DNA of 41,417 bases from an uncultured Clostridia bacterium (GTDB lineage: Bacteria; Bacillota; Clostridia; UBA1381): NCBI GenBank assembly GCA_947626075.1, contig CANQQW010000012.1, positions 1-41,417 of the forward strand, read 5' to 3'. Under the pieces are notes generated by a model, which saw only the letters and a list, made by a program, of their open reading frames with translations, was not told the DNA's origin and made no database searches. The first letter of the stretch is position 1, and the number at the start of each line of letters is the position of its first letter. Positions 1 through 41,417 of the stretch are shown in pieces. The translations under genes and the position numbers were made by a program.

Positions 1-1
1 C

Positions 2-1636
2 GTCAAGGTCGAGGATCACAGCCACAACGTCGGCACGTGCTATCGCTGCGGAACGACGGTAGAGCCGATTATTTCAAAACAGTGGTTCGTTAAAATGAAA
101 CCGCTCGCGGGTCCCGCGATCGAGGCGGTAAAGAGCGGCGAAACGTCGTTTATCCCTGAGCGTTTCTCAAAAATCTACATGAACTGGATGGAGAACGTGC
201 TCGACTGGTGCATTTCGCGCCAGCTCTGGTGGGGACACAGAATACCCGCGTTCTACTGCGACGAGTGCGGCGAAACGATCGTTTCAAAAGAGGACATCAC
301 CACCTGCCCGAAATGCGGCGGCAAGGTTCATCAGGACGAGGACGTGCTTGACACGTGGTTCTCGTCGGCTCTGTGGCCCTTCTCGACGCTCGGCTGGCCT
401 GACAGAACCGAGGATTTGGACTATTTCTACCCGACGAGCGTACTCGTTACCGGCTACGATATAATATTCTTCTGGGTGTCGAGAATGGTATTCTCGGCGA
501 TGGAACACACCGGCAAAGCGCCGTTCAAGCACGTGTTCATTCACGGACTTGTCCGCGACTCGCAGGGACGCAAGATGTCAAAGTCGCTCGGAAACGGTAT
601 CGACCCGCTTGAAATAGTTGATAAGTACGGCGCGGACGCGCTGCGCTTCACACTCGCGACCGGCAACGCGCCCGGAAACGATATGCGTTTCTATATCGAG
701 CGCGTCGAGGCGAGCAGAAACTTCGCGAACAAGATATGGAACGCGTCGAGATTTACGCTGATGAACCTTGACATAACCGAAAACAAGCTCCCCGACGCAA
801 ACGAGCTGCAATTAGAGGACAAGTGGATTTTATCGCGCTACAACGACACGGTAAAGGCGGTAACGGAGAATATAGACAAATTTGAGCTCGGCGTAGCACT
901 GTCGAATCTGTATGATTTCATATGGGATACGTTCTGCGACTGGTATATCGAGCTTGTAAAGCCGCGCCTGTCAGGCAATGAAAACGCGACCGGCAAAACG
1001 GCGCAGTACGTTCTCACATACGTGCTGTCCAACACAATGAAGCTCCTGCACCCGTTCATGCCGTTCATAACCGAGGAAATATGGCAGCACCTCCCGCACG
1101 AAGGCGAGAGCATTATGATAAGCCGCTATCCCGAATACGACGAAAACCTCAGCTTCAAGTCGGAGGAAAGCGCAATGGAGCTTATCATGGGCGCTATCAC
1201 GGCGATAAGGAACCGCCGCGCGGAAATGAACGTCCCGCCGTCAAAGAAGGCTAAGACGATAATCGTGACCGACAAAGCGGACGTATTCGAAAAGGGAAAA
1301 ATTTTCTTTGAAAAGTTAGCTTCGGCAAGCGAGGCTGTCGTGCAATCGGACAAGAGCGGAATCGACGCGAACGCGGTAAACGTGGTCGTACCTTCGGCGG
1401 AAATCTTCCTGCCGCTCGACGAGCTTGTTGACAAGGAGAAGGAATTACAGAGATTACAGGCTGAAAAGAAAAAGTTAGAGGGCGAAATAAAGCGCGTTGA
1501 GGGTAAGCTCAGCAATCAGGGCTTCGTCTCAAAAGCGCCGCAAAAGGTAATCGACGAGGAAAAGGCGAAAGGCGAAAAGTACCGTGAAATGCTTGATAAG
1601 GTACTTGAGAGCATCGCCTCAATGGAAAATATTTAA
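2..1636 (+). CDS. valS: Valyl-tRNA synthetase, C-terminal part (5' end outside window)
   Basis: This class I aminoacyl-tRNA synthetase charges tRNA-Val in the cytoplasm. The reading frame is open from base 2, so the true start lies upstream and the first in-frame ATG at 95 is internal. The visible part has a CxxC...CxxC zinc-ribbon-like insert (bases about 258-330), the ATP-binding KMSKS signature at 572-586, the anticodon-binding helical domain, and a C-terminal coiled coil rich in Lys and Glu (about 1425-1620) that is typical of ValRS. About 544 residues are present of an expected 880 or so. It ends 39 bases before the aldo/keto reductase gene, so the two may be co-transcribed. ValRS rather than IleRS or LeuRS is favoured by the C-terminal coiled-coil arm. 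Confidence 0.97.
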
Positions 1637-1675
1637 AACATATGCCGCTTACTGCGGCGGAAAGGACTGATAGGC

Positions 1676-2782
1676 ATGAAATACAGAACTCTTGCGGGTG
1701 AAAAGGTATCGGTACTGGGCTACGGCTGTATGAGGTTTCCGACAACTACGGACAAGGCAAAGGATATAGACTATGAAAGATCCGCCGAAATGCTTCGCTG
1801 CGCCGTTGAAAACGGCGTAAACTATTTCGACAGCGCCTATGTCTACCATGACGAGGCAAGCGAGGGCTTTATAGGCGAGGTACTTGAACCGTACCGAGAC
1901 AGGATAAAATTCGCGACCAAATGCCCGACGTGGCGCGTGAAAAGCGCGGATGACTTCGACGTTATGCTTGACGAGCAGCTTAAAAGACTTCGCACGGACC
2001 ACATAGACTTTTACCTCATGCACGCGCTTGACAAGGACCGTTTTGACAACATCGTCATGAAATACGGAATCCTTGACAAGCTCACGGCGGCGAAAAAGGC
2101 GGGCAAGATAAAGCATATAGGCTTCTCGTTCCACGACGACTTAGCCACCTTTAAGCGTATTCTTGACTCGACTCCCCTGTGGGAATTTTGTCAGGTACAG
2201 CACAACTACATAAACCTCGACTATCAGGCGGGTACGGAGGGCTTGGAGTACGCGCACAGCAAGGGTATTGACGTTATAATAATGGAGCCGCTTTTGGGCG
2301 GTAAGCTGGCAAATCCCGCGCCGCAGGTAAAAAAGATGCTTTCGGACGAAAAAACTCCCGTCGAGTGGGCGATGGACTTCCTCTGGAACAGGAAAGAGGT
2401 ATCGCTTATTCTGAGCGGTATGAACGACATCCGGCAGGTAAAGGACAACGTTATGTACGCGGACAGGGCGGAGGTAGGTATGCTCACGCAGTCCGACCTC
2501 GACATGCTCCTTAAAACGAAAGAGGTTTTTGATACAATGGCGCTCGTGCCGTGTACGAAATGCGCGTACTGTATGCCGTGTCCGTTCGGACTTGACATAC
2601 CGAAAACGTTTGAGGCGTACAACGCCACCGCCGCGCACGGAATGGGAAAGGCGAGGGAAATATACGCCGAGCTTAAAACGGGCGCGGATAAGTGCAGAAA
2701 ATGCCGCAAGTGCGAAAGCGTCTGCCCGCAGAGTATAGAAATCGGCGCGAACATGACAAAAATAGCGGAGATATTTAAATAA
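1676..2782 (+). CDS. Aldo/keto reductase with C-terminal 4Fe-4S ferredoxin domain
   Basis: A 368-residue predicted oxidoreductase of the aldo/keto reductase superfamily (TIM barrel). The N-terminal part has the family features: the GYGCMRFP strand, the NYFDSAYVYH segment with the presumed catalytic Tyr, a KFATK lysine and a FYLMHAL histidine. After about residue 280 there is a cysteine-rich tail with CTKCAYCMPC and CRKCRKCESVCP. The second is a canonical CxxCxxCxxxCP iron-sulphur ligand set. The substrate cannot be read from the sequence; related Clostridia proteins are annotated only as putative ferredoxin-linked oxidoreductases. The start at 1676 is preceded by AAAGGA. The gene probably follows valS in one transcript, because no promoter is obvious in the 39-base gap, which holds only a short GCCGC/GCGGC hairpin. 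Confidence 0.92.
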   Translation: MKYRTLAGEKVSVLGYGCMRFPTTTDKAKDIDYERSAEMLRCAVENGVNYFDSAYVYHDEASEGFIGEVLEPYRDRIKFATKCPTWRVKSADDFDVMLDEQLKRLRTDHIDFYLMHALDKDRFDNIVMKYGILDKLTAAKKAGKIKHIGFSFHDDLATFKRILDSTPLWEFCQVQHNYINLDYQAGTEGLEYAHSKGIDVIIMEPLLGGKLANPAPQVKKMLSDEKTPVEWAMDFLWNRKEVSLILSGMNDIRQVKDNVMYADRAEVGMLTQSDLDMLLKTKEVFDTMALVPCTKCAYCMPCPFGLDIPKTFEAYNATAAHGMGKAREIYAELKTGADKCRKCRKCESVCPQSIEIGANMTKIAEIFK

Positions 2783-2788
2783 TCGGTT

Positions 2789-2817
2789 TTGACATATCCC
2801 CTTTTTTGTGGTATAAT
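2789..2817 (+). promoter_or_regulatory. Consensus sigma-A promoter for the AlgI-like gene
   Basis: A perfect -35 box TTGACA (2789-2794), a 17-base spacer and a perfect -10 box TATAAT (2812-2817). It lies 38 bases ahead of the TTG start codon at 2855. A longer in-frame start at 2789 would overlap this promoter and is therefore unlikely. Confidence 0.9.
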
Positions 2818-2854
2818 CTATTCCTACGATTTTAACCGCAAAGGAGGGGATATA

Positions 2855-4243
2855 TTGGTATTTTCAAGTATTATATTCATATGTATATTTTTACCGTCAG
2901 TGCTTGTGCTGTACAATCTGTCAAAAAATATAACATACAAAAATACCGTACTCGTTATCTCCTCTCTCATATTCTACGCGTGGGGCGAGCCCGTATGGGT
3001 GGTATTACTGATATTCAGCGCCCTTGTGGATTACGTGAACGGTCTTATTATAGACAAATACTACGCACGCGCTGCGGCGAAAGCGGCGCTTATATCGTCG
3101 CTTGTAATAAATTTGGGACTTTTATGTCTGTTTAAATATTCGTCTTTTTTCACGGAAAATATAAACGCTCTGCTTCACGTGAGCATACCGGCTCCGAAAG
3201 TAACGCTGCCGATAGGAATATCGTTTTACACGTTCCAAACGCTGTCGTACACGATTGATATGTACCGCGGCAGGGTACGCGTACAGAAATCGTTTCTGAA
3301 TTTCCTCGCGTACGTTTCGCTGTTCCCGCAGCTTGTCGCGGGACCTATCGTGCGCTACTCGACCATAGGCGGACAGCTTTCCGACCGCCGCGTCACGTCC
3401 GACGGCTTCGCGTACGGCGTTACGCGCTTTACGGCGGGACTTTGCAAGAAAGTCATACTCGCGAACAGCGCCGGCTCGGCCGCGTCCATGCTGCTGGGCA
3501 GTACGCGTCTTACCGTCATGTCGGCGTGGCTCGGTATTATAATGTACACGTTTCAGATATACTTTGACTTTTCCGGCTACAGCGACATGGCTATAGGTAT
3601 GGGTAAGATGCTCGGCTTCGACTTTGACGAAAACTTTCGCTATCCGTACATTTCGCGAAGTATCACGGAGTTTTGGCGCAGATGGCACATATCCTTAAGC
3701 TCCTTTTTCCGCGACTATGTGTACATACCGCTGGGCGGGAACCGATACAGAGCGGTGCGGAACATACTTATAGTATGGCTGCTCACGGGTCTGTGGCACG
3801 GCGCAAGCTGGAACTTTATACTTTGGGGACTTTTCTACGCGCTGCTTCTGCTTATGGAAAAGTTTTTCTTTAAAGGCGCGCTGCGCAAGATACCGCCGCC
3901 GTTTTGCCATATATACACGCTGTTTTTCGTAGTGCTCGGGTGGGCGCTGTTCTACTTTACCGACATAAACGCGCTGTGGCTGTTTTTAAAAAGCGCGTTC
4001 GGCGCGGGCGCGGCGCTTTACGACCTTACCGCCGTATCGGCGCTGTGTACCAACCTTTGGCTTATTATACTGTGCGCCGTAGCGTCCACGCCGGTGCCGT
4101 CGATTATATATAACCACCTGTGCAAGAGGTCGGGCGTGTTCGCGTCGGTATCGCAGCCGATACTCGTCATAGCGGGACTCGGTATATGCTTTATCCTGCT
4201 TGTGGGACAAACCTACAATCCGTTTTTGTATTTCAGATTTTAG
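2855..4243 (+). CDS. MBOAT family O-acyltransferase (AlgI-like)
   Basis: A 462-residue polytopic membrane protein of the membrane-bound O-acyltransferase family, like alginate O-acetylase AlgI. These proteins pass acetyl groups across the membrane to exported or surface polysaccharides. Two family histidines are visible: in FWRRWHISLSSFFRDY (about H278) and in LWHGASWNFILWG (about H315, the conserved MBOAT His). Multiple hydrophobic segments span the length. The start is taken as TTG at 2855 because AAGGAGGGG (2841-2849) sits directly upstream and a consensus promoter ends at 2817; longer in-frame starts would overlap the promoter. The next gene starts 11 bases later, an AlgI/DHHW pairing common in Firmicutes. 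The acceptor polysaccharide is unknown. Confidence 0.93.
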   Translation: MVFSSIIFICIFLPSVLVLYNLSKNITYKNTVLVISSLIFYAWGEPVWVVLLIFSALVDYVNGLIIDKYYARAAAKAALISSLVINLGLLCLFKYSSFFTENINALLHVSIPAPKVTLPIGISFYTFQTLSYTIDMYRGRVRVQKSFLNFLAYVSLFPQLVAGPIVRYSTIGGQLSDRRVTSDGFAYGVTRFTAGLCKKVILANSAGSAASMLLGSTRLTVMSAWLGIIMYTFQIYFDFSGYSDMAIGMGKMLGFDFDENFRYPYISRSITEFWRRWHISLSSFFRDYVYIPLGGNRYRAVRNILIVWLLTGLWHGASWNFILWGLFYALLLLMEKFFFKGALRKIPPPFCHIYTLFFVVLGWALFYFTDINALWLFLKSAFGAGAALYDLTAVSALCTNLWLIILCAVASTPVPSIIYNHLCKRSGVFASVSQPILVIAGLGICFILLVGQTYNPFLYFRF

Positions 4244-4254
4244 AGGTGAGATAT

Positions 4255-5436
4255 GTGAAAAATAAGCTCGTAATAGGCGCTTTTATACTTATGACAGCCG
4301 TTTTTATATGCGTTTTGCTCCTGCCGGCGGACAGCGCAAGCTTTGAACGCGAGAACCGCGCGGCATCTTCCATGCCGGAATTTAACTCGGAAACGGTCTT
4401 TTCGGGAAAGTTCGCGTCGGACTTTGAGAGCTTTATAGGCGACAGCGCCGCGTTCCGCTCATTTTTTCTTGACCTTAACAAGCTTTCGGACGACATTAAG
4501 GGCTTCGCTCCCGACACGGGCAAGATTATATCCACCACAAAGGACATCGGTACCGGCACGACGCAGAAACAGACTCTGCTCGTCGCGAACAACGCTATTA
4601 TGGAGATGTTTATGAGAAATACGGAGCGGGAGGAAGATTACGCCGACGCGGTGAACCACTACGCGCGCAAGCTCCCAAAGGACGTGACGCTTTACAATAT
4701 GATTGTACCGACGCAGCTCGAATTTCAGGAGCCGATGTACAAAAACTTGCAGGACAGCCAGCAGGACGCGATAGAGTCGATCTATGAAAAGCTTGACAAA
4801 AACGTGAAAACGGTTGACGCGTACGGCGCGATCAAAGACCACGCGGACGAATATGTGTACTTTCGCACCGACCACCACTGGACGCCGCTCGGCGCGTACT
4901 ACGCGTACCGTGATTTTATACGCCTCACGAAGCAAAAAGGCTGTGATAAGGACAGTTACGAGGTAAATAAAATATCGAACTTCTTGGGCTATCTTTACGA
5001 CAGAGCGGAATCGTCCGATTTTGACATTCTTCCCGACACGATAGAGTGGTACGACGTGGATCCGGCGGACAAACTTAAAATTACCATGTACAGCTTTGAC
5101 GATAACAACAAGCCGCACGCCTACGAGGGTACAATGTACGACAGTACAAAGGCAAATTACCAATTTTTCTTCGGCAGCGACCACGCGCTTATAGAAATGG
5201 TAAACGACGACGTAAAAGACGGCACGCTTGCCGTGATAAAGGAATCGTATTCAAACGCGCTCGCGCCTTGGCTTATCGAGAGCTACCATACCGTGATACT
5301 CGTCGATCCGAGGATTTACAAGGGTAATTTTGAGTACGTCCTCGACACGTATTCCCCCGACGACGTTTTAATAGCCGACTATATATTCACGACAAATTTT
5401 GCCGATTATTGTGACATTTTACGTAAAATGTATTAA
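4255..5436 (+). CDS. DHHW family protein (AlgJ/AlgX-like SGNH acetyltransferase partner)
   Basis: A 393-residue protein with one N-terminal membrane segment (about residues 5-24) and an extracytoplasmic domain. It has the name-giving DHHW motif in YFRTDHHWTPLG (about residues 206-209), which corresponds to the Asp-His pair of AlgJ/AlgX-type SGNH-like acetyltransferases. It probably takes the acetyl group exported by the AlgI-like protein encoded just upstream and transfers it to a cell-surface or secreted polysaccharide. The start is GTG at 4255, behind GAGGTGAG at 4243-4250; the frame is open farther upstream but would overlap the AlgI gene and delay the signal anchor. A strong terminator follows, so this is a two-gene operon. 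The function is inferred from family and pairing. Confidence 0.88.
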   Translation: MKNKLVIGAFILMTAVFICVLLLPADSASFERENRAASSMPEFNSETVFSGKFASDFESFIGDSAAFRSFFLDLNKLSDDIKGFAPDTGKIISTTKDIGTGTTQKQTLLVANNAIMEMFMRNTEREEDYADAVNHYARKLPKDVTLYNMIVPTQLEFQEPMYKNLQDSQQDAIESIYEKLDKNVKTVDAYGAIKDHADEYVYFRTDHHWTPLGAYYAYRDFIRLTKQKGCDKDSYEVNKISNFLGYLYDRAESSDFDILPDTIEWYDVDPADKLKITMYSFDDNNKPHAYEGTMYDSTKANYQFFFGSDHALIEMVNDDVKDGTLAVIKESYSNALAPWLIESYHTVILVDPRIYKGNFEYVLDTYSPDDVLIADYIFTTNFADYCDILRKMY

Positions 5437-5469
5437 AAAACCGCCCAAAGGGCGGTTTAATTTTTTTTG
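5437..5469 (+). terminator. Intrinsic terminator after the AlgI-DHHW operon
   Basis: A perfect stem AAACCGCCC / GGGCGGTTT (5438-5458) with a three-base loop, followed by a run of nine T residues, directly behind the stop codon at 5434-5436. Confidence 0.93.
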
Positions 5470-5477
5470 TTTACATA

Positions 5478-5506
5478 TTGACGCGGAGTAAAAAGAGGTA
5501 TATAAT
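5478..5506 (+). promoter_or_regulatory. Promoter of the transglutaminase-like gene
   Basis: TTGACG (5478-5483), a 17-base spacer and TATAAT (5501-5506), placed just after the upstream terminator and about 70 bases before the ATG at 5577. Confidence 0.8.
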
Positions 5507-5576
5507 AATTAACGTGTGCGCCGCTTTGCGGCGCGCGGACAGAATAGGACGCATAAAGAAATCAGGAGGAATTTAT

Positions 5577-7850
5577 ATGAGAAAATTTTTATGCGCCGTT
5601 ATCGCGTTTTCGATGATAACGGCTCAGTGCGCGGTATACGCCGAGGCGGACTTACATACGGATAATATGGCGGCGGATAACGATACAGAGCTTACCGCCG
5701 TGCCGATTGACAGCATAGTCGGCGAAGATAAGCTTACTGACGATGAAACAGACAAAATTAAGGCGGCTATAGCGGCTGCGCTTGAGACAGCCGAGCCGCC
5801 GGAGGATATAACCGTAACTCCGAGCGTCAGAATAGAGATACCTAATGATATTCAAATTACAATGTTTGACGAAAGCGGTCAGTTAGATTTCAATCATATG
5901 ACCGCGAGGGCGAAAGCTGTGTTTGGAATTGCCGAAAACTATTTGTCTGACAATCCCGAATATTTTTATTTTGAAGGCATCAACGCCAGTTATAATCCGT
6001 CGGCAAGAACCATGACTTTGATAAACATCTCTTATAAGCACGACAAGGCGGAAATAGAGACCATTCAAAGCGAGCTTGACGATGTTACGGACGATATACT
6101 CACGCAGATGGAAAACGACGGTATTGACCTCGGCGCGATAAATAACGGTGAGGACGAGGCAAAAACACAGGCTCAGTTTGACGCGGCTCTTTGGCTGCAC
6201 GATTATCTTGTAAAGACGGTTACATACGACCATCGCGCATATTCACAGGACGAGGCTGAAAAGAATATGGTGGAACGCACGGTTGACGCGGCGCTTCTCG
6301 ATGACTGCCTTACGGTATGCGAGGGCTACTCGGAAGCGTATAAGTATATTCTTGAAAAAATAGGAATGGAATGCGTCAACGTTTACAGCGACATCGAGGG
6401 TCACGAGTGGTCGGCGGTAAAAATAGGAGACGCGTGGTATTATGTGGACGTAACACAGGACGATTCGGACGAAATGAGCGAGGTACCGCACAATTTCTTT
6501 CTTGTAACGGCTGATGAGCTTGGGGCGAACACCGACCATAACGATCCCAATAGTGACAAATACGGAACACATCATGGCGGATATATAACTGAAATTGACG
6601 AAAGCGGCATGATGTTTGGCGACGTTTATAAGGGCAGACCATGGCATGGAACATGGCAGAACGTTATCGACGAAAACGGCACTCCCGTTACCGATGAAAG
6701 CACAGGAGAGCCGCTGCTCAAATGGCAGACAGGCAACATAAACACAGCGGTTATATTTGACGGAAACGACAGATATTACGGCGGCTTTGATGATAGCGAC
6801 AAATCCAATATACATTCGGCGATATATAAGTGCGGCGCGGATTTGGAAAACAGCGCGGAATTTTACACGCTTGATGACGGAATATGGTACACCGATAATG
6901 CGGTCGGAGGACCGCGGTCATACATATCCGGCTACAATGGAGGCATTGGAAAGAATAACGGCAAGCTGTATTTCAACTCGCCGTGGAAAATATACAGCAT
7001 ATCCATACAGCCCTCCGCCGAGCAGCCTGTTTCGCCGGAAGTGGTTTTCACATATGAGCCTCAGGAGGGCGAATACGTGAACTGCATGTTCGGAACAGAA
7101 GTCGCGGCAAGCGTTATTTTCTATAAAAGCGCGGATATAGTTATGGAAGGCAGCAGTATAAAATTTAAAAATGAAAAGCTGAATACTGAAATAATAGACC
7201 CATGCACGGTCAGCTTCTACGATGCAAAAGGCTCGGACGGCACGGAAAATGAGGAAAACGCGGTACTTGTAAACTCCGTAATCGTGCCGAGAGGCTTCAA
7301 AATAGAAGATATACCGAGCTATACAAAGTACGGATACGTTATCACAGGCTGGAAAACGGGTATTTCGGAAGAAACTAACTGGGACTTTGATAACGTTGTG
7401 AACAACGACATGAACCTTTACGCGGTAAGCGAAACAGCGGATTGGCAAATGCAGCCACAGCTCAAAGTATCCGATGACTGCATTATAGGAATGCTAAACG
7501 CCTCCATAGCCGACTTTGACGCAACATACAGCGAAGCTCCCGCGTATATGCTCGCGATATACGATAACAACACGCTTGTCGCAATTAAAACGAGCACCGC
7601 GGGCGAGTTTAACATTGCGCCTGAGGAGAATATTCCTTATACGGAAACAACAAAGATTAAAGTATACGCGTGGAGCGGCGAGAATGAACCGTATCTCGGC
7701 GGCGCGTCGGTAAGAATACAGAGACCGTCCGGCGAGACCGGCGGTGAAGGTGAAGGCGAAACCGGCGGTGAGTCGGGCGGAGAAACCGGCGGCACCGGCG
7801 GAGAAACCGGCAGCGGTGAAGGCGAAATCGGCGGCGGTGAAACCGAATAA
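5577..7850 (+). CDS. Secreted transglutaminase-like (cysteine peptidase fold) protein with InlB-type repeat and Gly/Glu-rich tail
   Basis: A 757-residue exported protein. It starts with a signal peptide (MRKFLCAVIAFSM..., cleavage near AEA at about residue 21). Residues about 215-300 form a transglutaminase-like core with the expected triad: Cys248 in TVCEGYSEAY, His276 in EGHEWSAV and Asp291 in YYVDVTQDD. Near residues 570-640 an InlB B-repeat (Listeria-Bacteroides type, with GYVITGWKT and MNLYAV) is seen. The last 40 residues are a low-complexity Gly/Glu/Thr tail (GGETGGEGEGE pattern). The start at 5577 is chosen because AGGAGGAA lies at 5564-5571 and the signal peptide begins there. Such proteins are found on Clostridia cell surfaces; whether this one cuts or cross-links peptides cannot be told. 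It has its own promoter and terminator, so it is a single-gene unit. Confidence 0.85.
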   Translation: MRKFLCAVIAFSMITAQCAVYAEADLHTDNMAADNDTELTAVPIDSIVGEDKLTDDETDKIKAAIAAALETAEPPEDITVTPSVRIEIPNDIQITMFDESGQLDFNHMTARAKAVFGIAENYLSDNPEYFYFEGINASYNPSARTMTLINISYKHDKAEIETIQSELDDVTDDILTQMENDGIDLGAINNGEDEAKTQAQFDAALWLHDYLVKTVTYDHRAYSQDEAEKNMVERTVDAALLDDCLTVCEGYSEAYKYILEKIGMECVNVYSDIEGHEWSAVKIGDAWYYVDVTQDDSDEMSEVPHNFFLVTADELGANTDHNDPNSDKYGTHHGGYITEIDESGMMFGDVYKGRPWHGTWQNVIDENGTPVTDESTGEPLLKWQTGNINTAVIFDGNDRYYGGFDDSDKSNIHSAIYKCGADLENSAEFYTLDDGIWYTDNAVGGPRSYISGYNGGIGKNNGKLYFNSPWKIYSISIQPSAEQPVSPEVVFTYEPQEGEYVNCMFGTEVAASVIFYKSADIVMEGSSIKFKNEKLNTEIIDPCTVSFYDAKGSDGTENEENAVLVNSVIVPRGFKIEDIPSYTKYGYVITGWKTGISEETNWDFDNVVNNDMNLYAVSETADWQMQPQLKVSDDCIIGMLNASIADFDATYSEAPAYMLAIYDNNTLVAIKTSTAGEFNIAPEENIPYTETTKIKVYAWSGENEPYLGGASVRIQRPSGETGGEGEGETGGESGGETGGTGGETGSGEGEIGGGETE

Positions 7851-7857
7851 CAAAACT

Positions 7858-7887
7858 AAAAAGAACAGGCAAACGCCTGTTCTTTTT
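7858..7887. terminator. Bidirectional terminator between convergent genes
   Basis: A perfect 10-base stem AAGAACAGGC / GCCTGTTCTT with loop AAAC, with T residues on the + side and an A-rich flank giving U residues on the - side. It separates the transglutaminase-like gene from the convergent pgcA. Confidence 0.9.
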
Positions 7888-7904
7888 GTATATAAGCAAG
7901 TATT

Positions 7905-9638
7905 TTACAGTCCAAACTGCTCCTTGCAGTCCGCGAGTACTTTTTCAATCGTCGCCGTTGCCGCCTCAAAGCTTTCCGCGAACGTGCCGAGATAAATCTT
8001 AATTTTCGGCTCCGTACCCGACGGGCGAACGATGAAATACGTCTTGTCGTCCGACAGGTTGTACTTCAGCACGTTCGACTTGGGCAGTCCCGTAAGCGGC
8101 TTAACAGCGCCCTTGGTGTCCTTAACCGTCTGCGACTCGTAGTCGGTGTAAAGCACAATATCCATACCGGCTGCCTTTACGGGCGGATTTTCACGCAGAC
8201 CCTTGAGCAGCGCTGCCATTTTCTCCATACCGTCCTTGCCGGGCATCGTGAACGAAACGGTCTTTTCCGCGTAATAGCCGTACTTCTTGTATACGTCCAT
8301 AAGCGCCTCGTAAAGAGACATACCCTTTGTCTTGTAGTACGCCGCCATTTCCGCGATAAGCATTGTCGCAACAACGCCGTCCTTGTCGCGCGCGTGCGTG
8401 CCGACGAGGTAGCCGTAGCTTTCCTCAAAGCCGATGAGATAAGTGTGGTTCTTCTTCTCCGCAAACTCGGTCATCTTTTCACCGATATACTTAAAGCCCG
8501 TAAGCACGTTCATTACCTCTACTCCGTAAGAGTCGGCAATCGCGGCGGCAAGCTCGGTCGTAACGATTGTCTTTATAACAACGCCGTCGGCGGGAAGAAC
8601 GCCCTTTTCTTTCTTCGAGCGGAGAATGTACTCAACGAGAAGCGCGCCCGTCTGGTTGCCCGTCAGCGTTCTGTAAACGCCGTCCGCGTCGCGGACAACG
8701 ATACCCACGCGGTCGCAGTCGGGGTCTGTGCCTATGATAACGTCAACGTCGTTCTGCTTCGCCATTTCGATAGCGATGTCAAACGCTTCCTTGTTTTCGG
8801 GATTGGGCGAAACGACCGTCGGGAAGTTGCCGTCCTCGGTGTCCTGCTCCTTGACCACAAGCACGTTCTTGAAGCCTATGCGCTTTAAGATTGCCTGTAC
8901 GGGACGCGAGCCGGTTCCGTGGAGCGGCGTATATATGAGCTTAAACGTGTCGGCTACGGCTTTAACCGCCTCGGGATTTTGCTGCTGCGTCTGAACAACG
9001 TCCAAAAATTTCTCGTCAAGCTCGCTGCCCGGGATTTCGAGAAGCCCTTTCTCTTTCGCCTCGTCAAGCGAGATATACTTTACGTCGTCGAATATGTCGT
9101 AGCTGTTTATCGCCGCCACAACAACGTCAGCCGCGTCGGGCGGAAGCTGTCCGCCGTCGGGACCGTATACCTTGTAGCCGTTATACTCTTTCGGATTGTG
9201 GCTCGCGGTAATCATAACGCCCGCCGCGCAGCCAAGCTCTCTTATGCCGAACGAAACCTCCGGCACGGAATGTACTATCGGGAACAAATACGCCTTAACG
9301 CCCGCGGCTGAGAGAACCTTAGCCGTTTCCTCGGCGAACACGCGCGAGAAGTTACGCGTATCGTAGCCTATAAGAACGCCCGCCTTCGCCGCGTCCTCTC
9401 CTCTCGACTTAACGTACTTCGCTACGCCCTGGCTCGCCTGGCGCACGTTGTAGATGTTCAGTCTGTTCGTACCCGCGCCGAGTATGCCTCTCATACCCGC
9501 CGTTCCGAATTCAAGGTCGCGGTAAAAACGCTCCTCTATCTCCTTTTCGTTGTCCGCTATGGCGCGGAGCTCCGCCTTTGTGTCCTCGTCAACGGCGCCG
9601 CTCGTCAGCCAGCGGTTATATGTCTCTTTGTAACCCAT
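7905..9638 (-). CDS. pgcA: Phosphoglucomutase / phosphomannomutase (alpha-D-phosphohexomutase)
   Basis: A 577-residue alpha-D-phosphohexomutase that interconverts glucose-1-phosphate and glucose-6-phosphate, feeding cell-wall and glycan precursor synthesis. It has the phosphoserine loop TASHNPKEYNG (Ser146), the metal-binding loop GTDPDCDR, the sugar-binding loop GFEESYGYLVG and the C-terminal phosphate-binding segment RPSGTEPKIK. The length matches Firmicutes PgcA (about 575-580 residues). The ATG at 9638 follows AAGGAGGG. It is transcribed away from mltG from its own promoter, with a convergent terminator at its 3' end. Mannose-phosphate activity is possible as well, as is usual for the family. 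Confidence 0.95.
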   Translation of the reverse strand: MGYKETYNRWLTSGAVDEDTKAELRAIADNEKEIEERFYRDLEFGTAGMRGILGAGTNRLNIYNVRQASQGVAKYVKSRGEDAAKAGVLIGYDTRNFSRVFAEETAKVLSAAGVKAYLFPIVHSVPEVSFGIRELGCAAGVMITASHNPKEYNGYKVYGPDGGQLPPDAADVVVAAINSYDIFDDVKYISLDEAKEKGLLEIPGSELDEKFLDVVQTQQQNPEAVKAVADTFKLIYTPLHGTGSRPVQAILKRIGFKNVLVVKEQDTEDGNFPTVVSPNPENKEAFDIAIEMAKQNDVDVIIGTDPDCDRVGIVVRDADGVYRTLTGNQTGALLVEYILRSKKEKGVLPADGVVIKTIVTTELAAAIADSYGVEVMNVLTGFKYIGEKMTEFAEKKNHTYLIGFEESYGYLVGTHARDKDGVVATMLIAEMAAYYKTKGMSLYEALMDVYKKYGYYAEKTVSFTMPGKDGMEKMAALLKGLRENPPVKAAGMDIVLYTDYESQTVKDTKGAVKPLTGLPKSNVLKYNLSDDKTYFIVRPSGTEPKIKIYLGTFAESFEAATATIEKVLADCKEQFGL

Positions 9639-9675
9639 TGGTAAAACCCTCCTTAAAGTTTAATCTGATATCTCT

Positions 9676-9704
9676 ATTATATAATATTTCTGCCCGATTT
9701 TCAA
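9676..9704 (-). promoter_or_regulatory. pgcA promoter
   Basis: On the minus strand, TTGAAA (9699-9704), a 17-base spacer and TATAAT (9676-9681), 38 bases before the pgcA start codon. Confidence 0.8.
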
Positions 9705-9766
9705 TCAGTAATATGTAAAAATTAGAACAAAGTTATAGTATAAATTGACAAAAAAAAGCGCAAAAC

Positions 9767-9795
9767 TTGACGAATAAGTTAATTTAATATACAAT
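9767..9795 (+). promoter_or_regulatory. mltG promoter
   Basis: TTGACG (9767-9772), a 17-base spacer and TACAAT (9790-9795), 35 bases upstream of the mltG ATG. A second TTGACA at 9745-9750 has no good -10 partner. Confidence 0.75.
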
Positions 9796-9830
9796 AATAA
9801 TACGAATAGGTCATAAGGAGGACACTTAAT

Positions 9831-10913
9831 ATGGCGGTAAAGGTGCATGAAACGGGCTATGGAAAGTGGAAAACGCCTGTTATAATCATAGTTGCGGCAA
9901 TAGTTATATGTCTTGCCGCGGCGGGAATACTATTAACCGACAGCCTCGGAGTAAGCATAGACAGCGGCAGCGCGCGTATTGAGGTCGCTGAGGGAGACGG
10001 CACATCGGCGGTCGCCGAGACGCTTTCGGACGAGGGTATAATAAAATATCCGACGCTGTTTAAAATACAGTCAAAGCTCGGCGGCTACGACGGAAACTTC
10101 CAGCCCGGCGCGGCGACCGTCGAGGACGGTATGAGCTACAATGATATACTCAATCTTATCATTACGCCGAACCGTGAAATGAAAAAGGTCACAATTCCCG
10201 AGGGCTACGACACGAAACAGATTGCTGACAAGCTCAGCGAGGAGGGAATAGTAAGCGGGGAGGAATTTTACGCGGCGCTTGATCCGAATGACTACAGCTA
10301 CCCGTTTTTGCAAAATCTTCCGCAGCGCGACGGCATAATGGAGGGATACCTTTTCCCCGCGACGTACGATATACCCGAAGATATGTCCGCGCATGATATT
10401 ATTGACCTTATGCTGTCCGCGTTCGACAGCCAGTTTACCGACGAGTACTACGCCCGCGCGCAGGAGCTGGGTATGACGGTGGACGAAATTGTAACGATGG
10501 CATCAATAGTTGAAAGAGAAGCCGGAGACGACAGCGAGAGAGCGAAAGTAGCCGGAGTATTCTATAACAGAAGAAACGCAGGCATGAAGTTTCAGTCCTG
10601 CGCCACGGTGCAGTACATTTTGGGCGAAAGAAAACCGGTGCTGTCCATTGCCGATACGCAGATTGACTCGCCGTACAATACATATATATATCCGGGCTTC
10701 CCGATAGGTCCTATCTGTAACCCCGGCATCGAAAGCATCAAAGCGGCGCTTTATCCCGAGGCGACCGACGCGTATTACTTTGTGCTCGGCAAGGACGGTA
10801 CGCATATATTCTCAAATACATACGAGGAGCATCTTGCGGCTATGAACTCGGCTGACCCGACCATGAGCGTTGACGGCAGCGCGATAGAAAATCAGGACAG
10901 TATGAAGCATTAA
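9831..10913 (+). CDS. mltG: Endolytic peptidoglycan transglycosylase MltG (YceG-like)
   Basis: A 360-residue inner-membrane lytic transglycosylase that cuts nascent glycan strands and so sets their length. It has one N-terminal membrane segment (about residues 15-36), a LysM-like region (about 50-120) and the YceG catalytic domain. The signature MASIVEREAG holds the presumed catalytic Glu228, followed by VAGVFYNRR and the conserved GFPIGPICNPG segment. The ATG at 9831 is preceded by AAGGAGGA. It is the first gene of a mltG-trmR-trhP series that matches the Bacillus subtilis order yrrL-yrrM-yrrN. The trmR start follows after 26 bases. Confidence 0.95.
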   Translation: MAVKVHETGYGKWKTPVIIIVAAIVICLAAAGILLTDSLGVSIDSGSARIEVAEGDGTSAVAETLSDEGIIKYPTLFKIQSKLGGYDGNFQPGAATVEDGMSYNDILNLIITPNREMKKVTIPEGYDTKQIADKLSEEGIVSGEEFYAALDPNDYSYPFLQNLPQRDGIMEGYLFPATYDIPEDMSAHDIIDLMLSAFDSQFTDEYYARAQELGMTVDEIVTMASIVEREAGDDSERAKVAGVFYNRRNAGMKFQSCATVQYILGERKPVLSIADTQIDSPYNTYIYPGFPIGPICNPGIESIKAALYPEATDAYYFVLGKDGTHIFSNTYEEHLAAMNSADPTMSVDGSAIENQDSMKH

Positions 10914-10939
10914 AATCATTTACCGAAAGGACAGTATGC

Positions 10940-11605
10940 ATGATAGAATACGACAAGGACGCTATAGTTCCTCCGTACATAACGGAGTATTTGCGCGAAA
11001 AGACGGTGCATAACGACGAGTTTTTACACTCGCTTGAAAGGTATGCCGAGGAAAACAGCGTACCTATAGTGGAGCCGGAAACGGCAAGGTTTTTGTCGGT
11101 ACTGTGCCGCGCGGCAAAGCCCAAGAAAATACTTGAGATTGGCTGCGCGATAGGGTACAGCGCGATTATTATGGCGAAAGCCGCAGGTGCGGAATGTAAA
11201 ATAGCCACGCTCGAATGTAACGCGGATATGGTGCGTACCGCGCGGGATAATATAAAAACGGCGGGATATTCCGAAAAAATATCGGTAATCGAGGCGGACG
11301 CGAAGGACTACCTTTCGTATATCGACGATGACGAGGTGTTTGACATTATTTTCCTTGACGGTCCCAAGGCGCATTATATTTATATGCTTGACGAGTGCGT
11401 GCGTCTTCTCAAAAAAGGCGGTATAATTATTACCGATAACGTCTTGTACAAGGGCATGACCGCCGACGATAACCATGTCGTAAGACGTAAAATCACGATA
11501 GTAAAGCGGCTGCGGCGTTACGTTGATATGCTAATGGAAAATAAGGAGCTCGAAACGGCGATACTGCCGTTGGGCGACGGCGTAACGGTCTCGGTGAAAA
11601 TTTGA
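10940..11605 (+). CDS. trmR: SAM-dependent O-methyltransferase, likely tRNA 5-hydroxyuridine methyltransferase TrmR
   Basis: A 221-residue class I methyltransferase of the COMT-like (methyltransferase 3) family. The SAM-binding motif I is ILEIGCAIGYS (residues 64-74), and the metal/SAM aspartate lies in FDIIFLDGPK (Asp140), followed by the VLYKG segment. In B. subtilis the gene between mltG and the U32 protein (yrrM, TrmR) methylates 5-hydroxyuridine at tRNA position 34 to 5-methoxyuridine. The same neighbourhood here supports the same role. AAAGGA lies before the ATG. A general catechol-type O-methyltransferase is the alternative if context is ignored. Directly behind the stop codon begins the promoter of a small antisense RNA (11614-11642). 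Confidence 0.85.
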   Translation: MIEYDKDAIVPPYITEYLREKTVHNDEFLHSLERYAEENSVPIVEPETARFLSVLCRAAKPKKILEIGCAIGYSAIIMAKAAGAECKIATLECNADMVRTARDNIKTAGYSEKISVIEADAKDYLSYIDDDEVFDIIFLDGPKAHYIYMLDECVRLLKKGGIIITDNVLYKGMTADDNHVVRRKITIVKRLRRYVDMLMENKELETAILPLGDGVTVSVKI

Positions 11606-11613
11606 AAAAAGTA

Positions 11614-11642
11614 TTGCATTTTTCAAAAAAATATACTATAAT
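11614..11642 (+). promoter_or_regulatory. Promoter of the small RNA facing the 23-residue toxin
   Basis: TTGCAT (11614-11619), a 17-base spacer and TATAAT (11637-11642) on the plus strand. No protein with a good start follows; the transcript runs into the 11704-11733 hairpin. Confidence 0.7.
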
Positions 11643-11648
11643 AAAAAC

Positions 11649-11737
11649 AGATACGGAGGTATGCCGTTAAACGGTTGCCTCGTGACTGATCAAATTAAAA
11701 ATGATAGCCGTCACTTGGCCGAGCGACGGCTATTGTG
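11649..11737 (+). ncRNA. Candidate antisense antitoxin RNA of a type I module
   Basis: A predicted transcript of about 90 bases starting behind a good promoter. It has a 5' stem-loop (CCG-TTAAA-CGG core, 11656-11682) and ends at the hairpin ATAGCCGTC...GACGGCTAT (11704-11733). The 3' half overlaps, on the opposite strand, the last codon and 3' end of the toxin gene at 11730-11801, so the two RNAs are convergent. The 5' segment GAGGTATGCCG can pair with CGGTTAGCCTC in the toxin mRNA leader, with two mismatches. This is the layout of par/fst and txpA/ratA type I systems. The terminator lacks a strong U run on this strand, so the exact 3' end is uncertain. Confidence 0.6.
11704..11733. terminator. 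Shared hairpin at the convergent ends of the toxin and antitoxin RNAs
   Basis: A perfect nine-base stem ATAGCCGTC (11704-11712) / GACGGCTAT (11725-11733). On the minus strand it is followed by CATTTTTAATTT, and so serves the toxin mRNA better than the antisense RNA. The same AATAGCCG stem returns at 25639-25673 and 26103-26140. Confidence 0.65.
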
Positions 11738-11801
11738 CTCTAAGTTCAAAAATTATAAGGATAATTACAACCCAAATAATAATTTTGGTGACTTTTTTCA
11801 T
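11730..11801 (-). CDS. 23-residue hydrophobic peptide, candidate type I toxin
   Basis: A tiny gene encoding MKKVTKIIIWVV followed by IILIIFELRAQ. It has a positively charged start, one short hydrophobic helix of about 13 residues with a Trp, and a polar end. It has an excellent ribosome binding site, AAGGAGGTGA (11807-11816), five bases before the ATG. That match, the dedicated promoter and the facing small RNA argue that it is a real gene despite its size. The size and shape fit membrane-acting type I toxins. It sits between trmR and trhP, interrupting an otherwise conserved operon. A decayed homologue with an aligned 20-residue C-terminus is found at 25667-25729. Toxicity is inferred; I do not recognise a named family. 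Confidence 0.65.
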   Translation of the reverse strand: MKKVTKIIIWVVIILIIFELRAQ

Positions 11802-11819
11802 ACACGTCACCTCCTTACC

Positions 11820-11882
11820 CGCTGTCTGCGGGGTGAGGCTAACCGTCAAACTCGCAATACTTCCGTATCTGCGAGTTTGATT
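11820..11882 (-). promoter_or_regulatory. Structured leader of the small toxin mRNA
   Basis: On the minus strand the leader begins with a stem-loop AAACTCGCA / TGCGAGTTT around ATACGGAAGTAT. A second stem, CCCGC / GCGGG with loop AGACA, follows just ahead of the ribosome binding site. The motif CAGATACGGARGTAT appears both in this RNA and near the 5' end of the facing antisense RNA, so the module is bounded by an inverted repeat. Such leaders commonly delay translation in type I toxins; here that is inference. Confidence 0.5.
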
Positions 11883-11908
11883 TTAATACAAAATTTGACA
11901 AAAAACAA
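11880..11908 (-). promoter_or_regulatory. Promoter of the 23-residue toxin gene
   Basis: On the minus strand, TTGTTT (11903-11908), a 17-base spacer and TAAAAT (11880-11885). The boxes overlap the divergent trhP promoter. Confidence 0.55.
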
Positions 11909-11923
11909 TAGCAGGAATATTAC
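11895..11923 (+). promoter_or_regulatory. Promoter of trhP
   Basis: TTGACA (11895-11900), a 17-base spacer and TATTAC (11918-11923), about 28 bases before the ATG at 11952. It gives trhP its own start downstream of the inserted toxin module. Confidence 0.6.
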
Positions 11924-11951
11924 ATTTGCTATACAAAAAGGACACAGAACC

Positions 11952-13184
11952 ATGAAAAAACCCGAATTATTGGCTCCCGGAGGGAGTTTGGAAAAACTGA
12001 AAACGGCAATCGATTACGGCGCGGACGCTGTGTACATAGGCGGCGAAGCGTTTTCTTTGCGCGCGGCGGCGGAAAACTTTTCGCGCGCCGACATGATTAA
12101 AGGTTTAAAATACGCACACGACCGAAACAAAAAAGTGTACCTTACCGCGAACATAATACCGCACAACGCGGACATCGACGAGTTTGAAAAATTTGTCGAT
12201 GAAATAAAGGATATGGGCTTCGACGCGGTGCTTATCGCGGACTTGGGACTTTTCGATATAATGCGCGAAAAAGCGCCGCACATACCGATACACATAAGCA
12301 CTCAGGCAAATAACGTAAACTACCGCTCCGCAATAGCGTGGTACAAAATGGGCGCTAAGCGCGTCGTGCTCGGACGCGAGATGTCGTTTAAGGAAATCGC
12401 GGAGTTTCAAAAGAAAATACCGCAGGATTTGGAGCTTGAAGCGTTTATACACGGAGCTATGTGTATATCGTATTCGGGACGCTGCCTTTTGTCAAACTAT
12501 ATGACGGGACGCGACTCGAACATGGGAGCGTGTGCGCACCCGTGCCGCTGGAATTACAAGCTGGTTGAGGAGACGCGCCCGGGCGAATACATGGATGTTT
12601 TTGAAAACGAACGCGGAACATTTATTTTTAATTCAAAAGATTTGTGTACGATTCGTCACATACCTGAATTAATTCAAAGCGGAATTACAAGTTTTAAAAT
12701 CGAGGGACGCGTTAAGACTGCGTATTACGTCGCGACGGTTGTCGGCGCGTACAGACGCGAAATTGACAGATACCTTGCCGACCCCGAAGGCTATACGTTT
12801 AACGAGGAGGAGTATGAGGAGCTGTGCAAAGTCAGTCACAGAGCGTATTCGACGGGATTTTATTTCGGGAAGCCAAACGAGGAGGGGCAAGTTTATACGT
12901 CGAGTTCATATATAAGAAATTATGATTTGATTGGGATCGTTGAGGCGTATGACGAGGAAACGGGAACGGCGAAAGTGACGCAGCGCAACCGCTTTTTTAA
13001 GGGGGATACGGTGGAGATAATGCAGCCCGAAAAGCCCTATTTTACGCAGAAAATCGAGAAAATGACCGATGAAAACGGCGAGGAAATCGAGGTCGCGAAC
13101 CACGCGGAGCAGAGGCTTTTTATACCTCTTAAACAAAGCGTCGTTCCGGGTGCGATGCTAAGGAAAAAAAGGCAAAACGAGTGA
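11952..13184 (+). CDS. trhP: U32 family protein, likely tRNA hydroxylation protein TrhP
   Basis: A 410-residue protein of the peptidase U32 family. It carries the family signature around residues 163-197: HGAMCISYSGRCLLSNY, GRDSN and CAHPCRWNY, whose four cysteines are thought to hold an iron-sulphur cluster in TrhP/RlhA-type members. TrhP makes 5-hydroxyuridine at tRNA position 34 from prephenate-derived chemistry, the substrate of TrmR encoded upstream. The start at 11952 is chosen because homologous sequence begins MKKPELLAPGG there; an open frame back to 11661 crosses the antisense RNA module and is not coding. B. subtilis has two tandem copies (yrrN, yrrO); only one is present here. Confidence 0.88.
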   Translation: MKKPELLAPGGSLEKLKTAIDYGADAVYIGGEAFSLRAAAENFSRADMIKGLKYAHDRNKKVYLTANIIPHNADIDEFEKFVDEIKDMGFDAVLIADLGLFDIMREKAPHIPIHISTQANNVNYRSAIAWYKMGAKRVVLGREMSFKEIAEFQKKIPQDLELEAFIHGAMCISYSGRCLLSNYMTGRDSNMGACAHPCRWNYKLVEETRPGEYMDVFENERGTFIFNSKDLCTIRHIPELIQSGITSFKIEGRVKTAYYVATVVGAYRREIDRYLADPEGYTFNEEEYEELCKVSHRAYSTGFYFGKPNEEGQVYTSSSYIRNYDLIGIVEAYDEETGTAKVTQRNRFFKGDTVEIMQPEKPYFTQKIEKMTDENGEEIEVANHAEQRLFIPLKQSVVPGAMLRKKRQNE

Positions 13185-13475
13185 AAAGCCGCGCTTTTTA
13201 AGGCGATTTCGCATAAAACCGAGCGTAAAACGGGTGAAAGCCGCGTTTTTTAAGGAAATTTCGCATAAAACGGAGCGTAAACGGGTAAAATGCGGCATTT
13301 TTTAAGGAAATTTTGCATAAAACGGAACGTAAAACGAGTGAAAAGCCATGCTTTTTTAGGGCAATTTTGCATAAAACGGATTGCAAAAACGAATAAAAAC
13401 CGTGTTTTTTAAGGCAATTTCGCATAAACAAAAGGCAAAACGGATTTAAAACAGTATTTTTTGAAACAATTTCAC
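13184..13475. repeat. Tandem array of about six 53-base units, each with a mini-hairpin and T run
   Basis: Units start at about 13184, 13236, 13287, 13341, 13395 and 13447 (spacing 51-54 bases). Each has a short hairpin followed by a T run and then a conserved AAGGMAATTTYGCATAAAACGG-like block. The hairpin stems differ but stay paired: AAAAGC-CGC-GCTTTT, AAAATG-CGG-CATTTT, AAAAGC-CAT-GCTTTT, AAAAAC-CGT-GTTTTT; the sixth is decayed. The first overlaps the trhP stop codon, so the array may end trhP transcription several times over. A minus-strand open frame through it (13198-13485) only mirrors the repeat period and lacks a ribosome binding site. Confidence 0.8.
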
Positions 13476-13492
13476 TAAATTTCAAAAATATA

Positions 13493-13521
13493 TTTACTTT
13501 TTTTGTGGAATGTGATATAAT
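13493..13521 (+). promoter_or_regulatory. Promoter of the CE12-like gene
   Basis: TTTACT (13493-13498), a 17-base spacer and TATAAT (13516-13521), 46 bases before the ATG. Confidence 0.65.
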
Positions 13522-13567
13522 TAATTTAATTATTTACCGGCTACTACGTTAAAAAGGAGATGTAATT

Positions 13568-16500
13568 ATGAACAGAAAATTCAAAAAAATGATATGTTCC
13601 GCGCTGTCGCTCGCGATGGTAGCCGGATCTATCGTTCTGCCCGCAACTACCGCAAGCGCGGCTGTCGGCGATACGAAGAAGTACGACTTCGGTGCGACCG
13701 ACCCCGGCGACACGTCATGGACAAAGGTGACGGCTGCGGACGCTTATACCGACGCGAAAGGCTACGGCTTTTTAGGTCAGGACGGCGCGTATGTAAGCGA
13801 GGCGGTCGTTGACGGCTTTACACAGACAGCGGCGAACAAAACGGAAATAAAGGACGGCGGAACGGGCGCTACTACCGACTATGTTTATACCGAAGATGTG
13901 AATATGCCTATCCGTTTCGCGGCAAAGGTTGAGCCCAACACCTACTACAAGGTTAAGGTGACAATGGGTCACTCGGATAAGGATTCAAAAATTTATCTTA
14001 CATCCGAGCGCAGACATTTTGTCGAGCTTGAAAAGGAAATCAGCGCCGGAGATGAATTTGTTAAGGAATTTACGGTGGCGGTACATAATGTTCAGTGGAA
14101 GAACAGAGTTGCAAAAACTGAACCCGTATATACCGATGACAAGCTCAACATCTGCGTGCTGGGCGAAAACCCGACTCTTTGCTCGATTGAAATTACGCAA
14201 ATCGCGAAGCCGAAGGTCGCGTGGATATTCGGCGACTCGACCGTTACCGACTCAAGCTCGGGTGTTCCGTGGATAGGCTATGACACGTACACCGGCTGGG
14301 GCGCGGCTGTAGCGCAGTACTTACCTAAGGATATAGCGGTCGTAAACCTCGGCGAGGGCGGTCTCAGTACGGCGAATGAATCATACTTTAACGTAGGCTC
14401 AAATGATATTACCGCCGGAGATATTGTTATTATGCAGATGGGACATAATGACACCAGCACGGACAGCTATAAGACCAACATGGAGGACTATTACAATAAG
14501 ACAACCCAGCAGGGCGCGACGTTTGTTCTTTGCGCGCCTATCGAGAGATTGTCGACCTCGTCAACTCAGGCTTACGCGACAGCCGCGCAGGAATTTGCGA
14601 CGGATAAGGATACCCCGTTTGTGTCGCTGTTTCAGGTAACAAAGGATATTTACACAGAACTCGGCGACACGGGCAAGTGGTACAGCCATACAGCTTTGTG
14701 GGAAGGCTCGGCGAAATCGCCAAAGGCGAAAAACGATGAAACTCACCTGAACGACTACGGCGCTTCGATGACAACAAAGGGATTGTTTGAGGAAATGGCG
14801 AAACTCGTTGAGGCTGACGGCACAAAGTATGCCGCGCTCGCGCCTTACGTTACGGCTCAGGCTGACGTAAATGCTATGGAGCCTGACGACGCGTTTATGA
14901 AGAACGGCGGAACAACTGTTGTAAAGCCGCCTCATTCGGGATTCCCATACCCCGAAGCGAGCATCGATTACGCCAACATGGTTGACGTTACCGACGTAAT
15001 AACAGACGGCAATAAGATAACGGGCATGGACACGGTAAGACACAGCAATTTAGGATATATAACCGCTTTCGCGGCTACATATACGAGCGACGGCACTCTT
15101 TCCGAGGTATACAGCTACAGAATGGAGCCGATGGCGGCAAAAACACCCGAAACAATTAATTTTGCTGCAGATAACAGAGACAGCAGAAGCTATATCACAA
15201 TCCCCGACGGCGGCTCATACAAAACGTTTGTATGGGGCGGCGCGTTCTCGGACGGCAGCATGACATATCAGCCTTACTCGGACGTATTCTCAGGCTACGA
15301 CGTAGAGGCGCCTGTAACGACCTCCGGCACCGGCGCGGTTAAATCTTTTGACCCCGTAACCACCGGCAAGGTAATGGCGCACTTTACATATACTCTTACG
15401 GGAGATGACGGAATAATCGCGCTTTCACCCGAGAATGACGGAAGCAAAGGTATTATCCTTAAAGTAAACGGCTCGACCGGCGCCGTATCTATAGACGGCG
15501 TTGACGATGAGGTTATGGAAGGACTTGCCAAGGGAACGACGCATGACATAACGCTTATTTACGATATCGACTACGGTATTCTTACCATAAACGTAAAAGA
15601 CGTCGGTATTATGAATATACCTATCCCCAACGCGGTTACTATGGAGAACGGACTTAACCCCGCAAAGATTGCGTCCGTTAACATAACGAATGCGACAGCT
15701 GCGGATTTGACGGTATCGACGCTTAACACAGACGCACTGCCGACGCAGAATATCACGGTTAAGTATGACAATACTCTCGGCACGGTAGAAGCGCCCGCGA
15801 CAGCAACGAAGAATGAGAAAATCACGCTTAAGGCAACTCCCGCGACAGATCCCACAGATGCGAAGCACTACGCGTTCGGCGGCTGGTACCTGCTCGCTTC
15901 CGACACTGACACGACGGGAACGCTTATAAGCAAGGACGCACAGATTGACCTTTACGCCGTGGACGACCTTAACATAAGAGCGTTCTTCTACGAGCAGCTG
16001 GGACTTACGGGTGTGGCTGATTATGACGTTAAGGTTACCGGCGACGGCGCGAGCAATATAATCAAAGTCGGCACTGCGGACACGACCGTTACGCTTGATA
16101 TCGACAACATTGTCGATGAGTTCGGCAACCCGACGCTGACCTTTGACCACGCAACGAACGTAACATACACGCTTAAAGGCACGTACACAGGCGTAACAAT
16201 CAGCGGCGACACGGTTACGATCAAGCCCGAAGCGGCTGCGATTGAGGAAATCAAACCGATAACGGTTACGGCGACATGTAATAACGTATCAAAGGACTAC
16301 ACGCTGTATGTTCACAACTGCACAAATCTGCTGTTCGGCACCGACTTCCAGAGCGAGGACGTTAACGGCGATCCCGCATGGGGCGAGGACAGCAACACAG
16401 GCAGATATGTTTCAAAATACGGCGAGGAAGACGGCAATATCTATGTCAATTTCGCGTCCGAAAACAACAACGGAACAACGAGATTTAAGAAGTACACAAC

Positions 16501-18097
16501 AGACTCTCTGACGGGCATTGTCGAGGCTAAGATGGATGTATTATTCACACAGCCGACCGGCAGCGAATCCAGCAGAGTAGCGCGCGTCGGATTCAGAGAC
16601 AGCAACAAGAACTACGCGGTTGCTATTCAGAGATTCCAGTCACAGAATGACTACTGGATTAACGGCGAAAAGCTTACCAACAATCCGGGCGACGGCTGGG
16701 CAACGCTTACGGCGGTAATAAATTACGTAACCAAAACAGCCGATATCACGCTCACCTCGCTTGACGGACAGACAGAGTATTATAACGAAACAGATGTTCC
16801 GTTCTTCAGTGCGGACGCGGCGAACTTCGACAATGTAGCGTATGAAACAAACCGCTACAACTCATCGGCAAAGATTGACAACATATTCGTCAATCAGATA
16901 GCCACAACAGCCGCAACAATCACCGCAGCACCGACAGCAGTAAGTATAAACGGAGTAGAAGACACCGGCAGCTTCACGGTAACGCTTCCGGAGAACTGGG
17001 CGGTAACGAAGGTTGAAAGCGGAGATACGGGCGTTATCAGCGCCGAGCTTGACACGGACGGAACGACAGTCAATATTACTCCGGTTGCCGAGGGTGAAAC
17101 GACTGTCAAGGTTACAGCAGGACTTACGAGTAACAAATACATTAAGTCAAGCGTAACCGTACCCGTTTCCGTAAAGTCGATGAGCAACGCATATCTCGCG
17201 TCGCTGTCGGTTAAGAACGGCACAAGCGAGCTTATGGACGGCTTTGCGAAGGAAACGTACGCCTACACGTTAAAGACAACCGCTGACGCGGAAACAATCG
17301 TCGTAACGCCGGTATGTGACAACTTACGTGCGAATGCCGTTGTGAAGTATAACGGAGAGGATATTTCCCCGGACAGCGGCTCGGCGACGGTAACGCTCAC
17401 CGACGATGCGAACGACATTACCGTTGAGGTAACGGCTGCCGACGGCGAGGCAACGCAGACGTATACGATAACGCTTGACAGGTCGTACATCATAGCCGAG
17501 AACTTTAACGCCGATCCGGGAAGCGCATGGGGCTTTACAGGAACCGGCGGAGCGAAATGGGATAGTGCAGGAAAACTGCAGCTTCTTCCTGACAGTAAAG
17601 CCGGCACCGCTACCCAGGAGGATACAAAGACATTTGACACTGACGTTTCAGACTTAACAAATGTTCATGTAACCTTTGACTGGCAGCCGCTTGCCGATCC
17701 GGGAAGCGGAAGCGGCGGCAGACATTCAAACCTTATCTTGCAGGATGCCGGCGGTAACATTATATTCCTGCTCAGAGAGGACAGCGGCGGCGCGGCAGGC
17801 GGCGGCAAGTTCCAGTATGCAACCGCTTCAACTACCGACAGCGAAGGAAAAATTGCTTACACGTATCAGGATTTGGCGGCATATTCAAAGAATTGGTACA
17901 CACTTGACCTGACGCTTGACTTTGCGGCGCATACAATAAACGGCACCTTTAAAGACAACACAGGCGCAGCGGTTAAGACGTTTACCGATGTGGCGATGAA
18001 CACGGCGGCGACAAATTTAGGCAAGCTGTACGCGTATAACACATACGGTCTCGCGCCTATGGCGATTGATAATTTCTACATCAAAGAAGCGGAATAA
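13568..18097 (+). CDS. Large secreted rhamnogalacturonan acetylesterase-like protein (CE12/SGNH) with surface repeats
   Basis: A 1509-residue exported protein. After a signal peptide (about residues 1-31, ending TASA) comes a beta-sandwich domain (about 35-215), then an SGNH/GDSL hydrolase domain of the CE12 type (about 218-430). The latter has IFGDSTVTD (Ser224), a GEGG block, MQMGHNDTS, and DETHLN with Asp390 and His393. CE12 members remove acetyl groups from rhamnogalacturonan-I. The rest holds an InlB-like segment (about 735-810), Ig-like and LamG-like beta domains, a cadherin-like beta-sandwich stretch (about 1205-1300, with KNGTSELMDGFAKETYAYT) and a C-terminal LamG-like domain. No SLH or LPXTG anchor is visible. 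AAAGGAGATG precedes the ATG. With the PL11 lyase at 30684 it suggests cooperative pectin breakdown. Substrate is inferred from the family. Confidence 0.87.
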   Translation: MNRKFKKMICSALSLAMVAGSIVLPATTASAAVGDTKKYDFGATDPGDTSWTKVTAADAYTDAKGYGFLGQDGAYVSEAVVDGFTQTAANKTEIKDGGTGATTDYVYTEDVNMPIRFAAKVEPNTYYKVKVTMGHSDKDSKIYLTSERRHFVELEKEISAGDEFVKEFTVAVHNVQWKNRVAKTEPVYTDDKLNICVLGENPTLCSIEITQIAKPKVAWIFGDSTVTDSSSGVPWIGYDTYTGWGAAVAQYLPKDIAVVNLGEGGLSTANESYFNVGSNDITAGDIVIMQMGHNDTSTDSYKTNMEDYYNKTTQQGATFVLCAPIERLSTSSTQAYATAAQEFATDKDTPFVSLFQVTKDIYTELGDTGKWYSHTALWEGSAKSPKAKNDETHLNDYGASMTTKGLFEEMAKLVEADGTKYAALAPYVTAQADVNAMEPDDAFMKNGGTTVVKPPHSGFPYPEASIDYANMVDVTDVITDGNKITGMDTVRHSNLGYITAFAATYTSDGTLSEVYSYRMEPMAAKTPETINFAADNRDSRSYITIPDGGSYKTFVWGGAFSDGSMTYQPYSDVFSGYDVEAPVTTSGTGAVKSFDPVTTGKVMAHFTYTLTGDDGIIALSPENDGSKGIILKVNGSTGAVSIDGVDDEVMEGLAKGTTHDITLIYDIDYGILTINVKDVGIMNIPIPNAVTMENGLNPAKIASVNITNATAADLTVSTLNTDALPTQNITVKYDNTLGTVEAPATATKNEKITLKATPATDPTDAKHYAFGGWYLLASDTDTTGTLISKDAQIDLYAVDDLNIRAFFYEQLGLTGVADYDVKVTGDGASNIIKVGTADTTVTLDIDNIVDEFGNPTLTFDHATNVTYTLKGTYTGVTISGDTVTIKPEAAAIEEIKPITVTATCNNVSKDYTLYVHNCTNLLFGTDFQSEDVNGDPAWGEDSNTGRYVSKYGEEDGNIYVNFASENNNGTTRFKKYTTDSLTGIVEAKMDVLFTQPTGSESSRVARVGFRDSNKNYAVAIQRFQSQNDYWINGEKLTNNPGDGWATLTAVINYVTKTADITLTSLDGQTEYYNETDVPFFSADAANFDNVAYETNRYNSSAKIDNIFVNQIATTAATITAAPTAVSINGVEDTGSFTVTLPENWAVTKVESGDTGVISAELDTDGTTVNITPVAEGETTVKVTAGLTSNKYIKSSVTVPVSVKSMSNAYLASLSVKNGTSELMDGFAKETYAYTLKTTADAETIVVTPVCDNLRANAVVKYNGEDISPDSGSATVTLTDDANDITVEVTAADGEATQTYTITLDRSYIIAENFNADPGSAWGFTGTGGAKWDSAGKLQLLPDSKAGTATQEDTKTFDTDVSDLTNVHVTFDWQPLADPGSGSGGRHSNLILQDAGGNIIFLLREDSGGAAGGGKFQYATASTTDSEGKIAYTYQDLAAYSKNWYTLDLTLDFAAHTINGTFKDNTGAAVKTFTDVAMNTAATNLGKLYAYNTYGLAPMAIDNFYIKEAE

Positions 18098-18107
18098 CCC
18101 AATACGA

Positions 18108-18133
18108 AAAAGACCCCTGCGGGGGTCTTTTTT
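18108..18133 (+). terminator. Intrinsic terminator after the CE12-like gene
   Basis: A 10-base stem AAAAGACCCC / GGGGTCTTTT with a four-base loop and extra T residues, 10 bases behind the stop codon. Confidence 0.92.
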
Positions 18134-18340
18134 GGTGCGCGCGGGCGCGGGCGACCAATGACCGCCCCTACAAGAACGGGACGTCGAGGGCGCCGTCCCC
18201 TACAAGAACGGGACGTCGGGGTGAACAACATGCGGAGCGTGTTGTAGGCGTGTTGCACAGCAACAAACGCCGTAGCAAAGGCGCCGTCCCCTACGGGAGG
18301 GAAATGACCGCCCCTACGAGGGCGGCATGGGCGGGGGGTG
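18134..18340. repeat. GC-rich intergenic repeat cluster
   Basis: A non-coding mosaic of short repeats. AATGACCGCCCCTAC occurs at 18157-18171 and 18303-18317, and its near-complement (GTAGGGGCGGTCAT) also occurs at 39664-39677 behind hisF. The unit TACAAGAACGGGACGTCG occurs at 18169-18186 and 18201-18218 (period 32), and GGCGCCGTCCCCTAC at 18189-18203 and about 18280-18294. Two hairpins lie inside (ACAACA...TGTTGT and GGCGTGTTGC...GCAACAAACGCC). Such blocks are interspersed elements of unknown function in gut Clostridia. Confidence 0.75.
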
Positions 18341-18407
18341 TGAAATGTGAACAAAATTGGATAGGGATTTTTGTGCAATTTTAAGGATTTTAAATTTGTC
18401 AAATTTA

Positions 18408-18436
18408 TTGCGTAAAAATTAAAATTGTGGTACAAT
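18408..18436 (+). promoter_or_regulatory. Promoter of the giant adhesin-like gene
   Basis: TTGCGT (18408-18413), a 17-base spacer and TACAAT (18431-18436), leaving a leader of about 110 bases. Confidence 0.65.
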
Positions 18437-18442
18437 GTATAA

Positions 18443-18553
18443 CATGTAGACGAGTGTGCACGGGTGAAACTGGCATGGAAGCCCGCGCCGCTCCGAAAAA
18501 ATCAGGCTTAGGCATAAGCCAAAAATTTAAAGAAAAGGAAAGGGAGAAAAGAA
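18443..18553 (+). promoter_or_regulatory. Long, possibly structured 5' leader
   Basis: The leader contains CGGGT...GCCCG, able to pair around ACTGGCATGG, and a perfect hairpin GGCTTA-GGCA-TAAGCC shortly before the ribosome binding site GGAAAGGGAG. I cannot match it to a known riboswitch consensus. It may only be an untranslated leader that stabilises the long mRNA. Confidence 0.35.
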
Positions 18554-21500
18554 ATGAAAAGTAGAAAATTTATTTCACTACTTTGCGCTGCGGCTATGAC
18601 TGTGTCCTCTTTTGCGGGACTTACCATTACCGCAAGCGCGGCAACGGATATCGTTTCTCTTGACGGTACTGTTGAAGCCGGACAATGGACTTGTTCCGAC
18701 ACCAACAACAGAGGCGCAGTAACGTCGGAGACCGACGACGATGGAGCGTATATCCAAGCAAAGAACAGCGACAAGGTAGCCGTTACAGACACGTACGCGG
18801 TTACCGGCGCTACAACGGCGGCGCTAGGTTCTAAGTATGTTATTGAATTTGACGCGTTAATGCACGGTTCAAACGGTTCCGGCGGTCAGGAAGCAGAGGG
18901 AACGCAGATTGCGTTCTACAGCAACAACCGCGCAAGTGATACGAGATCGGTTACGGTTAATAACAGTGCAAGAACTTTTGGCGGCGTAGGTAAAGGCTTC
19001 GTCGTAAAGTATGACGTAAGAAGAAGCTATCTCGGCTCTGACAAGGGTATTGTTATCAACGATCCCGCAGTCGAAGTTCCTCAGGATGCGACAGCGACAG
19101 ATTATTATACGGCTGAAGCCAAGCAGGATACATGGTTGAGAACAAGGGCGGTTGTTGATACATCTGCAAAGACTGCAACGATTACGATAATCAACAAGTC
19201 AGGTCAGAAGCTTGTTAATGCTGAGCCATATGCGTTTGACGGTGCAGGCGATATTACGGGTATCAGTATTACAACAGGTAGAGCAGATGACGGTAATACT
19301 GCGTTTGTAAATCTTGATAACGTACATATTTACGCAGGCGATCCTGACGGTGAACTTGGTACGGAAGGCTTGAGAGGCGAGGCTGCAATCGCGACACCGC
19401 TTCCGGCTCCTGAAACAGTTGCGGGCAAGGCTCCGAAGCTTAAGGCTCCCGAGTCTGTAACAGGCGCTGTTACAGAGGACTTTGAGAGCGCTGAGGTTAA
19501 GATTTATGACAGCGTTACAGGTACCGGTGAAACCAAGCAGCCCGTAAATATCGGTTCGGGTGTTGTTCAGGGCTTTGCCGGTGACAGAGGCTCCAGCGGT
19601 GCTGACGGCAACTCAAAGGTTGAGGTTGTCAATGTTACAGGCGGCGGTAAGGCTGCGAAGCTGTCAGGCGACAGATTTGCAGGCGGCGGCAGATCACCGA
19701 GACTTGTTCTTGCTGACGACCTTTCGATTGCGGACGATCCGACAAAGACATCTATCTTAGGCTTCTCCGTATATCTGTCTAAGGTAAAGGAAGAAAATGC
19801 GGCAAGACTTTGGCTTCTTGACTCACAGCATGCGCAGGATAAGGATGTTAACGACAGTACAAGCTCCGATACATGGTACTATAAGAACATATTAGGTCTG
19901 CTCACGGCTGAAAACGAGGAACAGAACGGCTTCGGCAGTGAAAACTCGAATAGAGTTCTTAACTTAGAGCCGGAACAGTGGCATACAGTTGTTGTTGCGG
20001 TAAGCAACGGAAGATATAGAATATTCTATGATGAAAAATATAAATCCGAGGGCAACCTTTCTCCGGCGATAGTAAATGAAACGGTTAACTATGGTCAGGA
20101 CGCTGCTTATTCGGTAACTAATCTTCCCGCACTCGTTGTTGAGAACATGGTTAACGAGAGAGTATCAAGAGTTCTTGTCGATAACGTAATTGCTTATCAG
20201 GTAGACAACTTTGTTGATGAGAAGGCTCTCCCTGTACTCGACGAAGGCGGAGAGGGACAGCCGACGACTGAGGCGCATAGCGTAACGATTGAATCGACGG
20301 ACGGTAAGACCGCTACGGTTAAGACAACTGAGGAAACTCCGTTTGACGCTGTACTTATCCATGCCAAGTACAACAACGGTGCGCTCACAAGCGTTAAGTC
20401 TTACCCCGTAACAGGCATAAACGCAACAGGCGTTCAGGCTATTAAGGAAGCTGACAATGCAACAATCGCGACAGGCGATAAGCTGATGGTTTGGGATAGC
20501 CTCAGCGGTATGGTTCCCTACGGTGTACTTACCGTTACAGAGGGAGCTACAGAGTACGGCATTACCACAACCGGCATTACGAACGGTACGGTAACGGCTG
20601 ATCCTGCGAAAGCAACAGCAGGTACTAAGGTTACTCTGACAGTAAAGCCCAACGATGGCTATAAGCTTACGGCAGACAGCCTGAAAGTTAAGCACGGCAC
20701 AGAGACTATTACTCCGACTGCCGTTGCAGGTGCAGCCGATAAGTATGAATTCGATATGCCGGCGGCTGACGTAACTGTTGAAGCTGCATTTGAAGCTATT
20801 GAATATACAATTGCAGTTGATTCTGCTCTTGAAGCAGGTGCTTCAATTACAACGACACCTGCAAGCAAGGCGACTGTTGGTACAGAGGTAACTGTTAATG
20901 TAACTGCGCCGGACGGCAAGGTTGTTGATAAGGTTACATATAAAGAAGAAGGCGCAACAGACGCTACACCGATTACGGCTGACGCGACGGGCGCTTACAA
21001 GTTCACAATGCCCGCTAAGAACGTAACGGTTAGCGCTACGTTTAAGGCCGGCAGCGTAACACCTACAGAACAGGTTACGGTAACACTTTCGAACGCAGTC
21101 GGCGTACAAGGCGGTACTATTGCAGCTACGGTTGGTACAGGTACAGATCCTTTGCCCGGCGACGGTAAGGTTGACAAGGGCAGCAAGGTTGTTATCACGC
21201 TTACACCTGACAGCGGCAAAGAGGTTAAGACATTCACGGTAGATGATACCGATAAGATGGCTGACCTCGTTGCAGGCACAGGCGACGTAAAGACATATAC
21301 AATAGAAAGTATTCAGGCTAATACAACAATTGCCGCAACATTCGGCGATAAGGAAACAACACCGACGAAGGCGGCGTTTAAAGACTCCTTCACGGTTAAG
21401 CTGGATCCGGCTTCAGATGTAACGGTAGGCACACAGATTACTGCTTCGCTTGAAAAGTCGGCGAGCAACACTGATAAGGAAGCTCCTGCCGGTGTAACAT

Positions 21501-24500
21501 GGAAGTGGCAGAAGGTTGACGGAGGATCAACTCAGGATGTTCCCGACGAAATAAACGCTACATTCACACCGCAAGAACCGGCTACATATCAGGCTGTAGC
21601 TACTCTTACTGAGGATTCAGACGACTTTACCGCCGGCTCAGTTACGTCAGCGACGGTGACGGTAACGGCGGCACCGGCAGTTAAGCATGCCGTAAAGGTA
21701 ACGGTTGTAGGCCGCGGTTACGCTGCGGCGAGCGTTACGGAAGCGGCTGAGGGCGAACCTGTAACGCTTACGATTGACAACGACAAGTATCACACGGCTG
21801 CTGTTACAGGCGTTACAGGCTATAACGACGGCGAAAAGACATTCACAATGCCCGACGAGGACGCGAATGTAACGGTTACATTTACCGAAAGCTTCCCGAC
21901 AACATTCAGCATTTCAAAGACGGAAGACTTTGAAAGCGGCGAGCAGACACTGTTTACAAAGACAGGCGGCACAGGTCCTATGGAAGTAGCTGACGACTCA
22001 GCAAATGCTAACGCGAAAACAGGCAAGGTTCTTAAAGCAAGAGGCGATACTGACGGTAACAACGGCAGATGCGAAATAACGGCGGCAAATCTCGGAATAG
22101 AGAATGCGGCTTATGTACAGCTCGACGCGCGTTTGGATTGTGCGCAGAGTAACAAAACATCACTCTTATCGCTTCGCGACAAAGATAATAAAGCTATCTT
22201 TACTATAAATGTTACCGCGACCGGCAACGGCAACGGCGGCGGCGCTAATATCAACGGCAACATAACGCTTGACAAAGCTATAGTAAGCAACGAGCGTGAT
22301 AAGGTACAGCAGCTTGCTGACAGACAGGGTTCAGGCTGGCTGACAGTTTCGGCGGCGATCGACTTTGACGCTAAGTCCTCGAAGGTTTTGATTACGAGAG
22401 TATCTGACGGTTCGCTCGTATACTTCGGCGATGTTCCGTTTGCCGATAATACCGCGGCAGGTCTTGACAAGATTTATGCGGAAGCAGGTAAGCTGTACGG
22501 TGCGGCAGGTATAGATGATGTAACAATCAAGGGCGCAAAGGCTACTAATGTAACTGTAACACCTCCGACAACGGGCGGTTCGCTTTCATATAAGAAAGAC
22601 GGTTCTAAGATCGTTATTATACCGACTCCCGATTCGGGCAAGAAGGTTAAGACAGTTACAGTAACAGACGGCGCAGAAGGCGAGCCGAAGCCGGTTCAAG
22701 CAAATGAGAGCGGTGCATACGAGTATACGCCGACTACAGATACAGTAACGATTGCGGCTGAGTTCGTAAGAGACGATATAGCGACAGTTACCGTAACGGG
22801 TGACGATACGGTTCAGAAAGGCGCGGCCTCAACGGCTCCGTACGCTGCGACATTTGCCAGCGCAAAGGGTGAGGCTGTAACGCTTGAAGACGGCGAACAG
22901 ATTACATGGAGCGTAACAGGTGCGACAAATGAAACAGATACAAAGATAGAGAATGGCACGCTTACAATCGCAGCTGATGAAGAAGCGGCTAAGGTTACGG
23001 TTATTGCGTCCGTTCCGAAGAAAAACGGCGAGGCAGAAGCAGTAACCGGCTCTATGGAGGTTAATGTTTCGTCCGAGACGCTTTACAATGTAACGAAAGC
23101 GGATATCGCAGAGGGCGGCGATATTACAATTGAGCCCAACAGAGCCGCTGCAGGTACAAAGGTTTATGTAACAGCTACACCCGAAACCGGTTATGAGGTC
23201 GATGACATAAAGATTAAAGGTACTGTTACAGAGGAGAAGAGCATAAAAGACTCATTCGCTGAAAGTAAGTATTCGTTCGATATGGCGAGCGAAGATATTA
23301 CGGTAACGGCTACGTTTAAGAAGATAAAGTATGGTATAACAAACGGTTCTGAGGAAGGCGATAGAACTGAGAACGGCGGTTATATTTCAAAAATCGAGGT
23401 TAGTGATGCGGACGCTACAGAGGCTGTAATGGGCGATACCGTAAAGGTTACGCTTACACCTGAAGCGAAGTACGAATCGGCAGGCGTAGAGGTTACCGGT
23501 GCGGAAGATATCGAGGTAACGCCGGGCGAAACGAATGTATATACGTTCACGATGCCCGCAGCGGCTGTAACAGTTACGGCTAAGTTCCAAAAAGAGGCGC
23601 TTGCTGACAGAAAGCCGACGGGCTTTGAATATGATAACGAAACGCTTTATGAGTTGCTTGTAAATGCAAAGCAAGGAAAGGGCGGCGGAGGTTATGACGG
23701 TGCTCAGACAACAAGAGTGGGCGACAGACTTGTCACACCCGCAAAGGAAAACAGACGTTTTGATGTTCCCGGTAACCTTTCAATAAATCCCGGAACGGTA
23801 TATTTTGTCTGCGACTTCAACGTAACAGCGGGTGAAACAATTACATTCCTTGGTAAGAAAGGTAACGACTATCCCGGAGCAACGTTATCATTTATTGCCG
23901 ACGCCCAAGGAGCTATTAAGGCACAGGTAGGCAGCAATGCTGCAAAAGAAACAACTCTTGAAGCCGGAAAGTGGTATAACATGGTTCTCAAAGGCGAAAG
24001 AGACGCAACCGGTCATGCCAACGGTACTGTTGCCGTATACGAAATCGACGACACAAATGATACTGTAAAGACAGATAATAATCTTTTGAAGGATGCAGGT
24101 CTTGAAACTGTAAGTATGTCCACAGCAAATTACCCTTGGAGTGCGACGCATTGCGGCGGCACAGCGGACGGTACTTCGGCGCTCGATAATGCGTACTACT
24201 GCACAGATCCGTTCTATGAGGCGAAGATTACCGTTACAGGTACAGACAACGGCGAAGTGGCGGGAGATAATAATCCTACCCCGGTCAACGACGCTACAGT
24301 AACGGTTAAGAAAGACGGAAAAGAAGTCGCGAAACAAACATCCGGTGCGGAGGGCGTATACACATTCAAGCTTCAGGCAGGTACGTACAGCGTAGAGGTT
24401 GCCGCTACAGAAGCGTATGAGGCTAAGACGCTTGCTTCGTTTGAGGTTACGAAAGAAGGCGCTAACACTGCAACAATCAATCCGAAGAAGCAGGATACTA

Positions 24501-25470
24501 AGGTTGCGTCGATAGATGTTACCGATAAGCTCGGTGACGCGCATAAAGATTCGGGCAGCGAGTTCACAGTTCTTTCATCAGAGCAGCAGAAGACGATACA
24601 GCTTACCGCGACTGCAAAGAATGAGGGCGGCGCTGTAGTTAAGGACACAGAATTTACATGGGATTCTGATAAGAAAGATAATGGCGTAACGGTTAGCGAA
24701 GGTCTTGTAACGATAGCTGCAACTACAGGTGCAAGTGAGGATGTGACAGCAAGATTACAGCAACAGCCGGAGAGAGCGTAGTAGGCAAGTACATAATTAA
24801 GGTTTCTAAGACCGGTACGGAAACGTTGCTCGACTACTGCGATAACTTCGACGGCGAGACGAATATCTTCAATGGCGCAACAGGTGACGCTGCCGGCGGC
24901 AAGGTGCTTGTAGGAAGCGCGGAAGGCGTTACGTGGGAGCTTCCCACAGCGATGGAGCTTACTGACAAGGAAACGCTGACAGTTTCATACGTTGATTACA
25001 ACGGCTGGCAGAGTGGCGGTCACAAGAAGGTTGTTCAGTTCCTCGGTGATGAGAGTGCGGTTCTTGCGGAGTATCAGTATAACGACTTAGCAGATCCCGC
25101 TGGTGCTTCTGGCAGAGACAGACCGTGTGCTATTGACAGCTTGAAGGTTAATAGTGTAGCTCAGATTGAACAAAGTACAAGATTTGATGCACAGTCGAAG
25201 AACGGCGGTAGTGGCGCAAATAAGCTTGAAAACTTTGCGGCTGATGATAATCAGAACTGCATCGCAGAGTTCTCGGTATCGGGTAAGAGTACGGACAACG
25301 TACAGCTTAAGTACACTGTAAGAGGTACCGAAGCAACCACAAACGGCAGTCCTTGGAAAGCGACCGTTGATGGCGCTAAGTTCAAGGGTGTTAAGCTGCT
25401 TAATCCCGGTACAAATTGTGCTGCTATAGGTAAGTTCAGAGTAACGCTTACAAGAGAAGCAGGAGAATAA
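18554..25470 (+). pseudogene. Giant secreted multi-repeat surface protein gene, interrupted by a one-base frameshift near 24749
   Basis: The first frame (18554-24781) encodes 2075 residues with a signal peptide (about 1-28). Domains in rough order are: LamG-like (about 30-265); another beta-sandwich (about 305-560); InlB B-repeat-like units ending in F-x-MPA-x-x-VTV-x-A-x-F motifs (about 665-750, 754-835, 1046-1110, 1510-1590, 1592-1680); Ig-like segments; LamG-like (about 1116-1325 and 1690-1890); a carboxypeptidase-regulatory-like fold (about 1895-1965); and a Big-like domain. At 24749 the frame breaks: the continuation ITATAGESVVGKYIIKV lies in the next frame and runs on to 25470. Restoring one base (an A in GCAAGATT) gives one protein of about 2305 residues. 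A real mutation, phase variation or a sequencing error are all possible. No catalytic domain or wall anchor is recognised; a role in adhesion or carbohydrate binding is inferred. Confidence 0.8.
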
Positions 25471-25497
25471 TAATCACCACGAAAATTGCATAATAAT

Positions 25498-25525
25498 AGG
25501 GAGCGCTGACGCGCTCCCTTTCCTT
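25498..25525 (+). terminator. Terminator after the giant surface protein gene
   Basis: An eight-base perfect stem GGGAGCGC / GCGCTCCC with loop TGAC, followed by TTTCCTT. Confidence 0.85.
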
Positions 25526-25558
25526 GTGCGTGGGCTGTGACTTTTTTGCGTCGTTCAC

Positions 25559-25587
25559 TTGACTTGTGTCAAACGGTGTGGTATAAT
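25559..25587 (+). promoter_or_regulatory. Promoter of small RNA copy 2
   Basis: TTGACT (25559-25564), a 17-base spacer and TATAAT (25582-25587). The -35 box is part of a palindrome TTGAC-TTGT-GTCAA. It is a near copy of the promoter at 25770-25798. Confidence 0.75.
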
Positions 25588-25593
25588 AAAGAT

Positions 25594-25676
25594 ACAAAAA
25601 AGGCAAGACTTTCAACGGTTATGCCCACATTTGACTACAAAATAGCCGTACCTTTGGGCGGGGCGGCTATTTTGCA
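25594..25676 (+). ncRNA. Small antisense RNA, diverged copy of the 11.65-kb antitoxin RNA
   Basis: A predicted RNA of about 80 bases ending in the hairpin AAAATAGCC...GGCTATTTT (25639-25673), the same stem as at 11704-11733. Its 3' end overlaps, on the other strand, a decayed toxin frame (25667-25729). With no intact toxin it may now be a relic or a trans-acting antitoxin. Confidence 0.55.
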
Positions 25677-25729
25677 TTCATGGTGAAATCTATCAATATG
25701 ATAAGGATTTCGATGATCGTCTTGGTGAT
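25667..25729 (-). pseudogene. Decayed copy of the 23-residue toxin
   Basis: Read on the minus strand this gives ITKTIIEILIIL followed by IDFTMNAK and a TAG stop. Aligned without gaps to the last 20 residues of the peptide at 11730-11801 (VTKIIIWVVIIL, then IFELRAQ plus stop) it keeps T, K, several I/L positions, F, A and the stop position. It has no start codon and no ribosome binding site: two codons upstream of the conserved part an in-frame TAG appears within TTATTAGGC. The stop codon lies in the shared hairpin, exactly as in the intact copy. Confidence 0.55.
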
Positions 25730-25751
25730 TACACCGTGAGCCTAATAAAAA

Positions 25752-25795
25752 ATACCACACCCATTTTGCTTGACTTTCGTCAAAGGGTGTGGTAT
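25752..25795. repeat. Long inverted repeat embracing a promoter
   Basis: Perfect 11-base arms ATACCACACCC (25752-25762) and GGGTGTGGTAT (25785-25795) enclose a nested palindrome TTGAC-TTTC-GTCAA (25770-25783) that contains the -35 box. It is a candidate operator, or a hairpin that stops transcripts entering from the left. Confidence 0.7.
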
Positions 25796-25798
25796 AAT
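25770..25798 (+). promoter_or_regulatory. Promoter of the antisense RNA facing the Hol_Tox-like toxin
   Basis: TTGACT (25770-25775), a 17-base spacer and TATAAT (25793-25798). The -10 region and transcript start GGTATAATAGGCATAT (25791-25806) recur exactly on the minus strand at 26184-26199. Confidence 0.8.
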
Positions 25799-25804
25799 AG
25801 GCAT

Positions 25805-25901
25805 ATAGCGAACATATGTTCTGCGTAGTTGTTTTTTGTAGAAGAAAAAATTACTTCTACCCTAAGTATCTGTTATTGACCTAACAGATACTTATTTTTT
25901 T
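25805..25901 (+). ncRNA. Candidate antitoxin RNA for the 29-residue toxin
   Basis: A predicted RNA of about 97 bases with a 5' hairpin (GAAC-ATAT-GTTC), a middle hairpin GTAGAAG...CTTCTAC and a strong terminator: a 13-base stem TAAGTATCTGTTA / TAACAGATACTTA with six T residues after it. The terminator overlaps the last codons of the toxin gene on the other strand. Both RNAs carry GTTCTGCG near their 5' ends. This is the txpA/ratA-like convergent layout. Confidence 0.7.
25863..25901. terminator. Terminator shared by toxin and antitoxin RNAs
   Basis: A 13-base perfect stem (25863-25875 and 25882-25894) with a T run on the plus strand. The toxin stop codon (25892-25894) lies in the stem. Confidence 0.85.
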
Positions 25902-25981
25902 ATCCAACATAGCAATATGAATATCAATACAGATACGGTCTGTAATGCCGTAACAGCCACAAGGGCATCGTACACATTCAT
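25892..25981 (-). CDS. 29-residue membrane peptide, Hol_Tox/TxpA-like type I toxin
   Basis: The peptide starts MNVYDALVAVTALQ, continues with a hydrophobic helix (TVSVLIFILLCW) and ends IKK. The pattern M-x-V-Y-[DE]-A-L, then one membrane helix and a basic end, is that of the putative holin-like toxin (Hol_Tox) and TxpA/BsrE group of type I toxins, which act on the bacterium's own membrane when the antisense RNA is lost. AAGGAGGG (25988-25995) lies six bases before the ATG. Its own promoter (26035-26063) and a convergent antisense RNA complete the module. It sits in a cluster with hicAB and relics of another small toxin family. Confidence 0.78.
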   Translation of the reverse strand: MNVYDALVAVTALQTVSVLIFILLCWIKK

Positions 25982-26034
25982 ACCAATCCCTCCTTTGTAG
26001 GGATTCGCAGAACGCGCCGCCATAGCCTATGATT

Positions 26035-26063
26035 ATTGTACCATATTGCGCGGTATTTGTCGA
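26035..26063 (-). promoter_or_regulatory. Promoter of the Hol_Tox-like toxin
   Basis: On the minus strand, TCGACA (26058-26063), a 17-base spacer and TACAAT (26035-26040), followed by a leader of about 47 bases. Confidence 0.65.
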
Positions 26064-26098
26064 TACGTGACGCGAAACCGTAACGTAATCGTAAACGC

Positions 26099-26185
26099 AA
26101 AAAAATAGCCGCCCCAAATTGCCATGAGTGACGGCTATTTTAGCTCAACTCGGACAAACCGCCTTTAACGCGGTCGCCTCTCCAT
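26099..26185 (-). ncRNA. Orphan small RNA of the same antitoxin family
   Basis: A minus-strand RNA of about 87 bases with a 5' stem-loop (ACCGC-GTTAAAG-GCGGT), a short single-stranded part and the family hairpin AAAATAGCCG...CGGCTATTTTTTT. The 5' loop and terminator resemble the RNA at 11649-11737. No intact peptide gene faces it on the plus strand. The Hol_Tox-like promoter follows on the same strand. It may be a leftover antitoxin, or act in trans on the toxin at 11.7 kb. Confidence 0.6.
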
Positions 26186-26191
26186 ATGCCT

Positions 26192-26220
26192 ATTATACCG
26201 CATTATCGCTTGTCTGTCAA
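26192..26220 (-). promoter_or_regulatory. Consensus promoter of the orphan small RNA
   Basis: On the minus strand, a perfect TTGACA (26215-26220), a 17-base spacer and a perfect TATAAT (26192-26197). Confidence 0.88.
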
Positions 26221-26236
26221 GCATAATGTGGTATTT

Positions 26237-26446
26237 TTATGCGTACATCAACCGACCGCGCGGGACGGGTATCTCTCTACCCTCGTCGCGCGCCGTATCG
26301 ATCCATTCTTCAATAACGGTCTCGGCGTTTTGAATTGCCTCCGCGCGCGTTTTGCCGTCAGCCATACAGCCCGCAAGCTCCGGCACTTCGGCGATAAACG
26401 CGTTGTCGTCCTTACTCCAATAAAGGATGATTTCATAATTACGCAT
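26237..26446 (-). CDS. hicB: HicB family antitoxin
   Basis: A 69-residue protein with the HicB partial RNase H-like fold: YEIILYWSKDDNAFIAEVPELAGCMADG, then TRAEAIQNAETVIEEWI. HicB binds and blocks the HicA mRNA interferase. It is a short form without the extra C-terminal DNA-binding domain found in longer HicB proteins, so autoregulation by this protein alone is less certain. The ATG overlaps the hicA stop by eight bases, and GGAGGAGA inside the hicA end serves as ribosome binding site. The order is toxin first, antitoxin second. Confidence 0.9.
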   Translation of the reverse strand: MRNYEIILYWSKDDNAFIAEVPELAGCMADGKTRAEAIQNAETVIEEWIDTARDEGREIPVPRGRLMYA

Positions 26447-26699
26447 CTAAATCTCCTCCCAAACCATATTTAACTATAATTCTTCTTATTTGTTTAACTT
26501 GATACGGTTTTGCGCTGTCGCCGATAGGCTGTAAATTCAAAATTTCGTCAACGCCCCGCTTGGTGTATATGAAATGGTCGCCGCGTATTCGTTCATGAAA
26601 GCCGAGATAGCTCATTAACTGCCGCACGTCGCTGAATTTAATGTTTGCGTCACGGTTACCTCTTAATATCATATATATTATTTTACGCATTTGGCTCAT
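26439..26699 (-). CDS. hicA: HicA family mRNA interferase toxin
   Basis: An 86-residue toxin with the double-stranded RNA-binding-like fold of HicA. The conserved segments are FSDVRQLMSYLGF, then RGDHFIYTKRG with the presumed catalytic His, and a C-terminal QVKQIRRII helix. HicA cuts mRNA and halts translation until HicB neutralises it. An in-frame ATG at 26714 lies only a few bases behind the promoter -10 box, so the ATG at 26699 behind GGGGTGG is preferred. The pair sits between the terminator of the headless surface-protein cassette and the small-RNA cluster. Confidence 0.9.
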   Translation of the reverse strand: MSQMRKIIYMILRGNRDANIKFSDVRQLMSYLGFHERIRGDHFIYTKRGVDEILNLQPIGDSAKPYQVKQIRRIIVKYGLGGDLDA

Positions 26700-26720
26700 T
26701 TTATACCACCCCATATACTC

Positions 26721-26750
26721 ATTTTACCACACCCTGTGCGGCGATGTCAA
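26721..26750 (-). promoter_or_regulatory. hicAB promoter
   Basis: On the minus strand, TTGACA (26745-26750), an 18-base spacer and TAAAAT (26721-26726). The sequence GGGTGTGGTA before the -10 box matches that of the small-RNA promoter at 25785-25794. Confidence 0.8.
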
Positions 26751-26756
26751 GGCAAG

Positions 26757-26786
26757 AAAAAAGGGAACGCAATGCGTTCCCTTTTA
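26757..26786. terminator. Terminator at the 3' end of the headless cassette
   Basis: Stem AAAAGGGAACGC / GCGTTCCCTTTT with a three-base loop and T/A runs on both sides. It lies 35 bases behind the stop codon of the minus-strand cassette and just upstream of the hicA promoter. Confidence 0.85.
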
Positions 26787-26820
26787 AGTTATGCGTACAC
26801 AAGATGATTATTCTGTAAGA

Positions 26821-29226
26821 TTATTCTGCTGCAGTAACGCCCGATATATCAACTGTAATCAGCGTCGGTGCATAATTCGCGCCGGCACCATCAAGGTCAA
26901 GCTTGAAGTAAGCCTTATAATTTTGCGGACTTTCTGCCCCATTCGTATACGGCAATTTATCACATCTCAAGAGAATATCTGCCGCATAAGCTTTATCAAA
27001 CTCACCTGTTACCTTGAACTGGTTCGAGAAATCTTTAATCGTGTCGCCGTTAGCTGTCCATGTAGTCGGAGCTGATACAGCCCACTGCCAAAGCAGTACA
27101 CCTGTGTTTGCCTGCGGAGCCGCGCTCTCATAAATGCCGCTCTTCGGAAGTGTTATACGAACCGGGATATAATACTGCTCGCCCTTTTCATTTTCAAGGT
27201 CAACCTTCTTTGCTGTACCCGTGATTTTAAGTACGCCGCCGTCATCTGCAACGGTAAATGTACCCAAGTCACTTGCAGACTTGTTAGCAAAACTGCTGCC
27301 GAAGTTATGCTCCGTCGGTACAACTCCGCTGGTCGGCGTATCCTTAACATCGTCGTCTGCCGGATCTGATGTCACAATGTTGCTCTTTGTCTGAGTCGGG
27401 AGGTCGCTTATTGCACCATCTTCCTTCTCGATAAGTACATAGTCAACAATCAGTCTGCCCTGATCGCCCGAAGGATCGTCATACAGAATAATAGTGTCGC
27501 CTTTCTTGAAGTCCTTAGTGTCTGCCGCCGTGTCTACGGGACCACTGATTGTTTTTGTTATTGTTGTAGCAGCAATCAGCGTATTCTCTGTAAACGGAGC
27601 CTCATTTTTGAAAGCAGCCAGCTTTGCACTCTTAGTGGCATTAGCGGTACAGGAGCAAACCGTAACCTTGTACTTACCGTCTTCGGGAATTGTGAATACC
27701 GGAGCCTTGTTTGCCTTGCTTGCTTCACCCTGGACACCCGAGCCGTACTTCTTCGACAAGTTTGCTCCAAACTGGTTAGTGCTCGACTTCTTTCCGTAAG
27801 GAGCACCTAAGTCCTCGACCTCAACATAATACTTAACAGCGCCGTCATCAACAGCTGTGTATTCAACAACCTCATCCGCCGTATCCGCGGCTACGGTTAT
27901 GTCCTTACTGTATGTCGTTCGGTTGCAAGTAGCCGTAACTTTTTTGTCATCGCCCGCGAGGTACTTCGGCCAAACGAAAGTTATTGTGTCGCCCACATAT
28001 ACATTTTCTTTGGTGTCCATAACCGTCTCAGCTTCGCCAACCTTGCTCTTAAGCTGTATGGTCTTCTTCTGAGCTTCCTTAAACTTAAGAACGAGCTCTG
28101 CGGTCGGACCGTCAGGCGTTACAGATGTATCCGATGTATCCGAAAGCGTGTACTTTACGCCGTCTACCGTAAAGTCGGCTTTCATATCATTTGTAGCCTC
28201 ATATTTCGTACCCTGCGGAACTTGCGCGGAAGTAGCTCTTCCGTCTTCGGGTGAAAGGTCTCCACCTGATTCTTTCTGATACTTAATTATAACCGTGCTC
28301 ATTTCGGGAGCATCGGTAAGTACAACATCAGTCAAGGTCGGAACCTTAGCGGCATCCGCAGCCGCGTCATAGATTGTCGCATCCGTAAATTTATCGGTTG
28401 AAGCGTCAATTCTCAATGTAAGAGTTCCTACAGCCGTAAGATCTGTAAGTTTAACCGTCATCGGTAAATCCGTACCGTCTGATGCTGTTACGTCCTCAGT
28501 TGTTACCGCAATAGGCTCTCCCGAAGCCGAAACGAACGGCGTAATATACTTACCGACATATCCGCCGCCATCTGATGTATCCGTGTAATCAGTTGCTCCC
28601 GCATAAGTTTCAGCGTCAAATGTGCGAACCTGAAGCTTGGCGCCGGCAGGAATAGTACTGCTCTTAGGCGGCTTAGCGCCGGTCTCGGTAAGCTTAAGCG
28701 TAGCGCTTATCAGCATCTTGTCTGAGGGAATGTCAAACTGGATTGCAGCCGCGGAGGTAGCAGTTGAACGTGCGTCTACGTTTATTTTGTTTGCGCCGGT
28801 CCATTTATGACCGTAGCTACCCTGAATCCATGCACTGGACTTAGCCTTTATATCGGCTCCGTCCGTAATCGCCGCCGTTGTGATAGCAATTGTCGCACCC
28901 TCAGCGGTTACATCGATTGTACCTGTAACCTTAGCTGTCCTAATGCCTTCGCTAACTGTAATGCCTTTAACAGCAGTTATGATATAATTATCTGCTGCCT
29001 CGATCTCAACAGCCTGACCGTTTGCAATTGTAACGTCCGTACCGTCGTCGCCCGAAGCGATAGGTGTTTCGCCAACCTTAACGCTCTTAACGTTGTCACC
29101 TGTGTACTTAACCTTTGCCGTTGTCTGTACAGGAGCCGTTACAACTACTGTCTCTGACGTAACTGTACCCGAAAACGGGGGAGATGGGTATTTTATGCGG
29201 TTTTTGCGATATGCCTTACACGTTTT
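26821..29226 (-). pseudogene. Headless surface-protein cassette (no start codon)
   Basis: An open frame of 801 codons on the minus strand without a usable start. From the recombinase stop codon (29227) down to 28716 there is no ATG, GTG or TTG in frame, and the Met at 28716 has no ribosome binding site. The protein sequence is clearly real surface-protein sequence: FSGTVTSETVVVTAP and TAKVKYTGDNVKSVKVG at the beginning, a DNRLRE-like beta domain (KWTGANKINVDARST, IQFDIPSDKML), a MucBP/YkuD-like segment (STVIIKYQKESGG), a carbohydrate-binding-like domain (YYVEVEDLGAPYG) and a last Ig-like domain ending ITVDISGVTAAE. A normal stop and terminator follow. Its beginning resembles the linker VTSATVTVTAAP in the giant gene. 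It is either a truncated gene or a silent 3' cassette for DNA inversion. Confidence 0.75.
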
Positions 29227-29234
29227 TTACACGA
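29217..29234. repeat. Left copy of an 18-base direct repeat flanking the recombinase gene
   Basis: TACACGTTTTTTACACGA, itself a double TACACG motif. It overlaps the recombinase stop codon. The right copy at 30463-30480 differs at one base. The pair is a candidate for attachment or recombinase-binding sites. Confidence 0.65.
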
Positions 29235-30387
29235 ACGGAAATAATTTATTCATAAGCGTTACGGCGCGTTCCTCCTCGCGCGGATAGAGGTGGGAATAGA
29301 TGTTCCACGTCACCTCGATATCCGAATGACCGAGCCTGCGCGCTATTTCCTGAATATTTATGCCGTTATTCGCGAGCAGCGACGCGTGCGAGTGGCGGAA
29401 GTCATGGACGCGTATGCGCTCCAGCCCCGCGCCCTGCGAGTAGCGCGTGTTGCGGAAATCCGTCGTCGTCGTGCGAATGGAGCGCTCGCCGCCGCATATG
29501 CGAAATTCCTCGGTAAATCCGTCAAGCTTTTCCTGCCGCGCGTGATGGTCGCGCAGTATGTTCACAAGCGGCTGAGGCATCTGCAAATCCCGCATGGACG
29601 TCTTGCTTTTTGTCGGCGTTTCCATGTCGCCGCCGTTGATTTTCTGTATAAGGTTGCGCCGCACATGAATGATGTCGCCGTCAATGTCCGACCATTTCAG
29701 CGCGCATATCTCGCCGCGGCGCATACCTGTGAAAAAGGCAATGTTGAAAAATACATAGTAATTCCATTCCTTATCGTTCCCGCGCGCTTCGGCGTTCTGC
29801 GCCTCCTCGCGCGCAACCGCGATGAATTTCGCAAACTGCTCGGGCGTGTAGTATTTCATTTCCTTTTTCATTTCATACGGGTTTTTGAAATTTCCCACGC
29901 TTGTAAGCGGATTGCGCGGCAGGTATTCCATACGCACCGCGTAATTCAGCATTGTGCGAAGCTCGCCGTATATGTCCTGTTTCAGCATAAGCGATATTTT
30001 GCGCTCGGGACACCGCGCGCGCGTACGCTCGTCAAAGCATGACTTCCACTTTTGCAATAGCGGCACGGTCAGCTCGCGCAGAGTGTAAGCGCCAAGCTCG
30101 GGCAGTATGTACGGCTCCAGGCGGGTCCGTATAGCGCGGAGAGTGTTCTCCCGAAGCTCATGACGGCGCGCTTCAATGTATTCCGCGTAAAGCTCGTTTA
30201 ACGTCATGTTGGGCGCGCCTATCGGCTTAACCTCGCGGTTAAGACGCTCCTCAAGCTGCTTCGCCGCCTCCCTGCCGTAAGCCACCCGGTCAAGCTGACG
30301 CGCTTTGCCGTTCTTGTCGGTATAGTTGATTCGGACGCGGTAACGCTGCAATCCGTCCCGCTTTCCGTCCATTTTATAAATAGGCAT
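29227..30387 (-). CDS. Site-specific tyrosine recombinase / integrase
   Basis: A 386-residue phage-type integrase. It has an N-terminal AP2-like arm-binding part (about residues 1-55), a SAM-like core-binding domain (about 60-165) and a C-terminal catalytic domain with the full set of residues: Arg223 in FFTGMRRGE, a Lys in TKSKTSMR (about 262), HDFRH (His328, Arg331), LGHSD (His354) and the nucleophile Tyr364 in NIYSHLY. AAAGGAGG precedes the ATG. No excisionase, relaxase or phage genes are nearby, so it is solitary. It is flanked by near-identical direct repeats, lies directly behind a headless surface-protein cassette in the same frame, and is divergent from the PL11 gene. It could be a leftover of an integrated element or the driver of local DNA rearrangement. 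Confidence 0.93.
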   Translation of the reverse strand: MPIYKMDGKRDGLQRYRVRINYTDKNGKARQLDRVAYGREAAKQLEERLNREVKPIGAPNMTLNELYAEYIEARRHELRENTLRAIRTRLEPYILPELGAYTLRELTVPLLQKWKSCFDERTRARCPERKISLMLKQDIYGELRTMLNYAVRMEYLPRNPLTSVGNFKNPYEMKKEMKYYTPEQFAKFIAVAREEAQNAEARGNDKEWNYYVFFNIAFFTGMRRGEICALKWSDIDGDIIHVRRNLIQKINGGDMETPTKSKTSMRDLQMPQPLVNILRDHHARQEKLDGFTEEFRICGGERSIRTTTTDFRNTRYSQGAGLERIRVHDFRHSHASLLANNGINIQEIARRLGHSDIEVTWNIYSHLYPREEERAVTLMNKLFPFV

Positions 30388-30418
30388 GATGTCCTACCTC
30401 CTTTATGCGTATAAGTCA

Positions 30419-30447
30419 ATTATACACAAAAATTCGACAAGCCGCAA
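30419..30447 (-). promoter_or_regulatory. Recombinase promoter
   Basis: On the minus strand, TTGCGG (30442-30447), a 17-base spacer and TATAAT (30419-30424). The right 18-base repeat lies 15 bases upstream of the -35 box, so the protein could influence its own expression by binding there. Confidence 0.7.
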
Positions 30448-30462
30448 TACGCTTATTTTTTG

Positions 30463-30480
30463 TACACGTTTCTTACACGA
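30463..30480. repeat. Right copy of the 18-base direct repeat
   Basis: TACACGTTTCTTACACGA, 17 of 18 bases identical to 29217-29234 and in the same orientation. The interval enclosed is about 1.26 kb and holds only the recombinase gene. Confidence 0.65.
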
Positions 30481-30505
30481 TTGAGAATCAATTTACCCGA
30501 AACCG

Positions 30506-30520
30506 TTCCGAACTTCGGAA
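30506..30520. promoter_or_regulatory. Palindromic operator candidate upstream of the PL11 gene
   Basis: A perfect palindrome TTCCGAA-C-TTCGGAA ending 12 bases before the -35 box at 30533. Its placement suits an activator or repressor of the lyase gene. No matching regulator is identifiable in the window. Confidence 0.45.
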
Positions 30521-30532
30521 TAAAATCGCATT

Positions 30533-30562
30533 TTGAACAAAAAACACTGTAAATTATACAAT
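30533..30562 (+). promoter_or_regulatory. Promoter of the PL11 lyase gene
   Basis: TTGAAC (30533-30538), an 18-base spacer and TACAAT (30557-30562), leaving a leader of about 115 bases in which I see no recognised riboswitch. Confidence 0.55.
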
Positions 30563-30683
30563 GAATTTATTAAAAAGGCTTTAAAATTTATGAAAAATAT
30601 GTTATTATATAGATAATAATCACTATGCTTAAATGCAGGCAGTAACAAAATGTGATATGTAAAAATCAGAGGGAGGAAAAGAA

Positions 30684-33449
30684 ATGTTCAAAAAATCATT
30701 GAAAAAGTTAGGTATTTTTTCACTGGTTCTTGCGCAGGTAGCTGCCGTAGGACTTGTCGCTCCGACAAGCGCGGGCGCGTTCGCGGGCAGCGCTGTGACG
30801 AGAAACATGGAAAAGCTTGACAGAGGCGTTGTCGCGACAAAGACAGACGACGGTGTGCTTGTGTCATGGAGAAGGCTGGCGACGGAACCGGCTGATACTC
30901 AGTTCACTCTTTACAGAAATAAAGACAAGATAACTGAGGGAGCAATCACAAACTACGTTGACGCTCAGGGTACGGTAAACGATAAGTACACGGTAGTGGC
31001 TAACGGTGAAATGTCAGACAGCGTAGGCGTTTGGGCAAACGGATATCTCGATATTCCGCTCGGTCAGACACCCGAAAGCGACGTTGTACAGATGGACAGA
31101 AACGGTATTTACGTAGGAGCTTACGCGCCCGGCGACTCGTCTTACGGCGACCTTGACGGCGACGGTCAGTATGAAATCGTAATGCTGTGGAATCCGTCGG
31201 ACGCTAAGGACGCGGCTTCGACAGGTCAGACAGGTAAGGTATTTGTTGATGCGTACAAGCTTGACGGTACTCAGCTTTGGAGAATCGACATGGGCTACAA
31301 TATCCGCGCGGGTCAACACGACACGATGCTTAACATCGCCGACTTTAACGGCGACGGTAAGGCGGAGGTAATGCTCAGAACAGCCGACGGTACTGTTGAC
31401 GGTCAGGGCAACGTAATAGGCGACGCTTCAAAGGGTGACACGTATGAAAACAGCTGGGCGGCTATGAACGCGGGTAAAAACCTGCAGGGTCCGCTTTATG
31501 TAACGTGCTTCGACGGTACCACGGGCGCGGCGCTCGATACTATTGATTATTTCCCGAACAACGCGGTAGGCTCGATGCAGACATGCTACAGCTTCGGTGA
31601 CGATTTCGGTAACCGCAGTGAGAGATATAACGGCACAATAGCTTATCTCGACGGTAAAACTCCGTCGGCGGTATTCGCGAGAGGTTATTACTTCGGTAAA
31701 AACATCTCCACGCCGAACGGACGTACGGGCTGCGCGGCTTACAGCTTCAAGAACGGCAAGCTCACAATGGATTGGTCGTTCGATACCGCGGACAGTAAGT
31801 TCAACGGATATATCGGTCAGGGTAACCACCAAATTGAAGCCGGCGACGTTGACGGCGACGGTAAGGACGAAATCCTTTACGGCGCGCTGACATGGGACGA
31901 CGACGGTTCGATCCTGTGGTGTACATTCCAGGAGCACGGCGACGCTATGCACCTCGGCGATTTCGACCCGACCAAGGAGGGTCTTGAATTCCTTAAGGTT
32001 TACGAGGACTACGGCGCAGACAGCGGCGTGTTCGCGCTTAACAGCGAGCAGCTTTCGCCGTTTATCACGTCGAACACAATCTTCAAGAACTCAAGTGCAG
32101 CCGCTTCGGGCGGAGCTCCTGAGGACCGTCATCAGTGGGGTCTTACGGTACAGAACGCTAAGACGGGTGAGTTCTATCAGATGCATAACGGCGTTAAGGA
32201 TACAGGCCGTGGTATGATTGCAAACATCGGTTACGGTGATTCATATTATGTAGCATGGGGCGCCGGCTCGTCAGGTTACTGGGACGACAAGGGTAACGAG
32301 CTTCCCGATCTCGGTGCTTCCATGAACGGCAGAATTTACTGGGACGGCGACCTCCAGGATGAGCTTCAGGACCACAGAGGCGCAGGTCAGGAAATCACAA
32401 TTACAAAGTGGAACGACAGCACGAAGAAGTTTGATGAGATCTTTGTGGGCGAGGGTTCGCACTCGATAAACAGCACAAAGGGTAATGTAAACGTTCAGGC
32501 TGACCTCCTCGGCGACTGGAGAGAGGAAATCGTTTCATACGCTATAACAGGCTCCGACACGAAGAAAGAAAATATGACAATCACAGGCGACTGGGGCAAG
32601 GACGTAGAAGTTGAAATGGATAAGACGGTTTATCAGTATTCACTGAGAATATTCGAGACGCCGTATCCGACAGAGTATAACTTCTATACGCTCGCGCATG
32701 ATGATATTTACAGAAACTCGTCGGCATGTAACGCAAACTGCTACAACCAGCCGCCTCACATCAGCTGGTACATGAACGATAAGATTTCAGGTTCAACGTA
32801 CACGACACAGCCGGCGGCTAACGTAAGCCTTGTAAACAACAGCTATACTCCGAAAGCGTTTGACGCGAGCCTTCTCCCCGAGGGCGGAAGCGGCACTACG
32901 TCAACACCGTCTACGGAAGTATTTACGGATATAAGCGGTCACTGGGCTAAGGATTTCATCCTCAAGATGAACGGCGTAGGCGTTATCAACGGTATGGGTG
33001 ACGGTACGTTCCAGCCCGAGGGTACTGTTACAAAGGGTCAGTTCGCTACTCTTATCGTAAACGCTTTGAAGCTTGACGTTGACGAGTCGCTTGCAAGCGA
33101 GCACTGGGCAATGCCGTATGTAAAGGCTGCTCAGAACGCTAACCTTATCGCGGACGAAATTCCGTTCACGGTTGACCAGTTTGACGTAAATATCTCAAGA
33201 GAAGAGATGGCTTCAATGGTAGCAAAGGCTGCCGCTTACAAGCAGATTACGGCTGAGCCCGCTGAGAGCACGTTTATAGACGCTGATCAGATTGCGGATT
33301 GGGCTGCGGAGGATGTTAAGAACGCTGTTGCACTCGGTATCATCAACGGTATCGACACAGACAAGGGTCTTACATTCCAGCCGAAGGCTAACGCTACAAG
33401 AGCGCAGTCGGCTACAATGCTTTCACAGCTTTGGGACTTAATGCAGTAA
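30684..33449 (+). CDS. Rhamnogalacturonan lyase (PL11) with three SLH domains
   Basis: A 921-residue exported enzyme. After a signal peptide (about 1-32) residues about 35-720 match the PL11 rhamnogalacturonan endolyase fold, with N-terminal MEKLDRGVVA, repeated calcium-binding Asp loops (GDLDGDGQYE, ADFNGDGKAE, GDVDGDGKDE) and the late LLGDWREE and LAHDDIYR segments of the beta-propeller. PL11 cleaves the rhamnose-galacturonic acid backbone of RG-I pectin by beta-elimination. After a Ser/Thr/Gly linker (about 730-742), three S-layer homology repeats (about 745-800, 805-858, 862-918, beginning FTDISGHWAKDF) should fix the enzyme to secondary cell-wall polymer. GGGAGGAAAAG precedes the ATG. 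It works logically with the CE12-like esterase at 13568. Confidence 0.93.
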   Translation: MFKKSLKKLGIFSLVLAQVAAVGLVAPTSAGAFAGSAVTRNMEKLDRGVVATKTDDGVLVSWRRLATEPADTQFTLYRNKDKITEGAITNYVDAQGTVNDKYTVVANGEMSDSVGVWANGYLDIPLGQTPESDVVQMDRNGIYVGAYAPGDSSYGDLDGDGQYEIVMLWNPSDAKDAASTGQTGKVFVDAYKLDGTQLWRIDMGYNIRAGQHDTMLNIADFNGDGKAEVMLRTADGTVDGQGNVIGDASKGDTYENSWAAMNAGKNLQGPLYVTCFDGTTGAALDTIDYFPNNAVGSMQTCYSFGDDFGNRSERYNGTIAYLDGKTPSAVFARGYYFGKNISTPNGRTGCAAYSFKNGKLTMDWSFDTADSKFNGYIGQGNHQIEAGDVDGDGKDEILYGALTWDDDGSILWCTFQEHGDAMHLGDFDPTKEGLEFLKVYEDYGADSGVFALNSEQLSPFITSNTIFKNSSAAASGGAPEDRHQWGLTVQNAKTGEFYQMHNGVKDTGRGMIANIGYGDSYYVAWGAGSSGYWDDKGNELPDLGASMNGRIYWDGDLQDELQDHRGAGQEITITKWNDSTKKFDEIFVGEGSHSINSTKGNVNVQADLLGDWREEIVSYAITGSDTKKENMTITGDWGKDVEVEMDKTVYQYSLRIFETPYPTEYNFYTLAHDDIYRNSSACNANCYNQPPHISWYMNDKISGSTYTTQPAANVSLVNNSYTPKAFDASLLPEGGSGTTSTPSTEVFTDISGHWAKDFILKMNGVGVINGMGDGTFQPEGTVTKGQFATLIVNALKLDVDESLASEHWAMPYVKAAQNANLIADEIPFTVDQFDVNISREEMASMVAKAAAYKQITAEPAESTFIDADQIADWAAEDVKNAVALGIINGIDTDKGLTFQPKANATRAQSATMLSQLWDLMQ

Positions 33450-33460
33450 TAAGCATAGTT

Positions 33461-33489
33461 AAAGAGGACGCGTAAGCGTCCTCTTTTTT
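33461..33489 (+). terminator. Terminator after the PL11 gene
   Basis: Stem AAAGAGGACGC / GCGTCCTCTTT with loop GTAA and a T run. Confidence 0.92.
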
Positions 33490-33517
33490 GTGTTTAAATA
33501 AATAAGAATATTCGCCG

Positions 33518-33823
33518 CTACTGTTTAAGCTGTTCAATCTCAAGGCGCATAAGTCGGAGTTGTTTTATGACATCCTCCTTAAAGCGGCTGTAATCCTTAT
33601 CCAAGCTGACAGGCGTCCTGTTCAAGAATGTTTCGTCAATACTCTTGTCGTATAACTCAAAAAGCTCCAGCAGCGTGCTTATATCGGGCTGCGAGTAACC
33701 GGTTTCCCAATGACCGATTACCTGCTGCGAACGCCCCATAAGATTCGCAAGCTGCTGCTGTGTAAGTCCGGACATTTTACGGAGATTTTTTAAAATTGCG
33801 GCAATTTCGCCCTTTGTCATCAT
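33518..33823 (-). CDS. XRE-type HTH transcriptional regulator
   Basis: A 101-residue DNA-binding protein. The N-terminal helix-turn-helix (about residues 9-62) reads LRKMSGLTQQQLANLMGRSQQVIGHWETG, followed by DISTLLELFELYDKSIDETF. The C-terminal 30 residues are a charged helix. A GTG at 33844 would add seven residues but would swallow the ribosome binding site GGAAAGGAAGG, so the ATG at 33823 is chosen. It is divergent from the next HTH gene. Targets are unknown; it could regulate itself or the neighbour. Confidence 0.85.
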   Translation of the reverse strand: MMTKGEIAAILKNLRKMSGLTQQQLANLMGRSQQVIGHWETGYSQPDISTLLELFELYDKSIDETFLNRTPVSLDKDYSRFKEDVIKQLRLMRLEIEQLKQ

Positions 33824-33866
33824 AATTATGACCTTCCTTTCCACATTTTTTCTGCCTGTTAGCTAT

Positions 33867-33895
33867 ATAATACCATTTTTTACATCTAATTGCAA
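33867..33895 (-). promoter_or_regulatory. Promoter of the XRE gene at 33518
   Basis: On the minus strand, TTGCAA (33890-33895), a 17-base spacer and TATTAT (33867-33872). Confidence 0.65.
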
Positions 33896-33974
33896 TAAAA
33901 AATGAAAATTTTTCTATCTGTAAGTTGGTTTTATAAGTCGCTCATTGTTGTAAAATAAATGTGAGGTGATTTAT

Positions 33975-34316
33975 ATGAACCTGTCATTATTGGGAGAAAG
34001 AATAAAATTTACGCGTACCGATCAGAAGCTCACTTTGGAAAAACTGTCGGAAAGGGTGGGTATATCCCGTAATTTTCTGTGGGAAATCGAAGCCGGCAGG
34101 AAAGCGCCTGCAATTCAAACGCTCCACAATATTTGTAAAGAATTGCGCGTATCCGCGGACTATCTATTCGGTTTTTCATCAAAAAACGATTATACGAACG
34201 ACGCGGGCGGCAAACCGAGCGAAACGCATGGAATGATTGATTTTCTCAATGAGGACGAAACGTTGTTACTGTACGAGCTTTTAAAAACGTACAGGAAGTA
34301 CAGAAAGCGCCTGTAA
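33975..34316 (+). CDS. XRE-type HTH regulator with short C-terminal extension
   Basis: A 113-residue protein with a clear XRE/Cro-type helix-turn-helix (about residues 6-62): LGERIKFTRTDQKLTLEKLSE, then VGISRNFLWEIEAGRKAP and LCKELRVSADYLFG-like context. A C-terminal acidic helix (DFLNEDETLLLYELLKTY) may serve dimer formation. The ATG at 33975 sits five bases behind GAGGTGAT; an in-frame GTG at 33966 overlaps that site. It is divergent from the regulator at 33518 across a gap of about 150 bases, so each could control the shared intergenic region. Confidence 0.85.
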   Translation: MNLSLLGERIKFTRTDQKLTLEKLSERVGISRNFLWEIEAGRKAPAIQTLHNICKELRVSADYLFGFSSKNDYTNDAGGKPSETHGMIDFLNEDETLLLYELLKTYRKYRKRL

Positions 34317-34371
34317 GGCTGTTTATTTACAATGCTCCGGCTTGACTATTTATGCTGCCGTTATTTGGCAA

Positions 34372-34405
34372 TAAAAAAATCGGAGTAGGTTAAACCTACT
34401 CCGAT
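34372..34405 (-). terminator. Terminator of the tRNA-Thr transcript
   Basis: A perfect 12-base stem ATCGGAGTAGGT / ACCTACTCCGAT with a three-base loop. On the minus strand it is followed by seven T residues, right behind the tRNA CCA end. Confidence 0.92.
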
Positions 34406-34406
34406 G

Positions 34407-34482
34407 TGGAGCTGGTAATGGGACTCGAACCCGCGGCCTGCGCATTACGAATGCGCTGCTCTACCAACTGAGCTATACCAGC
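34407..34482 (-). tRNA. tRNA-Thr (anticodon CGU)
   Basis: A 76-base tRNA on the minus strand. It has acceptor arms GCTGGTA / TACCAGC, discriminator T and encoded CCA, a D arm TAGCTCAGTTGGTAGAGC, an anticodon arm GCGCA-TTCGTAA-TGCGC giving anticodon CGT (read as CGU, decoding ACG), and a T arm with GGTTCGAGTCCC. It lies downstream of rpsU on the same strand, and a terminator follows immediately. Confidence 0.95.
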
Positions 34483-34575
34483 ATAAAGGGAAATACAAGA
34501 GAGAGCCGAAACTCTCTCTATATATATTCAGACCATTACATTACGCAATTTCCCGCCTCAATACGGCGGCACGTG

Positions 34576-34617
34576 TCAGTGTTTCCCCGCAGAAATTTAG
34601 TGTTCCCCTGCGGCAAT
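34576..34617. repeat. Short tandem repeat with hairpin between tRNA and rpsU
   Basis: Two imperfect copies of AGTGTTTCCCCGCAG / AGTGTTCCCCTGCGG separated by AAATTT, with CCGCAG...CTGCGG able to pair. The rest of 34483-34662 shows only a second hairpin (AGAGAG...CTCTCT, about 34498-34520) and no gene. Confidence 0.5.
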
Positions 34618-34662
34618 GAAATATACGCGTTACATTCATTTCCCCGATGTGAGCGGCCAAAA

Positions 34663-34836
34663 TCAGAACTTCCTCTTTCTTGCAGCCTCAGACTTCTTCT
34701 TGCGCTTTACACTCGGCTTTTCATAATGCTCACGTTTTCTTATCTCAGACATAACACCTGACTTTGCGCATTGACGCTTAAATCTGCGAAGCGCGCTATC
34801 TAATGATTCATTATCTTTAACTCTTACTTCCGACAT
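34663..34836 (-). CDS. rpsU: 30S ribosomal protein S21
   Basis: A 57-residue basic protein with the S21 signature [21 protein letters not shown] and a Lys/Arg-rich C-terminus ([15 protein letters not shown]). It belongs to the small ribosomal subunit near the 3' end of 16S rRNA. An in-frame ATG at 34857 would add seven residues, but GGAGGGGAAAC before 34836 and the family start identify the shorter form. It is preceded by its own strong promoter. Confidence 0.97.
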
Positions 34837-34913
34837 TGTTTCCCCTCCCTCCGGCAAGCCGATTTTACAATCAACTTGATGGATTCAGATGTATTTCTCA
34901 TACAACATCATAT

Positions 34914-34943
34914 ATTATACCTTATTTTATATGGTTATGTCAA
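34914..34943 (-). promoter_or_regulatory. rpsU promoter
   Basis: On the minus strand, a perfect TTGACA (34938-34943), an 18-base spacer and a perfect TATAAT (34914-34919), about 78 bases before the start codon. Confidence 0.85.
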
Positions 34944-35004
34944 GATATTTTGTTAATTTTTATTACAGAAGTCATAAAAATTTCTTTTGTCCCGTTTATT
35001 TGTC

Positions 35005-35033
35005 TTGCATAAGCGCGGCGTAAATGCTATAAT
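35005..35033 (+). promoter_or_regulatory. argS promoter
   Basis: TTGCAT (35005-35010), a 17-base spacer and TATAAT (35028-35033), 32 bases before the argS ATG. No T-box leader is visible in this short distance. Confidence 0.85.
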
Positions 35034-35065
35034 AAGCATAGTACAGATAAAGAGGAGTTAAAATA

Positions 35066-36766
35066 ATGGATTTTAAGGAGCATATAATAGATAGAATAAC
35101 AGCCGTAACGGAGCTTGACAGGGAAACGGTTGAAAACTCAATCGAGGTGCCGCCCGAGGAAAGCATGGGTGATTTCGCGTTCCCGTGTTTCCCGCTCGCA
35201 AAGGTAATGCGCAAGGCTCCGCCGCTTATAGCAAAGGAGCTGGCGGAGAAAATGTCCGGCGACGAGCTTATAGACAGGGCGGAGGCTGTCGGCGGTTATC
35301 TTAATTTCTTTTTAAACCGCGAAAGGTTTATCACTCTTACGGTAACGGCGGCGCGCGAGCAAGGCGACAAGTGGGGCGCGTCCGATATAGGCGGCGGCAA
35401 GACGGTACTTGTGGAGTATTCTTCACCCAATATCGCGAAACCGTTTCATATAGGACATCTGTTTTCCACCGCGGTCGGCAACTCGCTTGCGCGAATATAC
35501 AAGCACCTTGGCTACAACGTGCTGTCTTTGAACCACCTGGGCGACTGGGGTACGCAGTTCGGTAAGCTTATCTGCGCGTACTACAAATGGGGCGACAGAG
35601 AAGTAATAGAAAAAGACCCGATAAACGAGATTTTGAAAGTCTACGTCAAGTTCCACGAGGAAGCGGAGAAGAATCTGTCGCTCGAGGACGAGGCGCGTGA
35701 TTATTTCAAAAGACTTGAAGAGGGCGACGAGGAGGTTACCGCGCTTTGGCAGTACTTCCGCGATATTTCCCTGCCGGAGTTCAAGCGCGTTTACGATATG
35801 CTCGGTATCACGTTCGACTCGTACAACGGCGAGGCGTTTTATTCGGATAAAATGGACGAGGTAGTTAATCTTCTGCGCGAAAAGGGACTGCTTACGGAGT
35901 CCGACGGGGCGCAGGTGGTAGACCTGTCCGACCTGAACATTCCGCCGTGCATTATACTCAAATCGGACGGCGCGACGATTTACGCCACGCGCGACATCGC
36001 GGCGGCGCTTTACCGTCACAGGACATACGATTTCTATAAAAATATATACGTTGTCGGCACGCCTCAGGCGCTGCACTTCAGGCAGATTTTCGAGGTAATG
36101 AAGCGCGCGGGCTGGGAATGGAGCGAGGGCTGCGAGTTTGTGGGATTCGGACTTGTTAAGTTCCCGGGACGCGCCATGTCCACGCGGCACGGCGACGTGG
36201 TATTTTTGGAGGACGTGTTAAACGAGGCAATCGAAAAGACACGCAATATAATTAAAAGCAACGGCTCCAATGTGGACGATACGGACGAGGCGGCGAAGAA
36301 AATCGGTATCGGCGCGATTTTGTACACATTTCTTAAAAACTCCCGCGAAAAGGACATTATATTCAGTTGGGACAGTATGCTTGACTTTGAGGGCGAAAGC
36401 GCTCCGTACTGTCAGTACGGCTACGCGCGCGGCAGAAGTATTTTGCGCCGCGCCGAGGGAGTGGACTACTCAAACCCCGATTTTTCAAAGGCTGTGTCCG
36501 ATGAGGCGTACTCGCTTGTGAAGCAGCTTAATTCTTTCTCCGATGCCGTTAAGGACGCGGCGGACAAGAACGAGCCGTTTTATATAAACAGATACGTCAC
36601 CAATCTTACGAAAGCGTTTAACAAGTTTTACAGCACAAATCCTATCATGAAAGAAGGCACTGACGAAGAAACAGGTAAGGCGCGTCTTGCAATAGTAGAC
36701 GCGGTAACGCGGGCTATACGCACCGCCCTGGGATTGCTTGGCATTGAAACGGTGGAAAAAATGTAA
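35066..36766 (+). CDS. argS: Arginyl-tRNA synthetase
   Basis: A 566-residue class I synthetase that charges tRNA-Arg. It has the ArgRS N-terminal additional domain (about residues 1-100), the HIGH motif in SPNIAKPFHIGH (128-131), the ArgRS-type KMSKS variant in GRAMSTRHGDVV (about 370) and the helical anticodon-binding (DALR-type) C-terminus. Length and motif spacing fit the bacterial family. AGAGGAG precedes the ATG. A small Cys-rich protein gene follows after 19 bases, probably in the same transcript. Confidence 0.97.
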   Translation: MDFKEHIIDRITAVTELDRETVENSIEVPPEESMGDFAFPCFPLAKVMRKAPPLIAKELAEKMSGDELIDRAEAVGGYLNFFLNRERFITLTVTAAREQGDKWGASDIGGGKTVLVEYSSPNIAKPFHIGHLFSTAVGNSLARIYKHLGYNVLSLNHLGDWGTQFGKLICAYYKWGDREVIEKDPINEILKVYVKFHEEAEKNLSLEDEARDYFKRLEEGDEEVTALWQYFRDISLPEFKRVYDMLGITFDSYNGEAFYSDKMDEVVNLLREKGLLTESDGAQVVDLSDLNIPPCIILKSDGATIYATRDIAAALYRHRTYDFYKNIYVVGTPQALHFRQIFEVMKRAGWEWSEGCEFVGFGLVKFPGRAMSTRHGDVVFLEDVLNEAIEKTRNIIKSNGSNVDDTDEAAKKIGIGAILYTFLKNSREKDIIFSWDSMLDFEGESAPYCQYGYARGRSILRRAEGVDYSNPDFSKAVSDEAYSLVKQLNSFSDAVKDAADKNEPFYINRYVTNLTKAFNKFYSTNPIMKEGTDEETGKARLAIVDAVTRAIRTALGLLGIETVEKM

Positions 36767-36785
36767 TCGTAACGGAGGGGTAGAC

Positions 36786-36995
36786 ATGATATACTCACGG
36801 GATATAGCGAAAGTCTGCGCCGTGTGCGTAAACGCGCATAAGGGGGACGGCGGTATGTACTGCGAAGTAAAAAAACAAACCGTACCCGAAGTCGGCGAGG
36901 CGTGCAAAAAATTTTCGTATGACATCTTAAAACGTACCGTAAGGCGCGCGAGAAGAATAAAAACAGATTTTAATCCGGAGGATTTCACGTTTTAA
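36786..36995 (+). CDS. Small Cys-rich protein of unknown function
   Basis: A 69-residue protein that I do not recognise by name. Four cysteines in a CAVCVNAHKGDGG, YCEVKKQ and GEACKKF arrangement suggest a small metal-binding (zinc or iron-sulphur) site, followed by a basic helix (LKRTVRRARRIK) that could touch nucleic acid. CGGAGGGG lies before the ATG at 36786; the frame is open upstream but that part overlaps argS. It shares the argS transcript and ends at a strong bidirectional terminator. Similar short proteins occur in other Clostridia. Confidence 0.75.
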   Translation: MIYSRDIAKVCAVCVNAHKGDGGMYCEVKKQTVPEVGEACKKFSYDILKRTVRRARRIKTDFNPEDFTF

Positions 36996-36997
36996 TA

Positions 36998-37030
36998 AAA
37001 AATCATGGGATTTTATATCCCATGATTTTT
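36998..37030. terminator. Bidirectional terminator between the Cys-rich gene and the convergent XRE gene
   Basis: A perfect 13-base stem AAAAATCATGGGA / TCCCATGATTTTT with a seven-base loop. The stop codon and last residues of the minus-strand XRE gene lie inside it. Confidence 0.92.
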
Positions 37031-37270
37031 TTGCCGTCGTTCCTTTATCGGGTCGTTGAAGCTGCGCAAAAGCATATTCACACTCACGTTAAACTCAGCC
37101 GCCATCAGCGCCAGCGTTTCGTGGCTCGGTATGCTTGTATTGTTTTCGTACCGCGTAAGAGTTTCGACGGAGATATTAAGCTTATCCGCCAGTTCACTCT
37201 TTGTCATTCCTCTTGACGTTCTGTAAAGCATGATCTTTTCTCCCAAAGTATTGTCATTCTTGATGTTCAT
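37013..37270 (-). CDS. Small XRE-type HTH regulator
   Basis: An 85-residue protein made almost only of a helix-turn-helix domain: LGEKIMLYRTSRGMTKSELAD, then KLNISVETLTRYENN and a final helix, with a short basic tail (KERRQKNHGI). It starts 12 bases behind rsmA on the same strand behind AAGGAGAAAT and is probably co-transcribed with it. The C-terminal codons overlap the shared terminator hairpin. Its targets are unknown. Confidence 0.85.
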   Translation of the reverse strand: MNIKNDNTLGEKIMLYRTSRGMTKSELADKLNISVETLTRYENNTSIPSHETLALMAAEFNVSVNMLLRSFNDPIKERRQKNHGI

Positions 37271-37282
37271 AATTATTTCTCC

Positions 37283-38140
37283 TTATTGCCGTAATATTTT
37301 TATGAGATTATCCGATACATGCGCGAACTCGTCAAGCGACAGCGTTTCACCGCGCCTTGACGGCTCTATGCCCGCCTCCGTAAGTATCTTTGACATCTTA
37401 TCCTTAGCCACAGGGAAAGCGGAGCACATACAGTTTAAAAGCGTTTTTCTCCTTTGGGAAAACGCGGCTTTGATTACACGGAACAGCAGCTTTTCATCTT
37501 CTGCGCTGACGGCGCTTTTCGGAAGCAGCCGCAATTTCAGTACAGCGCTGTCCACCTTCGGCTGCGGCACGAACAGCGACGCCGGTACGGCGGTTACTAT
37601 CGAAGGCTCACAGAAATATCGGCAAAGAAGCGTTATCGCGCCGTATTCCTTTGACGAGGGACTTGCGGTTATACGCTCCGCCACCTCCTTTTGCACCATT
37701 ACAACTATATTATTGAGCGGCAGACGCTCTTCCAAAAGTCTTGTTATCACGGGCGTCGTGATATAATAAGGAAGATTGGCGGCGACGCTTACGTTCTTTT
37801 CGCCGAACTCATCTTTTATAAGCGAGCGTAAATCGAGCTTTAAAACATCGCCGCGTACTATCTTAATATTATCGAAATCCCCGAGCGTGTATTCAAGCAC
37901 GCGAAGCAGCCTGTCGTCCAGCTCGACCGACACAACCTTGTCCATACGCTCCGCGAGCGCGGCGGTAAGCGTGCCGAAGCCCGGACCTATTTCCAGAACA
38001 TCTGTTTCGTTTTCGAGCGAGTCAACAATTTTTGTCAGAATGTCGCGCGATGTAAGAAAATTCTGTCCCAGTCCCTTTTTAAAGGTAAAGCCGAATTTGT
38101 TTTGTATATCGCGTATCACGCGCGGAGATGTTAAATCCAT
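37283..38140 (-). CDS. rsmA: 16S rRNA dimethyladenosine transferase (RsmA/KsgA)
   Basis: A 285-residue enzyme that dimethylates the two adjacent adenosines in helix 45 of 16S rRNA using SAM; loss confers kasugamycin resistance in other species. It has KKGLGQNFLT at the start, SAM motif LEIGPGFGTLT (49-59), an acidic SVELDDRL loop and the catalytic NLPY (122-125). The frame is open 64 codons farther upstream, but that part covers the promoter; the ATG at 38140 with GGAG before it gives the family length. It is divergent from hisH. Confidence 0.96.
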   Translation of the reverse strand: MDLTSPRVIRDIQNKFGFTFKKGLGQNFLTSRDILTKIVDSLENETDVLEIGPGFGTLTAALAERMDKVVSVELDDRLLRVLEYTLGDFDNIKIVRGDVLKLDLRSLIKDEFGEKNVSVAANLPYYITTPVITRLLEERLPLNNIVVMVQKEVAERITASPSSKEYGAITLLCRYFCEPSIVTAVPASLFVPQPKVDSAVLKLRLLPKSAVSAEDEKLLFRVIKAAFSQRRKTLLNCMCSAFPVAKDKMSKILTEAGIEPSRRGETLSLDEFAHVSDNLIKILRQ

Positions 38141-38170
38141 CGTATATTCTCCTTGTTGTTTTATGTGTAT

Positions 38171-38199
38171 ATTATATATGAAAAGGCTGTTCAAGTCAA
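38171..38199 (-). promoter_or_regulatory. rsmA promoter
   Basis: On the minus strand, TTGACT (38194-38199), a 17-base spacer and TATAAT (38171-38176), about 30 bases before the rsmA start. Confidence 0.85.
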
Positions 38200-38227
38200 T
38201 AAAAATACAAATTCGCGCCGCTTTTTG

Positions 38228-38256
38228 TTGAAAGATACGAAAATATATGTTAAAAT
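38228..38256 (+). promoter_or_regulatory. hisH-hisF promoter
   Basis: TTGAAA (38228-38233), a 17-base spacer and TAAAAT (38251-38256), 37 bases before the hisH ATG. It is divergent from the rsmA promoter. Confidence 0.75.
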
Positions 38257-38293
38257 AGTCGTATAGGATTTCAGACGGGAAGTGTATCGGACT

Positions 38294-38896
38294 ATGATAG
38301 CTATAATAGACTACGGCGCGGGCAATCTGCAAAGCGTCAAAAACGCGCTTGATTTTTTGGGCGCGAAGTGCGTTGTCACGGGCAGCGCGGACGAGATAAT
38401 TAACGCGGATAAGGTAATACTTCCGGGCGTCGGCGCGTTCGGCGATGCAATGAAGTCTTTGGACGAGCGCGGTCTTTCGGATACGTTAAGACGCGCCGCC
38501 GCGAGCGGTAAACCGTTTTTGGGCATATGTCTGGGACTGCACCTGCTGTTTGAGGAAAGCGAGGAAAGCCCCGGGGTAAAGGGACTCGGCGTGTTTAAGG
38601 GTAAGGTGATAAAAATACCCGATACGGGACTTAAAATACCCCATATGGGCTGGAACAGTATTACCGTTACAAAAGAAAGCAAAATACTTAAAGACATAGG
38701 CGAGGAGCCGTATATGTACTTTGTCCATTCGTACTATATAAATCCCGCCGACATGGGTATTGTCAGCGCGCGCACGGAATACGGACTGCCGCTCGGCATA
38801 GCCGTTGAGAGCGGCAATGTGTTTGCGACGCAGTTCCACCCCGAAAAGAGCGGAAAGGTCGGCATGACGATTTTGAGGAATTTTATAAATCTGTAA
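38294..38896 (+). CDS. hisH: Imidazole glycerol phosphate synthase, glutaminase subunit HisH
   Basis: A 200-residue class I glutamine amidotransferase that frees ammonia for HisF in histidine (and AICAR) synthesis. It begins [11 protein letters not shown] and has the nucleophile Cys79 in [12 protein letters not shown] and the partner His182/Glu184 in QFHPEKS. An in-frame GTG at 38282 would lengthen it by four residues; the ATG matches the usual HisH N-terminus, although no strong ribosome binding site precedes either. hisF follows after nine bases. The rest of the histidine operon is not in the window. Confidence 0.93.
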
Positions 38897-38905
38897 GGAG
38901 TAAAT

Positions 38906-39667
38906 ATGTACGCGAAAAGAATAATACCGTGCCTTGACGTGAAAAACGGCAGGGTGGTAAAGGGAGTTAATTTTGTAAACCTGATAGACGCGGGCGACCC
39001 CGTGGAATGTGCAAAGGTGTACGACAAAGCCGGCGCGGACGAGCTTGTGTTCCTCGACATAACCGCGTCGTCGGACGCGCGCGGAACCGTTGTCGATATG
39101 GTTCGCGCGGTGGCGCGGGAGGTATTTATACCGTTCACCGTCGGCGGCGGAATACGCAGCGTCGAGGATTTTCGTAAAATCTTAAACGCGGGCGCGGACA
39201 AGGTATCCGTAAACAGCGCCGCGCTTAAACGTCCCGAGCTTATAAGCGAAGCGGCGGATAAGTTTGGCAGTCAGTGCGTCGTGTGCGCGATTGACGCGAA
39301 GCGCCGCGCGGACGGTAACGGCTGGGAAGTGTACTTAAACGGCGGCAGGGTAAATACCGGCAAAGACGCGCTCAAGTGGGCGAGGGAGGCCGAGGAACTG
39401 GGCGCGGGCGAGATACTTCTCACAAGTATGGACTGCGACGGCACAAAAGCGGGCTACGACGTGGAGCTTACGAGGGCTGTAAGCGAGAACGCCAAAATCC
39501 CCGTAATAGCGTCGGGCGGCGCGGGTACAATGAAGCATTTTTTGGACGCGTTTCGCTTGGGAAAGGCGGACGCGGTACTCGCGGCAAGTCTGTTCCATTT
39601 CAGGGAAATAGAAATTATGGATTTAAAACGCTATTTAGCCGCCAACGGCGAAAGCGTAAGAATGTAG
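38906..39667 (+). CDS. hisF: Imidazole glycerol phosphate synthase, cyclase subunit HisF
   Basis: A 253-residue TIM-barrel synthase that uses HisH-derived ammonia to turn PRFAR into imidazole glycerol phosphate plus AICAR. The two catalytic aspartates are present: Asp11 in [10 protein letters not shown] and Asp130 in CAIDAKR. It also has the phosphate-binding GGGIRS and ASGGAG loops. AAGGAG precedes the ATG. All key residues match true HisF rather than the sugar-amidating WbuZ type, but context alone does not exclude the latter. Confidence 0.95.
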
Positions 39668-39689
39668 GGGCGGTCATCGGCCGCCCGCA
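39664..39689. repeat. Palindromic interspersed repeat behind hisF
   Basis: GTAGGGGCGGTCATCGGCC followed by GCCC: the GGGCGG/CCGCCC arms can pair, and the first 14 bases are the complement of ATGACCGCCCCTAC found twice at 18.16-18.32 kb. It starts on the hisF stop codon and may act as a transcript end. Confidence 0.65.
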
Positions 39690-39717
39690 AATATTCCAAA
39701 ATGAAAGGAAACCGAAA

Positions 39718-40143
39718 ATGAGTAAAAAACAGAGAAGAAAGACGCTTGCTCCGAAAGAGAGCATAATCAAAAAGAACGAGTTCAGTATGGACGATTCCAA
39801 AATATACATTATTCTTACAATCGTCATGTTCCATATCGTGCCGCTGATACTTGTAATGATGGGCGAGGAGGGACAGAACATACTGCTCGTAACTTTCCTT
39901 ATGATGTTAAATCCCATCTTCATCGCGCTCGCGGGACTTATATACGGAATAAAGAAAGGCTACAACTTCAAATTCCCGCTGTTTATGGGAGTTATCGCGT
40001 CAATTTCGATACCGATGTACTACAATTTCGAGTCGGGCGCGTACATGGCGCAGACGATTGTGATTATGACGCTCGTGTATATCGCGTTCGCGTTTATATC
40101 GACGTTGATCGGCGCGTTCATTAAAAAATTTATGAGGATTTAA
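39718..40143 (+). CDS. Small integral membrane protein, function unknown
   Basis: A 141-residue protein with a basic N-terminal cytoplasmic tail (MSKKQRRKTLAPKE) and four predicted membrane helices (about residues 38-56, 60-82, 88-106, 112-136). I do not recognise a family. AAAGGAAACC precedes the ATG at 39718; the frame is open farther upstream only because it runs through hisF in another frame. The next gene starts 11 bases later and also encodes a membrane protein, so the two probably form a unit. Confidence 0.75.
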   Translation: MSKKQRRKTLAPKESIIKKNEFSMDDSKIYIILTIVMFHIVPLILVMMGEEGQNILLVTFLMMLNPIFIALAGLIYGIKKGYNFKFPLFMGVIASISIPMYYNFESGAYMAQTIVIMTLVYIAFAFISTLIGAFIKKFMRI

Positions 40144-40154
40144 CGGAGGGTGTT

Positions 40155-40667
40155 ATGGAGGAGAAAACACAGGGAAAGCTGTTCGGCGCGTTCACGAGTA
40201 TGTCGCCCGAGATTTACAAGGACTTTTACAAGATATATTACAAGGAGCGTCTTAAGGTATTCAATATAATAACGTCAATAATCGCGGTTGTAATCATTAT
40301 AGCGGGCTTTGCCGCGTACTATAACGGATTTGGCGCGGTATGGACGGTACTGGCGCTGTGGATAGGCGCGTTTTTGCTGTTCTATCCGCGTATGGCGTAC
40401 AGAAAGCCGTACAAGAGGTCGCGGGACGTGAAGCAGACGACGCGCTTCGCGTTTTACGATTCGTTTGTGCGCGAAAAAATAAACTCGAACGAGACGGATT
40501 ACAATTATTCGGAGCTTATGCAGGTTCTTGAAACGAACAAGTACTTTTTCATATATCACGACGTCGCGAGCGTAAGCATAGTGGATAAGGAAAACGTAAA
40601 GGAAAGCGCGGACGGACTTTCCGCCCTGCTCCGCGCCAAAGCGCCGTATAAGAGAATAAAGGGATAA
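40155..40667 (+). CDS. YcxB-like membrane protein
   Basis: A 170-residue protein with two adjacent membrane helices (about residues 35-55 and 59-77) and a cytoplasmic C-terminal domain like the YcxB-like family (FYDSFVREKINSNETDYNYSE, then LETNKYFFIYHD and ASVSIVDKE), a PH-like beta domain of unknown function. CGGAGGG precedes the ATG. It is downstream of another small membrane protein and ahead of a terminator. Confidence 0.75.
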   Translation: MEEKTQGKLFGAFTSMSPEIYKDFYKIYYKERLKVFNIITSIIAVVIIIAGFAAYYNGFGAVWTVLALWIGAFLLFYPRMAYRKPYKRSRDVKQTTRFAFYDSFVREKINSNETDYNYSELMQVLETNKYFFIYHDVASVSIVDKENVKESADGLSALLRAKAPYKRIKG

Positions 40668-40696
40668 GGGACGTATAAAAAATACGTTCCTTTTTA
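40667..40696 (+). terminator. Intrinsic terminator after the YcxB-like gene
   Basis: Stem GGGACGTAT / ATACGTTCC with one G-T pair and an A-rich loop, followed by TTTTT. Confidence 0.85.
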
Positions 40697-40735
40697 AATT
40701 CCACATAAATTCCACATACCGAACATACTTTCCAC
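40696..40735. repeat. Tandem TTCCACA repeats upstream of a small secreted protein gene
   Basis: AAATTCCACAT occurs twice head to tail (40696-40706, 40707-40717), and a third TTTCCACA lies at 40729-40735, just ahead of a TATAAT at about 40748. A regulator site is possible; the nearest -35 sequence is poor, which would fit an activated promoter. Confidence 0.5.
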
Positions 40736-40802
40736 ACAATCGCGCCGTATAATAAAGCCGTAATCAAAAGGATTGCAAAATTATCGAAAGGAGCTGTTTA
40801 AT

Positions 40803-41312
40803 ATGAACGGCAGAATTAAAAAGGTATGTGCGGCTGTATCGGCTGCGGCGGTAATCGCATCAATGGGTACGGTTTTCGCGGAGGAAACGGCTGATTACGG
40901 CTACATGAAAGGTAAGGCGAACCACTACGGCGCAGGCGGCGAGCAGACGTTTGTTTATTCACAAAAAGCCGATACGGACGATGAAACGGAAAACACGGCT
41001 GATTACAGCTACAGACAAGGCAAAGCCCATAGAGGCGGTATGGATAAAGCTCACTACGACAGCGAGGATCTCGTTGAGGCGGGTATAATCGACCAAGCGA
41101 CAGCCGACGCTATATCCGAATACGCGGCGAAAAAGCACGAGGATATAAGCGCAATGTATGAAAACACGGCGGATATGACGCCGGACGAGCGTCACGCGGC
41201 GTTTGAGGAAAGAAAAGCGTCGCGTACGGACGGAGTTGACGAGCTTGTTGAAGCCGGTGTTATAACAGCGGAACAGGCTGAGGCGATAAAGGAATTTAAG
41301 ACGGAAGCGTAA
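40803..41312 (+). CDS. Small secreted repeat protein
   Basis: A 169-residue exported protein: a signal peptide (MNGRIKKVCAAVSAAAVIAS, cleavage near VFAEE at about residue 24) and a hydrophilic, acidic, Ala-rich mature part. It contains two copies of a TADYGYMKGKANHYG / TADYSYRQGKAHRGG-type motif (about residues 27-40 and 62-76) and two copies of an ELVEAGVI(T/D)xxQAxAI motif (DLVEAGIIDQATADAI and ELVEAGVITAEQAEAI). The latter resembles short helical repeats found in Clostridia secreted proteins. GAAAGGAGCTG precedes the ATG at 40803. Function is unknown. Confidence 0.8.
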   Translation: MNGRIKKVCAAVSAAAVIASMGTVFAEETADYGYMKGKANHYGAGGEQTFVYSQKADTDDETENTADYSYRQGKAHRGGMDKAHYDSEDLVEAGIIDQATADAISEYAAKKHEDISAMYENTADMTPDERHAAFEERKASRTDGVDELVEAGVITAEQAEAIKEFKTEA

Positions 41313-41333
41313 ATTATGATTTGGCGCAATGAG

Positions 41334-41417
41334 GCCCCCTTGTTAAAGGGGGCTGTCGGCGGAGCCGACTGGGGGATTCCTTTTCGATTTCACAATGAAT
41401 CCCTCCACCGCCTTCGG
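41334..41417. repeat. Palindromic intergenic element, cut by the window end
   Basis: Three nested hairpins in a row: CCCCCT-TGTTAA-AGGGGG-like, GTCGGC-GGA-GCCGAC, and GGATTC...GAATCC. It resembles the REP-like intergenic elements found in many copies in gut Clostridia. No coding sequence is seen in 41313-41417. Confidence 0.7.

Follow-up and report, generated by a model that had tools for sequence, protein, structure and literature searches.

The window analysed here, a 41,417-nucleotide stretch of DNA from an uncultured Clostridia bacterium, very probably carries a shufflon-like inversion system that swaps the tails of a giant secreted protein and is run by a domesticated integrase of the IntTn916 type. 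In such a system a 12-base core, CAGTTACGTCAG, would connect a constant head to either of two C-terminal tails (Table 1). The recombinase would bring together the core next to its gene and an inverted one inside the head gene (or, in the related genome G012, inside other silent tails), and strand exchange within the core would invert the 7.5 kb between the two cores. This would fuse the silent tail in frame to the head, and the former tail would in turn become silent. Only the head-joined tail would be expressed, the other being silent because it has neither a start nor a signal peptide. The protein is probably surface-located. The recombinase would be a former mobile-element integrase, and the repeats on both sides of its gene would have outlasted the rest of the element.

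Table 1. Coordinates of the recombinase locus, the proposed invertible segment and the associated short sites in the window
Feature	Position	Strand	Remarks
Constant head	18554-21638	+	1,028 codons; signal-peptide-like start; InlB-B-repeat domains (Pfam PF18998); heads homologous across species
Recombination core CAGTTACGTCAG, inverted copy	21639-21650	+	Inside the gene of the headed protein
Tail now joined to head	21639-25470	+	Frame broken near 24.78 kb: ORFs 18554-24781, then 24826-25470
Proposed invertible segment	21639-29165	.	7,527 bp; two alternative C-terminal tails, tail to tail; in-frame fusion on in-silico inversion; the homologous segment forms a separate contig in G013
HicB-like and HicA-like genes	26237-26714	-	Between the tails, inside the invertible segment; Pfam PF15919; PF07927 sub-threshold
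Silent headless tail	26821-29165	-	780 codons in frame with the core; 5' end without start codon or signal peptide
Recombination core CAGTTACGTCAG, recombinase-side copy	29154-29165	-	Starts the headless tail
TTTCGGGT, tail-side end of recombinase unit	29167-29174	-	Just outside the repeats
Doubled TACACG repeat TACACGTTTTTTACACGA	29217-29234	+	Downstream of the recombinase, overlapping its last codons and stop; proposed arm-type binding site
Tyrosine recombinase	29227-30387	-	386 amino acids; IntTn916-type; Pfam PF00589, E=9.5e-23
Doubled TACACG repeat TACACGTTTCTTACACGA	30463-30480	+	Upstream of the recombinase; proposed second arm-type or autoregulatory site
TTTCGGGT, other end of recombinase unit	30495-30502	-	Sharp edge of conservation in relatives

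Cores, head and tails in the window

The window contains the core as a pair of inverted copies, whose identity extends over 12 bases; the base immediately to the left already differs. Downstream of the recombinase and on the same strand, the silent tail is a 780-codon frame that opens ..FSGTVTSETVVVTA. The protein motif at its start, AGSVTSATVTVTA, recurs at residue 1027 of the headed protein, which begins at 18554 on the opposite strand and has 2,075 amino acids. When the 7,527 bp between the cores are inverted in silico, head and silent tail are fused in frame to give a protein of 1,809 amino acids. The locus shares two features with shufflons: the recombinase gene adjoins inverted short sites within one reading frame, and a constant 5' part is followed by alternative in-frame 3' parts. 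The shortness of the core and the frame break in the head-joined tail near 24.78 kb both weigh against the inversion reading. The frame change itself (window 24700-24830) is either true decay or an assembly error.

Other origins of the headless frame were considered and rejected. Its start is not the end of a signal peptide, since the same motif lies well inside the headed protein. Nor is it the remainder of a gene into which the integrase inserted: the upstream neighbour of the integrase is the intergenic region belonging to a conserved rhamnogalacturonan lyase gene, or other sequence, and no head, so that excision would not restore a start.

The HicB-like and HicA-like genes are also found between the tails in G009, G010 and G013 (94-99% identity, HicA being matched only partly in G013). 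These toxin-antitoxin genes could guard the segment from deletion. The window also contains a small membrane-type ORF (MNVYDALVAVTALQTVSVLIFILLCWIKK; 25892-26023, minus strand), which resembles a holin-like toxin by eye and has 31-base direct repeats in its vicinity, at 25558 and 25769.

Related loci and contig ends

We compared 16 genomes of the genus using a 23-base site pattern with up to two mismatches. This gave two sites each in G000, G009, G010 and G013, four in G012, one weak site in G011 and none in the other 10. All of the site-bearing genomes of the genus carry a relative of this integrase (the G011 homologues being of the tRNA type). The 11 tails examined are all open from the core for 780-1,096 codons in a single frame, with no start of their own. 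The heads are homologous, with 29-43% protein identity between them; the tails are a patchwork of differing domains. As computed here, the same tail occupies differing positions in sister species: the head-joined tail of G009 and the integrase-side tail of G010 show 92.6% DNA identity over 366 bp beginning exactly at the core. In G012, the head gene shares its contig with two silent tails, in both orientations, and a third tail lies beside the recombinase, the cores being identical. After each of the six closest homologues of the recombinase (L036-L040 and L057; 62-97% identical except where tRNA-linked) comes either a headless frame or the start of one, with content that differs each time.

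In a deeper relative, G016, the site is GTATCAGTTGAGCCG(A/G)C and occurs once beside the integrase and once inside the gene of a 2,536-amino-acid headed protein. From this comparison, site sequence and recombinase seem to have changed together. The differing site (L165, L164) is located in a threonine-proline-rich linker of the protein. Both tails of G013 end in a carbohydrate-binding module, CBM_4_9, and, taken together with the InlB-B-repeat domains of the window head, this permits a guess that the protein binds polysaccharide of plants or of mucus.

Homologous recombination dependent on RecA, or a different recombinase of the host, might instead exchange the tails; the genome does encode further tyrosine recombinases, and tails have domains in common outside the core. 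We consider this very unlikely: exact identity at the junction extends over just 12 bases (window) or 13 (G009), contigs end exactly at the core, and the sites, at the stringency used, are confined to genomes with this integrase family.

Putative switching was read from the contig ends of metagenome assemblies, for which a 77-base assembler word was deduced from the overlaps. In G013, contig C26 (8,140 bp) begins at both ends exactly with CAGTTACGTCAG and contains two tails arranged tail to tail. Contig C6, which carries the head, has exactly 77 bases in common with it, and the integrase contig, C10, ends 30 bases past the start of the core, which is the exact point of divergence of the two tails. 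The head contig continues past this 30-base divergence point into one tail, and the fourth junction, between head and second tail, is for this reason not directly seen. The head of G009 is on contig C57, which shares exactly 77 bases with C105 and stops at the point of divergence of the C105 and C104 tails (13 bases); the recombinase contig C104 ends 77 bases after the start of the core. A graph assembler using 77-base words would stop at these positions if both orientations were present in the reads. The identical stretches near the start of the two G013 tails are only 30 and 37 bases long, by themselves too short to break a 77-mer graph. This pattern is as expected if both orientations coexist in G013 and G009, with the qualification that it concerns contig ends only and that a strain mixture would look alike. 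The contig of the window crosses both core sites unbroken. No switching is visible in that assembly and, since there is no break, we make no claim of switching for the sample from which the window comes.

It can be objected that all of the evidence comes from metagenome assemblies and that the head-joined tail of the window has a frame break. The contig breaks would then be assembly artefacts or the product of mixed strains, and the headless tails decaying pseudogenes from an old rearrangement. We give this explanation little credence: besides the short identities in G013, all of the silent tails retain long intact frames, and a mixture of strains would itself imply a recent inversion.

The recombinase and its 18-base repeats

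In an alignment of the recombinase with 25 homologues, the residues R223, K260, H328, R331, H354 and Y364, including the tyrosine nucleophile, are invariant in all 26 sequences. An AlphaFold model (pLDDT 85.6) has a beta-beta-beta-alpha N-terminus, with strands at residues 4-10, 13-23 and 29-37 and a helix at 39-53. Three strands and one helix at the N-terminus constitute the arm-binding fold of the IntTn916 subgroup (PMC8138268), and the N-terminus of the recombinase is, on this model, a predicted arm-binding domain. The best match in the PDB is the Tn1549 integrase. Several strands are modelled in the region of the catalytic-domain beta-insertion, as compared without strand-by-strand superposition.

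Recombinases associated with the proposed tail swapping, including that of the window, form a monophyletic clade (support 98/91), and the sister of this clade, L041, is located at a tRNA-Leu gene. Outside the clade, 19 of the 27 homologues adjoin a tRNA or tmRNA gene. One related integrase, 57% identical and on contig C49 of G000, adjoins a tRNA-Arg (ccg) gene, and the doubled TACACG motif separates the two. It belongs to a putative integrative element at this tRNA gene (L017, 10372-16460 of C49). A scan of viral contigs gave one distant homologue and nothing more, no homologue above 60% identity was found in phage records, and an Rfam search of window positions 24000-31000 found nothing.

The initial annotation had drawn attention to two near-identical 18-base repeats in the same orientation, enclosing the recombinase and its promoter region alone. 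Both are present and agree at 17 of 18 positions (TACACGTTTTTTACACGA and TACACGTTTCTTACACGA), with the refinement that the left copy runs into the end of the gene. The doubling of TACACG in each copy was also correctly described: the 6-mers are spaced 11 bases apart, approximately one helical turn. With up to three mismatches, the 18-base motif has exactly two matches in the window, compared with 0.13 expected from shuffles, and two matches were obtained in 2 of 100 shuffles of the window at the same threshold. Further copies, which the initial annotation had proposed to look for, are not scattered through the genome: the single further match with fewer than three mismatches in its 1.87 Mb is on C49, adjoining the 57%-identical integrase. 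The repeats are real and non-random, but crossover probably does not take place at them. As a separate observation, five tandem copies of a 52-base unit lie between two genes at window positions 13185-13447.

The two copies differ in their distribution. The upstream copy is present in all seven members of the recombinase clade of the window and in none of the 27 other homologues, so that copies flanking the gene on both sides are found in this one clade. A doubled motif at, or just 3' of, the end of the integrase gene is kept in 17 of the 27 homologues outside the clade and absent there in the other 10. Homologous recombinases without the repeats had been named as a finding that would count against the proposal; outside the clade, absence of the upstream copy is the rule, and the 10 homologues just mentioned do not have the downstream copy either. 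In many tRNA-integrated homologues the doubled motif lies between integrase and tRNA, inside the element and not at the junction itself. Arm-type sites adjoining an attachment core would be expected in this order (integrase, doubled motif, tRNA), and the repeats are accordingly read as such. From their position, the enzyme family and the modelled fold, we infer that they are binding sites of the arm type, a legacy of an integrative element, and they would be bound by the N-terminal domain of the recombinase.

The repeats could alternatively be transcriptional operators of the recombinase gene only, unrelated to recombination. In five species the upstream copy lies approximately 75-92 bases before the start codon, 5' of a promoter-like TATAAT. 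The downstream copy, which overlaps the end of the gene and is retained in tRNA-integrated homologues far from the promoter of the gene, fits such a function poorly, and we regard it as improbable.

It had also been suggested that the repeats are the attachment sites of a 1.26-kb mobile unit. As stated, this is ill-fitting, given the position of the motif in the many integrated relatives, and the shared recombination core is a different sequence, CAGTTACGTCAG, located outside the repeats. In a broader form, the proposal would be a one-gene mobile unit of 1.26-1.33 kb with either the 18-base repeats or the adjacent TTTCGGGT copies as attachment sites. A little speaks for this: TTTCGGGT is found in direct orientation at both ends of the recombinase block in the window, G009 and G010, in relatives it marks a sharp left edge beyond which the neighbours differ, as from a shrunken mobile element, and the homologues are integrases of larger elements. 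However, there is one copy per genome, neither an empty site nor a second copy was found among the 16 genus genomes, in every close relative the unit still adjoins a headless tail, and the tail-side end in G012 lacks TTTCGGGT. A mobile unit of this kind is most improbable. More specifically, the idea that a one-gene unit excises by crossover at TTTCGGGT was dropped, both for the absence of this sequence from the tail side in G012 and for the fact that identity with the head gene starts at CAGTTACG.

In G000, G009, G012 and G006, the edge of the block adjoins the promoter region of a conserved lyase gene; in G010 and G013 the block instead lies behind two ABC-transporter genes. Between the repeats there is only the integrase, with no cargo genes of the sort that would identify an integrative element or prophage. 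The sharp TTTCGGGT edge and the differing neighbours lead us to view the block as a remnant, and suggest that it is what remains of an integrated element stripped to its integrase and arm sites. The 18-20 bases just outside the edge (window 30503-30525, and the same place in L036-L039) vary by species, in several cases forming differing inverted repeats at the same spot.

A further suggestion of the initial annotation, that the repeats are accessory binding sites of a resident inversion enzyme, agrees with the evidence. We infer that this enzyme performs the inversion, with strand exchange in the core. No doubled motif was found near the head or the other silent-tail sites. As it occurs beside the integrase only, any role in inversion is conjectural; there, the repeats may hold the recombinase at its own site. 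A more tentative idea, to which we would give somewhat less than an even chance, is that an integrase with arm-type sites bracketing its own gene has been domesticated into a tail-swapping engine for a family of giant secreted proteins in gut Clostridia, whose recombinase side may act as a hub, exchanging tails with any head or silent cassette, as the restriction of the arm sites to that side might allow. To our knowledge, such directional hub behaviour has no precedent in other shufflons.

Relation to known systems

The recombinase shares its domain plan, catalytic residues and best fold match with the Tn916/Tn1549 type (IntTn916 subgroup; PMC8138268), and many relatives likewise adjoin tRNA genes and have doubled direct-repeat motifs close to the attachment site. 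It differs in that the window locus has no mobile-element cargo and in that the enzyme is tied to the exchange of host protein tails.

In the R64 shufflon, the Rci recombinase acts with sfx sites to switch the C-terminus of PilV (PMC11852207). Both loci have a tyrosine recombinase gene beside inverted short in-frame sites and a constant N-terminal part with alternative C-terminal parts (PMC11852207). Several silent tails are also found in G012 (four sites), whereas the genome of the window has two sites only. The window system is, in contrast to R64, chromosomal and from rabbit-gut Clostridia, and varies a giant secreted protein, through tails 780-1,100 codons long, instead of a pilus tip; its enzyme, nearest in fold to the Tn1549 integrase, is predicted to have an arm-binding domain, and doubled arm-type motifs flank the gene. 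We do not claim membership of the Rci family for this enzyme.

At the pneumococcal cod/hsdS locus, the locus-encoded tyrosine recombinase PsrA inverts DNA between repeats within genes and moves silent copies into the expressed one (PMC7096588). The window has the same combination of a locus-encoded tyrosine recombinase and silent copies that would be exchanged into an expressed gene; the pneumococcal target is a methylase specificity subunit and the repeats are 15, 85 and 298 bp (PMC7096588). In the UU172/MBA system of Ureaplasma, inversion at short inverted repeats fuses a constant N-terminus bearing a signal peptide to differing surface-protein partners (PMC3047005), as proposed here for the head. 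The candidate enzymes there are XerC/RipX-like and not settled, and the bacteria and proteins are others (PMC3047005). From all three systems, that of the window differs in enzyme subgroup, host group and target. A literature search, with many journals outside its reach, found no described case of such a tail-swapping system.

Starting from one recombinase gene and its repeats, the analysis adds a likely protein-diversifying inversion system for uncultured gut Clostridia. With a tRNA-integrated sister on the tree, it also shows how a mobile-element integrase could plausibly have become machinery for host diversification. With the sites known exactly, reads of existing rabbit-gut metagenomes could be mapped to test for switching. 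If active, the system would explain how one head gene presents differing carbohydrate-binding or adhesive tails.
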